The notes beneath the pieces are model-generated. The model did not search any database and was not told the origin of the DNA. It saw only the letters and a list, made by a program, of their open reading frames with translations. A stretch of DNA of 64,000 nucleotides, from assembly GCF_030127145.1 (NCBI RefSeq), contig NZ_CP126158.1, positions 434,001 to 498,000 on the forward strand, read 5' to 3'. The DNA is from Halobaculum halobium (GTDB lineage: Archaea > Halobacteriota > Halobacteria > Halobacteriales > Haloferacaceae). Made by a program: the position numbers and the translations under genes. This document shows positions 1 through 64,000 of the stretch, one piece after another; the stretch's first letter is position 1; the number at the start of each line of letters is the position of its first letter.

Positions 1-1
1 G

Positions 2-988
2 GAGTTGGGTACGGCGTCGGCGACCGACGTGGCGGATTCGAGCGGCGTCCCCGCTCCCCGGATCTACGACGTGTTGCGGACGCTCGAGGAGCGGGAGTAC
101 ATCGAGACGTACGAGGCCGGCTCGCTGCAGGCACGTGCACACAGCCCCTCGGTCGTGTTGGACGACCTCCGGAGCCGGGCCGGCCGACTGGAGGCGGCCG
201 CCGAGGAGGTGGAACAGCGGTGGGAACAGCCCGAGTTAGAGGCCGGCGGCGCGAGCATCGTCACGCGGTTCCGGACCGTCATCGAACGCGCGGAGACGTT
301 CATCGAGGATGCGAACCACCAGATCCTCCTGTCGACGACGACCGCGAACCTCAGACGCCTCGCCCCGGTGCTTCGTGACGCGACCGATCGCGGTGTCTCG
401 GTGCGTGTCTCCGTCCACACAGACGAGGCCGACGAACACCCGGACACGTCGCTGTTCGAGGACCTCTGTGTCGAGGCGCGCCACCGCCCGCTCCCCGCGC
501 CGTTCGTCGCGCTCGCCGACCGTCGACAGGCGTCGTTCGCCCACCACCCCGACTCGTACGACCGCTACGGGGTGCTCGTGAACGACCGGACGCACACCTA
601 CGTGTTCTACTGGTATTTCCTCACGACGCTGTGGGAACCGTGGAAGACGGTGTACGATGCGACAGAGTCGGGGCTTCCGACCGAGTACCTCGACGTGCGC
701 CACCTCGTTCGCGACCTCCGGGAACTGGGCTGGCGGGAGACCCCGATCCGCCTCCGCGTCGACGGCTACGAGACAGACACCGGCGAAGAGTGCACCGTCG
801 AGGGGACTGTCGTCGACGTCCGCGTCCCGTTCGCCTCGGAGGCCGACACCGGCTTCGAGTTGGCGGGGCAGGTCACCGTCGACCTCGATGCCGACGGCGA
901 GCACGTCAGCGTCGGCGGGTGGGGGGCGATCGTCGAAGACGTCGAGGGAACGAGACTCACGATCGTCGACGCGCCCCGCACCGACTGA
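2..988 (+). CDS. TrmB-family sugar-responsive transcriptional regulator (5' truncated)
   Basis: The frame is open at the left edge, so the true start lies outside the window. The first residues (SGVPAPRIYDVLRTLEE) are the recognition part of a TrmB-type winged helix, in which a conserved proline and R-hydrophobic-YDVL follow the turn. Residues about 50-70 form a short coiled linker, and the remainder matches the TrmB C-terminal effector domain: a phospholipase D-like fold (about 85-230) followed by a beta-rich tail. Family members bind sugars and control sugar uptake and central carbon genes as repressor or activator. It lies directly upstream of a sugar ABC importer on the same strand, so it is the probable local regulator. 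The ligand cannot be read from the sequence. Confidence 0.88.
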   Translation, partial: ELGTASATDVADSSGVPAPRIYDVLRTLEEREYIETYEAGSLQARAHSPSVVLDDLRSRAGRLEAAAEEVEQRWEQPELEAGGASIVTRFRTVIERAETFIEDANHQILLSTTTANLRRLAPVLRDATDRGVSVRVSVHTDEADEHPDTSLFEDLCVEARHRPLPAPFVALADRRQASFAHHPDSYDRYGVLVNDRTHTYVFYWYFLTTLWEPWKTVYDATESGLPTEYLDVRHLVRDLRELGWRETPIRLRVDGYETDTGEECTVEGTVVDVRVPFASEADTGFELAGQVTVDLDADGEHVSVGGWGAIVEDVEGTRLTIVDAPRTD

Positions 989-1118
989 CCACGTTCTCCC
1001 GGGACATCGACCGACAGTGTGAGGCAGTCGGGAACGCGGATTCCGCCGTATCACGACTTCGCGAGCGGGTGCGTCGCCGATCGAACGACCGGACAGCAAT
1101 CAGAGGCACTCGGCGCGC

Positions 1119-1144
1119 GTTGTTAACAACTACTGTTGTAAAAC
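1119..1144. promoter_or_regulatory. Operator-like palindrome and tandem half-match upstream of the sugar-binding protein gene
   Basis: Positions 1119-1130 (GTTGTTAACAAC) are a perfect 12-bp palindrome, followed at 1135-1144 by GTTGTAAAAC, one mismatch from GTTGTACAAC. The pair lies just upstream of the TATA box at 1153-1158, a place suited to an activator. Related elements occur at 2700-2709 and 8464-8473, all in front of genes of this locus. Assignment to the adjacent TrmB protein is inference. Confidence 0.5.
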
Positions 1145-1152
1145 CCATAGCC

Positions 1153-1158
1153 TATATT
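1153..1158 (+). promoter_or_regulatory. TATA box for the sugar-binding protein gene
   Basis: TATATT is centred about 28 bp before the ATG at 1184 in an otherwise G+C-rich context. The spacing predicts a leaderless transcript and supports 1184 over the in-frame ATG at 1160, which would overlap the box. Confidence 0.6.
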
Positions 1159-1183
1159 AATGATTGTTCCCTATTTCTCCCTG

Positions 1184-2668
1184 ATGTCTAACGACAAGAC
1201 ACGGAACGGGGTATCGCGGCGGGACTACCTCGCAGCAGCAAGCGGCGCGGGTGCGACGCTTGGGCTAGCTGGCTGTCTGGGTGGGGGCGACGGTGGCGGT
1301 GGGAGCGGGGGGCCGATCAACACCGAACCTCCTGAGGAAGATGTGACGATCCAGATCGCGGCCGACTCCAACTTCGCGAACGCGGCCGACGACATCGTGC
1401 AAACGCTCCGAGAGGACGGGGGACTCCCGGAGAACATCTCCATCGAGTTCCTCGCCGGGTCGTTCACCACCGGCGACCGGCGCTCGCAGTACCAACAGAT
1501 CCTCTCGGCCGGTCAGGAGCGACCGACGGTCCTGATGATGGACAACGGGTGGACGATTCCGTTCATCGCGCGCGAGCAGTTGGCGAACCTGAGCGAGGAG
1601 CTGCCGGCGTCGATCACGGATCAGGTCCAAGAGAACTACCTCTCGAACATGGTCGCGACGGCCCAGAACACCGACGGCGACCTCTTCGGTATTCCGCTGT
1701 TCGCGGACTTCCCGACGATCCAGTACCGCAAGGACCTGATGCGGGAGGCCGGCTACACCGACGAGGACTTCGACACGTGGGCAACCGAGCCGATGACGTG
1801 GCAGGAGTTCTCCTCGGTCGTTGCCGAGACGGTGGAAGCCACCGACGTGGACAACGGCTTCCTCTGGCAGGGCGCCTCCTACGAGGGCCTGTCCTGCTGT
1901 GACTTCATCGAGTTCATGGGCTCGCACGGCGGGTCGTACTTCGGCGAGTTCGAGAACTACTTCGGACCGATCGGCGACCGACCGATCACCGTCGACGAGG
2001 AGAACGTCATCAACGCGATCCGCATGATGCGGACGTTCATCAACGGGAGCGAGGACGAAGTCGCGCTCGATGGGTACGCCGACATCTCCCCGGACGCGGT
2101 CGTTCAGTACACGGAGGAACCGTCGCGCGAACCGTTCACGAACGGCAACGCGGTTGCGCTGCGCAACTGGCCGTACTCGATCAACATCAACGGCGCGGAG
2201 GACGCCTTCGGCGAGGATCTTGGGGTCATGCCCATCCCGTATGCGGTCACTCAGGAGGACTCCCCCTACGAGTCCATCGGTGGGAGTACCTCTGCACTCG
2301 GCGGCTGGCATCTCACCCTGAACCCGAACGCGACGGAGCCGCGCAAGCGGGCCGCGCTGCAGCTGTTCCAAGCGCTCCAGGTGGACGAGGTCCGCCTGCG
2401 CATGTTCGAGATCGGCGGGTGGACGCCGCCCATCGCTGATCTGATCAACACCGATCGCACCCAGGAGCTCGAGCTCATCGGCCGCTACGTCGACTCCCTG
2501 CAGGTCGCCGGCGAGAACGCGCTGCCGCGGCCGGTCACGTCCGTCTGGCCCCAGCAATCGACGCAGATCGCCAAGGAAGTCAACGCGAGCCTCCGAGAGC
2601 AGAAGACGCCGACGGAGGCGATGACGGCCCTGAAGGAGTCCCTGGAGTCGATCGAGAGCCAGGCGTAA
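1184..2668 (+). CDS. Sugar ABC transporter substrate-binding lipoprotein (Tat-exported)
   Basis: A 494-residue family 1 extracellular solute-binding protein. The N-terminus has a twin-arginine motif (SRRDYL), a short hydrophobic stretch and a lipobox LAGC, so it should be exported folded by Tat and anchored by lipidation on the outer membrane face. A Gly-rich tether follows, then a periplasmic-binding fold with the family features FADFPTIQYRKDLM and the later conserved Trp/Pro-rich segment. It heads an importer operon with two permeases and an MsmX-type ATPase. The start at 1184 fits the TATA spacing and the Tat signal; an upstream ATG at 1160 would put nine extra residues before the signal. 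The sugar cannot be assigned from sequence alone. Confidence 0.92.
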   Translation: MSNDKTRNGVSRRDYLAAASGAGATLGLAGCLGGGDGGGGSGGPINTEPPEEDVTIQIAADSNFANAADDIVQTLREDGGLPENISIEFLAGSFTTGDRRSQYQQILSAGQERPTVLMMDNGWTIPFIAREQLANLSEELPASITDQVQENYLSNMVATAQNTDGDLFGIPLFADFPTIQYRKDLMREAGYTDEDFDTWATEPMTWQEFSSVVAETVEATDVDNGFLWQGASYEGLSCCDFIEFMGSHGGSYFGEFENYFGPIGDRPITVDEENVINAIRMMRTFINGSEDEVALDGYADISPDAVVQYTEEPSREPFTNGNAVALRNWPYSININGAEDAFGEDLGVMPIPYAVTQEDSPYESIGGSTSALGGWHLTLNPNATEPRKRAALQLFQALQVDEVRLRMFEIGGWTPPIADLINTDRTQELELIGRYVDSLQVAGENALPRPVTSVWPQQSTQIAKEVNASLREQKTPTEAMTALKESLESIESQA

Positions 2669-2686
2669 CAAAGCGGCCCCATACAC

Positions 2687-2709
2687 TTATTAGCACAATA
2701 ATGTACAAC
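2687..2709 (+). promoter_or_regulatory. Internal promoter with operator-like half palindrome before the permease genes
   Basis: A TATA-like TTATTA at 2687-2692 is followed by AATGTACAAC at 2700-2709, which matches 8 of 10 positions of the GTTGTACAAC element seen at 1135 and 8464. It suggests the permease-ATPase part can be transcribed separately from the more abundant binding protein. The element lies downstream of the TATA box, a position suited to repression. Confidence 0.4.
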
Positions 2710-2723
2710 TGCTACCAAGTGTC

Positions 2724-3731
2724 ATGACTACCGAACAACAGGCGGGCGAGTCCCCTCGACGCGAACGGTCGGGAGTATACGTCGAGACCGTCCGGTGGAT
2801 GGAGAACCTCTCGGAGACGCAGTACGCGTATCTCCTCTTGACACCGGCGTTGCTGCTGCTGGCCGTGATCGCGTTCTGGCCGCTGTTGTCGACGTTCAGG
2901 CTCTCGTTGTTCGCCGACAGCTTCGGCGCGGCGAACGTCGGGTCGTTCGTCGGCGTCCAAAACTACGTGGGGATACTCACCGGAGAGCGCTCGGCGCTGC
3001 TTCCGTCGCCGTTCCTGCCACAGAACCTGACGGTCAGCGCCATGTTCAACAGCGCCCTCGCGGTGACACTGGTGTTCACGATCATCAGCGTCTCCTTCGA
3101 GACGGTCATCGGGTTCGTGCAAGCGCTCGTCCTCGACCAGGAGTTCAGGGGCCGACGTTGGGTCCGGGTCGCGATCATCCTTCCGTGGGCGATCCCGATC
3201 GTCGTCCAGGGGATGATCTTCTTCCTGATGTTCCAACCGAACGTCGGCTTCCTCGTCGGGACCTCGGATAACCCGGCGCTGTTGAACCAACTCGGGCTGC
3301 TCACGACGACGCCGCTGGCGAACGCCCAGGACGCGACGATGATCGTCATCGTCGCCGACATCTGGAAGACGACGGCGTTTATGGCGTTGCTGATCCTCGC
3401 CGGGATGCAGTCGATCGACCGGAGCCTCTTCGACGTGGCGAAGGTTGCGGGGGCGTCACCGTGGCAGCGGTTCAAGTACATCACGCTGCCAATCATTCTG
3501 CCGACGGTGCTGGTCGCGATGCTGTTCCGTACCATTCAGGCGATGCGTATCTACGGGCTCATCGAAACCGTCGCGGGATGTACGACCGTTCCCTCGCTGT
3601 CGTGTCTGGTGGTGACGACGTTCAGCAACCGGATGCTCGGGTCCTCGGCGACCATCGCGTTCATCACGGCGGCGATCATCGGCGTCGTCGTCTCAGTGTA
3701 CATCATCGGCTACGCGAGAGGTGAACTATGA
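2724..3731 (+). CDS. Sugar ABC transporter permease, MalF/UgpA-like
   Basis: A 335-residue inner-membrane permease with an N-terminal cytoplasmic segment, a first transmembrane helix near residues 30-55 (LLLTPALLLLAVIAFWPLL) and five further helices. The cytoplasmic EAA loop that contacts the ATPase is near residues 240-260 (DVAKVAGASPWQRFKYITLP). It pairs with the downstream permease, whose ATG overlaps this gene's stop by 4 bp (ATGA), indicating translational coupling. It forms half of the membrane channel of the importer. Family assignment is secure; substrate is unknown. Confidence 0.92.
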   Translation: MTTEQQAGESPRRERSGVYVETVRWMENLSETQYAYLLLTPALLLLAVIAFWPLLSTFRLSLFADSFGAANVGSFVGVQNYVGILTGERSALLPSPFLPQNLTVSAMFNSALAVTLVFTIISVSFETVIGFVQALVLDQEFRGRRWVRVAIILPWAIPIVVQGMIFFLMFQPNVGFLVGTSDNPALLNQLGLLTTTPLANAQDATMIVIVADIWKTTAFMALLILAGMQSIDRSLFDVAKVAGASPWQRFKYITLPIILPTVLVAMLFRTIQAMRIYGLIETVAGCTTVPSLSCLVVTTFSNRMLGSSATIAFITAAIIGVVVSVYIIGYARGEL

Positions 3732-4693
3732 CCGACGGCGATACTGACACTCGGACGACCGGTACCGGACCGCGCACCGACGGCGGCGTCGCGGGCGACG
3801 CGGAACTGACGCGGGGACCCCTCCAGCGGTGGGTCGGAAAAGTCATCAAAGACCCCGAGCGCGCATACCGCGCGATGTTCTACGTCGCGACGATCTTCTT
3901 CCTGCTCACGACGCTGTTCCCGTTCTACTTCCTGCTCGTGCTCGGCGTGACCCCCGAGAACGTGCCGCTGGGCGTCTTCCCCGCGGCGGTCGACTTCTCG
4001 GTGTTCGTCGAGGTGTTCCGGCAGATCAACTTCCTCCGGTACATGGTGAACAGCCTCGTGCTGGCGCTGTCGACGACAGCGGTCGTCCTGCTGCTGTCGA
4101 GCCTCGCGGGCTACGTGTTCGGCCGGCTGGAGTTCCCCGGACGCACGCCGCTGATGCTGATCGTGCTCGCGATCAGCTACTTCCCGCCGGCGGCGTTCTT
4201 CGTTCCGCTGTACCGGCTGTTCACGGGGAACGTGATCCCCGGCCTCACCCTCTACAACACGCCGGGGGCGATGATCCTCCCGTTCAGTTCGCTGTTCATG
4301 CCGCTGTCCATCTTCATCCTCACGACCTTCTACGGGCAGATCCCGGACGGGTTGGAGGACGCCGCCCGAGTCGAGGGAACGACGCGGCTGGGCGCGCTGT
4401 TCAGGGTCATCATTCCGCTGTCGGCTCCCGGCGTCGCGACGGCCGGCGTCTTGACGTTCATCTCTGTCTACAACGAGTTCTTCTTCAGTCAGCTGATGAA
4501 CAACGGCCAGCCGGACAACTGGGCGCCCATCGTGGGCGGGCTGCTGAGTCTCCAGCGCGCGGGGCAGTTCGAGGTGACCTACGGCATCATGGCCGCCGGC
4601 AGTATCATCGCGGTGGTGCCGGTCGCCATCCTCGTCGTTGTCGCACAGGAGAAGATCGTGAGCGGACTGACGGCCGGTGCACTCAAGGAGTAA
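3728..4693 (+). CDS. Sugar ABC transporter permease, MalG/UgpE-like
   Basis: A 321-residue permease. An acidic N-terminal tail of about 45 residues precedes the first membrane helix (FYVATIFFLLTTLFPFYF), and six helices are predicted in all. The EAA loop reads EDAARVEGTTRLGALFRVIIP, the usual contact site with the ATPase. The start overlaps the previous stop by 4 bp, and the stop lies only 4 bp before the ATPase gene, so the three are one transcription unit. It supplies the second half of the channel. Confidence 0.92.
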   Translation: MTDGDTDTRTTGTGPRTDGGVAGDAELTRGPLQRWVGKVIKDPERAYRAMFYVATIFFLLTTLFPFYFLLVLGVTPENVPLGVFPAAVDFSVFVEVFRQINFLRYMVNSLVLALSTTAVVLLLSSLAGYVFGRLEFPGRTPLMLIVLAISYFPPAAFFVPLYRLFTGNVIPGLTLYNTPGAMILPFSSLFMPLSIFILTTFYGQIPDGLEDAARVEGTTRLGALFRVIIPLSAPGVATAGVLTFISVYNEFFFSQLMNNGQPDNWAPIVGGLLSLQRAGQFEVTYGIMAAGSIIAVVPVAILVVVAQEKIVSGLTAGALKE

Positions 4694-4697
4694 GACA

Positions 4698-5876
4698 ATG
4701 GCACGAGTTCAACTCAAAGACGTGACGAAACGGTACGAGGACGTGACAGCGGTCGAGGCGATGAACCTCGACATCGAGGACGGCGAGTTCATCACGCTCG
4801 TCGGTCCCTCGGGCTGTGGGAAGTCGACCACCATGGAGATGATCGCGGGACTGACGATGCCCAGCGAGGGCACCGTCAACATCGGCGACCGCGACGTGAC
4901 GACGCTCCCGCCGAAGGACCGCGGGATCTCGATGGTGTTCCAGAACATCGCGCTGTTCCCGCACATGGACGTGTACGACAACATCTCCTTCGGGTTGCGG
5001 CTGCGCGACTTCGAGAAGGACGAGATCGACCGCCGGGTCGAGGAGGCGGCGAGCGTCGTCCAGATGGAGGGGATGCTCGACCGGATGCCCGACGAGATGT
5101 CGGGTGGACAGCGCCAGCGCGTCGCCATCGCTCGCGCCATCGTCCGTCAGCCGGACGTGTTCCTGATGGACGAGCCGCTGGCGAACCTCGACGCGAAGCT
5201 GCGCGTCCACATGCGGACGGAGCTCCAGCGGCTCCACAAGGAACTGGACACGACGATCATCTACGTCACCCACGACCAGGCGGAGGCGATGACGATGTCC
5301 GACCGCATCGCGGTCCTCAACGAGGGGGAGCTTCAGCAGTTCGCGGCGCCCCTGACCTGTTACAACGAGCCGGCCAACGAGTTCGTCGCCGGCTTCATCG
5401 GGTCGCCGGCGATGAACTTCACCGGCGGAGAGGTCACCGCCTCCGGCTTCACCTCGCCGCACTACGAGGTGAGCTTCGGGACCGAAACCGTCGCACTCGG
5501 CCCCGGAGACGCGGTGACGCTCGGCGTTCGTCCGGAGGACGTGTACCCGGAGGAGTTCGTCGACGACGCGATCGACCCGACCGAACTGATCGAGGCCGAG
5601 GTCGACGTGCTCGAGCCGATGGGCGATCAGATCTTCGTGTATCTCATGCTCTCGGAGGATGCGGGCAGCGGGATGGGCGGGGACGTGAGCGGGGACGACA
5701 GTCTCCTGATGAGCGTCTCTCCGGACAGCACCATCGAAGAGGGAGATCACATCAACGTCGCGCTCGACCGTCCGAAGATCCACCTGTTCGATGACAGCAG
5801 CGGCGAGGCGCTCGTCCACGGCGTCGCGCAGACGCCGGGCGCGAGCGCTGAATCGCAGGGAGAGGAGGCCGAGTAA
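4698..5876 (+). CDS. Sugar ABC transporter ATP-binding protein (MalK/MsmX/UgpC family)
   Basis: A 392-residue nucleotide-binding subunit. Walker A GPSGCGKST is at residues 36-44, the Q-loop near 82, the ABC signature SGGQRQR at 135-141, Walker B with the catalytic Glu (LMDEP) at 156-160, and the switch histidine in VTHDQAEAM. The C-terminal part is an OB/TOBE regulatory domain (from about 235) with the typical GVRPEDV. I chose ATG 4698 because it begins exactly at the family start (MARVQLKDVTKRY); an in-frame upstream start at 4677 would overlap the permease. It energises the importer encoded just upstream. Confidence 0.93.
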   Translation: MARVQLKDVTKRYEDVTAVEAMNLDIEDGEFITLVGPSGCGKSTTMEMIAGLTMPSEGTVNIGDRDVTTLPPKDRGISMVFQNIALFPHMDVYDNISFGLRLRDFEKDEIDRRVEEAASVVQMEGMLDRMPDEMSGGQRQRVAIARAIVRQPDVFLMDEPLANLDAKLRVHMRTELQRLHKELDTTIIYVTHDQAEAMTMSDRIAVLNEGELQQFAAPLTCYNEPANEFVAGFIGSPAMNFTGGEVTASGFTSPHYEVSFGTETVALGPGDAVTLGVRPEDVYPEEFVDDAIDPTELIEAEVDVLEPMGDQIFVYLMLSEDAGSGMGGDVSGDDSLLMSVSPDSTIEEGDHINVALDRPKIHLFDDSSGEALVHGVAQTPGASAESQGEEAE

Positions 5877-5878
5877 GG

Positions 5879-6073
5879 GTGGTCGACACCCTGTACCTCG
5901 CGGCGGTGACGCTGCTGTTCGTCCCGTGGGCCTACGGGCTGTACGCGCTGGCGCGCGACGGGAAGAACCGGTTCCTCCCGCTCGCCCGGCAGTACCTGCG
6001 CGGGCGCCGCAACCTCGAAGAGCAGGCGGAGGCGGAGGCCGAGCGTGAGGAACAGGAACGACAACTATACTGA
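5879..6073 (+). CDS. Small single-span membrane protein of the sugar ABC operon
   Basis: A 64-residue protein starting with GTG 2 bp after the ATPase stop, so surely co-transcribed. One hydrophobic helix (LYLAAVTLLFVPWAYGLYAL) is followed by a basic stretch and a charged coiled tail rich in Glu and Arg. No catalytic motif is visible. I do not recognise a named family. The position suggests an accessory subunit of the importer, and this is inference only. Confidence 0.65.
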   Translation: MVDTLYLAAVTLLFVPWAYGLYALARDGKNRFLPLARQYLRGRRNLEEQAEAEAEREEQERQLY

Positions 6074-6104
6074 CCCCCTTCCCCTCCATCCGGACATGAT
6101 GTAT

Positions 6105-6120
6105 TACTCGATATCGAGTA
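6105..6120. promoter_or_regulatory. Perfect 16-bp palindrome matching the haloarchaeal TrmB motif
   Basis: TACTCGATATCGAGTA is fully self-complementary and fits TACT-(N7)-GAGTA, the cis motif described for TrmB in Halobacterium. It lies 20 bp before the ATG of the first Gfo/Idh/MocA gene. A TrmB-type regulator gene lies 5 kb upstream in this window, so direct control is plausible. Confidence 0.6.
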
Positions 6121-6139
6121 GTATCCCCGAGGTGCGGCG

Positions 6140-7222
6140 ATGACGCTCGTCGACGGCTTCGACCCGTCCGATGTCCGCGTCGGCATCGTCGGCCTCGGCG
6201 GCATCGGCCACCATCACGCAGAGCGCTTGGAGTCGCTCGGCGCTGATCTGGTCGGCGGGATGGACGTCGACGCCGGCGCGCGCGAGCACTTCGTCCACGA
6301 GTTCGACGCGCACGCGTTCGAGGACGCCGGCGAACTGTACGACATGGTCGACGCCGTGTTCATCACCACGCCGAACCGGTTCCACGAGGAGTACGCCGTC
6401 TCCGCGCTGGAGTGGGGACTCGACGTGCTGCTGGAGAAGCCGCTGGCACACACCCTGGAGTCGGCCGAGCGGATCGCCGAGGCCGCCCGCGAGGCCGAGG
6501 GGATCTGCATGGTCGGGTTCAACAACCGCTTCGCGGCGCCCGTCGAGGTGCTGAAACACTATCAGGGGGAGGGGCGCTTCGGGGACGTGACCCACGTCGA
6601 AGCCAACTACGTGCGTCGCCGGGGCGTCCCCGGTCGCGGGTCGTGGTTCACGACGAAGGACGTCTCCGGGGGCGGCAGCCTCATCGACATCGGCGTCCAT
6701 GCCATCGACCTGGCGCTGTACTTCCTCGACTTCCCGGAGATCGTCGAGGTCTCCGGGGTTGCGCGCTCGGAGTTCGGCGGCCGCGACGACTACACCTACA
6801 TCGACATGTGGGGCGACGACTCGGGCCCGGAGGACTTCGACGTCGACGACTCGGTTTCGGCATTCATCCGCACGGCAGACGGCGCGACCGTCTCGCTGGA
6901 GGCCGCGTGGGCGACGAACCGCCCTGAGAACAACGACTTCTTCGTCCGCGGAACCGAGGGCGGCGCGCACTTCGACCGCGGCAGCGGCGAACTCACCCTG
7001 TTCGAGAACGGCGTCGGCGGCGGCCACCACCTGACGGACACGGCCGTCGATACGCGCGAGGTGGACACCCACCGCGCCGAACAGGCGGCGTTCCTCGAGG
7101 CGGTCGCGACGGGCGAGGCGCCGAGCCGAAACTCCGTCGAGCAGGCGCTGACGGTCCAGCGCGTCATCGACGGCATCTATCGCTCGACCGACGATGGGCG
7201 GGCGGTCCGGATCGACGAGTAG
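6140..7222 (+). CDS. Gfo/Idh/MocA-family NAD(P)-dependent sugar or polyol dehydrogenase
   Basis: A 360-residue oxidoreductase. The Rossmann nucleotide-binding loop is GLGGIG (18-23), the family EKP motif is at 99-101, and the second-domain motif GGGSLIDIGVHAIDL (177-191) supplies the usual catalytic Asp183 and His187. Enzymes of this class oxidise or reduce sugar and cyclitol hydroxyls, or 3-keto glycosides. The gene follows the importer, has its own TrmB-like palindrome, and has a second family member at 9477. Substrate cannot be read from sequence. Confidence 0.88.
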   Translation: MTLVDGFDPSDVRVGIVGLGGIGHHHAERLESLGADLVGGMDVDAGAREHFVHEFDAHAFEDAGELYDMVDAVFITTPNRFHEEYAVSALEWGLDVLLEKPLAHTLESAERIAEAAREAEGICMVGFNNRFAAPVEVLKHYQGEGRFGDVTHVEANYVRRRGVPGRGSWFTTKDVSGGGSLIDIGVHAIDLALYFLDFPEIVEVSGVARSEFGGRDDYTYIDMWGDDSGPEDFDVDDSVSAFIRTADGATVSLEAAWATNRPENNDFFVRGTEGGAHFDRGSGELTLFENGVGGGHHLTDTAVDTREVDTHRAEQAAFLEAVATGEAPSRNSVEQALTVQRVIDGIYRSTDDGRAVRIDE

Positions 7223-7252
7223 GCGATCGCCCCGCCTCCGACGGCCGTCCCG

Positions 7253-7257
7253 TTTTT
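7253..7257 (+). promoter_or_regulatory. T-rich TATA element for the CNNM-like gene
   Basis: A run of five T lies about 29 bp before ATG 7284 in G+C-rich DNA. It supports that start for a leaderless mRNA. It could equally serve as a terminator for the gene ending at 7222. Confidence 0.4.
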
Positions 7258-7283
7258 CAGCCTTCGAAGTGAACCCGGCAGCG

Positions 7284-8372
7284 ATGGCTACGACAGCGAT
7301 GGGTACGCCCGAGGTCCTGATCAGACTCGTCGCGGGGGTCGGACTGATCCTCGCCAACGGCTTTTTCGTCGCGATCGAGTTCGCGCTGACGCGGGCGCGA
7401 CAGTTCACCGAGGCGGAGTTCGTCGGCGACACGCCCGCGCTGGAACGCGCCTGGGAGATGACCCAGAACCTCGAGATCTATCTGACGACCTGCCAGGTCG
7501 GGATCACCGCCTCGAGCATCGCCGTCGGGATCGTCGCCGAGCCGGCGCTGGCGGCGCTGTTCGAGCCCGTGTTCGAGAACACCGCGCTCGCGTCGGTCGG
7601 CGCCGGGGCGATCCTCGGATTCGTGATCATCAACCTCCTGCACCTGACGCACGGCGAGCAGACGCCGACGTATCTCGGCGTGGAGCGATCGCGGCTGGTG
7701 TCGCGCTACGGCGCGACGCCGCTGTACTACTTCCACATGCTGATCTCCCCGGTCATCACGTTCGGCGACTGGATCGCGAAGGGCACGCTGAAGCTGTTCG
7801 GCGTGGAGATGACCGGCGCGTGGCTGGAGACAGAGGAGGACGTCATCGAGTCGCGCGCGGACCTCCGTCGGGAGCTCTCCTCGACGCTGGAGGCGGGCGA
7901 TCTCTCCGAGGAACGACGCGAGGAGGTCGTCAACGCCCTCCGAGTCGGCGAACGGACCGTTTCGGAGATCTCGGTCCCGCCCGAGGAGATCGTGTCGCTG
8001 TCGACGGGCAACGACTGGGAGGAGAACCTCGCGACGATGCGCGAACACCCGCATTCGCGGTTCCCGCTGCTGGGCGACGACGGTCAGGAGTTCCTCGGCA
8101 TCGTGTACGTCCCCGCGTTCATCCGCGAGGTCGACCGACTCGCCGACCACGACCTCGACCTGCGGGAGGTCGCGGCCCCGCCGATGACGCTGTCGCCGGA
8201 CGCGACCGTCTCGGACGCGATCGACCGCTTCCAGGCGGAGGGCCAGGAGCTCGCGCTCGTCGTCTCCGACGGTGAGATCCGCGGGCTGGTGACCGCCACG
8301 GACGCGTTCGAAGAGGTGATGGGCGAACTGGAAGACCCGATGGACAGGCGCGCCGCCGAGGGCGCGGACTGA
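7284..8372 (+). CDS. CNNM/DUF21 transmembrane protein with CBS domain pair
   Basis: A 362-residue membrane protein. Residues 1-170 form a DUF21/CNNM transmembrane domain (VGLILANGFFVAIEFALTRAR and later hydrophobic spans, with the typical TCQVGIT segment). Residues about 220-350 form two CBS repeats, which usually bind adenine nucleotides. The C-terminal CorC/HlyC domain of many bacterial relatives is absent. The family is linked to Mg2+/Na+ homeostasis. The gene interrupts the sugar locus and has its own promoter, so a link to sugar metabolism is doubtful. Confidence 0.85.
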   Translation: MATTAMGTPEVLIRLVAGVGLILANGFFVAIEFALTRARQFTEAEFVGDTPALERAWEMTQNLEIYLTTCQVGITASSIAVGIVAEPALAALFEPVFENTALASVGAGAILGFVIINLLHLTHGEQTPTYLGVERSRLVSRYGATPLYYFHMLISPVITFGDWIAKGTLKLFGVEMTGAWLETEEDVIESRADLRRELSSTLEAGDLSEERREEVVNALRVGERTVSEISVPPEEIVSLSTGNDWEENLATMREHPHSRFPLLGDDGQEFLGIVYVPAFIREVDRLADHDLDLREVAAPPMTLSPDATVSDAIDRFQAEGQELALVVSDGEIRGLVTATDAFEEVMGELEDPMDRRAAEGAD

Positions 8373-8451
8373 GCGGCTCAGCCACGAGATCGAACCGCCG
8401 GCGACCGTCTCGCTGCGTCTGCAGCGTGCCTCGGGTCACCCGACATATAGA

Positions 8452-8473
8452 TTTATTCGGATCGTTGTACAAT
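8452..8473 (+). promoter_or_regulatory. TATA box and GTTGTACAAT operator-like palindrome before the isomerase gene
   Basis: TTTATT at 8452-8457 lies about 28 bp before ATG 8482. GTTGTACAAT at 8464-8473 contains the perfect octamer palindrome TTGTACAA and sits between the TATA box and the start, where a bound protein would block transcription. It matches the elements at 1119-1144 and 2700-2709. Confidence 0.5.
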
Positions 8474-8481
8474 CCGCGAGC

Positions 8482-9450
8482 ATGGACATCGGCGTACTGA
8501 CCGTACCACTCGGCGGCGAATCGCGGGCGGACGCGTTCGAGTACCTCGCCGGCATCGGCGTGGAGACCGTCGAGCTCGGCGTCGGCGGCTACCCCGGACA
8601 GGACCACACCGACCGCGAGGCGTTGCTCGCGGACGAAGACGCGAGAGAGACACTGCGCGCGGACCTCGACGAACACGACCTGCGCGTGAGCGCGCTCGCG
8701 ACCCACAACAACCCGCTGCACCCCGACGAGGAGACAGCGGTCGCGGCGGACCGCGAACTCCGGGAGGCGGTGGAGCTCGCCGACGAGTTCGAGGTCGACA
8801 CGGTCACCTGTTTCTCGGGGCTACCCGCGGGCGGCCCGAACGACGAGGTGCCCAACTGGGTCACGGCGCCGTGGCCGACCGAGCACGCAGAGGCGGAGGC
8901 GTACCAGTGGGAGGTCGCCGAGGACTACTGGTCGGATCTCGCCGCCCACGCCGACTACCACGGCGTCGACCTGGCGATCGAGATGCACCCGAACATGCTC
9001 GTGTACGAGCCGCACGGCATGCTGAAGCTGCGCGAGCTGACGAACGAACGCGTCGGCGCTAACTTCGACCCCTCGCACCTCTACTGGCAGGGGATCGACG
9101 CGACCGAGGCGATCCGCGTGCTCGGCGAGAACGACGCGATCCACCACGTCCACGCGAAGGACACGAAGGTGTACGAGTCGCAGTCGCGCGAGAAGGGCGT
9201 GCTCGACACGACCGATTACGCCGACAGCGAGAACCGCTCGTGGCTGTTCCGGTCGGTCGGCTACGGTCACGGCGAGGCGCACTGGAAGGACGTGGTCAGC
9301 ACGCTCCGGATGGTCGGCTACGACGGCGCCCTCTCCATCGAACACGAGGACGCGCTCACCTCCTCGCGGGAGGGCATGGAGAAGGCCGTCGACCTGCTGA
9401 AACGCGCGCGCTTCGAAACCACTCCCGGCGACGCCTACTGGGCGGAGTAA
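8482..9450 (+). CDS. TIM-barrel sugar phosphate isomerase/epimerase (IolE/AP-endonuclease 2 family)
   Basis: A 322-residue protein of the xylose-isomerase-like TIM-barrel superfamily. Visible metal-ligand segments are the Glu in AIEMHPN, the Asp in GANFDPSHLYWQG, the His in HHVHAKDT and the Glu in ALSIEHEDAL, in the order expected of the fold. Family members isomerise or epimerise sugars and keto-cyclitols, or dehydrate keto-inositols. The gene lies 26 bp before a Gfo/Idh/MocA dehydrogenase on the same strand, and such pairs commonly act in consecutive steps. The exact reaction is not assignable. Confidence 0.85.
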   Translation: MDIGVLTVPLGGESRADAFEYLAGIGVETVELGVGGYPGQDHTDREALLADEDARETLRADLDEHDLRVSALATHNNPLHPDEETAVAADRELREAVELADEFEVDTVTCFSGLPAGGPNDEVPNWVTAPWPTEHAEAEAYQWEVAEDYWSDLAAHADYHGVDLAIEMHPNMLVYEPHGMLKLRELTNERVGANFDPSHLYWQGIDATEAIRVLGENDAIHHVHAKDTKVYESQSREKGVLDTTDYADSENRSWLFRSVGYGHGEAHWKDVVSTLRMVGYDGALSIEHEDALTSSREGMEKAVDLLKRARFETTPGDAYWAE

Positions 9451-9476
9451 GTCCGCGGGTCCCACGAGACACAGCC

Positions 9477-10643
9477 ATGACCGACGAACCCATCGACATC
9501 GGCGTCCTGGGGTATCGCTTCATGGGGAAAGCGCACGCGAACGCGCTCGACCGCCTCCCCATGTTCTTCGAGGACGCTCCCGAGACGAACCGCCACACGG
9601 TGATCGGACGCGACGAGGAGGCACTAGCGGACGCCGCAGAGACGCTCGGCTTCGAGCACACCGCCACCGACTGGTGCGAGGTGATCGACGAGGTGGACGC
9701 CTTCTACAACCTCGGCCCGAACCACCTCCACGTCGAACCGTCCATCGCGGCGCTGGAGGCCGGCACGCCCGTCCTCTGTGAGAAGCCGTTGGCGCCGACG
9801 CTCGCGGGCGCCGAGGAGATGCGCGACGCCGCCGCCGCTGCGGACGTGCCCGCCGCCTGCGCGTTCAACTACCGGTTCGTCCCGGCGATTCGCTACGCGA
9901 AGCGACTCATCGACGCGGGCGAACTCGGCGAGATTCGACAGGTCCGCGGCAGATACCTCCAGGACTGGCTGTCGGACCCGGAGGCGCCGTGGAGTTGGCG
10001 CAACGACGAGGACATGGCCGGGTCGGGCGCGCTCGGCGACCTCGGCGCGCACACGATCGACCTCGCGCGCTTCCTCGTCGGCGACCGGGTCAGTGAGGCC
10101 GCGAGCGTCTCTGGGCACCGCAAGACGTTCACCGAGGAACGCCCGGTCGAGGGCGCCGACGGCGAGACGCGACCCGTCACCGTCGACGACGCCTACTCCG
10201 CGCAGGTGGAGTACGACTCGGGGGCGATGGCCACCTTCGAGGCCTCCCGAGTGACAGAGGGTCACAAGAACGACCACACGATCGCCGTCCACGGCAGCGA
10301 AGGGAGCCTGCAGTTCTCGCTGGAACGCCTGAACGAACTGGAGGTCATGACCGGCGACGCCCGCGGCTACGAGACCGTGCTCGTCACCGACGAGGACGAC
10401 CCCTACATCGACCACTGGTGGCCGCCAGGGCACGTCATCGGCTGGGAGCACACGTTCGTCCACGAGAACTACGAGTTCCTGACAAGCGTGGCGCAAAATC
10501 CCACAAACGGGGGCGACGAAGTCGGCGGAACCGGCGAGGGCGCCGAGTTCCACCCGAACTTCGAGGACGCCTACGAGGTCCAGCGCGTGCTCGATGCGAT
10601 CGGGCGCTCGGACGCCGAAGGCGTCCGCGTGAACCTCAACTGA
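9477..10643 (+). CDS. Second Gfo/Idh/MocA-family oxidoreductase
   Basis: A 388-residue dehydrogenase. The N-terminal Rossmann segment is IGVLGYRFMGKAHANAL, the EKP motif is at 102-104 (CEKPLAPT), and the substrate-domain motif reads GDLGAHTIDLARFLVG. It is clearly diverged from the enzyme at 6140, so the two probably act on different intermediates. I placed the start at ATG 9477, 26 bp after the isomerase; the open frame runs further upstream but overlaps that gene. It is likely co-transcribed with the isomerase. Confidence 0.88.
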   Translation: MTDEPIDIGVLGYRFMGKAHANALDRLPMFFEDAPETNRHTVIGRDEEALADAAETLGFEHTATDWCEVIDEVDAFYNLGPNHLHVEPSIAALEAGTPVLCEKPLAPTLAGAEEMRDAAAAADVPAACAFNYRFVPAIRYAKRLIDAGELGEIRQVRGRYLQDWLSDPEAPWSWRNDEDMAGSGALGDLGAHTIDLARFLVGDRVSEAASVSGHRKTFTEERPVEGADGETRPVTVDDAYSAQVEYDSGAMATFEASRVTEGHKNDHTIAVHGSEGSLQFSLERLNELEVMTGDARGYETVLVTDEDDPYIDHWWPPGHVIGWEHTFVHENYEFLTSVAQNPTNGGDEVGGTGEGAEFHPNFEDAYEVQRVLDAIGRSDAEGVRVNLN

Positions 10644-10682
10644 TCCGACCACCGGTCGCGGCCGCACCCCACCGTGGGAACG

Positions 10683-10687
10683 TTTTT
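10683..10687 (+). promoter_or_regulatory. T-rich TATA element for the formate dehydrogenase operon
   Basis: Five T residues centred 28 bp before ATG 10713, in the position seen before many genes of this window. Confidence 0.45.
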
Positions 10688-10712
10688 GACCGAATCCGCG
10701 AAAGTGTGAGCC

Positions 10713-12244
10713 ATGACCACAGCCGACGCGGACGCGGACGCGACGACCGTCCGCGTCGCGTTCGACGACGCCGACGGGGTCGCGGTGTTGGAGGCGGCCA
10801 GGCGGGCCGCCGACGCGGCGAGCGACCCCGACGGACCCCCGATCGAGACGCTCGCGGTCGGGTCCCCGGGGACGGTCCACCTGCCGCTGGCCGCCGTGAC
10901 CCGAGGGGGACGGACCGCGGTCCACCGGTCGGTCGACCCGAACGAGGCCGCGAGCCTGGTGAGCCTGCTCGCTGACGGCGACCTCCCCGTCGACGGTGCG
11001 GATTCCGTCGTCGAGCACGAGCCGGATCCCGATGACTTCCCCGTCGACGGCGGGCCGCTCTCGGCGGGGACACGACGCACCCTCCGGGGAGCCGGGTGGA
11101 CCGATCCGACCGACTTCGCGTCGCCGCCGGCGATGGGCGAGCGCGCGCTCGAAACGGTCTCGCGGCTCGGCCTGCGCGGCCGCGGCTGGGGCGACGCTCG
11201 GCAGGACGAGCCGCTCGCCGAGGGGTGGCGCGAGGCCCGCGACGCCGAGGGCGACCCGGTGGTCGTCGTGAACGGGCTCGACGCCGACCCGAAGGCGGAC
11301 GGCGATCGGCTCGTGCTTGCGAGCCTCGCCGGTCGGGTCGTCGCCGGCGCCGTCGTCGCCGCCAGCGCGGTCGACGCCGCGGAGGTCGTCGCGGTCGTCC
11401 CCGAGGACGACCCGGTCGTCGCCGACCGCGTGAGCGCCGTCGCCGACCGCGTCGCCGACGAGACGAACCTGACTGTGGAGGTCGTCGGCGCCGAGGCGGA
11501 CTACATGACGGCCGAACACACCGCCGTGCTGGAGTCGATTGAGGGGAACGATCGGATCGAGGCGCGTCGCCGACCCCCCGCGCCGGAGACGTGGGGGCTG
11601 TTCGAACGGCCGACGCTCGTGCACACGCCCAGAACGCTCGCGGCCGTCGAACGCGGGGTCGCCGACCCCGACGCCCTCGACGCTGACGCCGCCGACCCCG
11701 GGACTGGGCTCGTGACGGTCGTCGGCCCCGAGCGGCGCACGGTGGAACTACCGACGGACGCGAGCCTGTCTCGCGCGCTGGGCACCGAGAAGGCCGTCGA
11801 GGGCGACGCCGACGCGTTCGCCTGCGTGGGGGGACAGTTCGGCGGGCTGGCGCGCGATCTCGACACGCCCGCGTCTGCGCCGGCGCTTCGCGGTGCCGGG
11901 CTGGGAACCAACGGCTCGATCGAGCCGTTCGCCGCGGGGCCGGGCGGCGGCTGTCCCGTCGTCGTCGTCGGGCGACGGATGCGGGTCGCCCGCGAGAGCA
12001 ACTGCGGTCGGTGCGTCCCGTGTCGCACCGGGAGCGTGCGCGCCCACGAACTGCTTCGGGAGGTGTACGCGGGCGAGTTCGCCGAGTCGAGACTGCGCGA
12101 ACTGGCGCGAACGATGAGTCGCACGTCGCTGTGCGGCTTCGGGGGCGACGCCGCTCGGCCGCTCGAGACCGCGCTCGCCGAGTTCGCGGGCGACCTGCGC
12201 GCGCACGCCGAGGGTCGCTGCCCCGCGGGGTGTGTGACCCGTGA
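10713..12244 (+). CDS. NuoF-like (NADH dehydrogenase 51 kDa type) subunit, last codons frameshifted
   Basis: Residues 1-140 are an Ala/Asp-rich N-terminal part. Residues about 150-300 resemble the NuoF flavin domain but lack its GRGGAGFPTG motif (here LRGRGWGDAR) and the NGDEGEPG loop (here NGLDADPKADGDR). An SLBB-like region follows, then a 4Fe-4S domain with Cys431, 434, 437 (CGRCVPC) and Cys474 (SLCGFGG). No stop occurs in this frame until 12791, and the added 180 residues are Arg-rich noise overlapping the next gene. Adding one G to the run at 12227-12230 gives an end of PAGVCDP and a TGA at 12242-12244 overlapping the next GTG start. It probably passes electrons for the downstream formate dehydrogenase. 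Confidence 0.75.
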
Positions 12245-15200
12245 GCGCGGACGGGAACGAGCGGGGCGACGGCCGCGACCCGCTCCCGCGGGTCCCCGAC
12301 GAGACGCGGGTGTCGGACCCGCGCACGTCGACGCCGCTGACCGAGACGTTCGCGCCTGGGACGGCCGCCGACCCGCCCGTGCGGGCGGCCGAGGACGGCG
12401 GGTGCGGCTGCGGATCGTGCGGGTGCGGAGGCGACGAAGCCGACGGCGACGCCATCCCAAACCCCACCACCGACGGCGACGAGGGCGAACCCGTGACCGT
12501 CGTCGTCGACGGCACCGAGGTGTCGGTGCCCGCGGGCGCGACCCTGTTGGACGCGATGGAGGCCGTCGAGTACGAGGGGACCGTCCCCGCGCTGTGCGCG
12601 TACGGCCGCGACGGCGGCGACTGCTCGGACGACATCGGGCCGCGCTCGACGTGCCGCACCTGCACTGTCGAGGCCGACGGGGAGTTGGTTCCCGCCTGTT
12701 CACAGCCCGCAGAAGACGGCGTATCGGTGCGGACCGACGACCCGGACGCCCGCGAGGCTCGGGAGGTGAACCTCGATCTCGTTCTCTCTGACCACAACCT
12801 CCGGTGTACCACCTGCAACCAGAACGGCCGCTGCGAGCTACAGGACGCCGCGATCGACACGGGCGTCGAGGAACCCCGGTTCGGCGTCTTCGACGAGCGA
12901 AGCGAGTACGAGCCTCTCGACGACACCTCGTCGTTCATCCAGATCGACCGCAACAAGTGCATCACCTGCGCGCGCTGCGTCGACGCCTGCAACGACGTGC
13001 AGGTGTCGGGGGTCCTCCGGATCGAGGGGACCGGCGAGGACACCGAGATCGGGTTTCAGTCCGAGGCAGAGACGATGGCCGACTCGGCGTGCGTCTCCTG
13101 CGGCCACTGCGCGACGGTATGTCCGACCGGTTCGCTGACCGAGCAGGGGCTCGCCGGGCTCGCGACGCTGCCGATTCCGGGGTTCACGCACGCGAACAGC
13201 GTCGGGAAGTCGCTGACGGCGGACGCGGAGAAGGCCGCCCGGGCAACGAGCGAGACGGGTGGCCGACGCGGAGCGGGCGGCGACCACAGCGGCGCGCGAA
13301 CCGGCGACGGCGCGGCCGGAGCCGACGGCGCCGACAGCCCCTCGCCGACCCGCGAGCGCGCCGAGTCGGACGGGCTCGCCTCGGCGCTGCGGTGGGCGAA
13401 GCGGACGGCGGGCGACGCCGGCCGCTCGGCGCTGCTCGCCGGCGAACACGCCGCCGAGTCGCTGGCGGCTCGGACGATGAAGGAGGGGTGGCTGTTCGAC
13501 GCCGCGAGCCGGGTCGCCGATCACCGCCTGAAAGACGTGGAGTTCACCGAGACAACGTGCGGCTTCTGCGCGGTCGGCTGTCGCTTCCAGCTCGTCTCGA
13601 AGGACGACGAGGTGCTCGGGGCGGTGCCGACCGACGACCCCGCGGACGCGCCGGTGAACGACTTCTCGACGTGCGTGAAGGGGAAGTTCGGCTACGAGTT
13701 CGCGAACTCGGACGAGCGACTGACGACGCCGCTGGTGCGGGGCGACGACGGCGAGCTTCGCGGAGCCTCGTGGGAAGCGGCGCTCTCCCGGGTCGCCGAG
13801 GGATTCGAGTCGATCCGCGAACGCTCTGGGTCGGACGCGCTGGCGACGTTCGCCTCCTCGAAGTGTACCAACGAGGAGGACTACCTGATGCAGAAGTTCG
13901 CGCGCGCCGTCCTCGGGACGAAGAACGTCGACAACTGCGCGCGGCTGTGTCACTCCTCGACGGTCGCGGCGCTCAAGCAGACCCTCGGCTACGGCGCGAT
14001 GTCGAACCGCATCAACGAGGACATCGGCGAGGCCGACGCCTACCTCATCACCGGGTCGAACACGACCGAGAGCCACCCGGTGCTGGCGACGCGGATCAAG
14101 CGAAACGTCCACGACGGTGCTGACCTGGTCGTGTTCGACCCCCGGAAAGTGGAGATCACCGAGCACGCGAGCCAGTACGTGCGCACCGACCCCGGGTACG
14201 ACGTGGCGTGGATCAACGGCCTGATCCGGTACATCGTCGCCAACGATCTCCACGACGCCGCGTTCGTCGAGGAGCGCACGCGAAACTTCGAGGCCCTCCG
14301 CGAGAAGGTGGAGCCGTTCACGCCCGAGGAGGTCGAGCGGCTCGCGGGCGTCGCGCCCGAGGATCTGGAACGGGCGGCCGAGACACTCGCCAGCGCGGAC
14401 TCGGTTGTGTTCGGGTGGGCGATGGGAATGACCCAGCACAGCCACGGCACCCAGAACGTCCTCGCGCTGGCGGACCTCGCGCTCGTCACTGGTAACCTTG
14501 GGAAACCCGGCGCAGGCGTCTCGCCGTTCCGCGGCCACAACAACGTGCAGGGCGGCGGTGGCGACATGGGAACGCTCCCGAACCTCCTGCCCGGCTACCG
14601 CGATCCGGGCGACCCGGACGTGCTCGACGAGTTCGAGAACGCGTGGGGCGTCCGCCCCCCCGCCGAGGAGGGATTGACGGTTCCGGAGGTGTTCGACGAG
14701 GCCCTCGCGGGCAACGTGGAGGGCCTGTACGTGATGGGAGAGAACCCCGCGCTGTCGGAGCCGGACCTGGCTCACGCCGAGGAGGCGTTGGCCGCGCTCG
14801 ACTTCCTCGTCGTACAGGACGTCTTCCCGACGGAGACGGCGGCGTACGCCGACGTGGTGCTCCCGGCAGCGACGTTCTCCGAGAAGGAGGGCACCTTCAC
14901 GAACACGGAGCGACGCGTGCAGTTGGTCGGGAAGGCGACCGAACCGCCGGGCGACGCCCGCCAGGACTGGGCGATCATCCAAGAACTGGCGAACCGGATC
15001 GATCACGCGGGAGGTCCCTGGGCGTACGACGGCCCCGCGGCCGTGATGGACGAAATCAGCGACGTGGCGCCGATCTACGGCGGCATCAGTCACGACCGTC
15101 TCCGCGAGGAGGGCGGGCTCCAGTGGCCCTGCGAGGACGAGTCTGACCCTGGGACGCCGTACCTGTACGAGGATGCGTTTAACTTCCCCGACGGGAGGGC

Positions 15201-15666
15201 GCGGTTCGTCCCCGCCGACACGGGCGAGCCGGGCGACCTCCCGAGCGAGGCGTTCCCGCTCACGCTCACGACGGGCCGCGTGCTGTACCACTGGCACACC
15301 GGGACGCTGACGCGGAAGGTCGAGGGGCTGCTCGACCACGTCGGCGAGGCGTTCGTCGAAGTGAACCCCGCCACCGCCGAGCGCCTCGGGGTCGCCGACG
15401 GCGAGCGCGTCAGGGTCGAGTCGCCGCGGGGCGCCATCGAGGTGCGCGCCGAGGTCAGCGACCGCCCGGGTGACGGCGTCGTCTTCGTCCCGATGCACTT
15501 CGCCGACGGCGCCGTGAACCGCCTCACCGGCGATCACGTCGACCCAACGAGCGGCATCCCCGAGTACAAGGTGTCGAGCGTCCGGATCCGTCGCCTCGGC
15601 GACGACGGGGAATCGAAGTCGCCACCGGAGCGAGGAAACACCGACGGGGTCGCCGGTGACGACTGA
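12241..15666 (+). CDS. fdhF: Formate dehydrogenase alpha subunit, NuoG-like N-terminus plus FdhF catalytic part
   Basis: A 1141-residue cytoplasmic molybdenum or tungsten enzyme (no Tat signal). Order of domains: a Cys-rich patch (Cys55, 57, 60, 62), a 2Fe-2S domain (about 85-170), a His-Cys 4Fe-4S site (DHNLRCTTCNQNGRC), two ferredoxin clusters (CITCARCVDAC from 240; CVSCGHCATVC), an Asp/Ser-rich linker near 340-390, the 4Fe-4S entry of the molybdopterin domain (CGFCAVGC from 440), and the catalytic part. In the segment CARLCHSS, Cys570 aligns with the selenocysteine of E. coli FdhF, and GAMSN and a C-terminal molybdopterin-binding domain follow. The GTG start overlaps the restored stop of the NuoF-like gene. 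No NuoE-like gene lies nearby. Confidence 0.88.
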   Translation: MSADGNERGDGRDPLPRVPDETRVSDPRTSTPLTETFAPGTAADPPVRAAEDGGCGCGSCGCGGDEADGDAIPNPTTDGDEGEPVTVVVDGTEVSVPAGATLLDAMEAVEYEGTVPALCAYGRDGGDCSDDIGPRSTCRTCTVEADGELVPACSQPAEDGVSVRTDDPDAREAREVNLDLVLSDHNLRCTTCNQNGRCELQDAAIDTGVEEPRFGVFDERSEYEPLDDTSSFIQIDRNKCITCARCVDACNDVQVSGVLRIEGTGEDTEIGFQSEAETMADSACVSCGHCATVCPTGSLTEQGLAGLATLPIPGFTHANSVGKSLTADAEKAARATSETGGRRGAGGDHSGARTGDGAAGADGADSPSPTRERAESDGLASALRWAKRTAGDAGRSALLAGEHAAESLAARTMKEGWLFDAASRVADHRLKDVEFTETTCGFCAVGCRFQLVSKDDEVLGAVPTDDPADAPVNDFSTCVKGKFGYEFANSDERLTTPLVRGDDGELRGASWEAALSRVAEGFESIRERSGSDALATFASSKCTNEEDYLMQKFARAVLGTKNVDNCARLCHSSTVAALKQTLGYGAMSNRINEDIGEADAYLITGSNTTESHPVLATRIKRNVHDGADLVVFDPRKVEITEHASQYVRTDPGYDVAWINGLIRYIVANDLHDAAFVEERTRNFEALREKVEPFTPEEVERLAGVAPEDLERAAETLASADSVVFGWAMGMTQHSHGTQNVLALADLALVTGNLGKPGAGVSPFRGHNNVQGGGGDMGTLPNLLPGYRDPGDPDVLDEFENAWGVRPPAEEGLTVPEVFDEALAGNVEGLYVMGENPALSEPDLAHAEEALAALDFLVVQDVFPTETAAYADVVLPAATFSEKEGTFTNTERRVQLVGKATEPPGDARQDWAIIQELANRIDHAGGPWAYDGPAAVMDEISDVAPIYGGISHDRLREEGGLQWPCEDESDPGTPYLYEDAFNFPDGRARFVPADTGEPGDLPSEAFPLTLTTGRVLYHWHTGTLTRKVEGLLDHVGEAFVEVNPATAERLGVADGERVRVESPRGAIEVRAEVSDRPGDGVVFVPMHFADGAVNRLTGDHVDPTSGIPEYKVSSVRIRRLGDDGESKSPPERGNTDGVAGDD

Positions 15667-15676
15667 CGCCGCCGAC

Positions 15677-16531
15677 TCAGAGTTCGCGGACGCCCTCGTC
15701 GGTGATGACCGAATCGATCAGTGATGTCGGCGTCGCGTCGTATGCGGGATTCTCTAGGGTGATGTCGTCGACGGGTTCGAGCATCACCTCGCTGGGCGGA
15801 CGGAATTCGTTTTCGAAGCGGAACCCCCCGTCTATCACCTTCGTTCCGGAGCCGACGACGACGACCGGGACGCCGACCTCCGCGGCGGCGGCCGCGATCG
15901 GGAACGTCCCGATCCGGTTGTAGAGGGTGTCCTCGACGATGCAGTCCATCCCGACGACGACGCGGTCGGGGTCGACCTCGCGGAGGAGATAGCCCGCGGC
16001 GGCGTCGACCGCGAGGTGAGCGTCGACCCGGTCCATCGCCGCGAGCGTGCGCGCGCTCTTGCGGCCGAGAAAGCGCGGCCGCGCCTCGGTGACGTACCCA
16101 GTCAGGTGTGCGCCCCCGGCGACCGCCGACTCGACCGCCTCCAACACGGTCGAGGAGTAGTCGTGTGTGAGGAACGTCTCGCCGTCCTCGAACGTACGCG
16201 CGGCGTTTTCGGCCGCCTCGCGCTTGCCGGTCTCGATGCGTTCGACCTCCTGACCGATCGCGGCGTCGAGGAGGTCTTTCCCCCCCTCGACGGTCTCGGC
16301 GTTCCCCAGCACGGCGTCGGCGATCGCGCGCATCGTCCGGTGGAGGCTCGCGTGCGAGGGGTTGGCGCGGCGAAGCGCCCCGGCGTTGTGGTCCAGGTCG
16401 CGCTCGAACTCGTCGAGCGTGGCGTACTCGCGGTCGAGCAGTTCTCGCATGGCGCTTGCGGCCTTCACCGCGACGACCGACGAGGAGTGCGTCTGCATCT
16501 CGCGGATCTCGGCGACCGTCTCGTCTATCAT
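15677..16531 (-). CDS. Ribose-1,5-bisphosphate isomerase-like / eIF2B alpha-beta-delta family protein
   Basis: A 284-residue member of the eIF2B-related isomerase family. A helical N-terminus is followed by the Rossmann-like part with EARPRFLGRKSARTL, AVDAAAGYLL, VVGMDCIVEDTLYNRIGTFPIA and the loop VVGSGTKVIDGGF, which carry the substrate-binding residues of R15P and MTR-1P isomerases. In archaea the family includes ribose-1,5-bisphosphate isomerase of nucleotide salvage, and it has been studied in haloarchaea. No type III Rubisco or AMP phosphorylase gene is in the window. It is transcribed towards the end of fdhF and divergently from priS. Confidence 0.8.
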   Translation of the reverse strand: MIDETVAEIREMQTHSSSVVAVKAASAMRELLDREYATLDEFERDLDHNAGALRRANPSHASLHRTMRAIADAVLGNAETVEGGKDLLDAAIGQEVERIETGKREAAENAARTFEDGETFLTHDYSSTVLEAVESAVAGGAHLTGYVTEARPRFLGRKSARTLAAMDRVDAHLAVDAAAGYLLREVDPDRVVVGMDCIVEDTLYNRIGTFPIAAAAAEVGVPVVVVGSGTKVIDGGFRFENEFRPPSEVMLEPVDDITLENPAYDATPTSLIDSVITDEGVREL

Positions 16532-16663
16532 GGGTCCGTGGTCGGTGCTTTCGGGGTTAGGTGTTCCGGGACTCCGCGTGGACGCCCCCGGCGCGTCGAC
16601 GGGCGACGCGAGACACAGACGGCAACACTCATACCGGCGTCGCCACTACCCAAACTCCGTCAG

Positions 16664-17833
16664 ATGAACCGCCGCACCCGCGAGTACCTGAAGGGCCGCT
16701 TCGGCGACTACTACCGGAGCGCGTCCGTCTCCCCGCCGCCCGAGGCCAACGAGCGGGAGTGGGGACACATCCCCTTCACCGCGGGCGACGGCACCACCAT
16801 GGTCCGCCACCAGTCGCTGTTGGACATCGGCGAGGTGAGTGAGTTCCTCGCCCGCGAGACGCCCCGTCACGCCTACTTCTCTGCGGCCCGGTACGACGAC
16901 CCGGCGAACAAGCGGATGACCGATAAGGGATGGCGCTCGGCGGACCTCGTGTTCGATCTCGACGCCGACCACCTCCCCGGCGTCGACCCCGAGGCGACGA
17001 GCTACGGCGAGATGCTCGCGGCGTGCAAGGAGGAACTGCTCGCGCTGCTCGACCTGCTGGAGGCGGACTTCGGCTTCGCGGACACGGACCTGCGAGTCGT
17101 CTTCTCCGGCGGGCGCGGTTACCACGTTCACGTCCGCGACGACGCCGTGGCCGACCTCGACTCGACGGCCCGGCGGGAGGTGGTCGACTACGTTCGCGCG
17201 GTCGACCTCAACTACGACGGCCTCATCGAGCGGCGCCCGAACGACCGCGGGACGACGCTCCAGAAGCAGCTCCGTCGCGAGGGCGGCTGGGGTCGGCGCG
17301 TTCACGAGGAACTCGTCGCCTACGCGGAGGACCTTCGCAAGATGGACGAGGCAGACGCGCTCGCCGAGCTCCAAGAACTAGACGGCGTCGGCGAGAAGAC
17401 CGCCCGCACCATCCACGGGGTGCTCGAACGCAACCCCGAGGGGGTGAAGTCGGGCAACGTCGAGTTGGGACCGGGCGCCTCGACGCTCGTGCGCGCGATC
17501 GCCGAGCGCGTCACCGCCGAGCAGACCGCTCCCATCGACGAACCGGTGACGACCGACATCCGCCGGCTCATCCGGCTCCCCGGCTCCATTCACGGCGGCA
17601 GCGGTCTGCTCGTCTGTCCGCTGGAGCGCGACGCAATCGACGCCTTCGACCCGTTGGCGGACGCCGTCCCCGACCGGTTCCGCGGTCGCGACATCCTCGT
17701 GGACGTGCGCGACCCGGGACCGGTCGACGTGGGCGACGACAGAGATAAGGTGGAGGAGGGAATCGTATCGGTCCCAGAGTACGTCGGCGTGTTCCTCATG
17801 GCCAGAGGGCGCGCGGAGAAGGCGCGGGAGTAG
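16664..17833 (+). CDS. priS: DNA primase small (catalytic) subunit PriS
   Basis: A 389-residue archaeal/eukaryotic-type primase. The catalytic acidic pair is in LVFDLDADHLPG (Asp98 and Asp100), and the next motif is FSGGRGYHVHV, with the third acidic strand later in the PrimPol fold. A zinc-knuckle type insertion is not evident; a helix-hairpin-helix-like segment (LDGVGEKTARTIHGVLE) lies near 240. It makes RNA primers with PriL, whose gene is not here. ATG 16664 matches the family N-terminus (MNRRTREYLKGRF); the long upstream extension of the frame is antisense to the isomerase gene. The GINS gene begins 22 bp downstream. Confidence 0.95.
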   Translation: MNRRTREYLKGRFGDYYRSASVSPPPEANEREWGHIPFTAGDGTTMVRHQSLLDIGEVSEFLARETPRHAYFSAARYDDPANKRMTDKGWRSADLVFDLDADHLPGVDPEATSYGEMLAACKEELLALLDLLEADFGFADTDLRVVFSGGRGYHVHVRDDAVADLDSTARREVVDYVRAVDLNYDGLIERRPNDRGTTLQKQLRREGGWGRRVHEELVAYAEDLRKMDEADALAELQELDGVGEKTARTIHGVLERNPEGVKSGNVELGPGASTLVRAIAERVTAEQTAPIDEPVTTDIRRLIRLPGSIHGGSGLLVCPLERDAIDAFDPLADAVPDRFRGRDILVDVRDPGPVDVGDDRDKVEEGIVSVPEYVGVFLMARGRAEKARE

Positions 17834-17854
17834 CGATCGGAGGAGTTGGACACG

Positions 17855-18967
17855 ATGGACCTAGACGAACTACGCTCGGTACAGTCGAAGGAGCGCACGA
17901 AAGACAGCCTCCAGCACCTGCGCGACTCCTTCTACGAGGACGTCGCCGCGTACCTCGCCGAGCGCAAGCGTCAGCGCGACGAGCGCGCTGCGGGCGTCGA
18001 CAACCCCTTTTCGGACCAGCAGGTCCGCAAGCTCTCAGACGAGATCGAGACCGCCGAGGAGGTCGTCGAGTCGCTCTACGAGCGGCGCGTCGGCAAGGTC
18101 GTCAAGCTCTCGTCGTTCGCCGCCGCGGGCGCACCCACCGACACCGAGGGGATGACGGTCCAAGAGGTCGAACTGTTCGAGGATCTGGTCGTCCGCATCG
18201 AGCAGAACAAGAATCGCGTTCTCAACGTGCTGGAGACCGGAGCCGACGTGGCTATCGACGCCGATTCTGGCGCCGCTGGCGCTGTTTCGACCGAACCGAG
18301 CGCCGGGTCGGACGCGCCGCCGGCCGCAGTTGCCGAGGCGTCGACACCGGACTCAGCCGGAGCAAAAGAGCCGACCGACGGTCCCGAAGACGACGCGAGC
18401 GGCGTCTTGGCAGACGCGATGGGCGGCGACGGAGCCCCCTCGAACGGTTCCTCAGGCGGAGCGACCACAGAGACGCGGCCCTCGGACGGTGCCGACGGGG
18501 ACGCGAACGCCGATACTCACGCCGACCCTACGGCCACCATCGATGCGAACACCGACTCGAAAGCCGGCACCGACGCAAAATCCGCCGCCGACGCCCCGCC
18601 CGGGAACGACAGTCCGCCCGGAGAGTTTGTCCCGGGCTCGGAACCCGATCGGGCGGGCGGTGCAGTCGTCGAGCCAGCCGGCTCCGATGAGTCCGCAGCC
18701 ACCGCCGCCGCAGACTCCACTGCAGAATCCACCGGCACCGCCGCCGCCCCCGAGTCTGCCGCCACCGCCGAGCAGGCGGCCGGGAGCGATTCGACCGAGC
18801 CAGCCGACGGCACAGACCGCCGAACCGTCCGAATCACCCGTGACGTGGGACAGATCCTGGGCGTCGACGAGCGCGAGTACGAGCTCGCGAGCGACGACGT
18901 GGTGACGCTCCCGACGGCCAACGCGGATCCCCTCCTCCAGCGGGACGCGGCCGAGCCGATCGAGTGA
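17855..18967 (+). CDS. GINS complex subunit, Gins51-type DNA replication factor
   Basis: A 370-residue protein with conserved ends and a disordered middle. Residues 1-130 form the helical A domain (LDELRSVQSKERTKDSLQHL, and LSDEIETAEEVVESLYERR). Residues about 131-315 are low-complexity Ala/Asp/Ser/Thr/Pro/Glu sequence without predicted fold. The last 50 residues (RTVRITRDVGQILGVDEREY) form the small beta-rich B domain. GINS bridges MCM helicase and primase at the fork, and a priS-gins pair is common in euryarchaea. The start at ATG 17855 is preferred over a TTG at 17846. Confidence 0.9.
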   Translation: MDLDELRSVQSKERTKDSLQHLRDSFYEDVAAYLAERKRQRDERAAGVDNPFSDQQVRKLSDEIETAEEVVESLYERRVGKVVKLSSFAAAGAPTDTEGMTVQEVELFEDLVVRIEQNKNRVLNVLETGADVAIDADSGAAGAVSTEPSAGSDAPPAAVAEASTPDSAGAKEPTDGPEDDASGVLADAMGGDGAPSNGSSGGATTETRPSDGADGDANADTHADPTATIDANTDSKAGTDAKSAADAPPGNDSPPGEFVPGSEPDRAGGAVVEPAGSDESAATAAADSTAESTGTAAAPESAATAEQAAGSDSTEPADGTDRRTVRITRDVGQILGVDEREYELASDDVVTLPTANADPLLQRDAAEPIE

Positions 18968-18997
18968 CCCCGTCGGCGACCCGCACACCGACACGGC

Positions 18998-19001
18998 TTT
19001 T
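18998..19001 (+). promoter_or_regulatory. T-rich TATA element for bcp
   Basis: CTTTTC at 18997-19002 is centred 27 bp before ATG 19026, matching the leaderless-promoter spacing of neighbouring genes. Confidence 0.4.
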
Positions 19002-19025
19002 CACGTCGCGGACGGATGGTCGGTG

Positions 19026-19499
19026 ATGCTCGACACTGGCACCGAGGCACCCGCCTTCTCGCTCCCCGATCACGTCGGCCGGGAGGTTTCGCTCTCGGAG
19101 TTCGAGGGACGACGCGTCGTGCTCTACTTCTACCCCCGAGCCGACACTCCCGGCTGCACGACCGAGGCGTGCGGGTTTCGCGACGCGTACGACGAGTTCG
19201 ACGAGCGCGACACGGCGATCCTCGGCGTGAGCGACGACCCGGTGGACGACCTCACCGCGTTCGCCCGGAAACACGATCTCCCGTTCGCGCTGCTGTCCGA
19301 CGAGGACGGCGCGGTCGCGAGCGCGTACGACTCCTACGGCGAAAAGAACGTCTTCGGTAACGTCGTCGATGGCGTGTTCAGAAACACCTACCTGATCGGT
19401 CCAGACGGGCGGATCGAGCGGACGTACGAGGGCGTCTCGCCGGAGGAACACGCTGAGGAACTGCTGGCGGATATCGACGACCTCCGGGACGACCAGTAG
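19026..19499 (+). CDS. bcp: Thioredoxin-dependent thiol peroxidase (Bcp/PrxQ-type peroxiredoxin)
   Basis: A 157-residue peroxiredoxin. The active-site segment DTPGCTTEACGFRD holds the peroxidatic Cys44 and a likely resolving Cys49, four residues apart as in PrxQ enzymes. The thioredoxin-like fold continues with VLGVSDDPVDDLTAFARKH and the FGNVVDGVFRNTYLIGPDG strand. It reduces hydroperoxides in the cytoplasm. A GTG one codon upstream is a possible alternative start. It ends 18 bp from the converging transporter gene. Confidence 0.93.
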   Translation: MLDTGTEAPAFSLPDHVGREVSLSEFEGRRVVLYFYPRADTPGCTTEACGFRDAYDEFDERDTAILGVSDDPVDDLTAFARKHDLPFALLSDEDGAVASAYDSYGEKNVFGNVVDGVFRNTYLIGPDGRIERTYEGVSPEEHAEELLADIDDLRDDQ

Positions 19500-19517
19500 C
19501 GAGAGGAGCCGACCGGC

Positions 19518-20429
19518 TTACCACGACCGGCCGCGCAGTTCCCGGCGGATCGCCTCGCGTTTCACGAGCGTGAAGCCGACGACGACGACGACGAAGCCGA
19601 TCACGGTCAGCGGCGTGACCGGCTCCGAGAGGATGACAGCGCCGGCGACCGTCGCGACCACCGGAACCACGTAGCTCACGAGGTTGATCTCGAACGGGCC
19701 CAGGAGGTCGAGGAGTCCGAAGTAGATGGCGTAGCCGACCGCCGAGGCGAACACGCCGAGGAACGCGAGCGAGACCACGACCGGAGGCGAGAGCGCCGTC
19801 GGGAGCGGCTGGGGTTCGCCGGCGGCGACGCTGAGCGCGTGGAGGAGACCGGCACCGAGAGCCATCCCCCAGGCAGTGCGCGGCAACGCCTCGGAGTCGG
19901 GCTCCAGCCACCGGGTGACGACGCTGCCGAAGGAGACCGCGACGGCGGCGACGAACACCAACGCGACGCCGATCGTCGTGTCGCCCCCGAGGTTCGACGG
20001 CGACGGCTGGGCGACCAGTCCGACGCCGGCGACGCCGAGCAGGACGCCGACGTACCCCCGCACGTCGAGGCTTCCCTCGTCCAACAGCCAGACCGTGAAG
20101 AACGTCGTCAAGATCGGGTTGAGGCTATAAACGATCGAGGCGATTCCGCCGGTCGTGTACTCCTGCCCGTACGCGAGGAAGGTGATGTTGGCAACGACAA
20201 ACAGCAGCCCCGCGACCGCGACGGCCGCCAGGTCGGTCCCCGAGGACGGGATCGGTTCCTCCGATCGCCAGAACACGTACGCCAGTGCGACGAGCGCGCC
20301 CACGTCGAAGCGATAGGCGCCGAGCAACAGCGGACGTAACTCGGTTAGGCCCACCTCGATCGCGGGGAAGCTGCCGCCCCAACAGATCCCGAGCGCGAGA
20401 AACAGCGCGGCGTTTCGGGCGGTGCTCAC
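19518..20429 (-). CDS. EamA/DMT-superfamily transporter
   Basis: A 303-residue integral membrane protein with about ten hydrophobic helices forming two EamA repeats (residues about 8-140 and 155-295). The first repeat starts LFLALGICWGGSFPAIEVGL and the second ends TVIGFVVVVVGFTLVKREA, both typical of drug/metabolite transporters that often export amino acids or metabolites. The start codon is GTG. It converges on bcp. Substrate is unknown. Confidence 0.88.
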   Translation of the reverse strand: MSTARNAALFLALGICWGGSFPAIEVGLTELRPLLLGAYRFDVGALVALAYVFWRSEEPIPSSGTDLAAVAVAGLLFVVANITFLAYGQEYTTGGIASIVYSLNPILTTFFTVWLLDEGSLDVRGYVGVLLGVAGVGLVAQPSPSNLGGDTTIGVALVFVAAVAVSFGSVVTRWLEPDSEALPRTAWGMALGAGLLHALSVAAGEPQPLPTALSPPVVVSLAFLGVFASAVGYAIYFGLLDLLGPFEINLVSYVVPVVATVAGAVILSEPVTPLTVIGFVVVVVGFTLVKREAIRRELRGRSW

Positions 20430-20541
20430 GAGTGACTCACGACCGATAACGCGGGTCGAACCGACTTCGGCGTTTCCGTTCCGGGCGGAACGACCGGATC
20501 GCGGCAGCGGGATCTCGGGCCTCGAGTCGAGGCCCCGATCC

Positions 20542-21591
20542 TCAGTAGCCGCGGGTGATGAGGTAGTCAGCGAGGTCCGCGAGTAGGTCGCGGGCGGGGC
20601 CTTCGGGCAGCACCGAGAGGCGCTCTTTCGAGCGCTCGGTGAGATCCTCGGCCATCTCGCGGGCGTAGTCGATGGAGCCTGCCGCTTCCAAGGTCGCGAC
20701 GGCGTCCTCGACCGCCGCCTCGCTCACCTCCGCGGGCGTGTCCGCGCTCACAAGCGCGTCCACGTCGACGCCCTGCTGGCGCGCGTGGAGCGTGATGAGC
20801 GTCTCCTTCTCCTCGACGAGGTCGGAGCCGCGCTGTTTGCCCAGCTGCTCCGAGGGCACCGTCAGGTCCAGCACGTCGTCTTGGATCTGGAACGCGCGCC
20901 CGGAGTCGACGCCGTACTGGTACAGCGCCTCCACCGTCTCGTCGTCGGCGCCCATGAGCACCGCCGGGATGGCCGCCGACGCCCCGTACAGCACCGCGGT
21001 CTTCAGCTCGACCATCTCCAGGTACTCCTCGGGGGTCACGTCGTCGCGGGTTTCGAACTCCACGTCGAGTGACTGGCCCTCGCAGATGCGGGTACACGCT
21101 GAGGCGAGGCGGTTGACCGCCTCGACCGTGTTCGCCGGGTCCGCACCGGTGTCTGAGAGGAGCTCGAACGCCTTCGCGTACAGCGTGTCGCCGGCGAGGA
21201 TCGCCGTCTCCGTGTCGTACGCTCGGTGGACCGCCGGCTCGCCGCGCCGGAGGTCGTCGTCGTCCATGATGTCGTCGTGGATCAGGGTGAACGACTGGAT
21301 GACCTCGACGCTGACAGCCGTGCGCATGAGGTCGAACCGCTCGCCGTCGAGCGCCGGGAACGACCGGTAGTCGGTCGTCGCGTCCGCGTCGACGCCGGCG
21401 AGCGCCTCCGCGACGAGCAACGCCGCCGTCGGTCGAAGGCGCTTGCCGCCGGCCTCCAGGATGTACCGGGTGGCCTCGTACAGGCGTTCCGGGTCCGCCA
21501 TCGGAAGATCCTCGTCGATGGCGGCGTTGACTCGCTCGCGGCGCTGGTCGACCGCCGCGAGCACCCGTTCGGCCGTCGCGTCCTGCGACAT
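20542..21591 (-). CDS. idsA: Geranylgeranyl (polyprenyl) diphosphate synthase
   Basis: A 349-residue trans-prenyltransferase. The first aspartate-rich motif is LIHDDIMDDDDLRRG (DDIMD at 106-110) and the second is FQIQDDVLDLT, with the GGKRLRP substrate site at 48-54. Small residues precede the first motif, as in archaeal enzymes making C20 or longer chains for ether lipids. The start is ATG 21591, just after the RNase J stop; a GTG at 21597 would overlap that stop by 4 bp and is an equally possible start. The idsA-RNase J pairing is common in euryarchaea. Confidence 0.92.
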   Translation of the reverse strand: MSQDATAERVLAAVDQRRERVNAAIDEDLPMADPERLYEATRYILEAGGKRLRPTAALLVAEALAGVDADATTDYRSFPALDGERFDLMRTAVSVEVIQSFTLIHDDIMDDDDLRRGEPAVHRAYDTETAILAGDTLYAKAFELLSDTGADPANTVEAVNRLASACTRICEGQSLDVEFETRDDVTPEEYLEMVELKTAVLYGASAAIPAVLMGADDETVEALYQYGVDSGRAFQIQDDVLDLTVPSEQLGKQRGSDLVEEKETLITLHARQQGVDVDALVSADTPAEVSEAAVEDAVATLEAAGSIDYAREMAEDLTERSKERLSVLPEGPARDLLADLADYLITRGY

Positions 21592-21593
21592 CG

Positions 21594-22946
21594 TCACTCG
21601 GTCAGCTGGATCATGTTGCCGTTCTGCGTGACGTGGAGGTCGCGCCCGAGCTTGTACCCCTTGCGGCTCGCGAGGTCGACGTACGGCGCGAAGCCCTTCA
21701 TGTCCTGGTGGGCTGGGATGACGTGCTGGGGCTCCAGCGCGTCGAGCATCTGGTAGTGCCCCTCCTCGCGAAGGTGGCCCGACACGTGGATGTCGTCGTA
21801 GATGCGCGCGCCCTGCATCTTCAGGAGGCGCTCGGACTGGTAGCGCTGGCCCTCGTTCGTCGGCTCGGGAATGACCCGCGCCGAGAAGACGACCTTGTCG
21901 CCGTCGTCCAGTTCGTAGGGGGTCTCGCCGCGACCCATGCGGGTGAGCATCGCGCGCGGTTCGCCCTGGTGGCCCGTCACGATGGGGAGGTACTTCTCCT
22001 TGCCCTCCTGCATGATCCGCTTGAACGTCCGGTCGACGGACTTGCGGTGACCGTACATCCCGAGGTCGTCCGGGAAGTCGACGAAGTCCAGCCGCTCGGC
22101 GGTGCCGCTGTACTTTTCCATCGAACGGCCGAGCAGCACCGGTTCGCGGCCGATATCCTGTGCGAACTCGACGAGCGAGGAGACGCGCGAGACGTGCGAG
22201 GAGAACGTCGTTGCGACGATGCCGCCGTCGTAGTCCTCGATGCTCATCAGCGTGTCCTTGAGGTGATTTCGCGCGTGAGACTCCGAGGGCGTTCGGCCTT
22301 TCCGGCCTGCGTTGGTACAGTCCTCGATGTACGCGAGAACGCCGTTGCCCTCGCGACCGATCTCGCGGAACCGCTTCATGTCGATCGGGTCCTCGAGGAC
22401 CGGCGAGTGGTCCATGCGCTTGTCGAGGCCGTAGACGACCGCGCCCTCGGGCGTGTGGACGACCGGATTGATCGCGTCGATGATAGAGTGCGTGACGTGG
22501 ACGAACTCCAGTTCGACGTTGCCCGAATCGCCGATAGACATCGTCTCACCGGCCTCCATCTTCACGAGGTCGTTGTCGACGTTGAACTTGTTCTCGCTTT
22601 TCACCTGCTGTTTGACCAGTTCGATGGTGAACGGCGCCGAGACGATGGGCGCGTCGTAGCGGTGTGCCAGCTTCGAGATGGCGCCGATGTGGTCGAGGTG
22701 ACCGTGCGTCGGCACGATCGCCTGGACGTCGCCCTCCATGTCGCTCATGATCCGGTCGTCCGGAATGGCGCCCATGTCGATAAGGTCCAGGCTGTGCATC
22801 TTCTCCGTCTCGACGTTGTCGTGAATCAGGACCTGACTCAGGTTGAGGCCCATGTCGAACACGACGATGTCGTTCCCTGCGCGAACTGCCGTCATCTGGC
22901 GACCGACTTCCTCGTAGCCGCCAATTGTTGCGATTTCTACTTCCAT
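21594..22946 (-). CDS. rnj: Ribonuclease J (archaeal, beta-CASP metallo-beta-lactamase)
   Basis: A 450-residue nuclease. The metal site motif THGHLDHIG (His81, His83, Asp85, His86) identifies a metallo-beta-lactamase fold, and the beta-CASP part follows with [30 protein letters not shown] and the final [11 protein letters not shown] and PAHQDM metal ligands. Archaeal RNase J acts as a 5'-3' exoribonuclease in RNA decay. ATG 22946 fits the family start ([15 protein letters not shown]). A 370-bp region without genes lies upstream, so the mRNA may have a long leader, unlike most genes here. Confidence 0.93.
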
Positions 22947-23315
22947 TGTGTGCGTTGTCTGCGTTGCGAGCGTGAATCCCGCGCGTCGCGCGCGGCCGAT
23001 GCTCGTACGGAAAGCCCCGGTACGGGTCACTGTGGACCCCGGCGTCTTACAGCGCGTCGGTCCGCAATCCCGCAATACGAGGTCGAACCCCGTACTTACC
23101 CGCGGGCGATGGTAGATGTACCGTATCGGTCATCTGTTAAAACTGCTCGGGTTCGAGCGTCGCAGTTCCGACTGACTCGTGAATCGGATTGCGGGTCGAC
23201 GTGTCTCGGGGACCGAGGGTCCCTCGGCTCAGCGACTGTGTCTCCCCCTGTGTGAGTGGCTCGTCGGTGGATGGCGTCCGGTACGCTTAAACCCGAATCC
23301 GCCGACGGATGGAAC
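22947..23315. other. Intergenic region between RNase J and LSm, divergent promoters
   Basis: No supportable gene. On the + strand CTTAAA at 23286-23291 is the TATA box of the LSm gene. On the - strand a TTTTAA-like box lies at 23137-23142, about 190 bp before the RNase J start, so the RNase J mRNA could carry a leader of roughly 160 nt with short inverted repeats (for instance CGTAC/GTACG around 23009-23026). No tRNA or other RNA fold was recognised. Confidence 0.5.
23286..23291 (+). promoter_or_regulatory. TATA box for the LSm-L37e operon
   Basis: CTTAAA centred 28 bp before ATG 23316, consistent with a leaderless transcript. Confidence 0.5.
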
Positions 23316-23531
23316 ATGACTGGCCGCCCGCTCGACGTGCTCGAGGAGGCTCTGGACACTCCCGTGACGGTCCACCTCAAAGACGGCACCGCTCACTTCG
23401 GCGTTCTCGCTGGCTACGACCAACACATGAACGTCGTGCTCGACCCCACCGAACTGGAGGGTTCGACGGACGACGAGGTCGAAGACACAACGATTATCCG
23501 TGGCGACAACGTCGTTTCCATCAACACATGA
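23316..23531 (+). CDS. lsm: Sm-like archaeal protein (LSm/SmAP)
   Basis: A 71-residue Sm protein. Sm1 is visible in [31 protein letters not shown], with the conserved Asp-His-Met-Asn RNA-binding loop, and Sm2 ends [10 protein letters not shown]. It should form heptameric rings that bind U-rich RNA. ATG 23316 gives the exact family length. The ATG of the L37e gene overlaps its stop by 4 bp, a pairing conserved in archaea. Confidence 0.95.
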
Positions 23532-23704
23532 CCGGAGCCGGAACGCCGTCTCAGGGGAAGAAGAACAAGACGACGCACGTCAAGTGTCGACGCTGCGGCG
23601 AGAAGTCCTACCACGTGAAAAAGAAGAAGTGCTCCTCGTGCGGCTTCGGCAAGTCCGCCAAGCGCCGCGACTACGAGTGGCAGTCGAAGGCCGGCGACAA
23701 CTGA
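23528..23704 (+). CDS. rpl37e: 50S ribosomal protein L37e
   Basis: A 58-residue, strongly basic protein with two CxxC pairs (Cys20/Cys23 and Cys35/Cys38) that bind zinc, and the family end [14 protein letters not shown]. It binds 23S rRNA in the large subunit. Its ATG overlaps the LSm stop (ATGA), so the two are translated from one message. Confidence 0.97.
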
Positions 23705-24005
23705 AGCGCCCCTCCGCGTTCTCTCTTCACCGCTCTTCCAGTCCGAATAGCGACTTCTTCGCGACGCGCTCGACACTCGTGGCCCGACCGTCGCTTACAT
23801 CGACCACCCGGGACGAGGCGCCGACCCGCCAGATCCGATAGCCATCGGCCGACGCACGTCGAACGAACGACAGCGACGTCGATGTCGCTTGGTCTACCGG
23901 GCCCCCCCGGTTACGAATACATATTTGTGCATAACACTACCGTCGAAACGGGCGACCTACGCACGATAACGAGGGTTTTTGTGGAGCGGGGCCGAGGTTT
24001 CGCCC
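23705..24005. other. Intergenic region upstream of purF
   Basis: No gene is supportable in these 301 bp. An A/T-rich patch at 23912-23934 (containing CATATTTGTGCATAA) stands out and may be a promoter or a regulator site. The TATA-like run of T at 23976-23980 is nearest to the purF start. Confidence 0.4.
23976..23980 (+). promoter_or_regulatory. T-rich TATA element for purF
   Basis: Five T residues centred 28 bp before ATG 24006, the usual distance for leaderless mRNAs here. Confidence 0.45.
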
Positions 24006-25544
24006 ATGTCACACGGCGACCCCGGTGAGGGGGCGGCGGCACCGGTCACTTCGATCACCGAACCGCTCGACGACGGCTCGCGCGAGCCGACCCCCACCGA
24101 CGGGCCGACCGAGAAGTGCGGCGTCGTCGGCGTCGCGCTCGACGACCGCGCCGCCGCGCGACCGCTGTACTACTCGCTGTACGCGCTTCAGCACCGCGGA
24201 CAAGACTCCGCCGGGATCGCCACCCACGATGGGTTCCAGCAACACAGCCACGTCGAGATGGGACTCGTCGGCGACGCCTTCACCCAGACGGACCTCGACG
24301 ACCTCGCCGGATCGGCGGGGATCGGTCACGTTCGATATCCGACCGCTGGCAGCGTCAACACCCGCTGTGCGCAGCCGTTCTCGGTGTCGTTCAAATCCGG
24401 CGCACTTGGGCTTGCGCACAACGGGAATCTGGTCAACGCAGACGACATCCGCGACGAACTCGCGGCGACGGGTCACGCGTTCACCACGCAGGGGGACACG
24501 GAGGTCATCGCTCACGACCTCGCGCGCAATCTCCTCGAATCGGATCTCATCCGCGCCGTCAAGCGGACGATGAGCCGGATCCACGGCTCGTACTCGCTCA
24601 CCGTCATGCACGACGATACGGTCATGGGCGTGCGCGACCCGCAGGGGAACCGCCCGCTGTGCATCGGCAAGCTGGACGACGGCTACGTCCTCGCCAGTGA
24701 ATCCGCCGCGATCGACACGCTCGACGGCGAACTCGTCCGCGACGTACGACCTGGGGAACTAGTGGTTCTCGAGAGCGACGGCAGCGGCTTCGACTCGTAC
24801 CGACTGTTCGAGGAGGACAACTCCGCACACTGCTTCTTCGAGCACGTGTACTTCGCCCGGCCGGACTCCGTCATCGACGACACGCTCGTATACGAAGCCC
24901 GTCGCGATCTCGGGCGCGCGCTGTGGGATGAAGCCGGGATCGACTCGGACGTGGTCATGCCAGTCCCCGACTCCGGGCGGGCGTTCGCCTCGGGGTACGC
25001 CGACGCGGCCGCCGAGGACGGCGCAGACGTAGAGTTCGCCGAGGGACTGATGAAGAACCGATACGTTGGACGGACGTTCATCATGCCGACCCAGGACGAG
25101 CGCGAGCGTGCGGTGCGACTCAAGCTGAACCCGATCCGCTCGACAGTCGAGGGGAAGACGGTCACCCTGATCGACGACTCCATCGTGCGCGGCACCACCT
25201 CGACACAGCTCGTGCAGTTGCTCCGCGACGCCGGTGCCGAAGCCGTGCACGTTCGGATCGGCGCGCCGGCCATCATCGCGCCGTGTTACATGGGCATCGA
25301 CATGGCCACGCGCGAGGAGCTGATCGCCGCGGACCAGTCGGTCGAGGAGGTGCGCGAGGAGATCGGTGCGGACTCGCTGTCGTATCTGTCGGTCGACGCC
25401 GTCGCAGGCGCACTGTCGTCCACGACGGCGGACCTCTGTCTCGGCTGCGTCACAGGCGAGTATCCGTACGACATCGACGGCGAGGCGACCGACCGCGACG
25501 TGACCCGGCCGACCGTCGGGGCGCCGTCGCCCGCCGACGATTGA
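24006..25544 (+). CDS. purF: Amidophosphoribosyltransferase (glutamine PRPP amidotransferase)
   Basis: A 512-residue enzyme for the first step of de novo purine synthesis. The N-terminal nucleophile of the glutaminase domain is Cys38 in EKCGVVGVAL, so 37 residues would have to be removed as a propeptide, longer than in the Bacillus enzyme. HRGQDSAGI and AHNGNLVN are glutaminase motifs. The phosphoribosyltransferase domain has VTLIDDSIVRGTTS, which binds PRPP. Cysteines in AHCFFEH, APCYMGI and DLCLGCVTG correspond to the 4Fe-4S ligands of the Bacillus-type enzyme. The C-terminal tail is short and acidic. Confidence 0.94.
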   Translation: MSHGDPGEGAAAPVTSITEPLDDGSREPTPTDGPTEKCGVVGVALDDRAAARPLYYSLYALQHRGQDSAGIATHDGFQQHSHVEMGLVGDAFTQTDLDDLAGSAGIGHVRYPTAGSVNTRCAQPFSVSFKSGALGLAHNGNLVNADDIRDELAATGHAFTTQGDTEVIAHDLARNLLESDLIRAVKRTMSRIHGSYSLTVMHDDTVMGVRDPQGNRPLCIGKLDDGYVLASESAAIDTLDGELVRDVRPGELVVLESDGSGFDSYRLFEEDNSAHCFFEHVYFARPDSVIDDTLVYEARRDLGRALWDEAGIDSDVVMPVPDSGRAFASGYADAAAEDGADVEFAEGLMKNRYVGRTFIMPTQDERERAVRLKLNPIRSTVEGKTVTLIDDSIVRGTTSTQLVQLLRDAGAEAVHVRIGAPAIIAPCYMGIDMATREELIAADQSVEEVREEIGADSLSYLSVDAVAGALSSTTADLCLGCVTGEYPYDIDGEATDRDVTRPTVGAPSPADD

Positions 25545-25775
25545 ATTCTCATCACTGAGCCCTCGACATCGACGTCGTTGCTCGGCCCGATGCCCGCCGT
25601 GGACTACGTAGCCGACTGCGATAGATTGCGAACAGGCGACACCTGGGTTCGTCCGCGGACCGCGGTGTCGCACACCCGCTGTCGGCCCGCGGTGACGCTC
25701 ACCGCATCGACGGCGTTGGCCCCGTCATCGTATTTGAAGCTCATCCCGTACGCGAGCCGATTGCTGCACCGCCGC

Positions 25776-26369
25776 TCAGTACACGAGATACAGGAGGACG
25801 TAGACGGCGACGCCGAGGGCGAACGAGACGAGCCACAGCGCGGCAGCCACCCGCCCGATCCGCCTGTGTGCGGTGTCAAACAGGTCTGCCAGGGGTCGCG
25901 TCGCCGCGAGCGTCAGTACGTACACGACGAGCGGGACGCAGACGATCGCGAGGAGGATGTGCACGGCGAGCAGCGGGAGGTAGACGAACCGTTCGACGAC
26001 CCCCGGACCGCCGAAGTCAGTCGTCCCAAGGAGCGTGAGTCGGTAGAGGTACATCGCCAGGAACGCGCCGAACAGGCCGGTCGAGGCGAGCATGTACCGG
26101 CGGTGCGTTTCGAAGTCGCGGTTCCGGGCCGCACGCACCCCGAGCGAGATCGTGACGATAGCCGCGAGCGAGACCACTGCATTGAGCGTCGGGATCGCTT
26201 CCAGCACCGCGGAGGGCGCCCGAGGCAGGACAGTCGCGGGAACGACGCCCCCGACGACGGCGAATACGAGTCCGAGCGCGACCGCAGAGAGGAGTCCGGC
26301 AACGCCGAGGCTGTGCTCGCGTGCGAATCCGCGGAACCGGGCCAACGGTGTCGGAGCGTCCGTACTCAT
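25776..26369 (-). CDS. DUF420-like integral membrane protein
   Basis: A 197-residue protein with about five membrane helices. The segments VSLAAIVTISLGVRAARNRD, FETHRRYMLAST and VYVLTLAATRPLADLFDTAHRRIGR, with conserved His residues in the loops, resemble the DUF420 family, whose members often lie near haem-copper oxidase or haem assembly genes. None of those are nearby here. ATG 26369 is chosen because a TATA sequence lies 27 bp upstream (26393-26398 on this strand). The open frame upstream runs through the tRNA gene and is not coding. Confidence 0.75.
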   Translation of the reverse strand: MSTDAPTPLARFRGFAREHSLGVAGLLSAVALGLVFAVVGGVVPATVLPRAPSAVLEAIPTLNAVVSLAAIVTISLGVRAARNRDFETHRRYMLASTGLFGAFLAMYLYRLTLLGTTDFGGPGVVERFVYLPLLAVHILLAIVCVPLVVYVLTLAATRPLADLFDTAHRRIGRVAAALWLVSFALGVAVYVLLYLVY

Positions 26370-26392
26370 ATGAGGGAGAAAGGCAGGTGGCC

Positions 26393-26398
26393 GTATAG
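26393..26398 (-). promoter_or_regulatory. TATA box for the DUF420-like gene
   Basis: A GTATAG/CTATAC sequence about 27 bp upstream of the reverse-strand start at 26369. Confidence 0.45.
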
Positions 26399-26585
26399 CA
26401 GTTGTCCGATCGGTCCGGGTTGGCGCCGTCGGTTTCGCCGGCACCGTGAAACTACTGAACGGTGGGTACGCGTCGTCGTTTGAGTAGTCGACCGTCTGCG
26501 GGATCGACCGCCGCGCGGTATGGGAGTCGCACCCGGAGACTGGTCGGAATGGAAAGCCCTTTATCCGTAACCGAGATAGAACGGA

Positions 26586-26601
26586 GTGCGTACTGACGCA
26601 C
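26586..26601 (+). other. Hairpin in the 5' leader of tRNA-Leu
   Basis: GTGCGT, a 4-nt loop and ACGCAC form a perfect 6-bp stem ending 3 nt before the mature tRNA. It may help leader processing by RNase P. Confidence 0.35.
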
Positions 26602-26604
26602 GAT

Positions 26605-26689
26605 GCGTGGGTAGCCAAGCCAGGCCAACGGCGCAGCGTTGAGGGCGCTGTCCTGTAGAGGTCCGCCGGTTCAAATCCGGTCCCACGCA
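26605..26689 (+). tRNA. tRNA-Leu(GAG)
   Basis: An 85-nt type II tRNA. The acceptor stem pairs GCGTGGG (26605-26611) with CCCACGC (26682-26688), and A26689 is the discriminator. The anticodon stem CAGCG/CGCTG encloses the loop TTGAGGG, giving anticodon GAG for CUC/CUU leucine codons. A long variable arm (around CCTGTAGAGG) and the T loop TTCAAAT are clear. The CCA end is not encoded and no intron is present. Confidence 0.95.
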
Positions 26690-26703
26690 TCCACACGGAT
26701 GCA

Positions 26704-26742
26704 GGTGCTGTGCGCCCCTCGGGGCGCCCTACAGACAGCACC
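26704..26742. other. Nested stem-loop downstream of tRNA-Leu
   Basis: An outer stem GGTGCTGT/ACAGCACC (26704-26711 with 26735-26742) encloses a G+C-rich hairpin GCGCCC-CTCG-GGGCGC (26712-26727). It could be a transcription end or processing structure. No repeat of the tRNA 3' end, as left by an integrating element, was seen here. Confidence 0.4.
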
Positions 26743-26868
26743 CACGCACAATCCTTCCGAACGCGACAACCGTGAGCGCACGGGCTGTCCACCCTGGCTC
26801 GGACGAGCGATCAGACGATCGTTGAGTTCGGCGGAACCCCGGCCGATTCGAGGGGAAACCGGATCAGT

Positions 26869-28155
26869 TCAGTCCATTCTGCGTCGTTTCGAGAGCGTCA
26901 TTCCGACCGTTCCGATCCCGATACTCAGCAGGGAGAATCCGGATACCCAGCCCAGATTCGAAGCCGAGTCGTCGGACTGCTGGGGGATCTGGACGGTCAA
27001 TTCTCCGGTCTCGCCGCCCTCGAGGGTGGTCGTTTCGAGGTCGAACAGCTCCTGCTCGTCGATCTCGTCCGAATCGAACGGTCCCGGAAGGACGAACGAC
27101 GCGAGGTGAAGCGTCCGGGAGTCGGCACCCTCAGCCAGGCGGAACCTGACGGTTACGGACGTCGGATCGTCGTCCGCATCGAAGGTGAACGACTGCCCGA
27201 CGATCGTCACGTCTTCGAGTTGTCCCTGGTTGCGCTGCCGCCGAACGGACGGGTTCTGGGTGACGCCGTCCTCGGAGTTGCCAAGGGCCGACAGTAGATC
27301 CCGCGGCCAGTAGGCCGGCGGATCCGGCGGTCGTTCACCGGTCGCGAAGTCGACCTGCCAGTGGACTACCTCCTCGGGAGTCGGGCTGGCGGTCGTAGTC
27401 GGTGTGTCGGTGGGGGTGTCGGTTGGTGTGTCGGTTGGTGTGTCGGTTGGTGTGTCGGTGGGGGTGTCGGTTGGTGTGTCGGTTGGTGTGTCGGTTGGTG
27501 TGTCGGTTGGTGTGTCGGTGGGGGTGTCGGTTGGTGTGTCGGTTGGTGTGTCGGTGGGTGTGTCGGTTGGTGTGTCGGTGGGTGTGTCGGTTGGTGTGTC
27601 GGTTGGTGTGTCGGTTGGTGTGTCGGTTGGTGTGTCGGTGGGTGTGTCTGTGGGGGTGTCGGTTGGTGTGTCGGTGGGGGTGTCGGTGGGGGTGTCCTGA
27701 CCGACACAGAAGATCACGTTGCTGATCGCGGGGCTCGTCCCGAAGTCGATGAACCCACTCGTTCCGCCGGGGTACTGTTCGATGTCTTGACCGCCCTTCA
27801 CCTGCACCACGTCGATCGACTGTTCAGCCGTCCAGTTGAACGACTCTGGCTCGTCGTCGCCGTCGAGGGAGACGTTCGTGATATTGACTCCCATCGCGTC
27901 TCCGCCCTCCGGGGCAAACGATCCGTCCGACTGCGCTTCGAACTTGACGAGCAGCTCCGTCCCGGTGGGGCAAGTGTTCTGCGGTCCGGTCTGCGCCGGG
28001 TTCGATACTCCGCCCTGTCCCGGGTTCGTCTGCAGCGGTTGTCCCATCGTCGCCGCGCCGGCTATCGGGACTCCGCCGGCCGCGAGTACTGCCGCGCCGG
28101 CGACGACGGCCGCGATGCCGACGGCAAGCGCCGCGTTCGTGGATTCTTTACCCAC
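26869..28155 (-). CDS. Secreted cell-surface protein with Asp-Thr-Pro-Thr stalk
   Basis: A 428-residue protein starting with GTG, preceded by a GGTGAG ribosome site. Residues about 8-35 form a hydrophobic export signal. Residues 40-150 form an N-terminal domain with two cysteines (one in NTCPTGTEL, one in VIFCVG) and N-glycosylation sequons (NIT, NVS, NWT). A (DTPT)n stalk follows, coded by the minisatellite at 27409-27696, then a second beta-type domain and a C-terminal membrane helix (WVSGFSLLSIGIGTVGMTL) ending in SKRRR. It looks like a surface-anchored, probably O-glycosylated protein. It lacks a PGF-CTERM motif. I do not recognise a named family. Confidence 0.75.
   Translation of the reverse strand: MGKESTNAALAVGIAAVVAGAAVLAAGGVPIAGAATMGQPLQTNPGQGGVSNPAQTGPQNTCPTGTELLVKFEAQSDGSFAPEGGDAMGVNITNVSLDGDDEPESFNWTAEQSIDVVQVKGGQDIEQYPGGTSGFIDFGTSPAISNVIFCVGQDTPTDTPTDTPTDTPTDTPTDTPTDTPTDTPTDTPTDTPTDTPTDTPTDTPTDTPTDTPTDTPTDTPTDTPTDTPTDTPTDTPTDTPTDTPTDTPTDTPTTTASPTPEEVVHWQVDFATGERPPDPPAYWPRDLLSALGNSEDGVTQNPSVRRQRNQGQLEDVTIVGQSFTFDADDDPTSVTVRFRLAEGADSRTLHLASFVLPGPFDSDEIDEQELFDLETTTLEGGETGELTVQIPQQSDDSASNLGWVSGFSLLSIGIGTVGMTLSKRRRMD
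27409..27696. repeat. 12-bp tandem repeat (24 units) coding Asp-Thr-Pro-Thr
   Basis: Twenty-four 12-bp units in perfect register. The + strand unit is GGTTGGTGTGTC with variants at a few positions (GGTGGGGGTGTC, GGTGGGTGTGTC, TGTGGGGGTGTC). Read on the - strand every variant still codes DTPT, so all changes are silent. Units 27421-27480 and 27481-27540 are identical 60-bp blocks, showing recent block duplication. Changes in unit number keep the frame and would alter stalk length. Confidence 0.95.
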
Positions 28156-28387
28156 GCGTTCTCACCTTGGTCGGCCGGAGACGTCCGTCGCGATCTGTCG
28201 ATCGTTCCGGTGTAGTATGATGATATCCGCTCATGACGACTGTGCGAATACATGTCATATTGATAAGTATACACAGCCAATATCGACGTATTTGGTGGAT
28301 AACGGTGGGTATTCGCGCGTCCAAGTCACGACGAACCTGGATCGACAGCACGGTTCAGAGTCCCGTCGCCGCCCGAGAGGAGAACGG

Positions 28388-28391
28388 TTTT
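28388..28391 (+). promoter_or_regulatory. T-rich TATA element for tdk
   Basis: GTTTTG centred 29 bp before ATG 28418. Confidence 0.35.
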
Positions 28392-28417
28392 GGGTGCCGG
28401 CGTCGCCCCGTCGTGGT

Positions 28418-29005
28418 ATGCACGCGATCACCGGCTCCGGCTGGATCGAGGTCATCTCGGGTTCGATGTTCTCCGGAAAGACCGAGGAACTCCTCCGACG
28501 GCTTCGTCGCGCGGAGATCGCGGGCCAGGAGATAGCCGTCTTCACGCCCGCGCTCGACGACCGCTACGGCGAGACGACCATCGGCACCCACAACGGCCGC
28601 TCGTGGGAGGCGAGCGTCGTCGACAACGAGGACGAGGGGCCGTGGGACATCGCGGACGAATTGAACGGCGAGATGGTCGTCGCGATCGACGAGGCGAACT
28701 TCTTCTCGGACGCACTCGTCGAGGTCTGTCAGGCGCTGGCGGAGGACGACCGACGCGTCATCGTCTCCGGAACCGACCAGACGTACCGCGGGGAGCCGTT
28801 CCACCCGCTGCCGGACCTGATGGCCGTCGCCGAGTACGTCGACAAGCTCCAAGCCATCTGCGCGGAGTGCGGGGAGCCGGCAACGCGTAACCAGCGGCTC
28901 ATCGAGGGCGAGCCGGCCCACGTCGACGATCCGACGATCCTCGTCGGTGCCGAAGAGAGCTATCAGGCGCGGTGTCGGGACTGTCACGTGCTCCGTCGCG
29001 ACTGA
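28418..29005 (+). CDS. tdk: Thymidine kinase (type II)
   Basis: A 195-residue kinase of the TK1 family. The P-loop is GSMFSGKTEE with Lys21, a Walker B-like VVAIDEANFF follows, then the lasso region with zinc cysteines CAECG and CRDC. TYRGEPFHPLPDLMAVAE is the family signature near the thymidine site. It salvages thymidine to dTMP. ATG 28418 gives the family N-terminus directly before the P-loop; the longer frame upstream crosses a divergent promoter region. Confidence 0.93.
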   Translation: MHAITGSGWIEVISGSMFSGKTEELLRRLRRAEIAGQEIAVFTPALDDRYGETTIGTHNGRSWEASVVDNEDEGPWDIADELNGEMVVAIDEANFFSDALVEVCQALAEDDRRVIVSGTDQTYRGEPFHPLPDLMAVAEYVDKLQAICAECGEPATRNQRLIEGEPAHVDDPTILVGAEESYQARCRDCHVLRRD

Positions 29006-29117
29006 ACCAGACGTACGCCGCATCCGCGTCCCGATGTGTACCGGCAAAACGTGCTCGCCCACCCGGAGGCCTCGACGAGACCGCAACCGTCATGGCTGCG
29101 CCGTCGGTAGCCGAGGT

Positions 29118-29720
29118 GTGACGACGTGGGTTGACGATCCCGAGGGGGGGCGGGCACGCGGCCCGAGCGCGGTCGCCCGCGCGTGGGCGGAGGTACTCGT
29201 TCGACCGGTTCGCTTCTTCGGCACCGGCGTCGCGCCCGGGGATCAAGCGCCGGGCCTCGTCTTCGCCGTCTGCGTCGCCGTTGCGTTCGCCGGCGGTCGG
29301 TTCCTCTTCGATCCCGCGAGCATCCCGACGGCGTTCGGCGGGCCGGCGATCTCGGCGGTGGTCTCGCTCCTGTTCGTGGCCGTCTTCGTCGCGCCCGCGG
29401 GCCTCCACTTGACGGCGGCGCTGCAGACGGTGTTGCTGATCCTGTTCGTTCGCGACCGCGCGGGGATCAGCGAGACCGTCCAAGTGATCGCGTACGCGAC
29501 GGCCCCCTGCGCGCTCGCCGGCCCGCCGGTTCCGGAGCTGCGTGCGGCGTGTGCGCTGTACGGCGCCGGACTGCTCGTCATGGGGATCCGCGAGGTCCAC
29601 GAAACGACGACGGTCCGGGCGGTCGCGGCGACGGTCGTGCCGGCGTCGCTGGTGTTCGGCTCCGGCTTCCGCGGCTTCGACGCGATCGCGACCCTGCTGG
29701 CCCGATGGTACATTATCTGA
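29118..29720 (+). CDS. Yip1-like integral membrane protein
   Basis: A 200-residue protein that starts with GTG. A soluble N-terminus (TTWVDDPEGG) precedes VLVRPVRFFGTGVAPGDQAPGLVFAVCVAVAF, typical of haloarchaeal Yip1-domain proteins, and about five hydrophobic segments follow. Function in archaea is unknown. It stands alone between tdk and the DHH-like gene. Confidence 0.75.
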   Translation: MTTWVDDPEGGRARGPSAVARAWAEVLVRPVRFFGTGVAPGDQAPGLVFAVCVAVAFAGGRFLFDPASIPTAFGGPAISAVVSLLFVAVFVAPAGLHLTAALQTVLLILFVRDRAGISETVQVIAYATAPCALAGPPVPELRAACALYGAGLLVMGIREVHETTTVRAVAATVVPASLVFGSGFRGFDAIATLLARWYII

Positions 29721-29827
29721 CGGCGTCGCCGCGGCCGTCCGTGAGAGACGCGGCCGACGCTCGGACGCTATCCGGGGAGCATAAAGCGGTCGTTCGACGG
29801 ATGCACGCGTCGGCGTTTCGACAACCG

Positions 29828-29831
29828 TTTT
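29828..29831 (+). promoter_or_regulatory. T-rich TATA element for the DHH/OB gene
   Basis: GTTTTA centred 28 bp before ATG 29858. Confidence 0.4.
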
Positions 29832-29857
29832 AGGCAGGGACCACTGATTCAACGCAA

Positions 29858-32005
29858 ATGGGTAAGTGTATCATCTGTGGTGCGTCCGTGGACGGACGCA
29901 TCTGCTCCTCCCACGAGGAAGACGTCGTCTTCGAGTTCCGCGGCAACGACCCGAACCAACTGAAACCGAACCGATTCTACAGCGGCATCGTCGACGGCTA
30001 CGCCGACTTCGGCGTGTTCATCGACCTGTCGTCCAACGTCACCGGCCTCCTGCACCGCTCCGAACTCGACCGCCGGCTCGAGTCGCTCGACTGGGAGCCC
30101 GGAGACGAGGTGTTCGTCCAGGTGAAGAACGTGCGCGAGAACGGCAACGTCGACCTCGCGTGGTCCATCCGGCAGTCCGAGCGAGAGTTCCGCGGCGTGC
30201 TCGCTCAGGACGGGACCGAGGAAGTCGAGCCCGACTCGAACGACAGCGAGGACGGCAGCGGCGACTCCGCCGTGACACACAAACCGACGCCCGACGAGCC
30301 CGGCACCGACGACGAGTCCGAGGCGGCCGACGAGCCCAACGATGGCGGCGACGGATCGACGACAGAGGCCGAGGCCGACGACAGCGGGTCCGAGGGCGGC
30401 CAATCGCAGGCGGCCCAGGGCGCGTCCGAAGACAGCGACGACGGCGACGACGGCGACGACGTCGAGGCCGTCCGCGAACAGAAGCAGTCGACGCCCGACG
30501 ACGACGGCGAGCGCGTTGACATCGGCACGTTGTCCGACCGCGTCGGCGAGACGATCCGCATCGAAGGCGAGGTCGTCGGCGCGCGCCAGACGGGCGGTCC
30601 GACGGTGTTCGAACTGCGCGACGAGACGGGCGTCGTCGACTGCGCGGCCTTCGTGCAGGCCGGCGTCCGCGCCTACCCCGAGATCGAGGTCGGCGACATC
30701 GTTCGCCTCGAGGGCGACGTGGAGGTCCGGCGCAACGAGATACAGGTCGAAACGGATGCGCTGGCGGCGCTCGAGGGAAATGAGAGCGCGGCCGTCGAGC
30801 GACGCTTGGCCGACGCGCTGACGGACGAAGCCCGCCCCGACGGCGTCGTCACCCTCGGCGAGCACCCGGCGATCGAGACCGTCGGCGACGACCTGCTCGA
30901 GGCCGCCGAAGCCGTCCGCCGCGCGGTCATCGAGTCCCGCCCGATCGTCGTTCGCCACGCCGCCACCGCCGACGGCTACGTCGCCGGCGCGGCCGTCGAG
31001 CGCGCGGTCCTCCCGCTGATCCGCGAGGAGCACGCCAAGAGCGACGCCGAGTACCACTACTTCACGCGCCGGCCGCTCGACGAGCCGGTGTACGACATGG
31101 ACGCGGCGACGAAGGACGCGACCCGGATGCTCCAGGACCGCGACCGCCACGGCGAGCAGCTCCCGCTCGTGCTCCTGCTGGGCACCGGCTCGACCGTCGA
31201 GTCCGAGGACGGGCTCGACCTGCTGGGCGTCTACGACGCCGAGCGCGTCGTCGTCGACGCCGCGACGGCGGATCCCGAGATCGCCGACGCGGTCGCGACG
31301 CTCGTCAACCCCGGGCTCGCGGGCGCCGAGACCGCCGACCTGACCACCGGCGCGATCGCGTCGGTGCTGGCTGCGACCGTGAACGGGGACGTGACCGACG
31401 ACCTCGCGCACCTCCCGGCGGTGAGTTACTGGGAGGGGACACCCGAGGCGTACGCCGACCTCGCGACCGACGCCGGCGTCGACGCCGATCGCGTCACCGA
31501 GTTGCGCGAGGCAATCGCGCTGGAGGCGTACTACCAGAGCTACCAGGACAAGCGCGAACTGATCACCGACATCCTCTTCGACAGCGAGGGCGGCGACCTC
31601 GCGGGCCACATCGCGGGACAGTTCCGCGAGAAGCTGGAGACGGAACTGGAGACCGCCGAGGCGAACATCGAGGAGCGAGAGGTCGACGACTTCACCTTCG
31701 CCGCGCTCGACGCCGACGCGTACAGCCACCGCTTCGACTTCCCGTCGACGACGCTGCTGGCCGACGAACTCCAGCGGCGGGGCGAGCGCGACGCGACGGT
31801 CGTGTACGGCACCGACGAGCTGTACGTGCGCGCCGACGGCGACGTCGACGTGCGCTCGGCCGCCGGCGACGCCGCGATGGCGGTGCCCGACGCGGGCGTC
31901 ACCGCCGTCGGCGTTCGCCAGGGCCGCATCGAGTACCTCGCCGGCCGCCGCGACGAGGTGACCGACGCCGTCGTCGACGCGGTCGCGGGACAGCTGAACG
32001 ACTGA
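29858..32005 (+). CDS. DHH/RecJ-like protein with zinc, S1 and OB domains, degenerate active site
   Basis: A 715-residue protein. A zinc knuckle comes first (Cys4, Cys7, Cys16, His19), then an S1 RNA-binding domain (about 38-105), a long acidic linker (about 115-215), an OB-fold (about 220-300, FELRDETGVVDCAAF), then a RecJ/Cdc45-like DHH domain and a DHHA1-like C-terminus. The catalytic motifs are broken: the HxDxDG motif reads RHAATADG, and the DHH triplet reads DAA (VVVDAATADP). It is likely a nucleic-acid-binding scaffold, not a nuclease. The GINS gene lies 11 kb away. Domain assignment is confident; role is inference. Confidence 0.82.
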   Translation: MGKCIICGASVDGRICSSHEEDVVFEFRGNDPNQLKPNRFYSGIVDGYADFGVFIDLSSNVTGLLHRSELDRRLESLDWEPGDEVFVQVKNVRENGNVDLAWSIRQSEREFRGVLAQDGTEEVEPDSNDSEDGSGDSAVTHKPTPDEPGTDDESEAADEPNDGGDGSTTEAEADDSGSEGGQSQAAQGASEDSDDGDDGDDVEAVREQKQSTPDDDGERVDIGTLSDRVGETIRIEGEVVGARQTGGPTVFELRDETGVVDCAAFVQAGVRAYPEIEVGDIVRLEGDVEVRRNEIQVETDALAALEGNESAAVERRLADALTDEARPDGVVTLGEHPAIETVGDDLLEAAEAVRRAVIESRPIVVRHAATADGYVAGAAVERAVLPLIREEHAKSDAEYHYFTRRPLDEPVYDMDAATKDATRMLQDRDRHGEQLPLVLLLGTGSTVESEDGLDLLGVYDAERVVVDAATADPEIADAVATLVNPGLAGAETADLTTGAIASVLAATVNGDVTDDLAHLPAVSYWEGTPEAYADLATDAGVDADRVTELREAIALEAYYQSYQDKRELITDILFDSEGGDLAGHIAGQFREKLETELETAEANIEEREVDDFTFAALDADAYSHRFDFPSTTLLADELQRRGERDATVVYGTDELYVRADGDVDVRSAAGDAAMAVPDAGVTAVGVRQGRIEYLAGRRDEVTDAVVDAVAGQLND

Positions 32006-32340
32006 GCGCGACGCGGGCCTCCGTCTTATCGCGGTCCGTCTTCTCCGAGGAGGTACGAACGGAATCGCTCTCACGCGGTGGCGCGTGCCGGCGAGGCTCC
32101 GTTTCCGGCCGACGCGCCCGAGGTTCACGCGAGCGACGCGAGTGTGAACACAGCAAGGCTTGATCTGACAGGGATGAGGAGGACCGAGCGGAGCGAGTGC
32201 CGAGCGAATCGGCCGGAGGAGGACGTGGCTGTGGGCGAGACTTCCGACGGATCGGGCTCCCTGACCGGGCCCGCAGAGCCGCGCAGCACTGATCCCCACG
32301 AACGAAACCCTTACCCACCGAACGCGACCACTCACACCTA
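32006..32340. other. Intergenic region upstream of elp3
   Basis: No convincing gene in 335 bp. An 87-codon open frame at 32078-32341 has no family features and poor context. The stretch near 32181-32212 carries short purine-rich repeats (GACCGAGCGGAGCGAG and CGAGCGAA) that resemble degenerate spacer sequence common in haloarchaea. A weak CTTAC at 32310-32314 may be the elp3 promoter. Confidence 0.4.
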
Positions 32341-34116
32341 ATGAGCGGCACCGCAGAGCCGGACCCCGAGCTGTCGGCGTACGCCGAGCAGTCCGACGAG
32401 CCCGAGGCGTTCGAGCGCGCCTGCGCACACCTCGTCGAGCAGATTCTCGACGGCGAGGTCGACCGCGACGGCCTCGAATCCGCCAAGCTCGACGCCTGCT
32501 CGGCGTTCTCCTCGCCGAAGGTGCCCCAGAACACCGACCTCCTCCAGCGTGCCCCCGAGGGCCGGAGGGAGGCGGTCCGCGAGGTCGTCCGGCGCAAGCC
32601 CGTGCGCACCGCCTCGGGCGTGTCGCCGGTCGCGATCATGACGTCGCCGCACACGTGCCCGCACGGGAAGTGCCTCTACTGCCCGGGCGGCCCCGCCTCC
32701 GAGTTCGACTCCTCCCAGAGCTACACCGGCCACGAGCCCGCCGCCGCTCGGGGCCAGCAGAACGACTACGACCCGTACGGCCAGGTCACCCTCCGCCTGG
32801 AGCAACTGCGCCACATCGGTCACCCGGTCGACAAGGCCGAGTTGATCCTCATGGGCGGGACGATGACCGCCCGCTCGCACGACTACCAGGAGTGGTTCGT
32901 CAAGCGGGCGCTGCAGGCGATGAACGAGTACGACACCGACGCGCGGCCGAACCCCGCCGAGGGGCGTAGTTTCGCGCAGGATCCGGCGGCGTACGACTTC
33001 GAATATCTGGAGGACGTGAAGTCGCGCAACGAACAGGCCGACGTGCGCTGCGTCGGCATCACGTTCGAGACGAAGCCCGACTGGTGTGACCCCGAGCAGA
33101 TCGACCGGATGCTGACGCTCGGCGGCACGAAGGTCGAGGTCGGCGTCCAGACGACCTACGAGCGCGTGAACCGCGAGATGCACCGGGGCCACGGCAACCA
33201 GGCGTCGGTCGACGCGAACCGTCGGCTGCGCGACGCCGCGTTCAAGGTTGGCTTCCACATGATGCCGGGGCAGCCCGGAATGACCGCGGAGATGTGTCGG
33301 GAGGACTTCCGACAGCTGTTCGAGAACCCCGACTGGCGCCCGGACTACCTGAAGATCTACCCGACGCTCGTCGTCCGCGGCACCCGGGTGTACGACTCGT
33401 GGCGGCGCGACGAGTTCGAGCCGCTCGACAACGACGAGGCCGCCGATCTCGTCGCCGACGCGATGGATCAGATCCCGAAGTACTGCCGGCTCCAGCGCGT
33501 CCAGCGCGACATCCCCGCCGACTTCATCGACGCCGGCGTCTGGAAGTCGAACCTCCGGCAACTGGCCGAGCAGCGCGCAGACGAGAAGGGCTACACCCTG
33601 CGTGACATCCGCGCCCGCGAGGTCGGGCACAACGACGCCGACCCGCGCCCCGAAGACGTCGAACTGGACGTGGTGACCTACGAGTCCGGCGGCGGGCTGG
33701 AACACTTCATCTCCTTCGAGGACGCCGAACGGGACCTGCTGATCGGGTTCTGTCGCCTCCGGTTCCCGTCGTACTCACACGCCGCGCCGGGCGCCGGCCC
33801 CGCGGCCGACGGCGACGCCGTGCGCCGGGAACTGACGGACGCGGCGCTCGTCCGGGAACTTCACGTGTACGGGTCGCCGGCGACGTTCGACGGCGCGGGC
33901 GACGGGGGAGCCGCGGGCGGAACCGCCGGGTCCGCCGACGACGGGGACTGGCAACACCGCGGGTACGGTCGGCGGCTGCTCCGAGAGGCCGAGGACATCG
34001 CCGACGACGCCGGCTTCCCGAAGCTCTCTGTGATCTCCGGGATCGGCGTGCGCGGCTACTACCGGGACAAGCTCGGCTACCACCAGGACGGCCCGTACGT
34101 GAGCAAGCGACTGTAG
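32341..34116 (+). CDS. elp3: Elp3-family tRNA wobble-uridine carboxymethyltransferase (radical SAM/GNAT)
   Basis: A 591-residue enzyme. The radical SAM cluster motif CPHGKCLYC (Cys106, Cys111, Cys114; CX4CX2C) is typical of Elp3, followed by the MGGTMTAR and TFETKPDWC segments of the barrel. The C-terminal 130 residues form a GNAT acetyl-CoA domain (RGYGRRLLREAEDIA, GYYRDKLGYHQDGPYV). Archaeal Elp3 acts alone to make the cm5U34 intermediate on tRNA. A Gly/Ala-rich insertion lies in the GNAT domain near residue 525. Confidence 0.94.
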   Translation: MSGTAEPDPELSAYAEQSDEPEAFERACAHLVEQILDGEVDRDGLESAKLDACSAFSSPKVPQNTDLLQRAPEGRREAVREVVRRKPVRTASGVSPVAIMTSPHTCPHGKCLYCPGGPASEFDSSQSYTGHEPAAARGQQNDYDPYGQVTLRLEQLRHIGHPVDKAELILMGGTMTARSHDYQEWFVKRALQAMNEYDTDARPNPAEGRSFAQDPAAYDFEYLEDVKSRNEQADVRCVGITFETKPDWCDPEQIDRMLTLGGTKVEVGVQTTYERVNREMHRGHGNQASVDANRRLRDAAFKVGFHMMPGQPGMTAEMCREDFRQLFENPDWRPDYLKIYPTLVVRGTRVYDSWRRDEFEPLDNDEAADLVADAMDQIPKYCRLQRVQRDIPADFIDAGVWKSNLRQLAEQRADEKGYTLRDIRAREVGHNDADPRPEDVELDVVTYESGGGLEHFISFEDAERDLLIGFCRLRFPSYSHAAPGAGPAADGDAVRRELTDAALVRELHVYGSPATFDGAGDGGAAGGTAGSADDGDWQHRGYGRRLLREAEDIADDAGFPKLSVISGIGVRGYYRDKLGYHQDGPYVSKRL

Positions 34117-34179
34117 ACGGGGCCGTCGGAGCGACCGCACCGCAACTGAGAATCGCGTCCGATAGGCGCACCGCCGCGC

Positions 34180-34184
34180 TTTTT
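34180..34184 (+). promoter_or_regulatory. T-rich TATA element for the MscS gene
   Basis: CTTTTTG centred 26 bp before ATG 34208. Confidence 0.45.
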
Positions 34185-34207
34185 GCTCCCGTGTCAGTTG
34201 CGAGGGT

Positions 34208-35404
34208 ATGCGACTTGCGCTCCTCGCGGCCCTCCGGGAGACCCTCGAGGGGTTCGTGACGACCGAAGCGCGGCTGGCGGCGACGGTCGTCCTCCTCACG
34301 TCGGCGGGCGTGACGGCGCTGCTGTTCACGCCGCGGGCGGTACGGATCGTCCACACGCTCGTCCGCGACCGCGTGCTCGCGAACGAGCGCGTTCCAGTCG
34401 AGGCATCGGAGTTCGACTGGCGAGTCCCGATCAACGCAATCGTCCGCACCCTCCAGTTCGCGGTGCTGCTCGGTTCCGGGCTCGCGATCCTGGTCGTGTG
34501 GGGGTACGTCGACGTGGCGCTCGCGACGGTGGCCGCGATGGCCGCGACGCTGCCGACGCTGGCGAAGGCGCTCACGTCGGTCGGAGTCGTCGCCGCCGCG
34601 TTGATCGCGATCGACGTGTTGGAGTCTCGCCTCGACGACTACGCCGCCGAGTCCGACGCGATCAACCAACACCAGCAGGGGATCGTGTTCCGCGTGCTCC
34701 AGGTGTCGGTGCTGGTGGCCGCGATCGTGAGCGGACTCACGGTGTGGGGTATCGACCTGGGCGGCCTGCTCGTCGGCGCGGGGTTCCTCGGAATCGTGAT
34801 CGGGACGGCCGCGCGCACGACCATCGGGTCGCTCATCGCCGGGTTCGTCCTCATGTTCTCGCGGCCGTTCGAGCTGGGCGACTGGGTCGAGATCGACGGC
34901 GAGGAGGGGATCGTCGCGGACATCACCGTGATCAACACCCGAATCCGCACCGCAAGCGGCGAGGTCGTCGTCATCCCGAACGAGCGCGTCGCCAACGCGA
35001 CCATCTCCAACCGGACCCGGATGGGACAGCTCCGGCTTTCGGTCGACGTTGGCGTCGACTACGACGCCGATCTGGAGCGCGCAGAGGCGGTTGTCGGCGA
35101 GGCCCTCGCCGACGTGAACCACGTCGAGGACAATCCGCCGACGCAGGTGGTCCCGAAGTCGCTGAGCGACTCGGCCGTCGTGCTCGAGTGTCGGTTCTGG
35201 ATCGACACGCCGAGCGCGCCAAAGCGCGCGCTGGCGACCGCCGCGGTCGTCCGCGAGGTGAAAACCGCCCTCGACGACGCCGGGATCAAGATCCCCTACC
35301 CGCAACGCGAGATCGCCGGCCGCGAGGAGACCGGCGGGTTCCGCGTCGCCGAGGGCGACGGCGACCAGATCGGAGCCGCGGCCGTTCCCGGTGACGACGA
35401 CTGA
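34208..35404 (+). CDS. Small-conductance mechanosensitive channel, MscS family
   Basis: A 398-residue membrane protein with four N-terminal hydrophobic segments, then the MscS pore helix and beta domain: LLVGAGFLGIVIGTAARTTIGSLIAGF leading into FELGDWVEIDGEEGIVADIT and TASGEVVVIPNERVANATISNRTR, which is the family core. The C-terminal alpha-beta domain follows. It should gate on membrane tension to release solutes on osmotic down-shock. It stands alone with its own promoter. Confidence 0.92.
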   Translation: MRLALLAALRETLEGFVTTEARLAATVVLLTSAGVTALLFTPRAVRIVHTLVRDRVLANERVPVEASEFDWRVPINAIVRTLQFAVLLGSGLAILVVWGYVDVALATVAAMAATLPTLAKALTSVGVVAAALIAIDVLESRLDDYAAESDAINQHQQGIVFRVLQVSVLVAAIVSGLTVWGIDLGGLLVGAGFLGIVIGTAARTTIGSLIAGFVLMFSRPFELGDWVEIDGEEGIVADITVINTRIRTASGEVVVIPNERVANATISNRTRMGQLRLSVDVGVDYDADLERAEAVVGEALADVNHVEDNPPTQVVPKSLSDSAVVLECRFWIDTPSAPKRALATAAVVREVKTALDDAGIKIPYPQREIAGREETGGFRVAEGDGDQIGAAAVPGDDD

Positions 35405-35435
35405 GCGGCCGAGGAGGCTCGCCCGGACCGGTAGC

Positions 35436-35439
35436 TTTT
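35436..35439 (+). promoter_or_regulatory. T-rich TATA element for the ZIP gene
   Basis: CTTTTG centred 28 bp before the GTG start at 35466. Confidence 0.4.
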
Positions 35440-35465
35440 GATGGAGTCCGGGCGGTGGCTCAGAC

Positions 35466-36305
35466 GTGTTCGAGCGAGCGTTCGTCGATCTGGTCGGGAC
35501 GAACCCCGTCACCCAGGCGCTGGTCGCCGGCTGCGTCATCGCGGGGATGAACATGGTCGGCGCCCTGCTGGTGCTCGTCGTGCGCGACCCCGGGGACCGA
35601 CTGCTCGACGGTGCACTCGGTTTCGCCGCCGGCGTCATGCTCGCGGCGTCGTTCACGTCGCTCATCGTCCCCGGGATCGACCTGACGGAGGTGGTGGTCC
35701 CCGGCGTCCCGGCGACTGGACTGCTCTCGCCGGTCCCCGTGCTCGCCGGGATCGTCCTCGGCGTGCTCGTGCTGGATCAGGCCGACCACTGGGTCCCGCA
35801 CGTCCACGTCCTCGTCACGGGTCGAGCGCGCCCAGACCAGACGGTCGTCGACGCGAAGGTCGCGTCCGTGATCCTCTTCATCGTCGCCATCACGATCCAC
35901 AACATGCCCGAGGGGCTGGCCGTCGGCGTCGGCTTCGGCTCCGGGAACGTCGCGAACGGGCTCTCGCTCATGCTCGCGATCGGCATCCAGAACGTTCCCG
36001 AGGGGTTGGCGGTGTCCATCGCCGCGGTCAACGCCGGTTTCGACCGCGGGACCTACGCCGCGCTCACGGGGATCCGCTCGGGGCTCGTCGAGATCCCGCT
36101 GACCGTGGTCGGTGCCGTCGCCGTCACCATGGCCGCCCCGATCCTCCCGTACGCGATGGGCTTCGCCGCCGGCGGCATGCTGTTCGTCATCTCCGACGAG
36201 ATCCTCCCGGAGACGCACTCGCGGGGCCACGAGCGGGTTGCGACGCTCGGGACGATGCTGGGCGTCGTAGTGATGCTATACCTGGACGTTGCGCTCGCGG
36301 CGTGA
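35466..36305 (+). CDS. ZIP-family divalent metal transporter
   Basis: A 279-residue protein starting with GTG. Eight hydrophobic helices are visible; helix 4 contains HNMPEGLAVGVGFG and helix 5 contains QNVPEGLAVSIAAV, the two metal-binding motifs of ZIP carriers (the second has Gln in place of His). A His-containing loop (DHWVPHVHVLV) lies between helices 3 and 4. It likely imports Zn2+ or similar cations. It converges on the amidohydrolase gene. Confidence 0.9.
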   Translation: MFERAFVDLVGTNPVTQALVAGCVIAGMNMVGALLVLVVRDPGDRLLDGALGFAAGVMLAASFTSLIVPGIDLTEVVVPGVPATGLLSPVPVLAGIVLGVLVLDQADHWVPHVHVLVTGRARPDQTVVDAKVASVILFIVAITIHNMPEGLAVGVGFGSGNVANGLSLMLAIGIQNVPEGLAVSIAAVNAGFDRGTYAALTGIRSGLVEIPLTVVGAVAVTMAAPILPYAMGFAAGGMLFVISDEILPETHSRGHERVATLGTMLGVVVMLYLDVALAA

Positions 36306-36332
36306 GCAGCGACGGGGTGGATAGGGTGAGGC

Positions 36333-37598
36333 CTACCGCTCGGCGACGCCCGCGGTGGAGGCGATAGCGCCGGCGAGCACCCGCGTCGCGGCCGCGCAGT
36401 CGTCCCAGTCGGTCCACTCCCGGGGGTTGTGGCTGATACCCTCCCGGGAGGGGGCAAACAGGAGGCTCGCGTCCGTCACGTCGGCGACGTGCATCGTGTC
36501 GTGAGCGGCGCCCGAGTGGAGGTCCATCGTCCCGATCCCGGCGGCGTCGCCGGCGCGGTGGGCCGCCTCGCGGAGCCGCTCGGCCATCGGCGTCGGCCGG
36601 AGGTCGAACGGGCGCTCGAAGTCGGTGTCGACGCCGCGCTCGGTCTCGATGCGTGCGAGGGCATCGCGGACGGCGCCGACGACCGTCTCCATTGAGTCGT
36701 ACTCCACGTCGCGGATGTCGACGCCCGCCTCGACGCGACCGGGAACGACGTTCGTCGCGTTGGGCGACACGTCGAGCGATCCTACGGTGCCGACCGCCGA
36801 GTCACTGCTCGCGTCGACGACCTCGTTCGCGGCCGACTCCACGTCGAGCACGAGTTCGGCCGCGGCCGCGAGCGCGTCCGTCCGGTCGTGCATGTGCGTC
36901 GCGCCCGCGTGGTTCGCCTCGCCCACGATCTCCACGTCGAGGTGGGTGATCCCCGTGATCGTCGTGACGACGCCGACGGGGACGCCCGCCTCCTCCAGCG
37001 CCGTGTCCTGTTCGATGTGGAGCTCGTAGAAGGCGTCCCACCCGGTCGCGTCGAGACGGCCCTCGCCGCGGAAACCGATGTCCTCCAGCGCTTCTTCGAG
37101 GGTGACGCCGTCGTCGTCGGTGAGCGCGAGCGCCTCCTCGACGGAGCGCTCCCCGGCCGCCACGGAGGAGCCGAGCAGGCCGTCCGCGAACCGCTGCCCC
37201 TCCTCCTCGGTGAACGAGACGACCGTGACGGGGCGGTCGGGCGTGACGCCGGCGTCCCGCATCGCGCGGACGGCCTCGAGCGCGGCGTAGACGCCGAGGG
37301 GACCGTCGAAGATACCGCCCTCAGGCACCGAGTCGAGGTGGCTGCCGACGGTGACGGGTGCGGCGTCGGGGTCGGCGCCGTCGGGCGTCCACGCGCCCGC
37401 CACGTTGCCGACGGCGTCGACGGTCACGTCGAGGCCGGCCGATTCCATTCGATCGACGAGGTACTCGCGAGCGCGGCGGTTCGCCTCGGTCCCGACGAGG
37501 ACGGTCCGGCCGCGGCCCTCGCCCGCGTCGATGTCGCCGAACGCGGCGGTCGCTTCGATGTCGTCGCGGAGACGGTCAGCGTCGACGGTGAGGTCCAT
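36333..37598 (-). CDS. Zn-dependent N-carbamoylase/allantoate amidohydrolase-type hydrolase (M20 family)
   Basis: A 421-residue enzyme of the hydantoinase/carbamoylase family. The metal ligands are in VTVGSHLDSVPEGGIFDGPLG (His and bridging Asp), SFTEEEGQRF (Glu pair), YELHIEQ and the late HSGAAHDTMH. A lid/dimer domain sits in the middle. The family hydrolyses N-carbamoyl amino acids, beta-ureidopropionate or allantoate. ATG 37598 gives the family N-terminus (LTVDADRLRDDIEATAAFG); the open frame extends further upstream without family features. Confidence 0.88.
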   Translation of the reverse strand: MDLTVDADRLRDDIEATAAFGDIDAGEGRGRTVLVGTEANRRAREYLVDRMESAGLDVTVDAVGNVAGAWTPDGADPDAAPVTVGSHLDSVPEGGIFDGPLGVYAALEAVRAMRDAGVTPDRPVTVVSFTEEEGQRFADGLLGSSVAAGERSVEEALALTDDDGVTLEEALEDIGFRGEGRLDATGWDAFYELHIEQDTALEEAGVPVGVVTTITGITHLDVEIVGEANHAGATHMHDRTDALAAAAELVLDVESAANEVVDASSDSAVGTVGSLDVSPNATNVVPGRVEAGVDIRDVEYDSMETVVGAVRDALARIETERGVDTDFERPFDLRPTPMAERLREAAHRAGDAAGIGTMDLHSGAAHDTMHVADVTDASLLFAPSREGISHNPREWTDWDDCAAATRVLAGAIASTAGVAER

Positions 37599-37765
37599 AC
37601 CACCCGGTTCGCCGTCGTCGGTGTTGGGTCTTTCCGAAGCGGGACTGTGAGCCGAGCGGGCGGGGGTCGCGGGCGGCCGCGTCGTCGCGGTCACGATCCC
37701 CGAACGACCGCCGTCGGCCGCTCTGAACGGTCGCTCCGTCGCGCTCTCGCGCGGTTCGACAAGAC

Positions 37766-37770
37766 TTATT
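37766..37770 (+). promoter_or_regulatory. TATA box for thrS
   Basis: CTTATT ending about 25 bp before ATG 37795, centred at -27. Confidence 0.45.
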
Positions 37771-37794
37771 CGCGCCCCGCGGCACCGAACGCGT

Positions 37795-39729
<1,935 letters not shown>

Positions 39730-39924
39730 CGGAGCAGCCGACGACCGTCGATCGTCCGAGAACCGCTCAGCGTTTCAATTTCGAGTTCCCGAACTCGCTG
39801 TCGCTCAGTCCGTACAACACCGGCAGCCACGCCGAGGGACAGTCGGGCACAGCCGCGGCTCCACCGGAGTACGCGACCCGGTGGGAGATACCGCAATACT
39901 CACGGCCGACAGTCCGTGGTAACA

Positions 39925-39929
39925 TTTAA
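39925..39929 (+). promoter_or_regulatory. TATA box for the small zinc-ribbon gene
   Basis: ATTTAAC centred 29 bp before ATG 39956. Confidence 0.45.
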
Positions 39930-39955
39930 CACCGTGTCGATCAAACGAACGGGCG

Positions 39956-40075
39956 ATGGTTGGACGGTCATTCGTCTGTCGCGAGTGCGGAACGAGCGTC
40001 AGCGTTCTCTCCTACCGAGCGACGTGCCCGGACTGTTCGGGCAAGCTCGAACAGACCACACACGCGGAGCCGTAA
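39956..40075 (+). CDS. Rubrerythrin-like zinc-ribbon microprotein
   Basis: A 39-residue protein with two zinc knuckles: CRECG (Cys8, Cys11) and CPDC (Cys24, Cys27), the knuckle spacing of a rubredoxin-like ribbon. Small proteins of this type are widespread in haloarchaea and annotated as rubrerythrin-like. It has a well-placed TATA box and sits 7 bp upstream of the next gene, so the two are likely one operon. Confidence 0.7.
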   Translation: MVGRSFVCRECGTSVSVLSYRATCPDCSGKLEQTTHAEP

Positions 40076-40082
40076 GCCGACC

Positions 40083-40451
40083 GTGTCGAACACGGACGAG
40101 ACAGGTTCCTCGGAGATCCGCGCACTTGCCGTCACCGTCGACGACGTGATCGCGGCGCTCGAAGCCCGCGATCGCGGGCGTCGCGAGGCGGTCCTCCGGA
40201 TCACCCCGCCGTTCTCGGGGCGGATGCGCGCGCGACTCCACATCGCGGGCGCCGAAGGGGAGTACGACGGCGACACCGACGCCGAGCCGATTCACGTCGA
40301 GCCGCGAGCGTTTCTCTCCGACGGATTCCCGCGGTTCCCCGGGACCGGCGCAGAGCGCTGGCGCTCGGCGGCGCGCGCGTCGCTGCAAGAACAGGTCGAA
40401 CTGAGTGGCTCCGACGGACCGCTGACGGTCCGGGTACGATACCTCGGATAG
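40083..40451 (+). CDS. Conserved haloarchaeal protein of unknown function
   Basis: A 122-residue acidic protein starting with GTG. It begins with a helical part (LAVTVDDVIAALEARDRGRR) followed by AVLRITPPFSGRMRARLHIAG, an Asp-rich stretch, and IHVEPRAFLSDGFPRFPGT. No known catalytic motif is visible. The GTG is preferred because the upstream extension of the frame overlaps the zinc-ribbon gene out of frame. I recognise it only as a haloarchaeal conserved protein. Confidence 0.65.
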   Translation: MSNTDETGSSEIRALAVTVDDVIAALEARDRGRREAVLRITPPFSGRMRARLHIAGAEGEYDGDTDAEPIHVEPRAFLSDGFPRFPGTGAERWRSAARASLQEQVELSGSDGPLTVRVRYLG

Positions 40452-40455
40452 CACC

Positions 40456-40650
40456 CTACAGGCGCTGGAGGTTTGTGGCTCGTGGGCCCTTCTCGGCCTC
40501 CTCGATGTCGAACTCGACCTCCTGATCTTCCTCGAGGTCCGGGCCGCCGACGTCCTCCATGTGGAAGAAGACGTCGTCGTCCGCGTCCTCGGTTTCGATG
40601 AATCCGTACCCGCCAGTGTCGTTGAAGAATGCGACCGTACCTTTCGCCAT
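40456..40650 (-). CDS. cspA: Cold shock protein, CspA family
   Basis: A 64-residue cold shock domain. RNP1-like GGYGFIET and RNP2-like DVFFHMEDV are the nucleic-acid-binding motifs (the Lys-Gly-Phe-Gly of bacterial RNP1 is modified), and the protein ends EKGPRATNLQRL. It acts as an RNA chaperone. ATG 40650 fits the family start MAKGTVAFFND. It ends 4 bp from the converging gene. Confidence 0.95.
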   Translation of the reverse strand: MAKGTVAFFNDTGGYGFIETEDADDDVFFHMEDVGGPDLEEDQEVEFDIEEAEKGPRATNLQRL

Positions 40651-40688
40651 TCGCGTGTACCTCGTTCTCCCGTGAGGCGACTGTAGTA

Positions 40689-40697
40689 CATATATCT
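40689..40697 (-). promoter_or_regulatory. TATA box for cspA
   Basis: On the - strand this reads AGATATATG, about 40 bp before the start, so the mRNA would carry a short leader of some 15 nt. Confidence 0.5.
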
Positions 40698-40910
40698 GTG
40701 GGTCGTGGTGACACGACACTCCGCCAGCGCGGCGCGGACGGACGGCGTCGACGGGTGGCGGTTCGACGGCGGTCAGCCGTAACGCTGATTACACACAACG
40801 GGATACATCAACACTGCCTGCGGACGGCCGTCCCGTCGTGTGCCTCTCTCATCCCCCCCAGGTACGACGTGGCCCCCGCGGGCACTTTTCACGCCGAACT
40901 CCCGACCGAC

Positions 40911-42404
40911 TCATCCGTCCTCGCTCACGAGCTTCGCCTTTCGGCCGTACCGGACCACACCCTCCTGCTCGTAGATCCGTCTGAACACCGCCCGAACCGG
41001 GTCACCGGCGGCAACGGCGTCCGGCTTCGCGTCCGCGACCTGCATGGGGACGCTCGCTGCCGCGCCGTCGCGCTCGAACCGAACGATCGCGACTGCGTAC
41101 TCCCCGCCGCGCTCGGCCTGCCGAGCGAACTCGGGCGGCGCCCCGTCGGGCGAGACGCCGGTCACCGTCTCGACGACGCCCGCGCTGGGAAGGTGAACGG
41201 GCTCGTAGTCGACGAGCCCGTGGCAGTCGGGACACGCGCCGTCCGGGGGAACGCGAGCGCGCCGCAGTCTGGACAGCGACCCGCCCGGAGCCGGTAGCGC
41301 GCTGGCTGTGACCGCCGCCACGTCGGCACCGACACCGCCGCGCCGCCCCCGCCGGCGGCTCGTCGCGCGTGATCTCGCCGCAGCGCCTGAGCGCCGCCGC
41401 GTACGACAGCTCCTCGTCGGTGGCCAGATCGGCCTCGACGGGCGCGAGCCCGTCGACGAGGAGGGCGTCCGCGCCGGCGCCGCTGCCCCAGCCGACGACG
41501 AGCGTCGGGGTCGCCCCCTCACGAAGCGCCGCCGCCAAGCCCAGAAGCGGCCCGGCCGCGCCGGTGTCGCCCAGTGTCGCAACCGGTGTCGCCACCGCGT
41601 CGGCGTCCAGCCCGACCGTCCGCGCCGCCCGAAGGGAGCGGTCACCGTCGGGCGCAGTCACCGCGAACGCGGCAGCCGCTTCCGGGTCTGGCGCGTTCGG
41701 GTCGTCGCCGAGCAGGTCGACGGCCGCGCGGGTCGGCCGCGCGAACGCCGCCCGGTCGTACGCCGTGACGCCCAACCCCTCCGTCTCCTCGCGGCCGGTC
41801 CGTCTGAATCTCGTTCCCGGGTAGTCGGCCGCGACCTCGGCGTCGCCGACGAGGTGGGCGCCCGTGCCCGTCCCGGGGCCGAGGACAACTGCAGCGGCCC
41901 CCGCCCCCGCGGCGTGCCCCTCGGGGGACGCCGGCGCCGCTCGGGGCGCGTCGGCGGCTACGACGAGCGCAGGGAACGCTGCGGCGTCGCGCGCGCCTCG
42001 AAGCGCCCGCGTTCCCGCGCGCGTGCTCCGACCGGCGTAGAGGGTCCGCGCGTCAGCGGCGACGCCGAGCGCGCCGCCCAGCCGCGGCACGAGGTCTTCC
42101 TCCGCCAGCGGTGGCGTTGTGGTCGCGAACGCGAGCCCCGCGAGGTCGCCCGCGGCGACCCCGGCAGCCGAGAGCGCGCGTTCGGCGGCCGCCACGCCCA
42201 TGGTGAGCGTGTCCTCGTCCGCCGCCGGAACCGCGACCGCGTCGACGCCGCGGGCGCGCGACCGGCCCCACGCCTCGACGATCGCCTCGCGGGGAGCCCG
42301 GCCGACGGCGCGTACGCGCCGACGCCGAGGAGTCGCGCGTCGGGGTCGGCTCGGTCCTCGGTCGCGTTTGCATCTGCCCCGCGATCCGGTTCAGGTCGGC
42401 TCAC
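40911..42404 (-). pseudogene. HMG-CoA synthase/KAS III-like protein fused to DUF35 OB-fold, three frameshifts
   Basis: The coding sense passes through three frames in order. From GTG 42404 it reads LLGVGAYAPSAGLP; after the G-run at 42291-42294 it continues REAIVEAWG and the thiolase-fold body; after 41346-41350 it reads GAAVSVPTWRRS and RCPDCG; after 41245-41249 it reads PPDGACPDCHGL and an OB-fold domain ending at 40911. Each break is repaired by one extra base in a 4-5 base G/C run. The restored protein is about 498 residues with a rubredoxin-like zinc ribbon (CPDCG, CPDC). The GTG overlaps the thiolase stop by 4 bp. Such proteins work with thiolases on acyl-CoA. Real decay or sequencing error cannot be separated here. 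Confidence 0.8.
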
Positions 42405-43573
42405 GCGCCGGTCACCCCCGCCGCCTCGAACACGTGAACCACGGCCGCGCCGCCGGACCCGCCGACGTTGTGCGTCAGCCCGCGCTGGGGGTCGTCGAGC
42501 TGGCGCTCGCCGGCAGCGCCGGTCAGCTGATCGAACGCCTCGACCGCCTGTCCGGCGCCGGTCGCGCCGATCGGGTGGCCCTTCGACTTCAGCCCGCCGG
42601 AGGTGTTGACGGGGAGGTCGCCGGCGGCGGCCGTGACGCCGTCGCTTGCGAGCGCGGCCGCCTCACCCCGATCGCAGAACCCGAGATCCTCGTAGGCGAG
42701 CAGCTCGGCGATGGCGAAGCAGTCGTGCACCTCGGCGAAGTCGAGGTCGACCCGCGGGTCGTCGACGCCGGCGCGGTCGTACGCCGTCGCCGCGGCCGAC
42801 TCGCTGGCGGGGATCCGCGTGTAGGTGTCCCGCTGGAACAGCCCGACGCGGTCGGAGGCGGCCCCGACGCCGGCGACCCGAACGCGCTCGTCGAAGGACG
42901 CGGCGGCGTCCTCGCTCGCGACCAGCACCGCGGCGGCGCCGTCGCTCGTCGGACAGCAGTGATACAGCGTGAGCGGGTCGGCGACGACGGCGGCCGCCTC
43001 GGCGTCCTCGACCGAGCACTCGAAGCCGAGGTGCGCCTTCGGATTCCGCGCGCCGTTCGCGTGGCTCTTGGCGGCGACCGCAGAGAGCGCTCGACGGGGC
43101 GCGTCGTACTCCCGGAGATACGCGTCCGCCATCTGTGCGTACACGCCGGAGAACGTCGTTCCGGCCATCCGCTCCCACTCCGTCTCTCCGGAGACGCCCA
43201 GCCAGTACTTCGTCGCCTCGGCGGAGGCGTCCGTCATCACCTCGACGCCGCCCGCGAGGACGAGGTCCGCCATTCCCGAGCGCACCGCCATCACGGCCTG
43301 GCGGAGCGCGGAGCCGGAGGCGGCACAGGCGTTCTCCACGCGCGTACAGGGAACCCCGTGGAGGCCGACGTGCTCGGTGACGGCGGGACCGGCGAGGCCG
43401 AGCTGTCTGCCGCCGACGCCGAGCGTGCCGACGAACGCCTCGTCGACGTCGGTCGCGTCGAGATCAGCCGGCCTGGCGGCCTCGTACGCCTCGCGGAAGA
43501 GGGTCCGATACGTCGCCTCGGGGAACGAGCCGAACGACGACTGGCCCGCCCCCACGATGTAGGCGTCGCTCAT
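42401..43573 (-). CDS. Thiolase-family acetyl-CoA acyltransferase (SCP-x type)
   Basis: A 390-residue thiolase. The nucleophilic cysteine is in VENACAASGSAL, and the later catalytic His segments are FAEVHDCFAIAE and GGLKSKGHPIGATG; the GGSGGAAVVHVF end is typical. This subgroup, without the classical C-terminal Cys motif, acts in acyl-CoA or ketoacyl-CoA cleavage and often depends on a DUF35 partner protein that transfers substrate. The partner is encoded next, overlapping by 4 bp. Confidence 0.9.
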   Translation of the reverse strand: MSDAYIVGAGQSSFGSFPEATYRTLFREAYEAARPADLDATDVDEAFVGTLGVGGRQLGLAGPAVTEHVGLHGVPCTRVENACAASGSALRQAVMAVRSGMADLVLAGGVEVMTDASAEATKYWLGVSGETEWERMAGTTFSGVYAQMADAYLREYDAPRRALSAVAAKSHANGARNPKAHLGFECSVEDAEAAAVVADPLTLYHCCPTSDGAAAVLVASEDAAASFDERVRVAGVGAASDRVGLFQRDTYTRIPASESAAATAYDRAGVDDPRVDLDFAEVHDCFAIAELLAYEDLGFCDRGEAAALASDGVTAAAGDLPVNTSGGLKSKGHPIGATGAGQAVEAFDQLTGAAGERQLDDPQRGLTHNVGGSGGAAVVHVFEAAGVTGA

Positions 43574-43951
43574 GGCGGAGACCGACCCCGCATCGTCGTA
43601 AGTGTTGCCGGTCCGTGGACCTGAGTCTGCTCCGCAAGGTTGGCTGTGTCTGCGAGCACACAGGGTGGCAGAGTAACTGACTCCGCGTCCACGGCACGGT
43701 GCGGGCGATGCGGCGCAAGCCTTACGTCCGCATCGATCCGGAATACCGAACGATTTTTATCTATACTTACGCCGACATCGATCAGTCTGAATACCCCGGA
43801 ATACGACGGTTTCTCGTATCCTCGAGGCGTGAGAGCGGCGTGCACGCCAGCAAAACATTTATATACTTCCTATGCGTAACGAGTAGTAAGGACGACACGG
43901 TCGGAGGTCGATTTTTTCGCCTCCGAACCGCCGTCGATCCGGGAGCATACA
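43574..43951. other. Long intergenic region upstream of tfb
   Basis: No gene is supportable. Two A/T-rich elements stand out on the + strand: TTTTTAT at 43754-43760 and TTTATATA at 43858-43865. The second is a strong TATA box that predicts a leader of about 60 nt before ATG 43952, with GGGAG at 43941-43945 as a ribosome site. Two promoters for tfb are possible. Confidence 0.5.
43858..43865 (+). promoter_or_regulatory. tfb: Strong TATA box for tfb
   Basis: TTTATATA within an A/T-rich patch (43851-43870). The start codon is 87 bp away, so the mRNA has a leader with a GGGAG ribosome site, unlike most genes here. Confidence 0.6.
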
Positions 43952-44974
43952 ATGAGCGAATCAGAAACCACCCTCAGTAGTTACACGCAGCGCGAGAAAG
44001 AAGCGAAAGAGCGACCCGGGGAACAGGTCGAGGAGACCGAGTCCGTTCGGGCCTGCCCCGAGTGCGGCGGCAACGTCGTCGCCGACGAAGAGCACGGCGA
44101 GACGGTCTGTCGAGACTGCGGTCTCGTCGTCGAAGAGGACGCCATCGACCGCGGCCCCGAGTGGCGGTCGTTCAACCGCGACGGCGAGAGCAAATCTCGC
44201 GTGGGCGCCCCGACGACGAAGATGATGCACGACAACGGGCTGTCGACCAACATCGGCTGGCAGAACAAGGACGCCTACGGCAAGGCGCTCTCCTCGGAGC
44301 GCCGCCAGCAGATGCAGCGCCTGCGCACGTGGCACGAGCGGTTCCGCACGCGCGACTCGAAAGAGCGCAACCTCAAGCAGGCGCTCGGCGAGATCGACCG
44401 CATGGCCTCCGCGCTCGGGCTGCCCGAGAACGTCCGCGAGACCGCGTCGGTCATCTACCGCCGCGCGCTCGACGAGGACCTCCTCCCCGGTCGTTCGATC
44501 GAAGGCGTCGCCTCGGCGAGCCTGTACGCCGCCGCGCGGCAGGCGAACACCCCGCGCTCGCTCGACGAGCTGACGGCGGTGTCGCGCGTCGACCGGATGG
44601 AGCTCACGCGGACGTACCGCTACATCGTCCGCGAGCTGAAGCTGGAGGTCGCGCCCGCCGACCCCGCGCAGTATCTCGCGCGGTTCGCCTCCGAGCTGGG
44701 ACTGTCGGACGAGGGGGAATGGCGCGCCCGCGGGCTGTTGAAGACGGCTGCAGAGGCCGGCGTCACCAGCGGGAAGTCGCCGGTGGGCCTCGCCGCGGCC
44801 GCCGTCTACGCCGCGTCGCTGCTCACCAACGAGGCGCTGACGCAGAGTCAGGTGAGCGAGGTCGCGGGAGTGAGTGAGGTGACCATCCGGAACCGCTACA
44901 AGGAGCTGCTCGACGCCGCAGAGAACGCAGAGGGCACACCCGGCGCGGGCGACCGCGACCGCGCGGCCGCCTGA
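43952..44974 (+). CDS. tfb: Transcription initiation factor IIB (TFB)
   Basis: A 340-residue basal factor. An N-terminal zinc ribbon (Cys35, Cys38, Cys53, Cys56) recruits RNA polymerase; a B-reader/linker follows (RGPEWRSFNRDGESKSRVGAPTT); then two cyclin repeats (about 125-215 and 220-315) that bind TBP and the BRE. The second repeat ends in the helix-turn-helix SQVSEVAGVSEVTIRNRYKEL. Haloarchaea carry several TFB genes and this is one complete copy. Confidence 0.96.
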   Translation: MSESETTLSSYTQREKEAKERPGEQVEETESVRACPECGGNVVADEEHGETVCRDCGLVVEEDAIDRGPEWRSFNRDGESKSRVGAPTTKMMHDNGLSTNIGWQNKDAYGKALSSERRQQMQRLRTWHERFRTRDSKERNLKQALGEIDRMASALGLPENVRETASVIYRRALDEDLLPGRSIEGVASASLYAAARQANTPRSLDELTAVSRVDRMELTRTYRYIVRELKLEVAPADPAQYLARFASELGLSDEGEWRARGLLKTAAEAGVTSGKSPVGLAAAAVYAASLLTNEALTQSQVSEVAGVSEVTIRNRYKELLDAAENAEGTPGAGDRDRAAA

Positions 44975-45119
44975 TCTCGCTGCTCCCGTCGACGTGCGGT
45001 ACGTGGTTTTTCCGCGGCCTGTTTCTCTCGCTGGCGCCTCGAGGCCGACTCTCGTCACCGATCCCTTCCTATTGGATTGACTAAGCGAGACCGCACCCCG
45101 CCGAGAACGCCCGCAACGC

Positions 45120-45125
45120 TTTATT
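45120..45125 (+). promoter_or_regulatory. TATA box for the 59-residue zinc-ribbon gene
   Basis: TTTATT centred 27 bp before ATG 45150. Confidence 0.5.
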
Positions 45126-45149
45126 GTCCCCCGAGCGACGACCCGGCGT

Positions 45150-45329
45150 ATGGTGGAGGCCTTCGTTCGACTGATGTGTCCCGAGTGCTCGAAAGACTGG
45201 GAGAAGTCGCCCACCGACCTCCCGAACCACAGGGAGAACTTCTCGTGCCCCTCCTGTCACGCGACGCGTCGGCTCGCGGAGTTCATGCGGACCGAGCGAG
45301 ACCTCGACGCGCTGAAACAGTTCCAATGA
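45150..45329 (+). CDS. Small zinc-ribbon protein
   Basis: A 59-residue protein with two CxxC knuckles (CPECSKDWE and CPSCHATRRL) bracketing a short Pro/Asn loop. The layout is that of a single zinc ribbon that may bind RNA or protein. The leaderless promoter and codon usage support it as a real gene. It runs towards the aIF2-beta gene and ends 40 bp before it. No specific function can be named. Confidence 0.75.
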   Translation: MVEAFVRLMCPECSKDWEKSPTDLPNHRENFSCPSCHATRRLAEFMRTERDLDALKQFQ

Positions 45330-45368
45330 GCACTCCGGGTGACGGGGTATCCGGATTCGGAGGGCGAG

Positions 45369-45773
45369 TTACTCCCCGAGGCTGGTGATCGCGCCGCAGG
45401 CGTCGCACTTGAGCACGTCTGTGCCGCCCTGTTCGACGATACGCGTGTCGGGGAGGCCGCACTCCGAGCAGATCACGTACCCCTCCGTGTACCCCGCCAC
45501 GGCGTCGGCGACGCGACCCTGTTTGAAGTCGCCGGTGAGTCGCGCGCGCCCGGATTCGTCGATGCGCGCCGCCGTCCCGAGTTCGTCTTGCAGGAACTTC
45601 AACAGCGCCGACTCCTCGCGGTCCAGCGTGTCTACGAGCTCCTGGAAGTTCTCGACGACGGTGACGTTCCCCTCCGGGCGAACAGCCGGGTCGGGGACCT
45701 CGAACCGCGAACCGCGCTCGTCGATGTCGGGCGTCTCCTCGATCGCGCGGTCGAGCATGTCGTCGTACTCCAT
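45369..45773 (-). CDS. eif2b: Translation initiation factor 2 subunit beta
   Basis: A 134-residue aIF2-beta. It has the N-terminal helix that contacts aIF2-gamma (YDDMLDRAIEETPDI), the alpha-beta core (LLKFLQDELGTAARID), and the C-terminal zinc ribbon CSECGLPDTRIVEQ...CDACG. Together with the alpha and gamma subunits it delivers initiator tRNA to the ribosome. On the - strand a TTTTT element lies at 45800-45804, about 29 bp upstream of the start. Confidence 0.95.
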   Translation of the reverse strand: MEYDDMLDRAIEETPDIDERGSRFEVPDPAVRPEGNVTVVENFQELVDTLDREESALLKFLQDELGTAARIDESGRARLTGDFKQGRVADAVAGYTEGYVICSECGLPDTRIVEQGGTDVLKCDACGAITSLGE

Positions 45774-45799
45774 ACACGCCTGTAGTCGTGCGCCGACTC

Positions 45800-45804
45800 A
45801 AAAA
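45800..45804 (-). promoter_or_regulatory. T-rich TATA element for aIF2-beta
   Basis: CGTTTTTGAG on the - strand, centred 29 bp before the ATG at 45773. Confidence 0.4.
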
Positions 45805-46005
45805 CGTTCGTGGCCCGTCGGGCAGAGTTCCCACCGCGGACGTCACCCCGCCGATGGCGCGCGCGGGCCAGCTGATGGACGCCGAACGCCGTCGGTTCAG
45901 GGTCGTTCGCCCGAAACATCGCCGTCCGACAGGGCTAGATTCCGAGCGGATCCCTCGTCCTACCTAAATCCGTCGGGCACCGTGCTAACGAGACTCAAGA
46001 TAAGT

Positions 46006-46011
46006 CTTTAA
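46006..46011 (+). promoter_or_regulatory. TATA box for the UPF0058 gene
   Basis: CTTTAA centred about 30 bp before ATG 46039, predicting a leaderless mRNA. Confidence 0.5.
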
Positions 46012-46038
46012 CCCTTGGGTCGCAAGCCAGATTCGTCC

Positions 46039-46269
46039 ATGAAAAAGCAGGAGCTCATTCACCTGCACGGCCTTCTTAGCGAGGTACGCAGCGAGTACGA
46101 AGAGTGGGGCACAGATGTCGACCTGACCGAATACAAAGACCTCGGCGTCAAACCGACGTCGATTCACCGATCCAAGACGGATCACAAGGCTGCCGTGTTC
46201 AAGCTGGCGTCCGGGATCACGTCCTCCGCCGAGGAGACGACCGAGCCCGTCGCGCCTCGCGCTGACTGA
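46039..46269 (+). CDS. UPF0058 family protein
   Basis: A 76-residue protein starting MKKQELIHLHGLLSEVRSEY, the signature of UPF0058, followed by a Trp/Asp-rich segment and KPTSIHRSKTDHKAAVFKLA. It is a small helical protein found across euryarchaea; function is unknown. An upstream in-frame start at 46015 would overlap the promoter and is less likely. Confidence 0.85.
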   Translation: MKKQELIHLHGLLSEVRSEYEEWGTDVDLTEYKDLGVKPTSIHRSKTDHKAAVFKLASGITSSAEETTEPVAPRAD

Positions 46270-46398
46270 ACCCAGGCACTTACTCCCCCGGACCGGCCGA
46301 ACACGCTCCAAGCGGCGGCGCCGGCGACGCGATAGGCGCGTGCATACAGAACCCTCGCGAGCGACGCGTCGATTCGCCCGGACGGACCGGTCTCCGGG

Positions 46399-46899
46399 TC
46401 ACCGTTCGTCTTCGACCATCTCCTCGAACTCCGGGAGCAGGTCGTCGCCCGCGTTCGCATCGCCGTCAGTCGACTCGACGGGAGCGCGCTCCTCCCCGTG
46501 GTCGTCGCTCGTGGCGTCGTCTTCGTCAGTCCGGTCGCTCCCGCGGGTTCCCGCGTCGTCACCGTCCTCCAGCGGTTCGACGCGCAGGACCGTGAGCGGG
46601 ATCTCGTGGAGCCGTTGGCCGATCTCCTTGCGCGCGATCCGCGCCGCGTGTTCTTCGCGTTCCACGTTGAACACGGACATCTCCAACTCGAGCGCGACCA
46701 GCGCCTCGTCGGCCGCCACGAACGCCGGCGGGAGCTGTTCGCCGTCCGGCGAGGTCCGCGAGCCCATCGAGATCTCGACGTAGTTGAGATCGGGGTTGAG
46801 CATCTTCCCCGTTTTCGAGATCGCGATGCGGACCGCCTCGTCGGTCGTCTCGACGTCGTACACCGGCACCGCGGCCTCGACGACGACCCTACAGTCCAT
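46399..46899 (-). CDS. DUF555/UPF0212 family protein
   Basis: A 166-residue protein. The conserved part is residues 1-110: CRVVVEAAVPVYDVETTDEA, then IAISKTGKMLNPDLNYVEISMG and LVALELEMSVFNVE, which are family blocks. The C-terminal 50 residues are an acidic tail typical of halophilic versions. Function is unknown; the family is archaeal. The ATG at 46899 matches the family start, and an in-frame ATG at 46926 is an alternative. Confidence 0.82.
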   Translation of the reverse strand: MDCRVVVEAAVPVYDVETTDEAVRIAISKTGKMLNPDLNYVEISMGSRTSPDGEQLPPAFVAADEALVALELEMSVFNVEREEHAARIARKEIGQRLHEIPLTVLRVEPLEDGDDAGTRGSDRTDEDDATSDDHGEERAPVESTDGDANAGDDLLPEFEEMVEDER

Positions 46900-46985
46900 G
46901 GTAGATTGTACCACTGGGTCGGGCATGAATGTTCGGCCGTCGGTCGTGCGGACTCCACGACCCCGACGACCGCGGACTCGCCGAC

Positions 46986-47897
46986 TCACTCCCCGCCGGC
47001 TCGCAGGTAATAAAAGACGTACGTCTGCGCATAGCCCGCGTACTCGCCGCCGAAGCGCTCGCGGATCGCCCGGCTCGTCTCTGCGTAGCCGCCGGCGTCA
47101 CACTCGGGGAAGTAGTCGGCGATGGCCGTCTGGATCCACGTGTCCAGCGGCACCGCTTCGAGGAAGTCCAGCGAGAACAGGAGGACGCAGTCGGCAACCT
47201 TGTCGCCGACGCCGACGAAGCGAGTCAAGTACTCGCGAGCGTCCTCGTATGCCATCCCGCTCGCCGCAGCGGGGTCGGCCTCGCGGTCGGTGACCATCCC
47301 GGCGGTGCGCTGCACGTAGGGCGCACGGTAGCCCAGTGAGCGGTCACGCAGTTCCTCCTCCGTCCGCGCGGCCAGCTGCTCTGGGGTCGGAAACGAATGG
47401 AGCGTCCGACCGTCGAACGCGACCTCGTCGCCGAACGACTCGGCCAGGTCCATCTGCATCCCGTGGATCCGGCTCACGCGCATCTGCGCCGAACAGATGA
47501 ACGATATCAGACACGCGAACGGCGGGTCACGGACGAGGCGCATCCCCCGGTACTCCTCGTAGGCTCTGGTCAAGAGGGGGAGGTCCGGCGTCGCGTCGAG
47601 GATCGCGTCGAGGTCGTCGTCCAGTCGCAGAAGGTGGGTGAGGAGGGGGACGGCGTCGGTCGTCGACTCCCACTCCAACCGCCCCTCGATCTGACGGACG
47701 CGGACGACCGCGCGCTCGTCGCTCACGCCCTCGATCGGCGGAACGACCGTTTCGTACCAGTGGTCGCCGCCGTGGGCCGACATCGACTCGTACATGTTCC
47801 CGTCTGCGCGGTCCCACAGGTACGTCTGGCCGCTCTCGACGGTCGCCTGTAGGTCGAACGGCCCGACCGACTCGAGGGGGATCGCACCGGATTCCAT
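46986..47897 (-). CDS. 8-oxoguanine DNA glycosylase (OGG1-like)
   Basis: A 303-residue base-excision repair glycosylase. The N-terminal OGG domain (FDLQATVESGQTYLWDR) precedes the helix-hairpin-helix GPD core: FVGVGDKVADCVLLFSLD holds the catalytic lysine, and AVPLDTWIQTAIADYFPE supplies the conserved Asp. It removes 8-oxoguanine from DNA. ATG 47897 is used because the open frame extends much further upstream over the neighbouring permease without family features. Confidence 0.9.
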   Translation of the reverse strand: MESGAIPLESVGPFDLQATVESGQTYLWDRADGNMYESMSAHGGDHWYETVVPPIEGVSDERAVVRVRQIEGRLEWESTTDAVPLLTHLLRLDDDLDAILDATPDLPLLTRAYEEYRGMRLVRDPPFACLISFICSAQMRVSRIHGMQMDLAESFGDEVAFDGRTLHSFPTPEQLAARTEEELRDRSLGYRAPYVQRTAGMVTDREADPAAASGMAYEDAREYLTRFVGVGDKVADCVLLFSLDFLEAVPLDTWIQTAIADYFPECDAGGYAETSRAIRERFGGEYAGYAQTYVFYYLRAGGE

Positions 47898-47929
47898 CAG
47901 CGGACCCAAGGCGGCCACGGGGTTGCGGG

Positions 47930-49518
47930 TTACGGTTCCGGCGGGGACTCGTCGGCGAACCCGGTCTGCTCGACGGCGTCGGACTCCGGACGGGCGTCCG
48001 CGCCTTCCCCGTCGAGCGCGGGGAGTTCGATCCCGAGCGACTCCCGGTAGTCGCGAACCACGAATAGCAACCCGAGTCCGATCAGTTGCCACGCGACGAT
48101 CGCCGGGACAACCCCGCCGAGCGGGTCTGACACCAACTCGAACTCGAACACCGAGAGCGCGACTCGGTGAAGCGTCAGCCCGAGCGTCGTCGCGGGGTCG
48201 CTCGCGAGCGTCACGCCGAGCAGCGCGGCCGCGACGGCGACGGCGCCGGCCAGTGCGCCTCGGCCGACAGCGCCCGTCGGGCGGACCCCGCACTCGGTCC
48301 ACAGGTCGGGTCGACGGACGGGCATCGCGACCGCGGTCGTCGCGACCGCGAGATACGACAGCGCGAGGCCGGGCACCGCGACGTACAACGCCGGGGAGAC
48401 GAGATCGGCGACCGCGAGCGCGGCGGCGGCGCCGTAGACGGCGATAAGCGCGAGCGCGGGCGGTTCCGCGGGCCCGTGTTCGAGCGGCGGGTACAGTTCC
48501 GCCAGTCCGACGAGCGTGCGCGCGGCGGGCACGCCCAGCGCGACGAGCGCCGCGAGGCCCGTCGCCGTGGAGACGACGACCGTCAGCACGACCGGATCGA
48601 TCGGGAGGTACGCGGCGATCGCGTCGGCGGCGGGGATGTCCGCGAGGGTGAGCCGGGTCCAGTCGATGATCCCCAACGCGACGAGCGCCGTCAGCGTCAC
48701 GAGCGTGCCGGCGACGCCCGCGGCGGCGATCGGGGCGAGCCCGGACGATCGAGGGCCGTCGGCGTCGTCGGGCCGATCAGCCGCGGCGGCGTAGGCGGCG
48801 GCCTCGACCCCGACGAACGCGAACAGCGCAACGCCGACGCCGCCGACGAGGCTCCGCAGGGGCGCCCGTCGGAGCCCGGATGTCGGGTATAGCGGGTCGA
48901 AGTTCGCGGCGACGAACTCGCCGACGCCGGGGAGAAACGCCGCGGCGAGGAGCGCTCCCACGCCGAGGACGACCCCCATCCGGGCACGGCCGCCGCGACG
49001 GCGGCGCGGCGCGTGCCCGCGAGGTGGACGCCGAGCGCGAGCAGGCAGGCGGCGAGCGCGAGGGCGTCGCCGACCAACGGGGCGGGAACCCCGAATCCCG
49101 AAAGCGCCGCCAAGCCGGTCGGCGCCCCGAGGGTGCCCGAGACGTACGCCCCCGTGCTCGCCGGGAGGGGCGCGAGCCGACCGATCCACTCCGCCAACAG
49201 CGCCAGCAGCGCCACGTACCCGGCGAGTGCCGACCACGCGGCGAGGGCGCCGAGGCGCCGCGAACCCCACACCCGCGACACCGAACCGTACACGGGACCG
49301 CGCTCGGCGAACGGGCCGGAGGCGACGACGGCGAACGCGACGGCGAGACACGCGATGCCGCCGCCAGCGAGCAGATACGACACCGGCGCCTGCGGGCCGG
49401 CACCCTGTGCGACGCCGCCCGGCAGATACAACAGCCCGCCGCCGAGCGTCGCCGCGAGTCCGACGCCGGCCGGGCGGGCCGTCCCGCGGAGGTTGCCGAG
49501 GAATCGACCCGTGTCCAT
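47930..49518 (-). pseudogene. APC-superfamily amino acid permease, interrupted by one frameshift
   Basis: Two frames join into one permease of about 530 residues. From ATG 49518 the first frame reads MDTGRFLGNLRGTARPAG, a Gly-rich helix 1 (LGGGLLYLPGGVAQGAG) and about five helices; the second continues GVVLGVGALLAAAFLPG and carries the rest of the helices to 47930. The break is near 48973-48984. One more base in the C-run at 48973-48977 restores the frame as GWGVVLG. A TATA-like CTTTT lies 27 bp upstream of the start. Substrate is unknown. Both halves look conserved, which favours a sequencing error over decay. Confidence 0.78.
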
Positions 49519-49542
49519 GCCCGAAGTGTGTGACGGAGTAGC

Positions 49543-49546
49543 AAAA
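49543..49546 (-). promoter_or_regulatory. T-rich TATA element for the APC permease gene
   Basis: CTTTTG on the - strand, 27 bp before ATG 49518. Confidence 0.35.
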
Positions 49547-49591
49547 GTCCGCGGGCGGGGCACCGCCGCCGGCGTGCGTTGCGGGCGTCGG

Positions 49592-49744
49592 TCAGCGGTT
49601 CCGACTGACCGGGAACGCGACGCGGTCGGGCGCCTCGCTGAAGTCGACCAGCACACGCTCGTACAGGTCGTTGCGGACGCGGGTCGCCCGGCGATAGTTG
49701 ACGAAACAGTCCCACCCCGGTCGCTCGCGCGCGACGCCGACCAC
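49592..49744 (-). CDS. Small protein of unknown function
   Basis: A 50-residue open frame starting with GTG, divergent from the cyclodeaminase gene. Its codons have the G/C third positions typical of this genome. The sequence has a mixed, foldable composition (PGWDCFVNYRRATRVRN, then YERVLVDFSEAPDRVAFPV), unlike the shadow frames around it. No family is recognised. The start is uncertain, since the frame is open upstream across the neighbouring start. Confidence 0.45.
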   Translation of the reverse strand: MVGVARERPGWDCFVNYRRATRVRNDLYERVLVDFSEAPDRVAFPVSRNR

Positions 49745-49746
49745 GC

Positions 49747-49752
49747 TTTTTA
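49747..49752 (+). promoter_or_regulatory. T-rich TATA element for the cyclodeaminase gene
   Basis: TTTTTA centred about 27 bp before ATG 49776. Confidence 0.45.
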
Positions 49753-49775
49753 CTCCCGCCGTCCAATCGCCATCA

Positions 49776-50774
49776 ATGACCGAGACGCTGTTCCTGACGA
49801 GCGAGGAGATCTCCGGGCTGGCCGACCCCGCGGAGTACGTCGACGCGGTTCGGGACGCGTACCGCCAGATCGGCGAGGGCGCGCCCGCCGAGCCGCGGAC
49901 GAAGCTCGTAAACGCCGAGCCGCCGGGGTTCCTCACGACCTACGCTGCGGTCCTCCCGGAGACGGGGGCGATGGGAGGGTACACCTACTCCGCGGGGTTC
50001 GGTGCGCGCGACGCGTGGTTCATGACGCCGCTGTTCGACGCAGAGTCGGGCGAGCCGCTCGCCCTGCTGGACGGCGCCTCGATGAACCCCCACAAGACGG
50101 GCGCGGCCGGCGCCGTCGGCGTCGACGCGCTGGCCCGAGCGGACGCGACCTCCGTCGCGGTGGTCGGCTCCGGCGCGCAAGCGCGCGGGCAACTGCGCGC
50201 GACGGCGACCGTCCGCGACGTGGAGACCGTGTGGGTGTACTCGCCGACGAAAGAACACCGCGAGGCGTTCGCAGGCGACATGAACACCCGCCTCGACGCA
50301 TCGGTCGCCGCCGTCGCGAGCGCGGCCGCCGCCATCGAGGACGCCGACGTGGTGATCACCGCGACGAACGCCGGCGAGCCGGTGTTCGACGGGGCGACGC
50401 TGGAGCCGGGGGCCCACGTCACCGCGATGGGCCAGTACAACGCCGACAAGCGTGAACTCGACCACGAGACGATCGGGCGGGCGACGTACGTTCCCGACCT
50501 CCGCGCCCGGGCGCTCCAAGACGCCGGCTCGTTCCTCTCGGCGCTGGAGGCCGGCGTCGTCGACGAGGACCACATTCACGCGGAACTCGGTGAGGTCGTC
50601 GCCGGCGTGGAACCGGGCCGCACGAGCGACGACGAGATCACCGTCTTCGACTCCGGCGGCACCGGGATCGAGACGGCCGCGTCCGCGTACCTGCTGTACG
50701 AGAAGGCCGTCGACGCCGGACTCGGGGAGACGATCGAGTTCGCACCGGCGAGCGAGGCGCTGACCGGAGAGTAG
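49776..50774 (+). CDS. Ornithine cyclodeaminase/mu-crystallin family protein
   Basis: A 332-residue NAD(P)-binding protein. An N-terminal alpha-beta domain (FLTSEEISGLADPAEYVDAV) carries MGGYTYSAGF. The Rossmann part has VAVVGSGAQARGQLRAT and DVVITATNAGEPVF, and the late FDSGGTGIETAASAYLLYEKA is a family block. Members include ornithine cyclodeaminase, alanine dehydrogenase (archaeal) and imine reductases; the activity cannot be told apart here. ATG 49776 fits the family start and the TATA spacing. Confidence 0.87.
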   Translation: MTETLFLTSEEISGLADPAEYVDAVRDAYRQIGEGAPAEPRTKLVNAEPPGFLTTYAAVLPETGAMGGYTYSAGFGARDAWFMTPLFDAESGEPLALLDGASMNPHKTGAAGAVGVDALARADATSVAVVGSGAQARGQLRATATVRDVETVWVYSPTKEHREAFAGDMNTRLDASVAAVASAAAAIEDADVVITATNAGEPVFDGATLEPGAHVTAMGQYNADKRELDHETIGRATYVPDLRARALQDAGSFLSALEAGVVDEDHIHAELGEVVAGVEPGRTSDDEITVFDSGGTGIETAASAYLLYEKAVDAGLGETIEFAPASEALTGE

Positions 50775-50809
50775 AACGAGCCGACAGCGACGCGCGACCC
50801 CCTCGACAC

Positions 50810-51289
50810 GTGACCGACGCCACCTCCGTCCGAATCCGCGTCCGCGAGTCGCCGCTGATCACGGCCAGCGGCGGCCTCGGACTCGTCGTGCTGCTCGGCG
50901 CGGTCGCCGTGCTCGTGACGGTCGTTGGGCCCGGCCGAATCCCGGACCCCGGCGGTCGTCGGCTCGGGACCGCCATCCTCGCGGGGATGGTCGTCGTCGC
51001 CCTCCTGTGGCTGTCGGTCGTCGCGCGGGCGGTCGCGGGCGTCGTCGCCTACGCCGACGCGGGGGACCGACCGACGGGCTTCGGCCTGGCGCTCGCGGTC
51101 GTCGAGGGAGCCATCGCCCTGGTGATGGTGGCCGTCGCGAGCGCCGTCGCCGCGCTGGAGGGACCGCAGTCGCAACCGGAGGCGTACGCCATCGCCGCGT
51201 ACGCCCTCACCGCGATCGGGGTCGTTCTCGCGCCCGTATCGCTGGCGCGCGCGGGCCTCACGCTGTTGGGGGAGTCCCGATCCGCTTGA
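50810..51289 (+). CDS. Small integral membrane protein of unknown function
   Basis: A 159-residue protein starting with GTG, 35 bp after the cyclodeaminase and probably co-transcribed. Four hydrophobic helices are evident (GLVVLLGAVAVLVTVV, GTAILAGMVVVALLWLSVV, ALAVVEGAIALVMVAVASAV, and a last one near 125-150). No named family was recognised. Confidence 0.65.
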   Translation: MTDATSVRIRVRESPLITASGGLGLVVLLGAVAVLVTVVGPGRIPDPGGRRLGTAILAGMVVVALLWLSVVARAVAGVVAYADAGDRPTGFGLALAVVEGAIALVMVAVASAVAALEGPQSQPEAYAIAAYALTAIGVVLAPVSLARAGLTLLGESRSA

Positions 51290-51322
51290 TCCTGTCTGCC
51301 GATCACGGTCCCTCGATCCCCG

Positions 51323-52641
51323 TCAGTCGCCGCCCGAGGCCGACGTGGCTCCCGGCGCGCCCGGCGACCGCTTCTCGCGCCTGGCGACGCGAACGTGGAG
51401 CGCCATCGCACACAGCGTCGCGATCACACCGCCGAGTACGACGATCCCGAACGCAACGCGGTAGCCCGCCGCTGAGTACGCGCGCGCGCCGTCGACGACG
51501 CGACCAGTCCAATAGGCGTCGAGCGCCGCCCCGAGCACCGCGGGGAAGACGGCCGCGCCGAGGTACGCCATTCCGTTGACCGTCCCCGTGGCCGCGCCGC
51601 TGTCGTCGGCGTGACGCTCCTTCGCGACGGTGTAGGCCACGGACGCGCCACCGGTGATCCCCATCCCGACGAACAGCGCCAGCGCGACGACGAACAGCGG
51701 CGGCGTCACGGTGAGGAACACGACGCCGTAAGCGACCACGAACGCGAGACACGACCCGACGATCACCTCCGTCCGGCGGCCGGTGCGGTCAGACAGCGCG
51801 CCGAAGGCCGGCGATCCGACCGCGAAGCCGATGTTCGCCGCGAGCACGGCGGAGGCGGCCGTCGCCACCGACACGTCGTACAGGTGAACGATGTAGGGGA
51901 CGCCCCACAGCCCGACGACCGTGAAGTTGAGCCCGAAGATGAGAAACAGCGTCACGCCCATGAGCCAGGTGTCGAGGTCGCCGAGGACGCGCCGCGCGCC
52001 CGCCAGCACCTCCCGAAGCGAGTCGGTGTCCGTTCCGGAGTCGGCCCCCTCGGGACGGTCGTCCGGATCCGCCGGCCGGTCGCGGACGAACACGCCGACG
52101 CCGACCCCGGCGAGGAACACTCCCCGGCGGCGGCGTACAGCACCGCGCGCCAGCCGGCGGCCTCCGCCGCCACCGCCAGCGGCGTCGTCGCCAAGACGCC
52201 GCCGATACCCGCGGCGGCGATGGTGAAGCCCGTCATCGTCGCGAACTCCTCGGGTGCGTACCAGTTCGCGCAGAACCGCAGCACCGCGACGTAGATCGAC
52301 GCCCCGCTCAGCCCCGCGAGAAACCGCGCGAGGAAGCCGACGGCGAACGAGTCCGCCGCGGCGAACCCCGCGACGCCGGCGGCCATCCCGACGAGTCCGA
52401 CCGAGACGACTCGCCGGGACCCGTAGCGGTCGACGAGCAGCCCCGAGGGGAGCTGTGCGGCCGCGTACACGTAGAAGAACGACGAGTGGAGCAGCCCTAA
52501 CTCGGAGGCGGTCGCGTCGAACACCGCGGCGAGATCACCCGACAGCACCGCTGTCGAGTTGCGGAAAAAGTTGACAAACAGAAACCCGAACGCGAGCGTC
52601 GCCCACATGAGGTGGCGTCGATACCGACGCGAGATCGTCAT
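51323..52641 (-). pseudogene. MFS transporter, interrupted by one frameshift
   Basis: The N-terminal half (ATG 52641, ISRRYRRHLMWATLAFGFLF, six helices with VDRYGSRRVV as the MFS loop motif) and the C-terminal half (FLAGVGVGVFVRDRP onward, six helices to 51323) lie in two frames. Adding one base to the C-run at 52122-52125 joins them as AAAGGVFLAGVG, giving about 439 residues. Both halves show normal MFS features, including a second loop motif SDRTGRRTEV. Substrate is unknown. Confidence 0.8.
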
Positions 52642-52726
52642 GGTGTGCCTCTGTGTTTCACACCGATGCTTGTAGTTTCGGGCTACGGCGACCCGATCGC
52701 CCGGGCGGCCGACCGGTCGGATCGGC

Positions 52727-53307
52727 TCACAGTCGCCGCCGCATCCTGACGTGCTCGATACCGTCCTCCTCGAAGGCGCCGACCGCGTCGCCAACGGCGT
52801 AGCCGAGCCGCTCGTAGAACCCCTCCGCCTGCGTCTGCGCGTGGAGCACCGCCTCGGGGAGGCCGCGCTCGCGGGCCCGCGACTCCGCGGCGCGCACCGC
52901 TCGTGCGCCCCAGCCCTCGCCGCGGCGGTCGCGGGAAACGGCGATCCGCTCGAGCTTCGCGAGTCGGTCCGTGTCCGGGTCGAGCGCGCCGTAGTCCGCT
53001 GCATCGACCACGCGCAACCGGGCGACGGCGACGGCGTCGCCCGCGGGGTGCTCCCCGGTCGGGCGCCGTCAGCGCCGCGGCCGTCTCCGTCGGCGTCACG
53101 AATCAGCAGGTGATCGACGCCGGAGTCGAGGGGGTCCTCGTCGTGCTCGTCGAGTTCCAGGTGCTCGGGGACACCCTGCTCGTCGACGAAGACAGCCATG
53201 CGGATCGCGACGGCCGCGTCCCAGTCGTCCTCGGTCGTCACGACCGTTGCGGTCCGAGCCGCGTCGCGGCCGGACTCGGGCCGGCCCGAGGCGCGCTCGT
53301 CGTCCAT
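52727..53307 (-). pseudogene. GNAT-family N-acetyltransferase, interrupted by one frameshift
   Basis: From ATG 53307 the first frame reads MDDERASGRPESGRD and WDAAVAIRMAVFVDEQGVPEH, an N-terminal GNAT part. After the C-run at 53053-53056 the second frame reads EHPAGDAVAVARLRVVDAAD, then LERIAVSRDRRGEGWGARAV (the acetyl-CoA loop) and GFYERLGYAVGD to 52727. One extra base in that run restores a protein of about 193 residues. It resembles the ElaA-like GNAT subgroup (VFVDEQGVP). It ends the tail of the pelA operon side and starts 2 bp before the pelA stop. Confidence 0.8.
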
Positions 53308-53309
53308 CG

Positions 53310-54377
53310 TCACTGGAGCCGGTACCGGAGGAGCGCGGCGACGCCGCCGAGGTTCTTCAGCTGCTGGCCCGGCGCGAACTCCTCGGAGAAGACGACCACG
53401 TCGCCGCCCTTCTGTTCGGCCGTCTCGACGAGGTCGTTCACGTCGAGCTCCCAGTCGCCCTCGCCTTGGCGTTCCGCGCGGAGGCGCTCGTCGACGATGA
53501 GCAGCGTCTCGATGGCGCCGAATTCGGCGGCCTCCATCGTCTCGTTCACGCCGTAGGTCGCCTTCGATCCCTCGGCGATCCGTCCGGTGAGTTCGTCGAT
53601 CAGTTCCGCCTCGCGGGCGATTCGCGTCTCGCGTTGCACTTCGTCGACGGCGCCGCGCTTGAGCACCTCGTGGACGCCGCGGTCGCCCGCCGCGGAGGTG
53701 TTCACGACCGTGACCCGGTCGCTCAGGTCGCGGTAGTGCTCGTCGACGTAGTCGTTGGCGTCGTTCTTGGTGAACCCCGGGCCCGCGAGGATGACCGCCT
53801 CTGGGTCGAGGTGCGACAGCGCCGAGCCCAACTCGTCGAACAGCTCGTCGCGCGGACGGGCGTACTCGCCCTTCCCCGTGGGTTTGGTGAAGCTCGCGTA
53901 CTCCTCGGTGCCGTACTGCTGGACCGTGTGGACGTACGCCGCCCCCTCCTCGACGGTGGCGATGGCGACGTCGGGCGCGCCGGTGGCCTCCTCGGCCTCT
54001 TCGATGCGCTCGATCTGGTCGGGTTTGAAGTGTTTCTCGACGGTGAGCTCCGAGCGCTCCTCGACGTTGATCGTGTGGTGGTGACCGATCTCGTCCTCGC
54101 GCGAGCAGCCGACGATGACGCCGCCGACGCGCAGCCGATTGGCGAAGCGGGCGAACTCGACGTCCTCGACCTCGATGGTGACGCGCATGTGTTCGCGCTC
54201 TCCGCCCTTGTCCCGAAGTTGGTCGTCGTTGCGGGTGACCCGGCGGGTCGTGTCCGCCTCGACGAGATCGCCCGGTTCGAGGACGTGTGAGAGGTGCCAC
54301 AGGTCGTCGGTGGTCTCCGGCGTGACCGTCAGGCGCTCGCGCCCCTCCTCGCCGCGGCCGCGCGAGTCGATTCGCAT
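53310..54377 (-). CDS. pelA: mRNA surveillance protein Pelota
   Basis: A 355-residue eRF1-like factor. It has the N-terminal Sm-like domain (about 1-130, [22 protein letters not shown]), a central domain with [16 protein letters not shown], and a C-terminal domain beginning [14 protein letters not shown]. It lacks the GGQ peptidyl hydrolysis motif of release factors. With ABCE1 it splits stalled ribosomes. ATG 54377 fits the family and has a CTTTG element 27 bp upstream. It is near rqcH, another rescue factor. Confidence 0.95.
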
Positions 54378-54460
54378 ACTCGCGAGTCCGTGGGGCGCGT
54401 ACAAAGGCCCTCCGAGACGCTGGACGCCACCGGATCGTCGGTGGCCGTCCCGGGCGTCTC

Positions 54461-55180
54461 TCACCGGACCGTCCGCGGCTGGTCCGATTCGAACTCGACG
54501 GCTGCGTCCGCGTCCCCGCCCGCGTCGCCCTCGGACGCCGCGTCGGTCGCCTCGGCGAATCCGCGCCCGAAGCAGTAGTAGGAGACGACTTGCCCGTAGA
54601 ACACCGCCGGGACCCCGATCAGGATCAGCGCGAAGGGACTCGCGACGCTGCCGATCACGATCCCGAGCACGACGCCGAAGAGGACGCCCACGAGGTACCG
54701 CCCGGAGAGGGTCGCCTCGCGCAGCGCCTCGACGTCGAACGCGGCGCCCAACTCGCCCGCGACCGCGAAGTTGGTCATCGCCGCCGGCAGGACGTACGCG
54801 ACGAGGATCGACACCAGCGTCGCGGTCAGCAGGAGCAGGAGACTGACGGTTCCAAACGCTGCGATCCCGGCGTCGCTTCCCGTGATACCGCCGAGCAAGA
54901 GGGAGACGAGCGCCGCGACGATCGGGACCGCGATCACGACGCCGTAGGCCACCTGCACGACGAGCAGCTTCAGGCCGTCGACGAACAGCTCCCCCCAGTC
55001 AGTGAACGACGGCGCCTCGCGTTCCCCGTTCGCCGCCGAGCGCAACACGCGAACCAGATACCCCTGCAACACGAACGCCGGCAGCACGAACACGCCCGCG
55101 ACGATCAGCGCGCCGCCGATGATCAGCGTGGCGACGCGGTCGTCGGTTCGCAGGGGATACCCGAGCGCGTCTTCCAACAT
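54461..55180 (-). CDS. DUF4013 family membrane protein (copy 1)
   Basis: A 239-residue protein that begins [23 protein letters not shown], with about six hydrophobic helices and the [22 protein letters not shown] block of DUF4013. The C-terminal 25 residues are acidic. It is a paralogue of the gene immediately upstream on the same strand. Function is unknown. Both lie between pelA and rqcH. Confidence 0.8.
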
Positions 55181-55204
55181 ACCGGACGGTCACCAGCGGC
55201 GTGG

Positions 55205-55963
55205 TTAACGGTTTCCACCGACCCCACGACTCCCGCCGCTTCCGCCGACGGCGCCGACTCCACGACTCCACGCGGCGGCGGCGGCGACCTCCAGGTAGAA
55301 CAGCCCGAAGAAGCCGACGAGTCGGATGGGCCTGGCGCCGGCGCCGGTCAGCGCCGCCCCGAACGCAAGCAGTATCGCCCCGACTGTCCACGCGTAGAAG
55401 TACCGCCCGGAGGTGACCGTCCGGCGAAGCGACCCGAACGAGACCGCCTCGCCGACGCGCGCGCGAACCCCGGCGTCCGGGTCCGCGCGGCCGTACTCGG
55501 CGAGGATCGCCGGCAGCGGGTACGCGACACCGACCGCGAGCAGCAGGCTCACGGTTCCGCCGACGAGCGTCACGCCGTAGCCCAGCGGCGTCGTCGGGTC
55601 CACGGGGCCGCCCCCGGCCGCTCCCGAGACGGCGCCGCCGACAGTGACGAGCAGCACGGCGACGGGAACGAGCAACACGGCGACCGAGAGTGCGCTCCCG
55701 ACGAGTCCGTCTCGAAGGAGGGCCAACGGCCGCCGAAAGGTCGGGCGCGTGGCGGGGTCAGCGGCGTCGCCGGCCGCGCCGAGCACCCGGACGAGATAGC
55801 CGACGAGCAACACCCACGACACCAGCGAGAACACGCTGAGCGGCCACAGGGGCGCGACGAGCGCGGCGAAGAGATGCAACCCGCCGCCGGTGGCGAGCGC
55901 CTCCGCGGTCGCGCCGCGGGCGTCAGCGGGACCCAGGGGGTACCGCAGCGCCTCCCGGAGCAC
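55205..55963 (-). CDS. DUF4013 family membrane protein (copy 2)
   Basis: A 252-residue paralogue of the neighbouring gene, sharing the start MLREALRYPLGPAD, the LVGYLVRVLGAAGDAAD block and the helix order, but diverged in sequence, so the duplication is old. About six helices are predicted. The Gly-rich C-terminus is low complexity. It starts 3 bp after the rqcH stop, so it is co-transcribed with rqcH. Confidence 0.8.
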   Translation of the reverse strand: MLREALRYPLGPADARGATAEALATGGGLHLFAALVAPLWPLSVFSLVSWVLLVGYLVRVLGAAGDAADPATRPTFRRPLALLRDGLVGSALSVAVLLVPVAVLLVTVGGAVSGAAGGGPVDPTTPLGYGVTLVGGTVSLLLAVGVAYPLPAILAEYGRADPDAGVRARVGEAVSFGSLRRTVTSGRYFYAWTVGAILLAFGAALTGAGARPIRLVGFFGLFYLEVAAAAAWSRGVGAVGGSGGSRGVGGNR

Positions 55964-55966
55964 GGA

Positions 55967-58072
55967 TTACGCCTCGTGTACGTCGCTCTCGCCCGGCGGG
56001 AGGAACTCTTGAACCCGGTCGGCGGAGGCGACCTTGCGGACGAACCCCTGGTCTGCGAACCGGTCCTTGAGGAGGCGGTAGCACTTCATCGCCGCGTCGT
56101 TCTGGGCGAACCGGCCCGGCGTGAGGCGAATCGTCGTCTCCGCGCGCGCTTCGACCGCGCTCGGCGGGCCGCCGACGACCCGCGTCTCCGGCTCCACCTG
56201 AACGCCGACGGCGACCTCGGCGGGCATGTCGCGGTAGTAGTCGCGCTCGCCGCGGATGACGAACCCGCCCTTCTCGATGTACTCTCCCGACTCGGGCGTC
56301 TTCGACACCTGGTCGGGCGTGACGACGTACGCGTCGCCGGCGCCGCGGCCGTCCTTCCAGACGGACGAGTAGGAGACGGCGAACTGCGCGGCCTCCCGTC
56401 GGGACTGCTCGGGGATGGTCACGTCTCGGGCGGCCTCCGAGGGATCGGTGGCCTTGATGATGGTGACCGGACCGCCGTGGGCCTGCGCGTGACAGAACAG
56501 GTCTCGGCCCTCCATGTAGTTCTTGACGAGTTCCTCGTTCTGGTCGGCGTTGCGCCCGCCGATCACGAGGAAGTCGTCGCTCGTCTCGAACCAGCGGAAT
56601 CGGTCGTACCAGTTGTCCCGCTGCCGTACCGGGATCGACGGTCGCGAGAGCCAGTCGACGTCCTGCTGTTCGTCGGTCTCCTCCTCGGCGTCCGCCTCGG
56701 CCTCGGGGTCGCCGTCGGCGGCCTTCCATTCGGCCTTTCGCTCCTTGACCGCTGCAAGCTCCTCGCGGGTGTTCTCGATGGCCGCGAGCGCGCCCTCCTT
56801 CTTCTCCTCGATGCGCTTGGCCTCCTTGTACAGCCGGTCGGCGTTCTTTTCGGGTCCGGTGTCGGCCCGCAGGGTGACGACCGTCCCGTCGAGGTCGACG
56901 GCGACGGTTCCCTCGGAGCCGTCGACGCCGCGGACCGCCTCGGCTTCGGGGATCCCGCGGTCGGCGCCCTCGAGGAACGTCTCGTCGATCTCCTCCCAGC
57001 CCCGTCCCGCCTCGCGGGCGGCCTGGATCGTCGAGAGCACGTCGGCGACGAGGTCGTAGTGGGCGTACACGGCCTCGGCCTTCTCGCGCTCGGCGGCCGC
57101 CCGCTCGTCGAAGTCGTCGATCGCGCCCTCCTGCTGGTCGATGATGCGTTGCTTCTTCGCGATCTCCGCCTCGAAGTCGGGGGAGTCGTCGACCTCCTCG
57201 TCCTCGGTGAGATCGAGCCGGTGGAAGTACGCGTCCAGCGCGGCGTTGAAGTCGTCGTACGCCTCCGACTCCCTCCCCTCGCGCTCCTCGAGAGGGAACG
57301 GCGTCACGTCGACGACGGCGTCGTCCTCCAGGTAGACGCGGGGGTCGAGATCCCCGGAGCGGAGGCGCTCGCCCATCCGCTGGATCGCGTCGTATACCGC
57401 CCGGTACTGCTCCTCGCCGGCGTCGGCGATGTCGAGCGTCTTCTCGACGCCAGCGCGGGTGCAGAACTCCTCGGCGTAGAGGCCGCCCATGTTGAGCTGG
57501 GTCGCGAGCGTGCGCACCACATCGGTGTCGGAGTCCTCCATCCGGGCCTCGAGCACCTCGTAGCGCACGTCGAAGGGGTTGATCCGCGACTGCGGGTACT
57601 CGTACTGGCTGCCCGGCGCGACCGTGCGCGACTTCAAGCGGACGGTTTCGAGGCTGCGTTGTACCTCCCCGGTCTCGTCGAGCACGGCGACGTTGCCCTC
57701 GCCGAACAGCTCGGCCACGACGCACGTGTTCTCGTCGGGGCGCTCGAAGTCGAACGAGAGGATACGATCGAACTCGTACTGCTCGACGCCGGCGAGTTCG
57801 CCGCCCGCAAGCCGCGAGCGGAGCGTCTTCGCGAACTCCGGCGGACGGCCGGGCGCGTCGGGGACGTTCGCGGGATCGGCGATGTGACACCGTTTCACAT
57901 CCCCCGTCTCGACGAGGAGCTCGACCCGCCCGCGGTCGTAGTCGCGGAGCTTGAAGCGGACGAGGTCGTCGCCGTAGAGGTAGACCTTGTCCACCTTCGC
58001 CCCCTCGTACCGGGAGAGCTCCCCGGCGAGGGCCGCGAGGTCGACGCTCGTCATTTCGGTTTTCGGGTCCAT
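55967..58072 (-). CDS. rqcH: Ribosome-associated quality control factor RqcH (NEMF/Rqc2 homologue)
   Basis: A 701-residue protein of the NFACT family. Residues 1-200 form the NFACT-N domain (VDLAALAGELSRYEGAKVDKVYLYGDD), residues about 210-300 an HhH part, residues about 300-450 a long coiled coil, and residues about 490-620 the NFACT-R domain (WYDRFRWFETSDDFLVIGGRN, CHAQAHGGPVTIIKA). Homologues bind 50S subunits with stalled peptidyl-tRNA and add C-terminal tails. Archaea lack most other known RQC factors, so nearby genes are of interest. Confidence 0.92.
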   Translation of the reverse strand: MDPKTEMTSVDLAALAGELSRYEGAKVDKVYLYGDDLVRFKLRDYDRGRVELLVETGDVKRCHIADPANVPDAPGRPPEFAKTLRSRLAGGELAGVEQYEFDRILSFDFERPDENTCVVAELFGEGNVAVLDETGEVQRSLETVRLKSRTVAPGSQYEYPQSRINPFDVRYEVLEARMEDSDTDVVRTLATQLNMGGLYAEEFCTRAGVEKTLDIADAGEEQYRAVYDAIQRMGERLRSGDLDPRVYLEDDAVVDVTPFPLEEREGRESEAYDDFNAALDAYFHRLDLTEDEEVDDSPDFEAEIAKKQRIIDQQEGAIDDFDERAAAEREKAEAVYAHYDLVADVLSTIQAAREAGRGWEEIDETFLEGADRGIPEAEAVRGVDGSEGTVAVDLDGTVVTLRADTGPEKNADRLYKEAKRIEEKKEGALAAIENTREELAAVKERKAEWKAADGDPEAEADAEEETDEQQDVDWLSRPSIPVRQRDNWYDRFRWFETSDDFLVIGGRNADQNEELVKNYMEGRDLFCHAQAHGGPVTIIKATDPSEAARDVTIPEQSRREAAQFAVSYSSVWKDGRGAGDAYVVTPDQVSKTPESGEYIEKGGFVIRGERDYYRDMPAEVAVGVQVEPETRVVGGPPSAVEARAETTIRLTPGRFAQNDAAMKCYRLLKDRFADQGFVRKVASADRVQEFLPPGESDVHEA

Positions 58073-58191
58073 CTGATTGGATCCGGGTAGTCGGGGCGGG
58101 TGTTTGGGCGTTGCGGGACGCGTCGCCGCCGGACGGTCGGACGCGACGCCGTCGAACGGTCAGTCGTGACGCCCGCGCTCGCACGCCCCGT

Positions 58192-59532
58192 CTACCGACG
58201 CGACAGGATCAGCCCCGTCGCCGACGCGACGAAGGCGATGCCCGCGAGCACCGCGAACAGCGTCGGCGGGTTCGCGTACGTCAGGACGGTTCCGGCGACG
58301 GCACCGCCGAGCGCACCGACGCCGAAGACGCCCAGATAGGTGTAGCCGTACGAGAGCCCGCGCGTCCCGGCGGGCGTGTATTCGGCGACCGTCGCCTGGT
58401 AGAACGGCTGCACGACGAACAGCGTGGCGCCCAGTACCGCGCCGAAGACGAGGAACGGACCGAATCCGAGGTTCGCGACCGGGAGGAACAGTAACGCGAG
58501 CACGCCCAGCAGCCCGAAGCTGAGCGCGATGCCGCGCTCGACGGGGATCCGGTCGGTGAGCTTCCCGCCGACGTACTGGCCGACGACGCCGATCATCAAC
58601 AGGCCGGAGTAGACGTAGTTCGCGGGCGACACCTCACGCGACGCGAGGTCACCGAGGACGTCCGTGAGGCCGCCCGGCAGCAGCGAGCCGACGACGACCG
58701 GCGCGAAGCCCGGGAGATCATCGAGAAGCTCAGGCATGAACGTGAGCACGCCGCGGTAGTACAGCCCGGACATCATCACGACGAGGAACACGAGCGCGAA
58801 GCTCCCCGTGAACAGCACCCGCGACTCGGTGATGAACTCCGAGAGCGAGTCGACGCCCGCGTCGGCCTTCGAGTCGCCTCCGGCAGCGTCGTCGCCGCCG
58901 TCGGTCGCGGCCTCGACGGCCGCCGTCTCGTCGAAGCTCGCGCGGACGGCGTACAGCGCCGCAAGCAGCGCGGGTGCCGCGAGGATCGCCGCGACCGTCT
59001 GCCAGTCGAGGAACAGCAGCAGGAGCGTCGTCACCAGCGGCCCGAGGCCGATACCGAGGTTGCCAGCGATACCGTGGTACGCGAAGCCGGTTCCGCGTTC
59101 CTCGACCCCCTTCGAGAGCAGGGCGAGCCCGGCGGGGTGGTACACGGACGCGGAGACGCCCCACACGACCATGGCGAGGGTGATCGCCACGAGTCCGGGC
59201 GCGGCCCCGAGTAAAACGAAGGCGGCCGCCATCCCGACGAGGCAGGCGGTGATGAGACGTCTCGATCCCACGCGGTCGACGAGCACGCCGCCCGGGAGCG
59301 CTCCCAGGCCGAAGAGGCCGTACCCGACCGTCACCAGCAGGCCGAGCGTCGCGGAGGTGACCGCGACCTCGACCGGGCCCAGCGCGACCACGTCGAACTG
59401 CGCCAGCCAGATGGGGATGAAGATCGGGATCGACAGCTCGTAGGTGTGGACCATCCCGTGGGCCAGCATCGTGAGCCCGACGATGGATCTGTCGTTCCGG
59501 TTCACACGCGAACGAGGCTGCTCCGACGTCAT
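58192..59532 (-). CDS. MFS transporter
   Basis: A 446-residue major facilitator protein with 12 helices. Loop 2-3 carries GGVLVDRVGSRRLI, and VVWGVSASVYHPAGLALLSK is typical of drug and sugar-like carriers. An acidic central loop (about 205-235) and GGKLTDRIPVERGI in the second half complete the fold. The ATG at 59532 is preferred; an in-frame upstream start would add 17 residues. Substrate is unknown. Confidence 0.88.
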   Translation of the reverse strand: MTSEQPRSRVNRNDRSIVGLTMLAHGMVHTYELSIPIFIPIWLAQFDVVALGPVEVAVTSATLGLLVTVGYGLFGLGALPGGVLVDRVGSRRLITACLVGMAAAFVLLGAAPGLVAITLAMVVWGVSASVYHPAGLALLSKGVEERGTGFAYHGIAGNLGIGLGPLVTTLLLLFLDWQTVAAILAAPALLAALYAVRASFDETAAVEAATDGGDDAAGGDSKADAGVDSLSEFITESRVLFTGSFALVFLVVMMSGLYYRGVLTFMPELLDDLPGFAPVVVGSLLPGGLTDVLGDLASREVSPANYVYSGLLMIGVVGQYVGGKLTDRIPVERGIALSFGLLGVLALLFLPVANLGFGPFLVFGAVLGATLFVVQPFYQATVAEYTPAGTRGLSYGYTYLGVFGVGALGGAVAGTVLTYANPPTLFAVLAGIAFVASATGLILSRR

Positions 59533-59648
59533 GTACGCGTCGGTGCCGGCACGGACCGCCGTGGGATCGGCTCGTGTCGGCACGGGAAGCGGTCCGAGCG
59601 GTGCGGGGAACGAAACGACTAATCGCCCCCCGCGACAATCGCCGTGTA

Positions 59649-59978
59649 ATGAGTGCGCACGACTGGCCCCACGACCCCGACGGCGAACAGGGCAGCGAGG
59701 GGCGCCGAAAGTACGGACACGCGGTGCTGGTGAAGAAGGTCGACGAGGAGGAGGACTTCCCGCTTCGCGCGGGGGACTACCGCGAGGAGTTCAGCGACCA
59801 CCCCGTCCGGCTCGATGCGGACACCGTCGTCTCGGTCGAGGACATTTTCCAGCACATCGACGACGACACCGAGTTCGAGGACATCGTCGCCTTCCACAAG
59901 GCCGTCGGCAAGACGATGCGCGACAACGACTACTGGACCTACGAGGGCGCTGACGCGTTCACCCGCACGCGCGGGTGA
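59649..59978 (+). CDS. Conserved haloarchaeal protein, DUF5785-like
   Basis: A 109-residue acidic protein starting SAHDWPHDPDGEQGSEGRRKYG and continuing AVLVKKVDEEEDFPL and VVSVEDIFQHIDDD. I associate it with the DUF5785 family, known from haloarchaea only and of unknown function. It ends convergently with the uridine kinase gene. Confidence 0.75.
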   Translation: MSAHDWPHDPDGEQGSEGRRKYGHAVLVKKVDEEEDFPLRAGDYREEFSDHPVRLDADTVVSVEDIFQHIDDDTEFEDIVAFHKAVGKTMRDNDYWTYEGADAFTRTRG

Positions 59979-60135
59979 GATCGCAGCACACTCAGATCAC
60001 AGTCTACTAGCTGCTCGGTCGTTGGTCGTTCCGACTGGTCCGTGGTCCGAGCGGAGCGTCCGTGCGTCGGATCTCGGAGCGGTCGTCTCGATCGACACCG
60101 ATCCACCTGGATCCGCGTCGAGACGTCCGTTGCGT

Positions 60136-60813
60136 TCAGCGCGTCCGTCCGCCGATCTCGCGTTCGAAGTCCTCGCGCTCCCACGTGCGGGTCCCCTCGC
60201 CCTCCACCTCGTTCTGAAGCTTCTCCTCCAGCAGATTGATCGCCATGCGGTTGGCCCCCTCGGGGATGATCAGGTCGGCGTGCTTCTTGCTCGGCTCGAT
60301 AAACTGCTCGTGCATCGGCTTCACCGTCGAGAGGTACTGGTCGATCACGCCCTCGAGGTCGCGGCCGCGGTCGACCACGTCGCGCTCGATGCGGCGGAGG
60401 ATGCGCACGTCAGCGTCCGTCTCGACGTACAAGCGCAGGTCAAGCATGTCGTTGATCTCCTCGTCGTACAGCGCGAGGATTCCCTCGACCACGATGACGT
60501 CGGTCGGCTCGACGGTCTCGGTCTCCTCCTTGCGGTTGTGGATCTCGAAGTCGTACTGCGGCATTTCGACGCTGGTCCCCGACAGCAGCGTTTCGAGGTG
60601 CTCGCGGAGGAGCGCCCACTCGAACGCGTCCGGGTGATCGTAGTTCACCTCCGCCCGCTCCTCGAGGTCGAGGTGCGAGAGGTCTCGGTAGTAGTTGTCG
60701 AGCGGGATGCGGGTCACCGAGTCGGTTACGCGCTGGGTGATCAACCGGGAGACCGTCGTCTTTCCGGCGCCGGTCCCCCCGGCGATACCGACGACGAACG
60801 AGGGGTACGTCAT
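60136..60813 (-). CDS. udk: Uridine kinase
   Basis: A 225-residue kinase of the PRK/uridine kinase family. The P-loop is GGTGAGKTT (12-20), the catalytic Asp lies in IPLDNYYRDLSHL, MPQYDFEIHNR binds the nucleoside, and VVEGILALYDEEINDMLDLRLYV carries Walker B. The Arg-rich lid (RILRRIERDVVDRGR) follows. It phosphorylates uridine and cytidine in salvage. The deletion of a C-terminal UPRT domain is normal for this length. Confidence 0.93.
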   Translation of the reverse strand: MTYPSFVVGIAGGTGAGKTTVSRLITQRVTDSVTRIPLDNYYRDLSHLDLEERAEVNYDHPDAFEWALLREHLETLLSGTSVEMPQYDFEIHNRKEETETVEPTDVIVVEGILALYDEEINDMLDLRLYVETDADVRILRRIERDVVDRGRDLEGVIDQYLSTVKPMHEQFIEPSKKHADLIIPEGANRMAINLLEEKLQNEVEGEGTRTWEREDFEREIGGRTR

Positions 60814-60903
60814 TCACCGATCCTCCCCCGCGCGTCGGCTTGGGCGTGTCGGTCCGTGGGCCTCCCGTCGAACGACCGTGTGAACCGTCCACGTTCGGTC
60901 AAG

Positions 60904-60910
60904 TTTATAA
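60904..60910 (+). promoter_or_regulatory. TATA box for the LivJ-like gene
   Basis: TTTATAA centred 27 bp before ATG 60934. Confidence 0.6.
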
Positions 60911-60933
60911 CGAGCTACGGCATTAGCTCTCAC

Positions 60934-62271
60934 ATGGCACGCAATATCGATCGCCGTGACGTCCTGAAGGGCGCCGGTACGGCAGGCGTCGTCGGACTCG
61001 CGGGATGTATCACCCAGAACGACTCAGGCGGCGAGAACGGCGGCGGCGGTGGCGGCGGTGACGACGAGGACACCGAAGCCGAGGGGGAGACGACGGAGGC
61101 GTCCGACGACTCCGGGTCGATGCGCACCGTGATGCACTCGGTGCTGATGCCGCTCACGGGCGACCTCGCGTCGCTCGGCGGTCCGATCCGCGACGGCGGG
61201 ACGCTCCCGGTGAAGCAGCTCCGTGCCGCCGGTGACATGCCCGTCGAGTTCGACCAGACTGTCGAGGACACGCAGACTGACCCGCAGGCCGGTATCCAGG
61301 CGGCAAACGGCCTTGCGAACGCCGGCTACCCGACCGTGTGTGGGCCGGCCTCCTCGGGAGTGAATCTCCAGGTCACCCGCGAGGTGTTCATCCCCAACGG
61401 GATGATCGGGTGTTCGCCGTCTTCGACGTCGCCCAACGTGACGACGCTCGACGACGACGACCTGATCTTCCGGACGGCGCCCTCGGACGCGCTGCAGGGA
61501 CAGGTGATGGCGCAGGTGGCCGACAACGAGCTCGGGAACTCCAGCGCCTCGATCCTGTACGTCAACAACGACTACGGGCAGGCGCTGGCCGACTCGTTCT
61601 CCCAGGCGTTCCAGGACAACTACTCCGGGTCGGTCCAGGAGTCGGTCGCGTTCGAGCAGGAGCAGTCCAGCTACACCTCGCCGCTGTCGACGGCGATGAA
61701 CGACTCGCCGAGCATGCTCGTCGTCATCGGCTACCCGGCATCCGGGATCCAGATCTTCCGCGACTTCTACGCGAACTACAACAACGACACGGACGTGCTG
61801 GTGACCGACGGGCTCGTCGACCCGACGCTCCCCGACGAGGTCGGCAACGACATGGCGAACGTGTTCGCCACGACGCCGCAGGCGACCGGTCCCGGCCAAG
61901 CGGAGTTCGCCTCGCTGTACGAGGACGAGTACGACCGCGCTCCCGGCGTGTTCAACGCCCACGCGTACGACGCCTCCGCCGTCTCCCTGCTCGCGAACGT
62001 CAAGGCGGGCGAGAACGACGGCGACGTGATCAAAGAGGAGATGCGCGCGGTGGCCAACCCCAACGACGGGATGGAGGTCACGCCCGGGAACCTCGCCGAG
62101 GGGCTGCGGGCCGTCGCGAACGGCGACGACGTGTACTACCAAGGCGCCTCATCGTCGGTCGACTTCGACGAGAACGGCGACATGACGGCCGTCACGTATG
62201 CGTTCCTCCAGTACAACACGGACGTGGAGGGCAACGTCGAGACGATCAGCACCATCGACTTCGAGGCCTGA
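60934..62271 (+). CDS. Tat-exported branched-chain amino acid-type (LivJ) substrate-binding lipoprotein
   Basis: A 445-residue periplasmic-binding protein of the leucine-binding type. The N-terminus has DRRDVLKGAG (Tat motif) and the lipobox LAGC. An acidic, Gly-rich tether follows (residues about 28-60), and the two-lobed fold starts at VLMPLTGDLASLGGPIRDGG. NGLANAGYPTVCGPASSG and ILYVNNDYGQALADSF are typical of family 6 receptors. No permease or ATPase gene lies beside it, so it must rely on subunits coded elsewhere or act as a sensor. The ligand may be an amino acid or an aromatic or amide compound. Confidence 0.9.
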   Translation: MARNIDRRDVLKGAGTAGVVGLAGCITQNDSGGENGGGGGGGDDEDTEAEGETTEASDDSGSMRTVMHSVLMPLTGDLASLGGPIRDGGTLPVKQLRAAGDMPVEFDQTVEDTQTDPQAGIQAANGLANAGYPTVCGPASSGVNLQVTREVFIPNGMIGCSPSSTSPNVTTLDDDDLIFRTAPSDALQGQVMAQVADNELGNSSASILYVNNDYGQALADSFSQAFQDNYSGSVQESVAFEQEQSSYTSPLSTAMNDSPSMLVVIGYPASGIQIFRDFYANYNNDTDVLVTDGLVDPTLPDEVGNDMANVFATTPQATGPGQAEFASLYEDEYDRAPGVFNAHAYDASAVSLLANVKAGENDGDVIKEEMRAVANPNDGMEVTPGNLAEGLRAVANGDDVYYQGASSSVDFDENGDMTAVTYAFLQYNTDVEGNVETISTIDFEA

Positions 62272-62391
62272 ACGGCCGACAGCGGCCGACCGCGTTCAGA
62301 GTTTTCACGCGTCCACATTCCTACACCCGCCGGTCCACCTTGGGATCGGTCTCCGCTCGCTCCGCCTCCTTCGACCGCCGCGACCCTCGGA

Positions 62392-62395
62392 TTTA
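62392..62395 (+). promoter_or_regulatory. TATA-like element for the amidohydrolase gene
   Basis: GATTTAGG around 62392-62395 is about 28 bp before ATG 62421. Confidence 0.4.
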
Positions 62396-62420
62396 GGCCC
62401 TTCCCGGACGCAGCCAGGGT

Positions 62421-63569
62421 ATGCACGTACTCAAGAACGGGACAGTCGTCGACAGCGACGGCACGCGGGAGGCGGACGTCGCGATCGCGGACGGGGAGAT
62501 TATCGCCGTCGGCGACGTCGGCCGCGGCGACTCAGAGACCGATGTGAGCGGGCAGTTCGTCGCCCCCGGCCTGATCGACTCGCACGTCCACCTGATGATG
62601 GACGGCCGCCCCGACGTCGCGACCGCCGAAGACGAGAGCGACTTCGACCACGCGTACATCGCCGCTGCGAACCTCCAGAAGGCCGTGGAAGCGGGCGTCA
62701 CAACCGTCCGCGACCTCGGCGCCTCGGGAACGCTCGCGCTCGACGCCGGTCGGGCGGTCGCGGAGGGGCGACTCGTCGGCCCGCGCGTACTCGCGTGCGG
62801 ACAGAACGTCGTGATGACCGGCGGGCACGGCCACTGGTTCGGCCGCGAGGCCGACGGCCCGGACGAAGTCCGCAGGGCCGCCCGAGAACAGCTCAAGCGC
62901 GGCGCGGACGTGATCAAGTGCATGGCGACCGGCGGCGTGCTCACGGAGGGTGCCCAGACCGGCGCGCCGGAGCTCACCGCCGAAGAGCTGGAGGCGCTCG
63001 TCGACGCCGCGAGCGCGAAGGGCGTCCCGACGGCCGCACACGCCCACGGGAAGGAGGGCCTGCTCAACGCCGTCGACGCCGGCATCACGAGCATCGAGCA
63101 CGGCACGTTCATGGACCGGGAGGCGGCCGAAGCGATGGCGACCGAAGGGACGTACTGGGTACCGACCGCGGCCGCCCTCAAGAACATCGTCGAGAACCCC
63201 GACGCGGGGATCCCGGAGTCGGCCATGGACAAGGCCGTCGAAGCCAGCGAAGCGTTTGCCACCTCGTTCGACCACGCCGAGGCCGCGGGCGTCGACATCG
63301 CGATGGGAACTGACGCGGGCACCCCGTTCAACCACTTCGACAGTATCGCCGACGAGCTGGCGTTCATGGTCGAGTACGGACTGAGCCCAGAGGCGGCCCT
63401 GGAGGCCGCGACCGTCACTGCCGCCGAACTGTGCGGTCTCGACGACGTCGGCCTCGTCGACGAGGACTACCGGGCAGACCTTGTCGTCCTCGACGACAAC
63501 CCCGCCGTCGACGCCGACGCGTGGCAGGACCCCGCCGCGGTGTTCGCCGACGGCGACCGCGTCGTCTGA
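62421..63569 (+). CDS. Metal-dependent amidohydrolase (prolidase/imidazolonepropionase-like)
   Basis: A 382-residue enzyme. The beta-sandwich plus TIM-barrel fold shows the first metal motif DSHVHLMMD, a carboxylated-lysine candidate in GADVIKCMATGGV, and later HAHGKEGL, SIEHGTFMD and a catalytic GTDAGTP. The subgroup includes Xaa-Pro dipeptidases and other peptidase-like amidohydrolases with binuclear zinc. It follows the LivJ-like gene but has its own promoter. Confidence 0.88.
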   Translation: MHVLKNGTVVDSDGTREADVAIADGEIIAVGDVGRGDSETDVSGQFVAPGLIDSHVHLMMDGRPDVATAEDESDFDHAYIAAANLQKAVEAGVTTVRDLGASGTLALDAGRAVAEGRLVGPRVLACGQNVVMTGGHGHWFGREADGPDEVRRAAREQLKRGADVIKCMATGGVLTEGAQTGAPELTAEELEALVDAASAKGVPTAAHAHGKEGLLNAVDAGITSIEHGTFMDREAAEAMATEGTYWVPTAAALKNIVENPDAGIPESAMDKAVEASEAFATSFDHAEAAGVDIAMGTDAGTPFNHFDSIADELAFMVEYGLSPEAALEAATVTAAELCGLDDVGLVDEDYRADLVVLDDNPAVDADAWQDPAAVFADGDRVV

Positions 63570-63648
63570 CGAGAATCGGCCGTGTGAACGACGACCGTGC
63601 GCCGGAATCCGACCTTCCGCGGATGAGCGGGGCCGATTCTGGGGTGGC

Positions 63649-63654
63649 TTTTTA
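63649..63654 (+). promoter_or_regulatory. T-rich TATA element for the 51-residue zinc protein
   Basis: TTTTTA centred 28 bp before ATG 63680. Confidence 0.5.
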
Positions 63655-63679
63655 GCGATCAAGCGATTGGGTCCGTTCG

Positions 63680-63835
63680 ATGCCGGAGTGTGCAAACTGT
63701 GGCGGATTCGTGACCGAACGCTACGTTCGGGTGTTCGCGCCCGGCGAACGGGAGACGGTTCGGGTGTGCCCGAACTGCGAGGACAAGCTTCGAGACGGTG
63801 CGGACGTGCGCGAGGCGCGTTCGAAGCGGACCTGA
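63680..63835 (+). CDS. Small haloarchaeal zinc-finger protein (DUF7563-like)
   Basis: A 51-residue protein with CANCGGFVTERYVRVF and CPNCEDKLRDG, forming one four-Cys zinc site, and an Arg-rich end (VREARSKRT). Many haloarchaeal genomes carry near-identical small proteins, possibly as regulators. The TATA box and codon usage support it. The family name is from memory and not verified here. Confidence 0.75.
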   Translation: MPECANCGGFVTERYVRVFAPGERETVRVCPNCEDKLRDGADVREARSKRT

Positions 63836-63935
63836 TCGGGTTCTATCGACACGTCGCTTTCGCGGCCCCGCTGGGCGTGACTGCCGGCGGTGTCGCCTCC
63901 GAAGAACTACTACCGGGCCGCCGGAACCGGTCCGT

Positions 63936-64000
63936 ATGAACGGAGATCGATCCGGTGAGGCGCTTGCACCCCTCGCCGGTGCGCTGCGAGCCGGGGAACG
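63936..64000 (+). CDS. Start of a gene cut by the right edge
   Basis: An ATG at 63936 opens a frame (MNGDRSGEALAPLAGALRAGE) that stays open to the end of the window. Codon use fits this genome, but no TATA box with the usual spacing is visible and only 21 codons are available, so the call is tentative. Confidence 0.35.
   Translation, partial: MNGDRSGEALAPLAGALRAGE

Follow-up and report, generated by a model that had tools for sequence, protein, structure and literature searches.

The question raised by this locus is what a DHH/RecJ-type protein does once the metal-binding motifs of its nuclease core are broken, and whether it should be sought in DNA replication, in RNA metabolism or in both. 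The window, that is, the whole stretch of 64,000 nucleotides of Halobaculum halobium DNA that was analysed, carries such a gene on the forward strand at positions 29858..32005; its frame is open from end to end, has exactly these bounds and encodes 715 amino acids. We identify it as recJ4, a catalytically degenerate member of the HAN (arCOG00429) branch of the DHH/RecJ family. The gene has already been described, and its scaffold role is known from Haloferax. What is newly added here is that, from the sequence comparisons, the inactivation can apparently be traced to one origin and is fixed throughout an archaeal class, and that constraint appears to have moved from the nuclease core to the S1 domain and to a patch at residues 550-596.

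Domain layout and the broken active site

RecJ4 is composed, in this order, of a zinc knuckle, an S1 domain, an acidic disordered stretch, an OB fold and a DHH-DHHA1 core with broken metal-binding motifs, and all the segments described below lie on the forward strand. The zinc knuckle (C4-x2-C7-x8-C16-x2-H19; 29867..29914) was recognized in the sequence and is kept in 77 of the 90 aligned RecJ4 rows; it is missing in a genus that is probably Haloferax and in members of other genera of the same family (L112-L116, L029, L030, L036, L121-L123). The S1 RNA-binding-type OB domain occupies residues 39-100 (29972..30157; PF00575, 5.6e-7) and the OB fold residues 225-304 (30530..30769; PF01336 at 233-298, 7e-12, with model strands at 232-304). 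Between them residues 113-222 (30194..30523) form an acidic linker, with 36 D/E against 3 K/R within 100 residues, which is probably disordered according to its charge composition and to the AlphaFold2 model, where pLDDT is below 50 at residues 117-216. The DHHA1 fold at residues 605-714 (31670..31999) was located by alignment, model and fold match. By family membership the zinc knuckle, S1, OB and DHHA1 parts would be nucleic-acid binders.

The DHH domain was left unmatched by the Pfam search of the protein, in which S1 and OB were found. The NCBIfam model HAN_nuclease (NF053577) matched residues 194-710 with 396 bits (E 2.8e-118), a score below its curated equivalog cut-off of 840 bits, and the top solved relative by sequence was the HAN core of Pyrococcus furiosus (5yh1, E 2.5e-64). 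The same structure ranked first in the fold comparison (Z 29, rmsd 4.4, 382 residues aligned). The AlphaFold2 model used for it was built from 23 sequences and has a mean pLDDT of 65.9; it is good for OB and DHHA1 and over a large part of the helical subdomain, but of low confidence at motifs II and III, and it supports the predicted fold but not the active-site geometry. The DHH/RecJ-type core proposed by an earlier note on this DNA is confirmed by these three comparisons. Its list of domains also holds, except that of DHHA1 only the fold remains, its GGGH motif being gone.

The losses become clear when RecJ4 is aligned to RecJ3, the intact paralogue of the same genome, with which it shares about 35% identity across OB-DHH-DHHA1. 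Motif I reads RHAATADG (30953..30976) where RecJ3 has RHHADGDG, motif II reads LLLGTGST (31172..31195) for LMLDNGST, and the DHH motif reads VVDAATAD (31250..31273) for VVDHHHPD; GGGH is intact in RecJ3. The earlier readings of RHAATADG and of a DAA motif are both correct, and so is the loss at motif I, but the family motif is HHxDxDG and not HxDxDG as had been written: two of its residues are gone, namely the second His and first Asp, while D372 is kept. Neither of these two lost residues is kept in any of the 89 haloarchaeal RecJ4 rows filled at motif I, in an alignment of 90 rows. The motif II Asp, replaced here by G442, is kept in 8 of 90 rows, and each His of DHH is lost in all 62 RecJ4 proteins of the thinned set. 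The catalytic residues are intact in 51 of 51 RecJ3 rows and in 20 of 20 non-halobacterial HAN proteins. HAN proteins (PfuHAN of 5yh1 and haloarchaeal RecJ3 among them) have architecture and fold in common with RecJ4; they keep HHxDxDG, DHH and GGGH and are active 3'-5' exonucleases, whereas in RecJ4 none of those motifs is intact.

Since the same losses are fixed across the whole class, sequencing error and chance change of the motifs are ruled out. Gene decay is ruled out by the open frame, the near-universal presence of the gene and the strong conservation of S1 and OB. Sequences that retain the lost residues were sought as a test of active relatives, and none was found among the RecJ4 sequences examined. 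A protein without catalysis, as had been suggested, fits the lost ligands, and the Haloferax orthologue likewise has no active-site residues (PMC10470531).

Two acidic ligands are nevertheless left in nearly all RecJ4 proteins, D372 in 86 of 90 rows and D467, the Asp of DHH, in 87 of 90, and they may allow weak metal binding. That RecJ4 retains a weak or altered catalysis, D372 and D467 being completed by ligands from another subunit, is very improbable, because no sequence has the two His of DHH and several ligands in all are missing throughout, GGGH is lost, and the nuclease core is less conserved in RecJ4 than in RecJ3, both in DHH (0.70 against 0.84) and in DHHA1 (0.64 against 0.85). The opposite was found for S1 (0.82 in RecJ4, 0.67 in RecJ3) and for OB (0.79 and 0.68). 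This shift of constraint agrees with the scaffold role that orthology assigns to RecJ4.

Descent, orthology and gene neighbourhood

A RecJ4 orthologue was detected by protein search in 144 of 145 Halobacteria genomes, RecJ3 and aRNase J each in all 145, and recJ4 is an ordinary gene of nearly every salt-loving archaeon. In a tree of 34 rows RecJ4 forms one clade (SH-aLRT 100), apart from RecJ3, which forms a clade of its own, and from non-halobacterial HAN, and its stem is long, 1.5 changes per column. Beyond Halobacteria, the HAN-family matches in a phylum-wide sample are consistent with one copy per genome. The pattern is that expected if the gene was duplicated once in early haloarchaea and one copy was then inactivated in what would be a single event. 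The sole genome of the 145 without RecJ4 (G021, at L126) encodes a single HAN-family protein, whose catalytic motifs are intact and which has a zinc knuckle at its N-terminus; this copy possibly represents the state before the duplication. It groups with RecJ3 at a support of 84 in a quick tree; the arrangement that holds RecJ3 and RecJ4 together against it has the higher log-likelihood and is not rejected (p-AU 0.711).

Judged from its clade, its neighbourhood and the reported features, the window protein is the orthologue of RecJ4 of Haloferax volcanii (HVO_2889). Both have S1, the acidic disordered linker, OB, a degenerate DHH and DHHA1, both lack the catalytic residues, and in both genomes elp3 adjoins the gene and RecJ3 and aRNase J are encoded as well. 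Here elp3 lies downstream at 32341..34116 on the forward strand, and it is found downstream on the same strand as recJ4 at 55 of the 62 loci checked, which matches the consecutive tags HVO_2889 and HVO_2888 (elp3) of H. volcanii and supports the orthology. The disordered region of HvoRecJ4 begins at residue His104 (PMC10470531), and His104 occurs in all five genomes of one genus of the same family, probable Haloferax, and only there. The zinc knuckle that the window protein keeps is lacking in this genus.

We regard elp3 as a marker of orthology that does not imply joint action. A RecJ4 that works mainly with Elp3 in tRNA- or translation-linked RNA tasks could be argued from the conserved order of the two genes and from the strong constraint on S1, but it is hardly credible: the gap between the genes is 335 bp here and reaches about 3 kb elsewhere, and the main partners that have been reported for the complex discussed below do not include Elp3.

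The genes for those partners are present. The aRNase J gene (rnj), orthologous to that of the Haloferax partner, lies at 21594..22946 on the reverse strand, 8 kb from recJ4, and the intact RecJ3 is encoded 22 kb before the window start, all three genes spanning about 56 kb; most other haloarchaea do not show so close an arrangement. A recJ4-rnj operon as a general rule is ruled out, since a spacing of 6.6-13.5 kb is limited to this genus and two near genera, while elsewhere it ranges from tens of kb to Mb (about 134-156 kb in the probable Haloferax genus). Elsewhere in the window, at 26869-28155 on the reverse strand, a protein is encoded that has no Pfam match and is predicted to be secreted; it carries a long (TDTP) repeat and, at its C-terminus, a hydrophobic segment.

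The comparison with Cdc45

The earlier note had drawn a parallel to eukaryotic Cdc45 and considered a role in replication. As an analogy the parallel stands: like RecJ4, Cdc45 is a non-catalytic DHH-DHHA1 protein within a larger complex, a DHH protein turned structural. Functional kinship does not follow from it, as RecJ4 belongs to the HAN branch and lies at another locus, whereas Cdc45 comes from a different branch, is part of CMG and has no S1, OB or zinc knuckle. In the fold comparison Cdc45 was matched as well (Z 15.4 and 15.3), but below HAN 5yh1 and other RecJ proteins, so Cdc45 is not the nearest. HAN has been described as free of a CMG-interaction-like domain (PMC5717133); where such a domain was considered in RecJ4, helix 581-602 appears, in a reading of the model only, to run straight into the DHHA1 strand at 605.

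Inactive RecJ relatives do take the Cdc45 role in some archaea (PMC3307487, PMC7776575), and Makarova and colleagues assigned a replication role to the degenerate haloarchaeal RecJ encoded at S15/S3/Pcc1, arCOG00428 (PMC3307487). It should be emphasized that recJ4 is not at this locus. The S15-Pcc1-S3Ae locus, whose gene names were read from the sequences and the published neighbourhood, holds a different gene: between ribosomal S15 and Pcc1-S3Ae there is a degenerate, arCOG00428-like RecJ2 of 411 residues (L206:3262-4497, +). An intact GAN-like RecJ (RecJ1) is encoded elsewhere in this genome. Both RecJ2 and GAN (RecJ1, arCOG00427) belong to the DHH superfamily as RecJ4 does, and RecJ2 is also catalytically degenerate, but they have no S1/OB N-terminus, and BLASTP of RecJ4 against its own GAN and RecJ2 gave no useful similarity (E 0.033 and 0.073). 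RecJ2 is the likelier Cdc45-type candidate of this genome.

In H. volcanii both recJ3 and recJ4 are non-essential (PMC10470531), and the same is reported for RecJ4 in PMC7776575. On branch, locus and this reported non-essentiality we reject RecJ4 as a Cdc45 orthologue. That it would be the counterpart of Cdc45 in this haloarchaeon by function, a non-catalytic RecJ binding GINS and MCM in the CMG helicase, is highly implausible on the same grounds, with better fold matches elsewhere, RecJ2 at the expected locus and an intact GAN present. There is no evidence for RecJ4 as a Cdc45-like replication factor, and this part of the earlier proposal is not supported.

RecJ4 as a probable subunit of an exonuclease complex

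The alternative of an RNA factor, also raised earlier, fits the evidence, as the Haloferax orthologue scaffolds an exonuclease complex acting on RNA and ssDNA. From H. volcanii, Jia and colleagues isolated a complex in which RecJ3, RecJ4 and aRNase J stand in a 2:2:1 ratio and which is a 3'-5' exonuclease on both substrates (PMC10470531). Co-purification of aRNase J with RecJ3 depends on RecJ4, deletion of recJ4 reduces survival after phleomycin, and the complex is needed for survival of DNA damage (PMC10470531). In another study a Cas1 pull-down also brought down RecJ3, RecJ4 and RNase J (PMC9051519).

With the orthology, the loss of catalytic residues, the presence of the partner genes and the shift of constraint established here, we are confident that RecJ4 of the window is the orthologue of HVO_2889, a HAN-type RecJ that arose by duplication, lost its catalysis a single time in haloarchaea and now serves as a structural and substrate-binding subunit. 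Because the two proteins are orthologous, the scaffold role is expected in this organism too, and the same complex would be formed. RecJ4 would most likely pair one to one with its intact paralogue RecJ3, its acidic linker together with a RecJ4-specific surface of the core could recruit aRNase J, and the zinc knuckle, S1 and OB parts may pass single-stranded RNA or DNA to the RecJ3 active sites.

Where such a surface could lie is suggested by 65 conserved RecJ4 positions that bear a residue rare or absent in RecJ3, and these may form a binding surface. Many of them fall in residues 550-596 (31505..31645, +), a RecJ4-specific conserved patch of the helical subdomain, which is helical in the model and which we consider a candidate docking surface. 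Another is W525, kept in 89 of 90 RecJ4 rows within the conserved motif PAVSYWEG (31415..31438, +), where RecJ3 has PAVAGLSD.

No match to RNase PH-type exosome subunits was found in this genome, and the RecJ3-RecJ4-aRNase J complex is thus met where the RNA exosome is missing. More tentatively, RecJ3 and RecJ4 could form an active/inactive pair, like Rrp41/Rrp42, that replaces the missing haloarchaeal exosome, with W525 and residues 550-596 docking RecJ3 or aRNase J; we consider this possible rather than probable. W525 and residues 550-596 offer concrete targets for testing how RecJ3, RecJ4 and aRNase J assemble.
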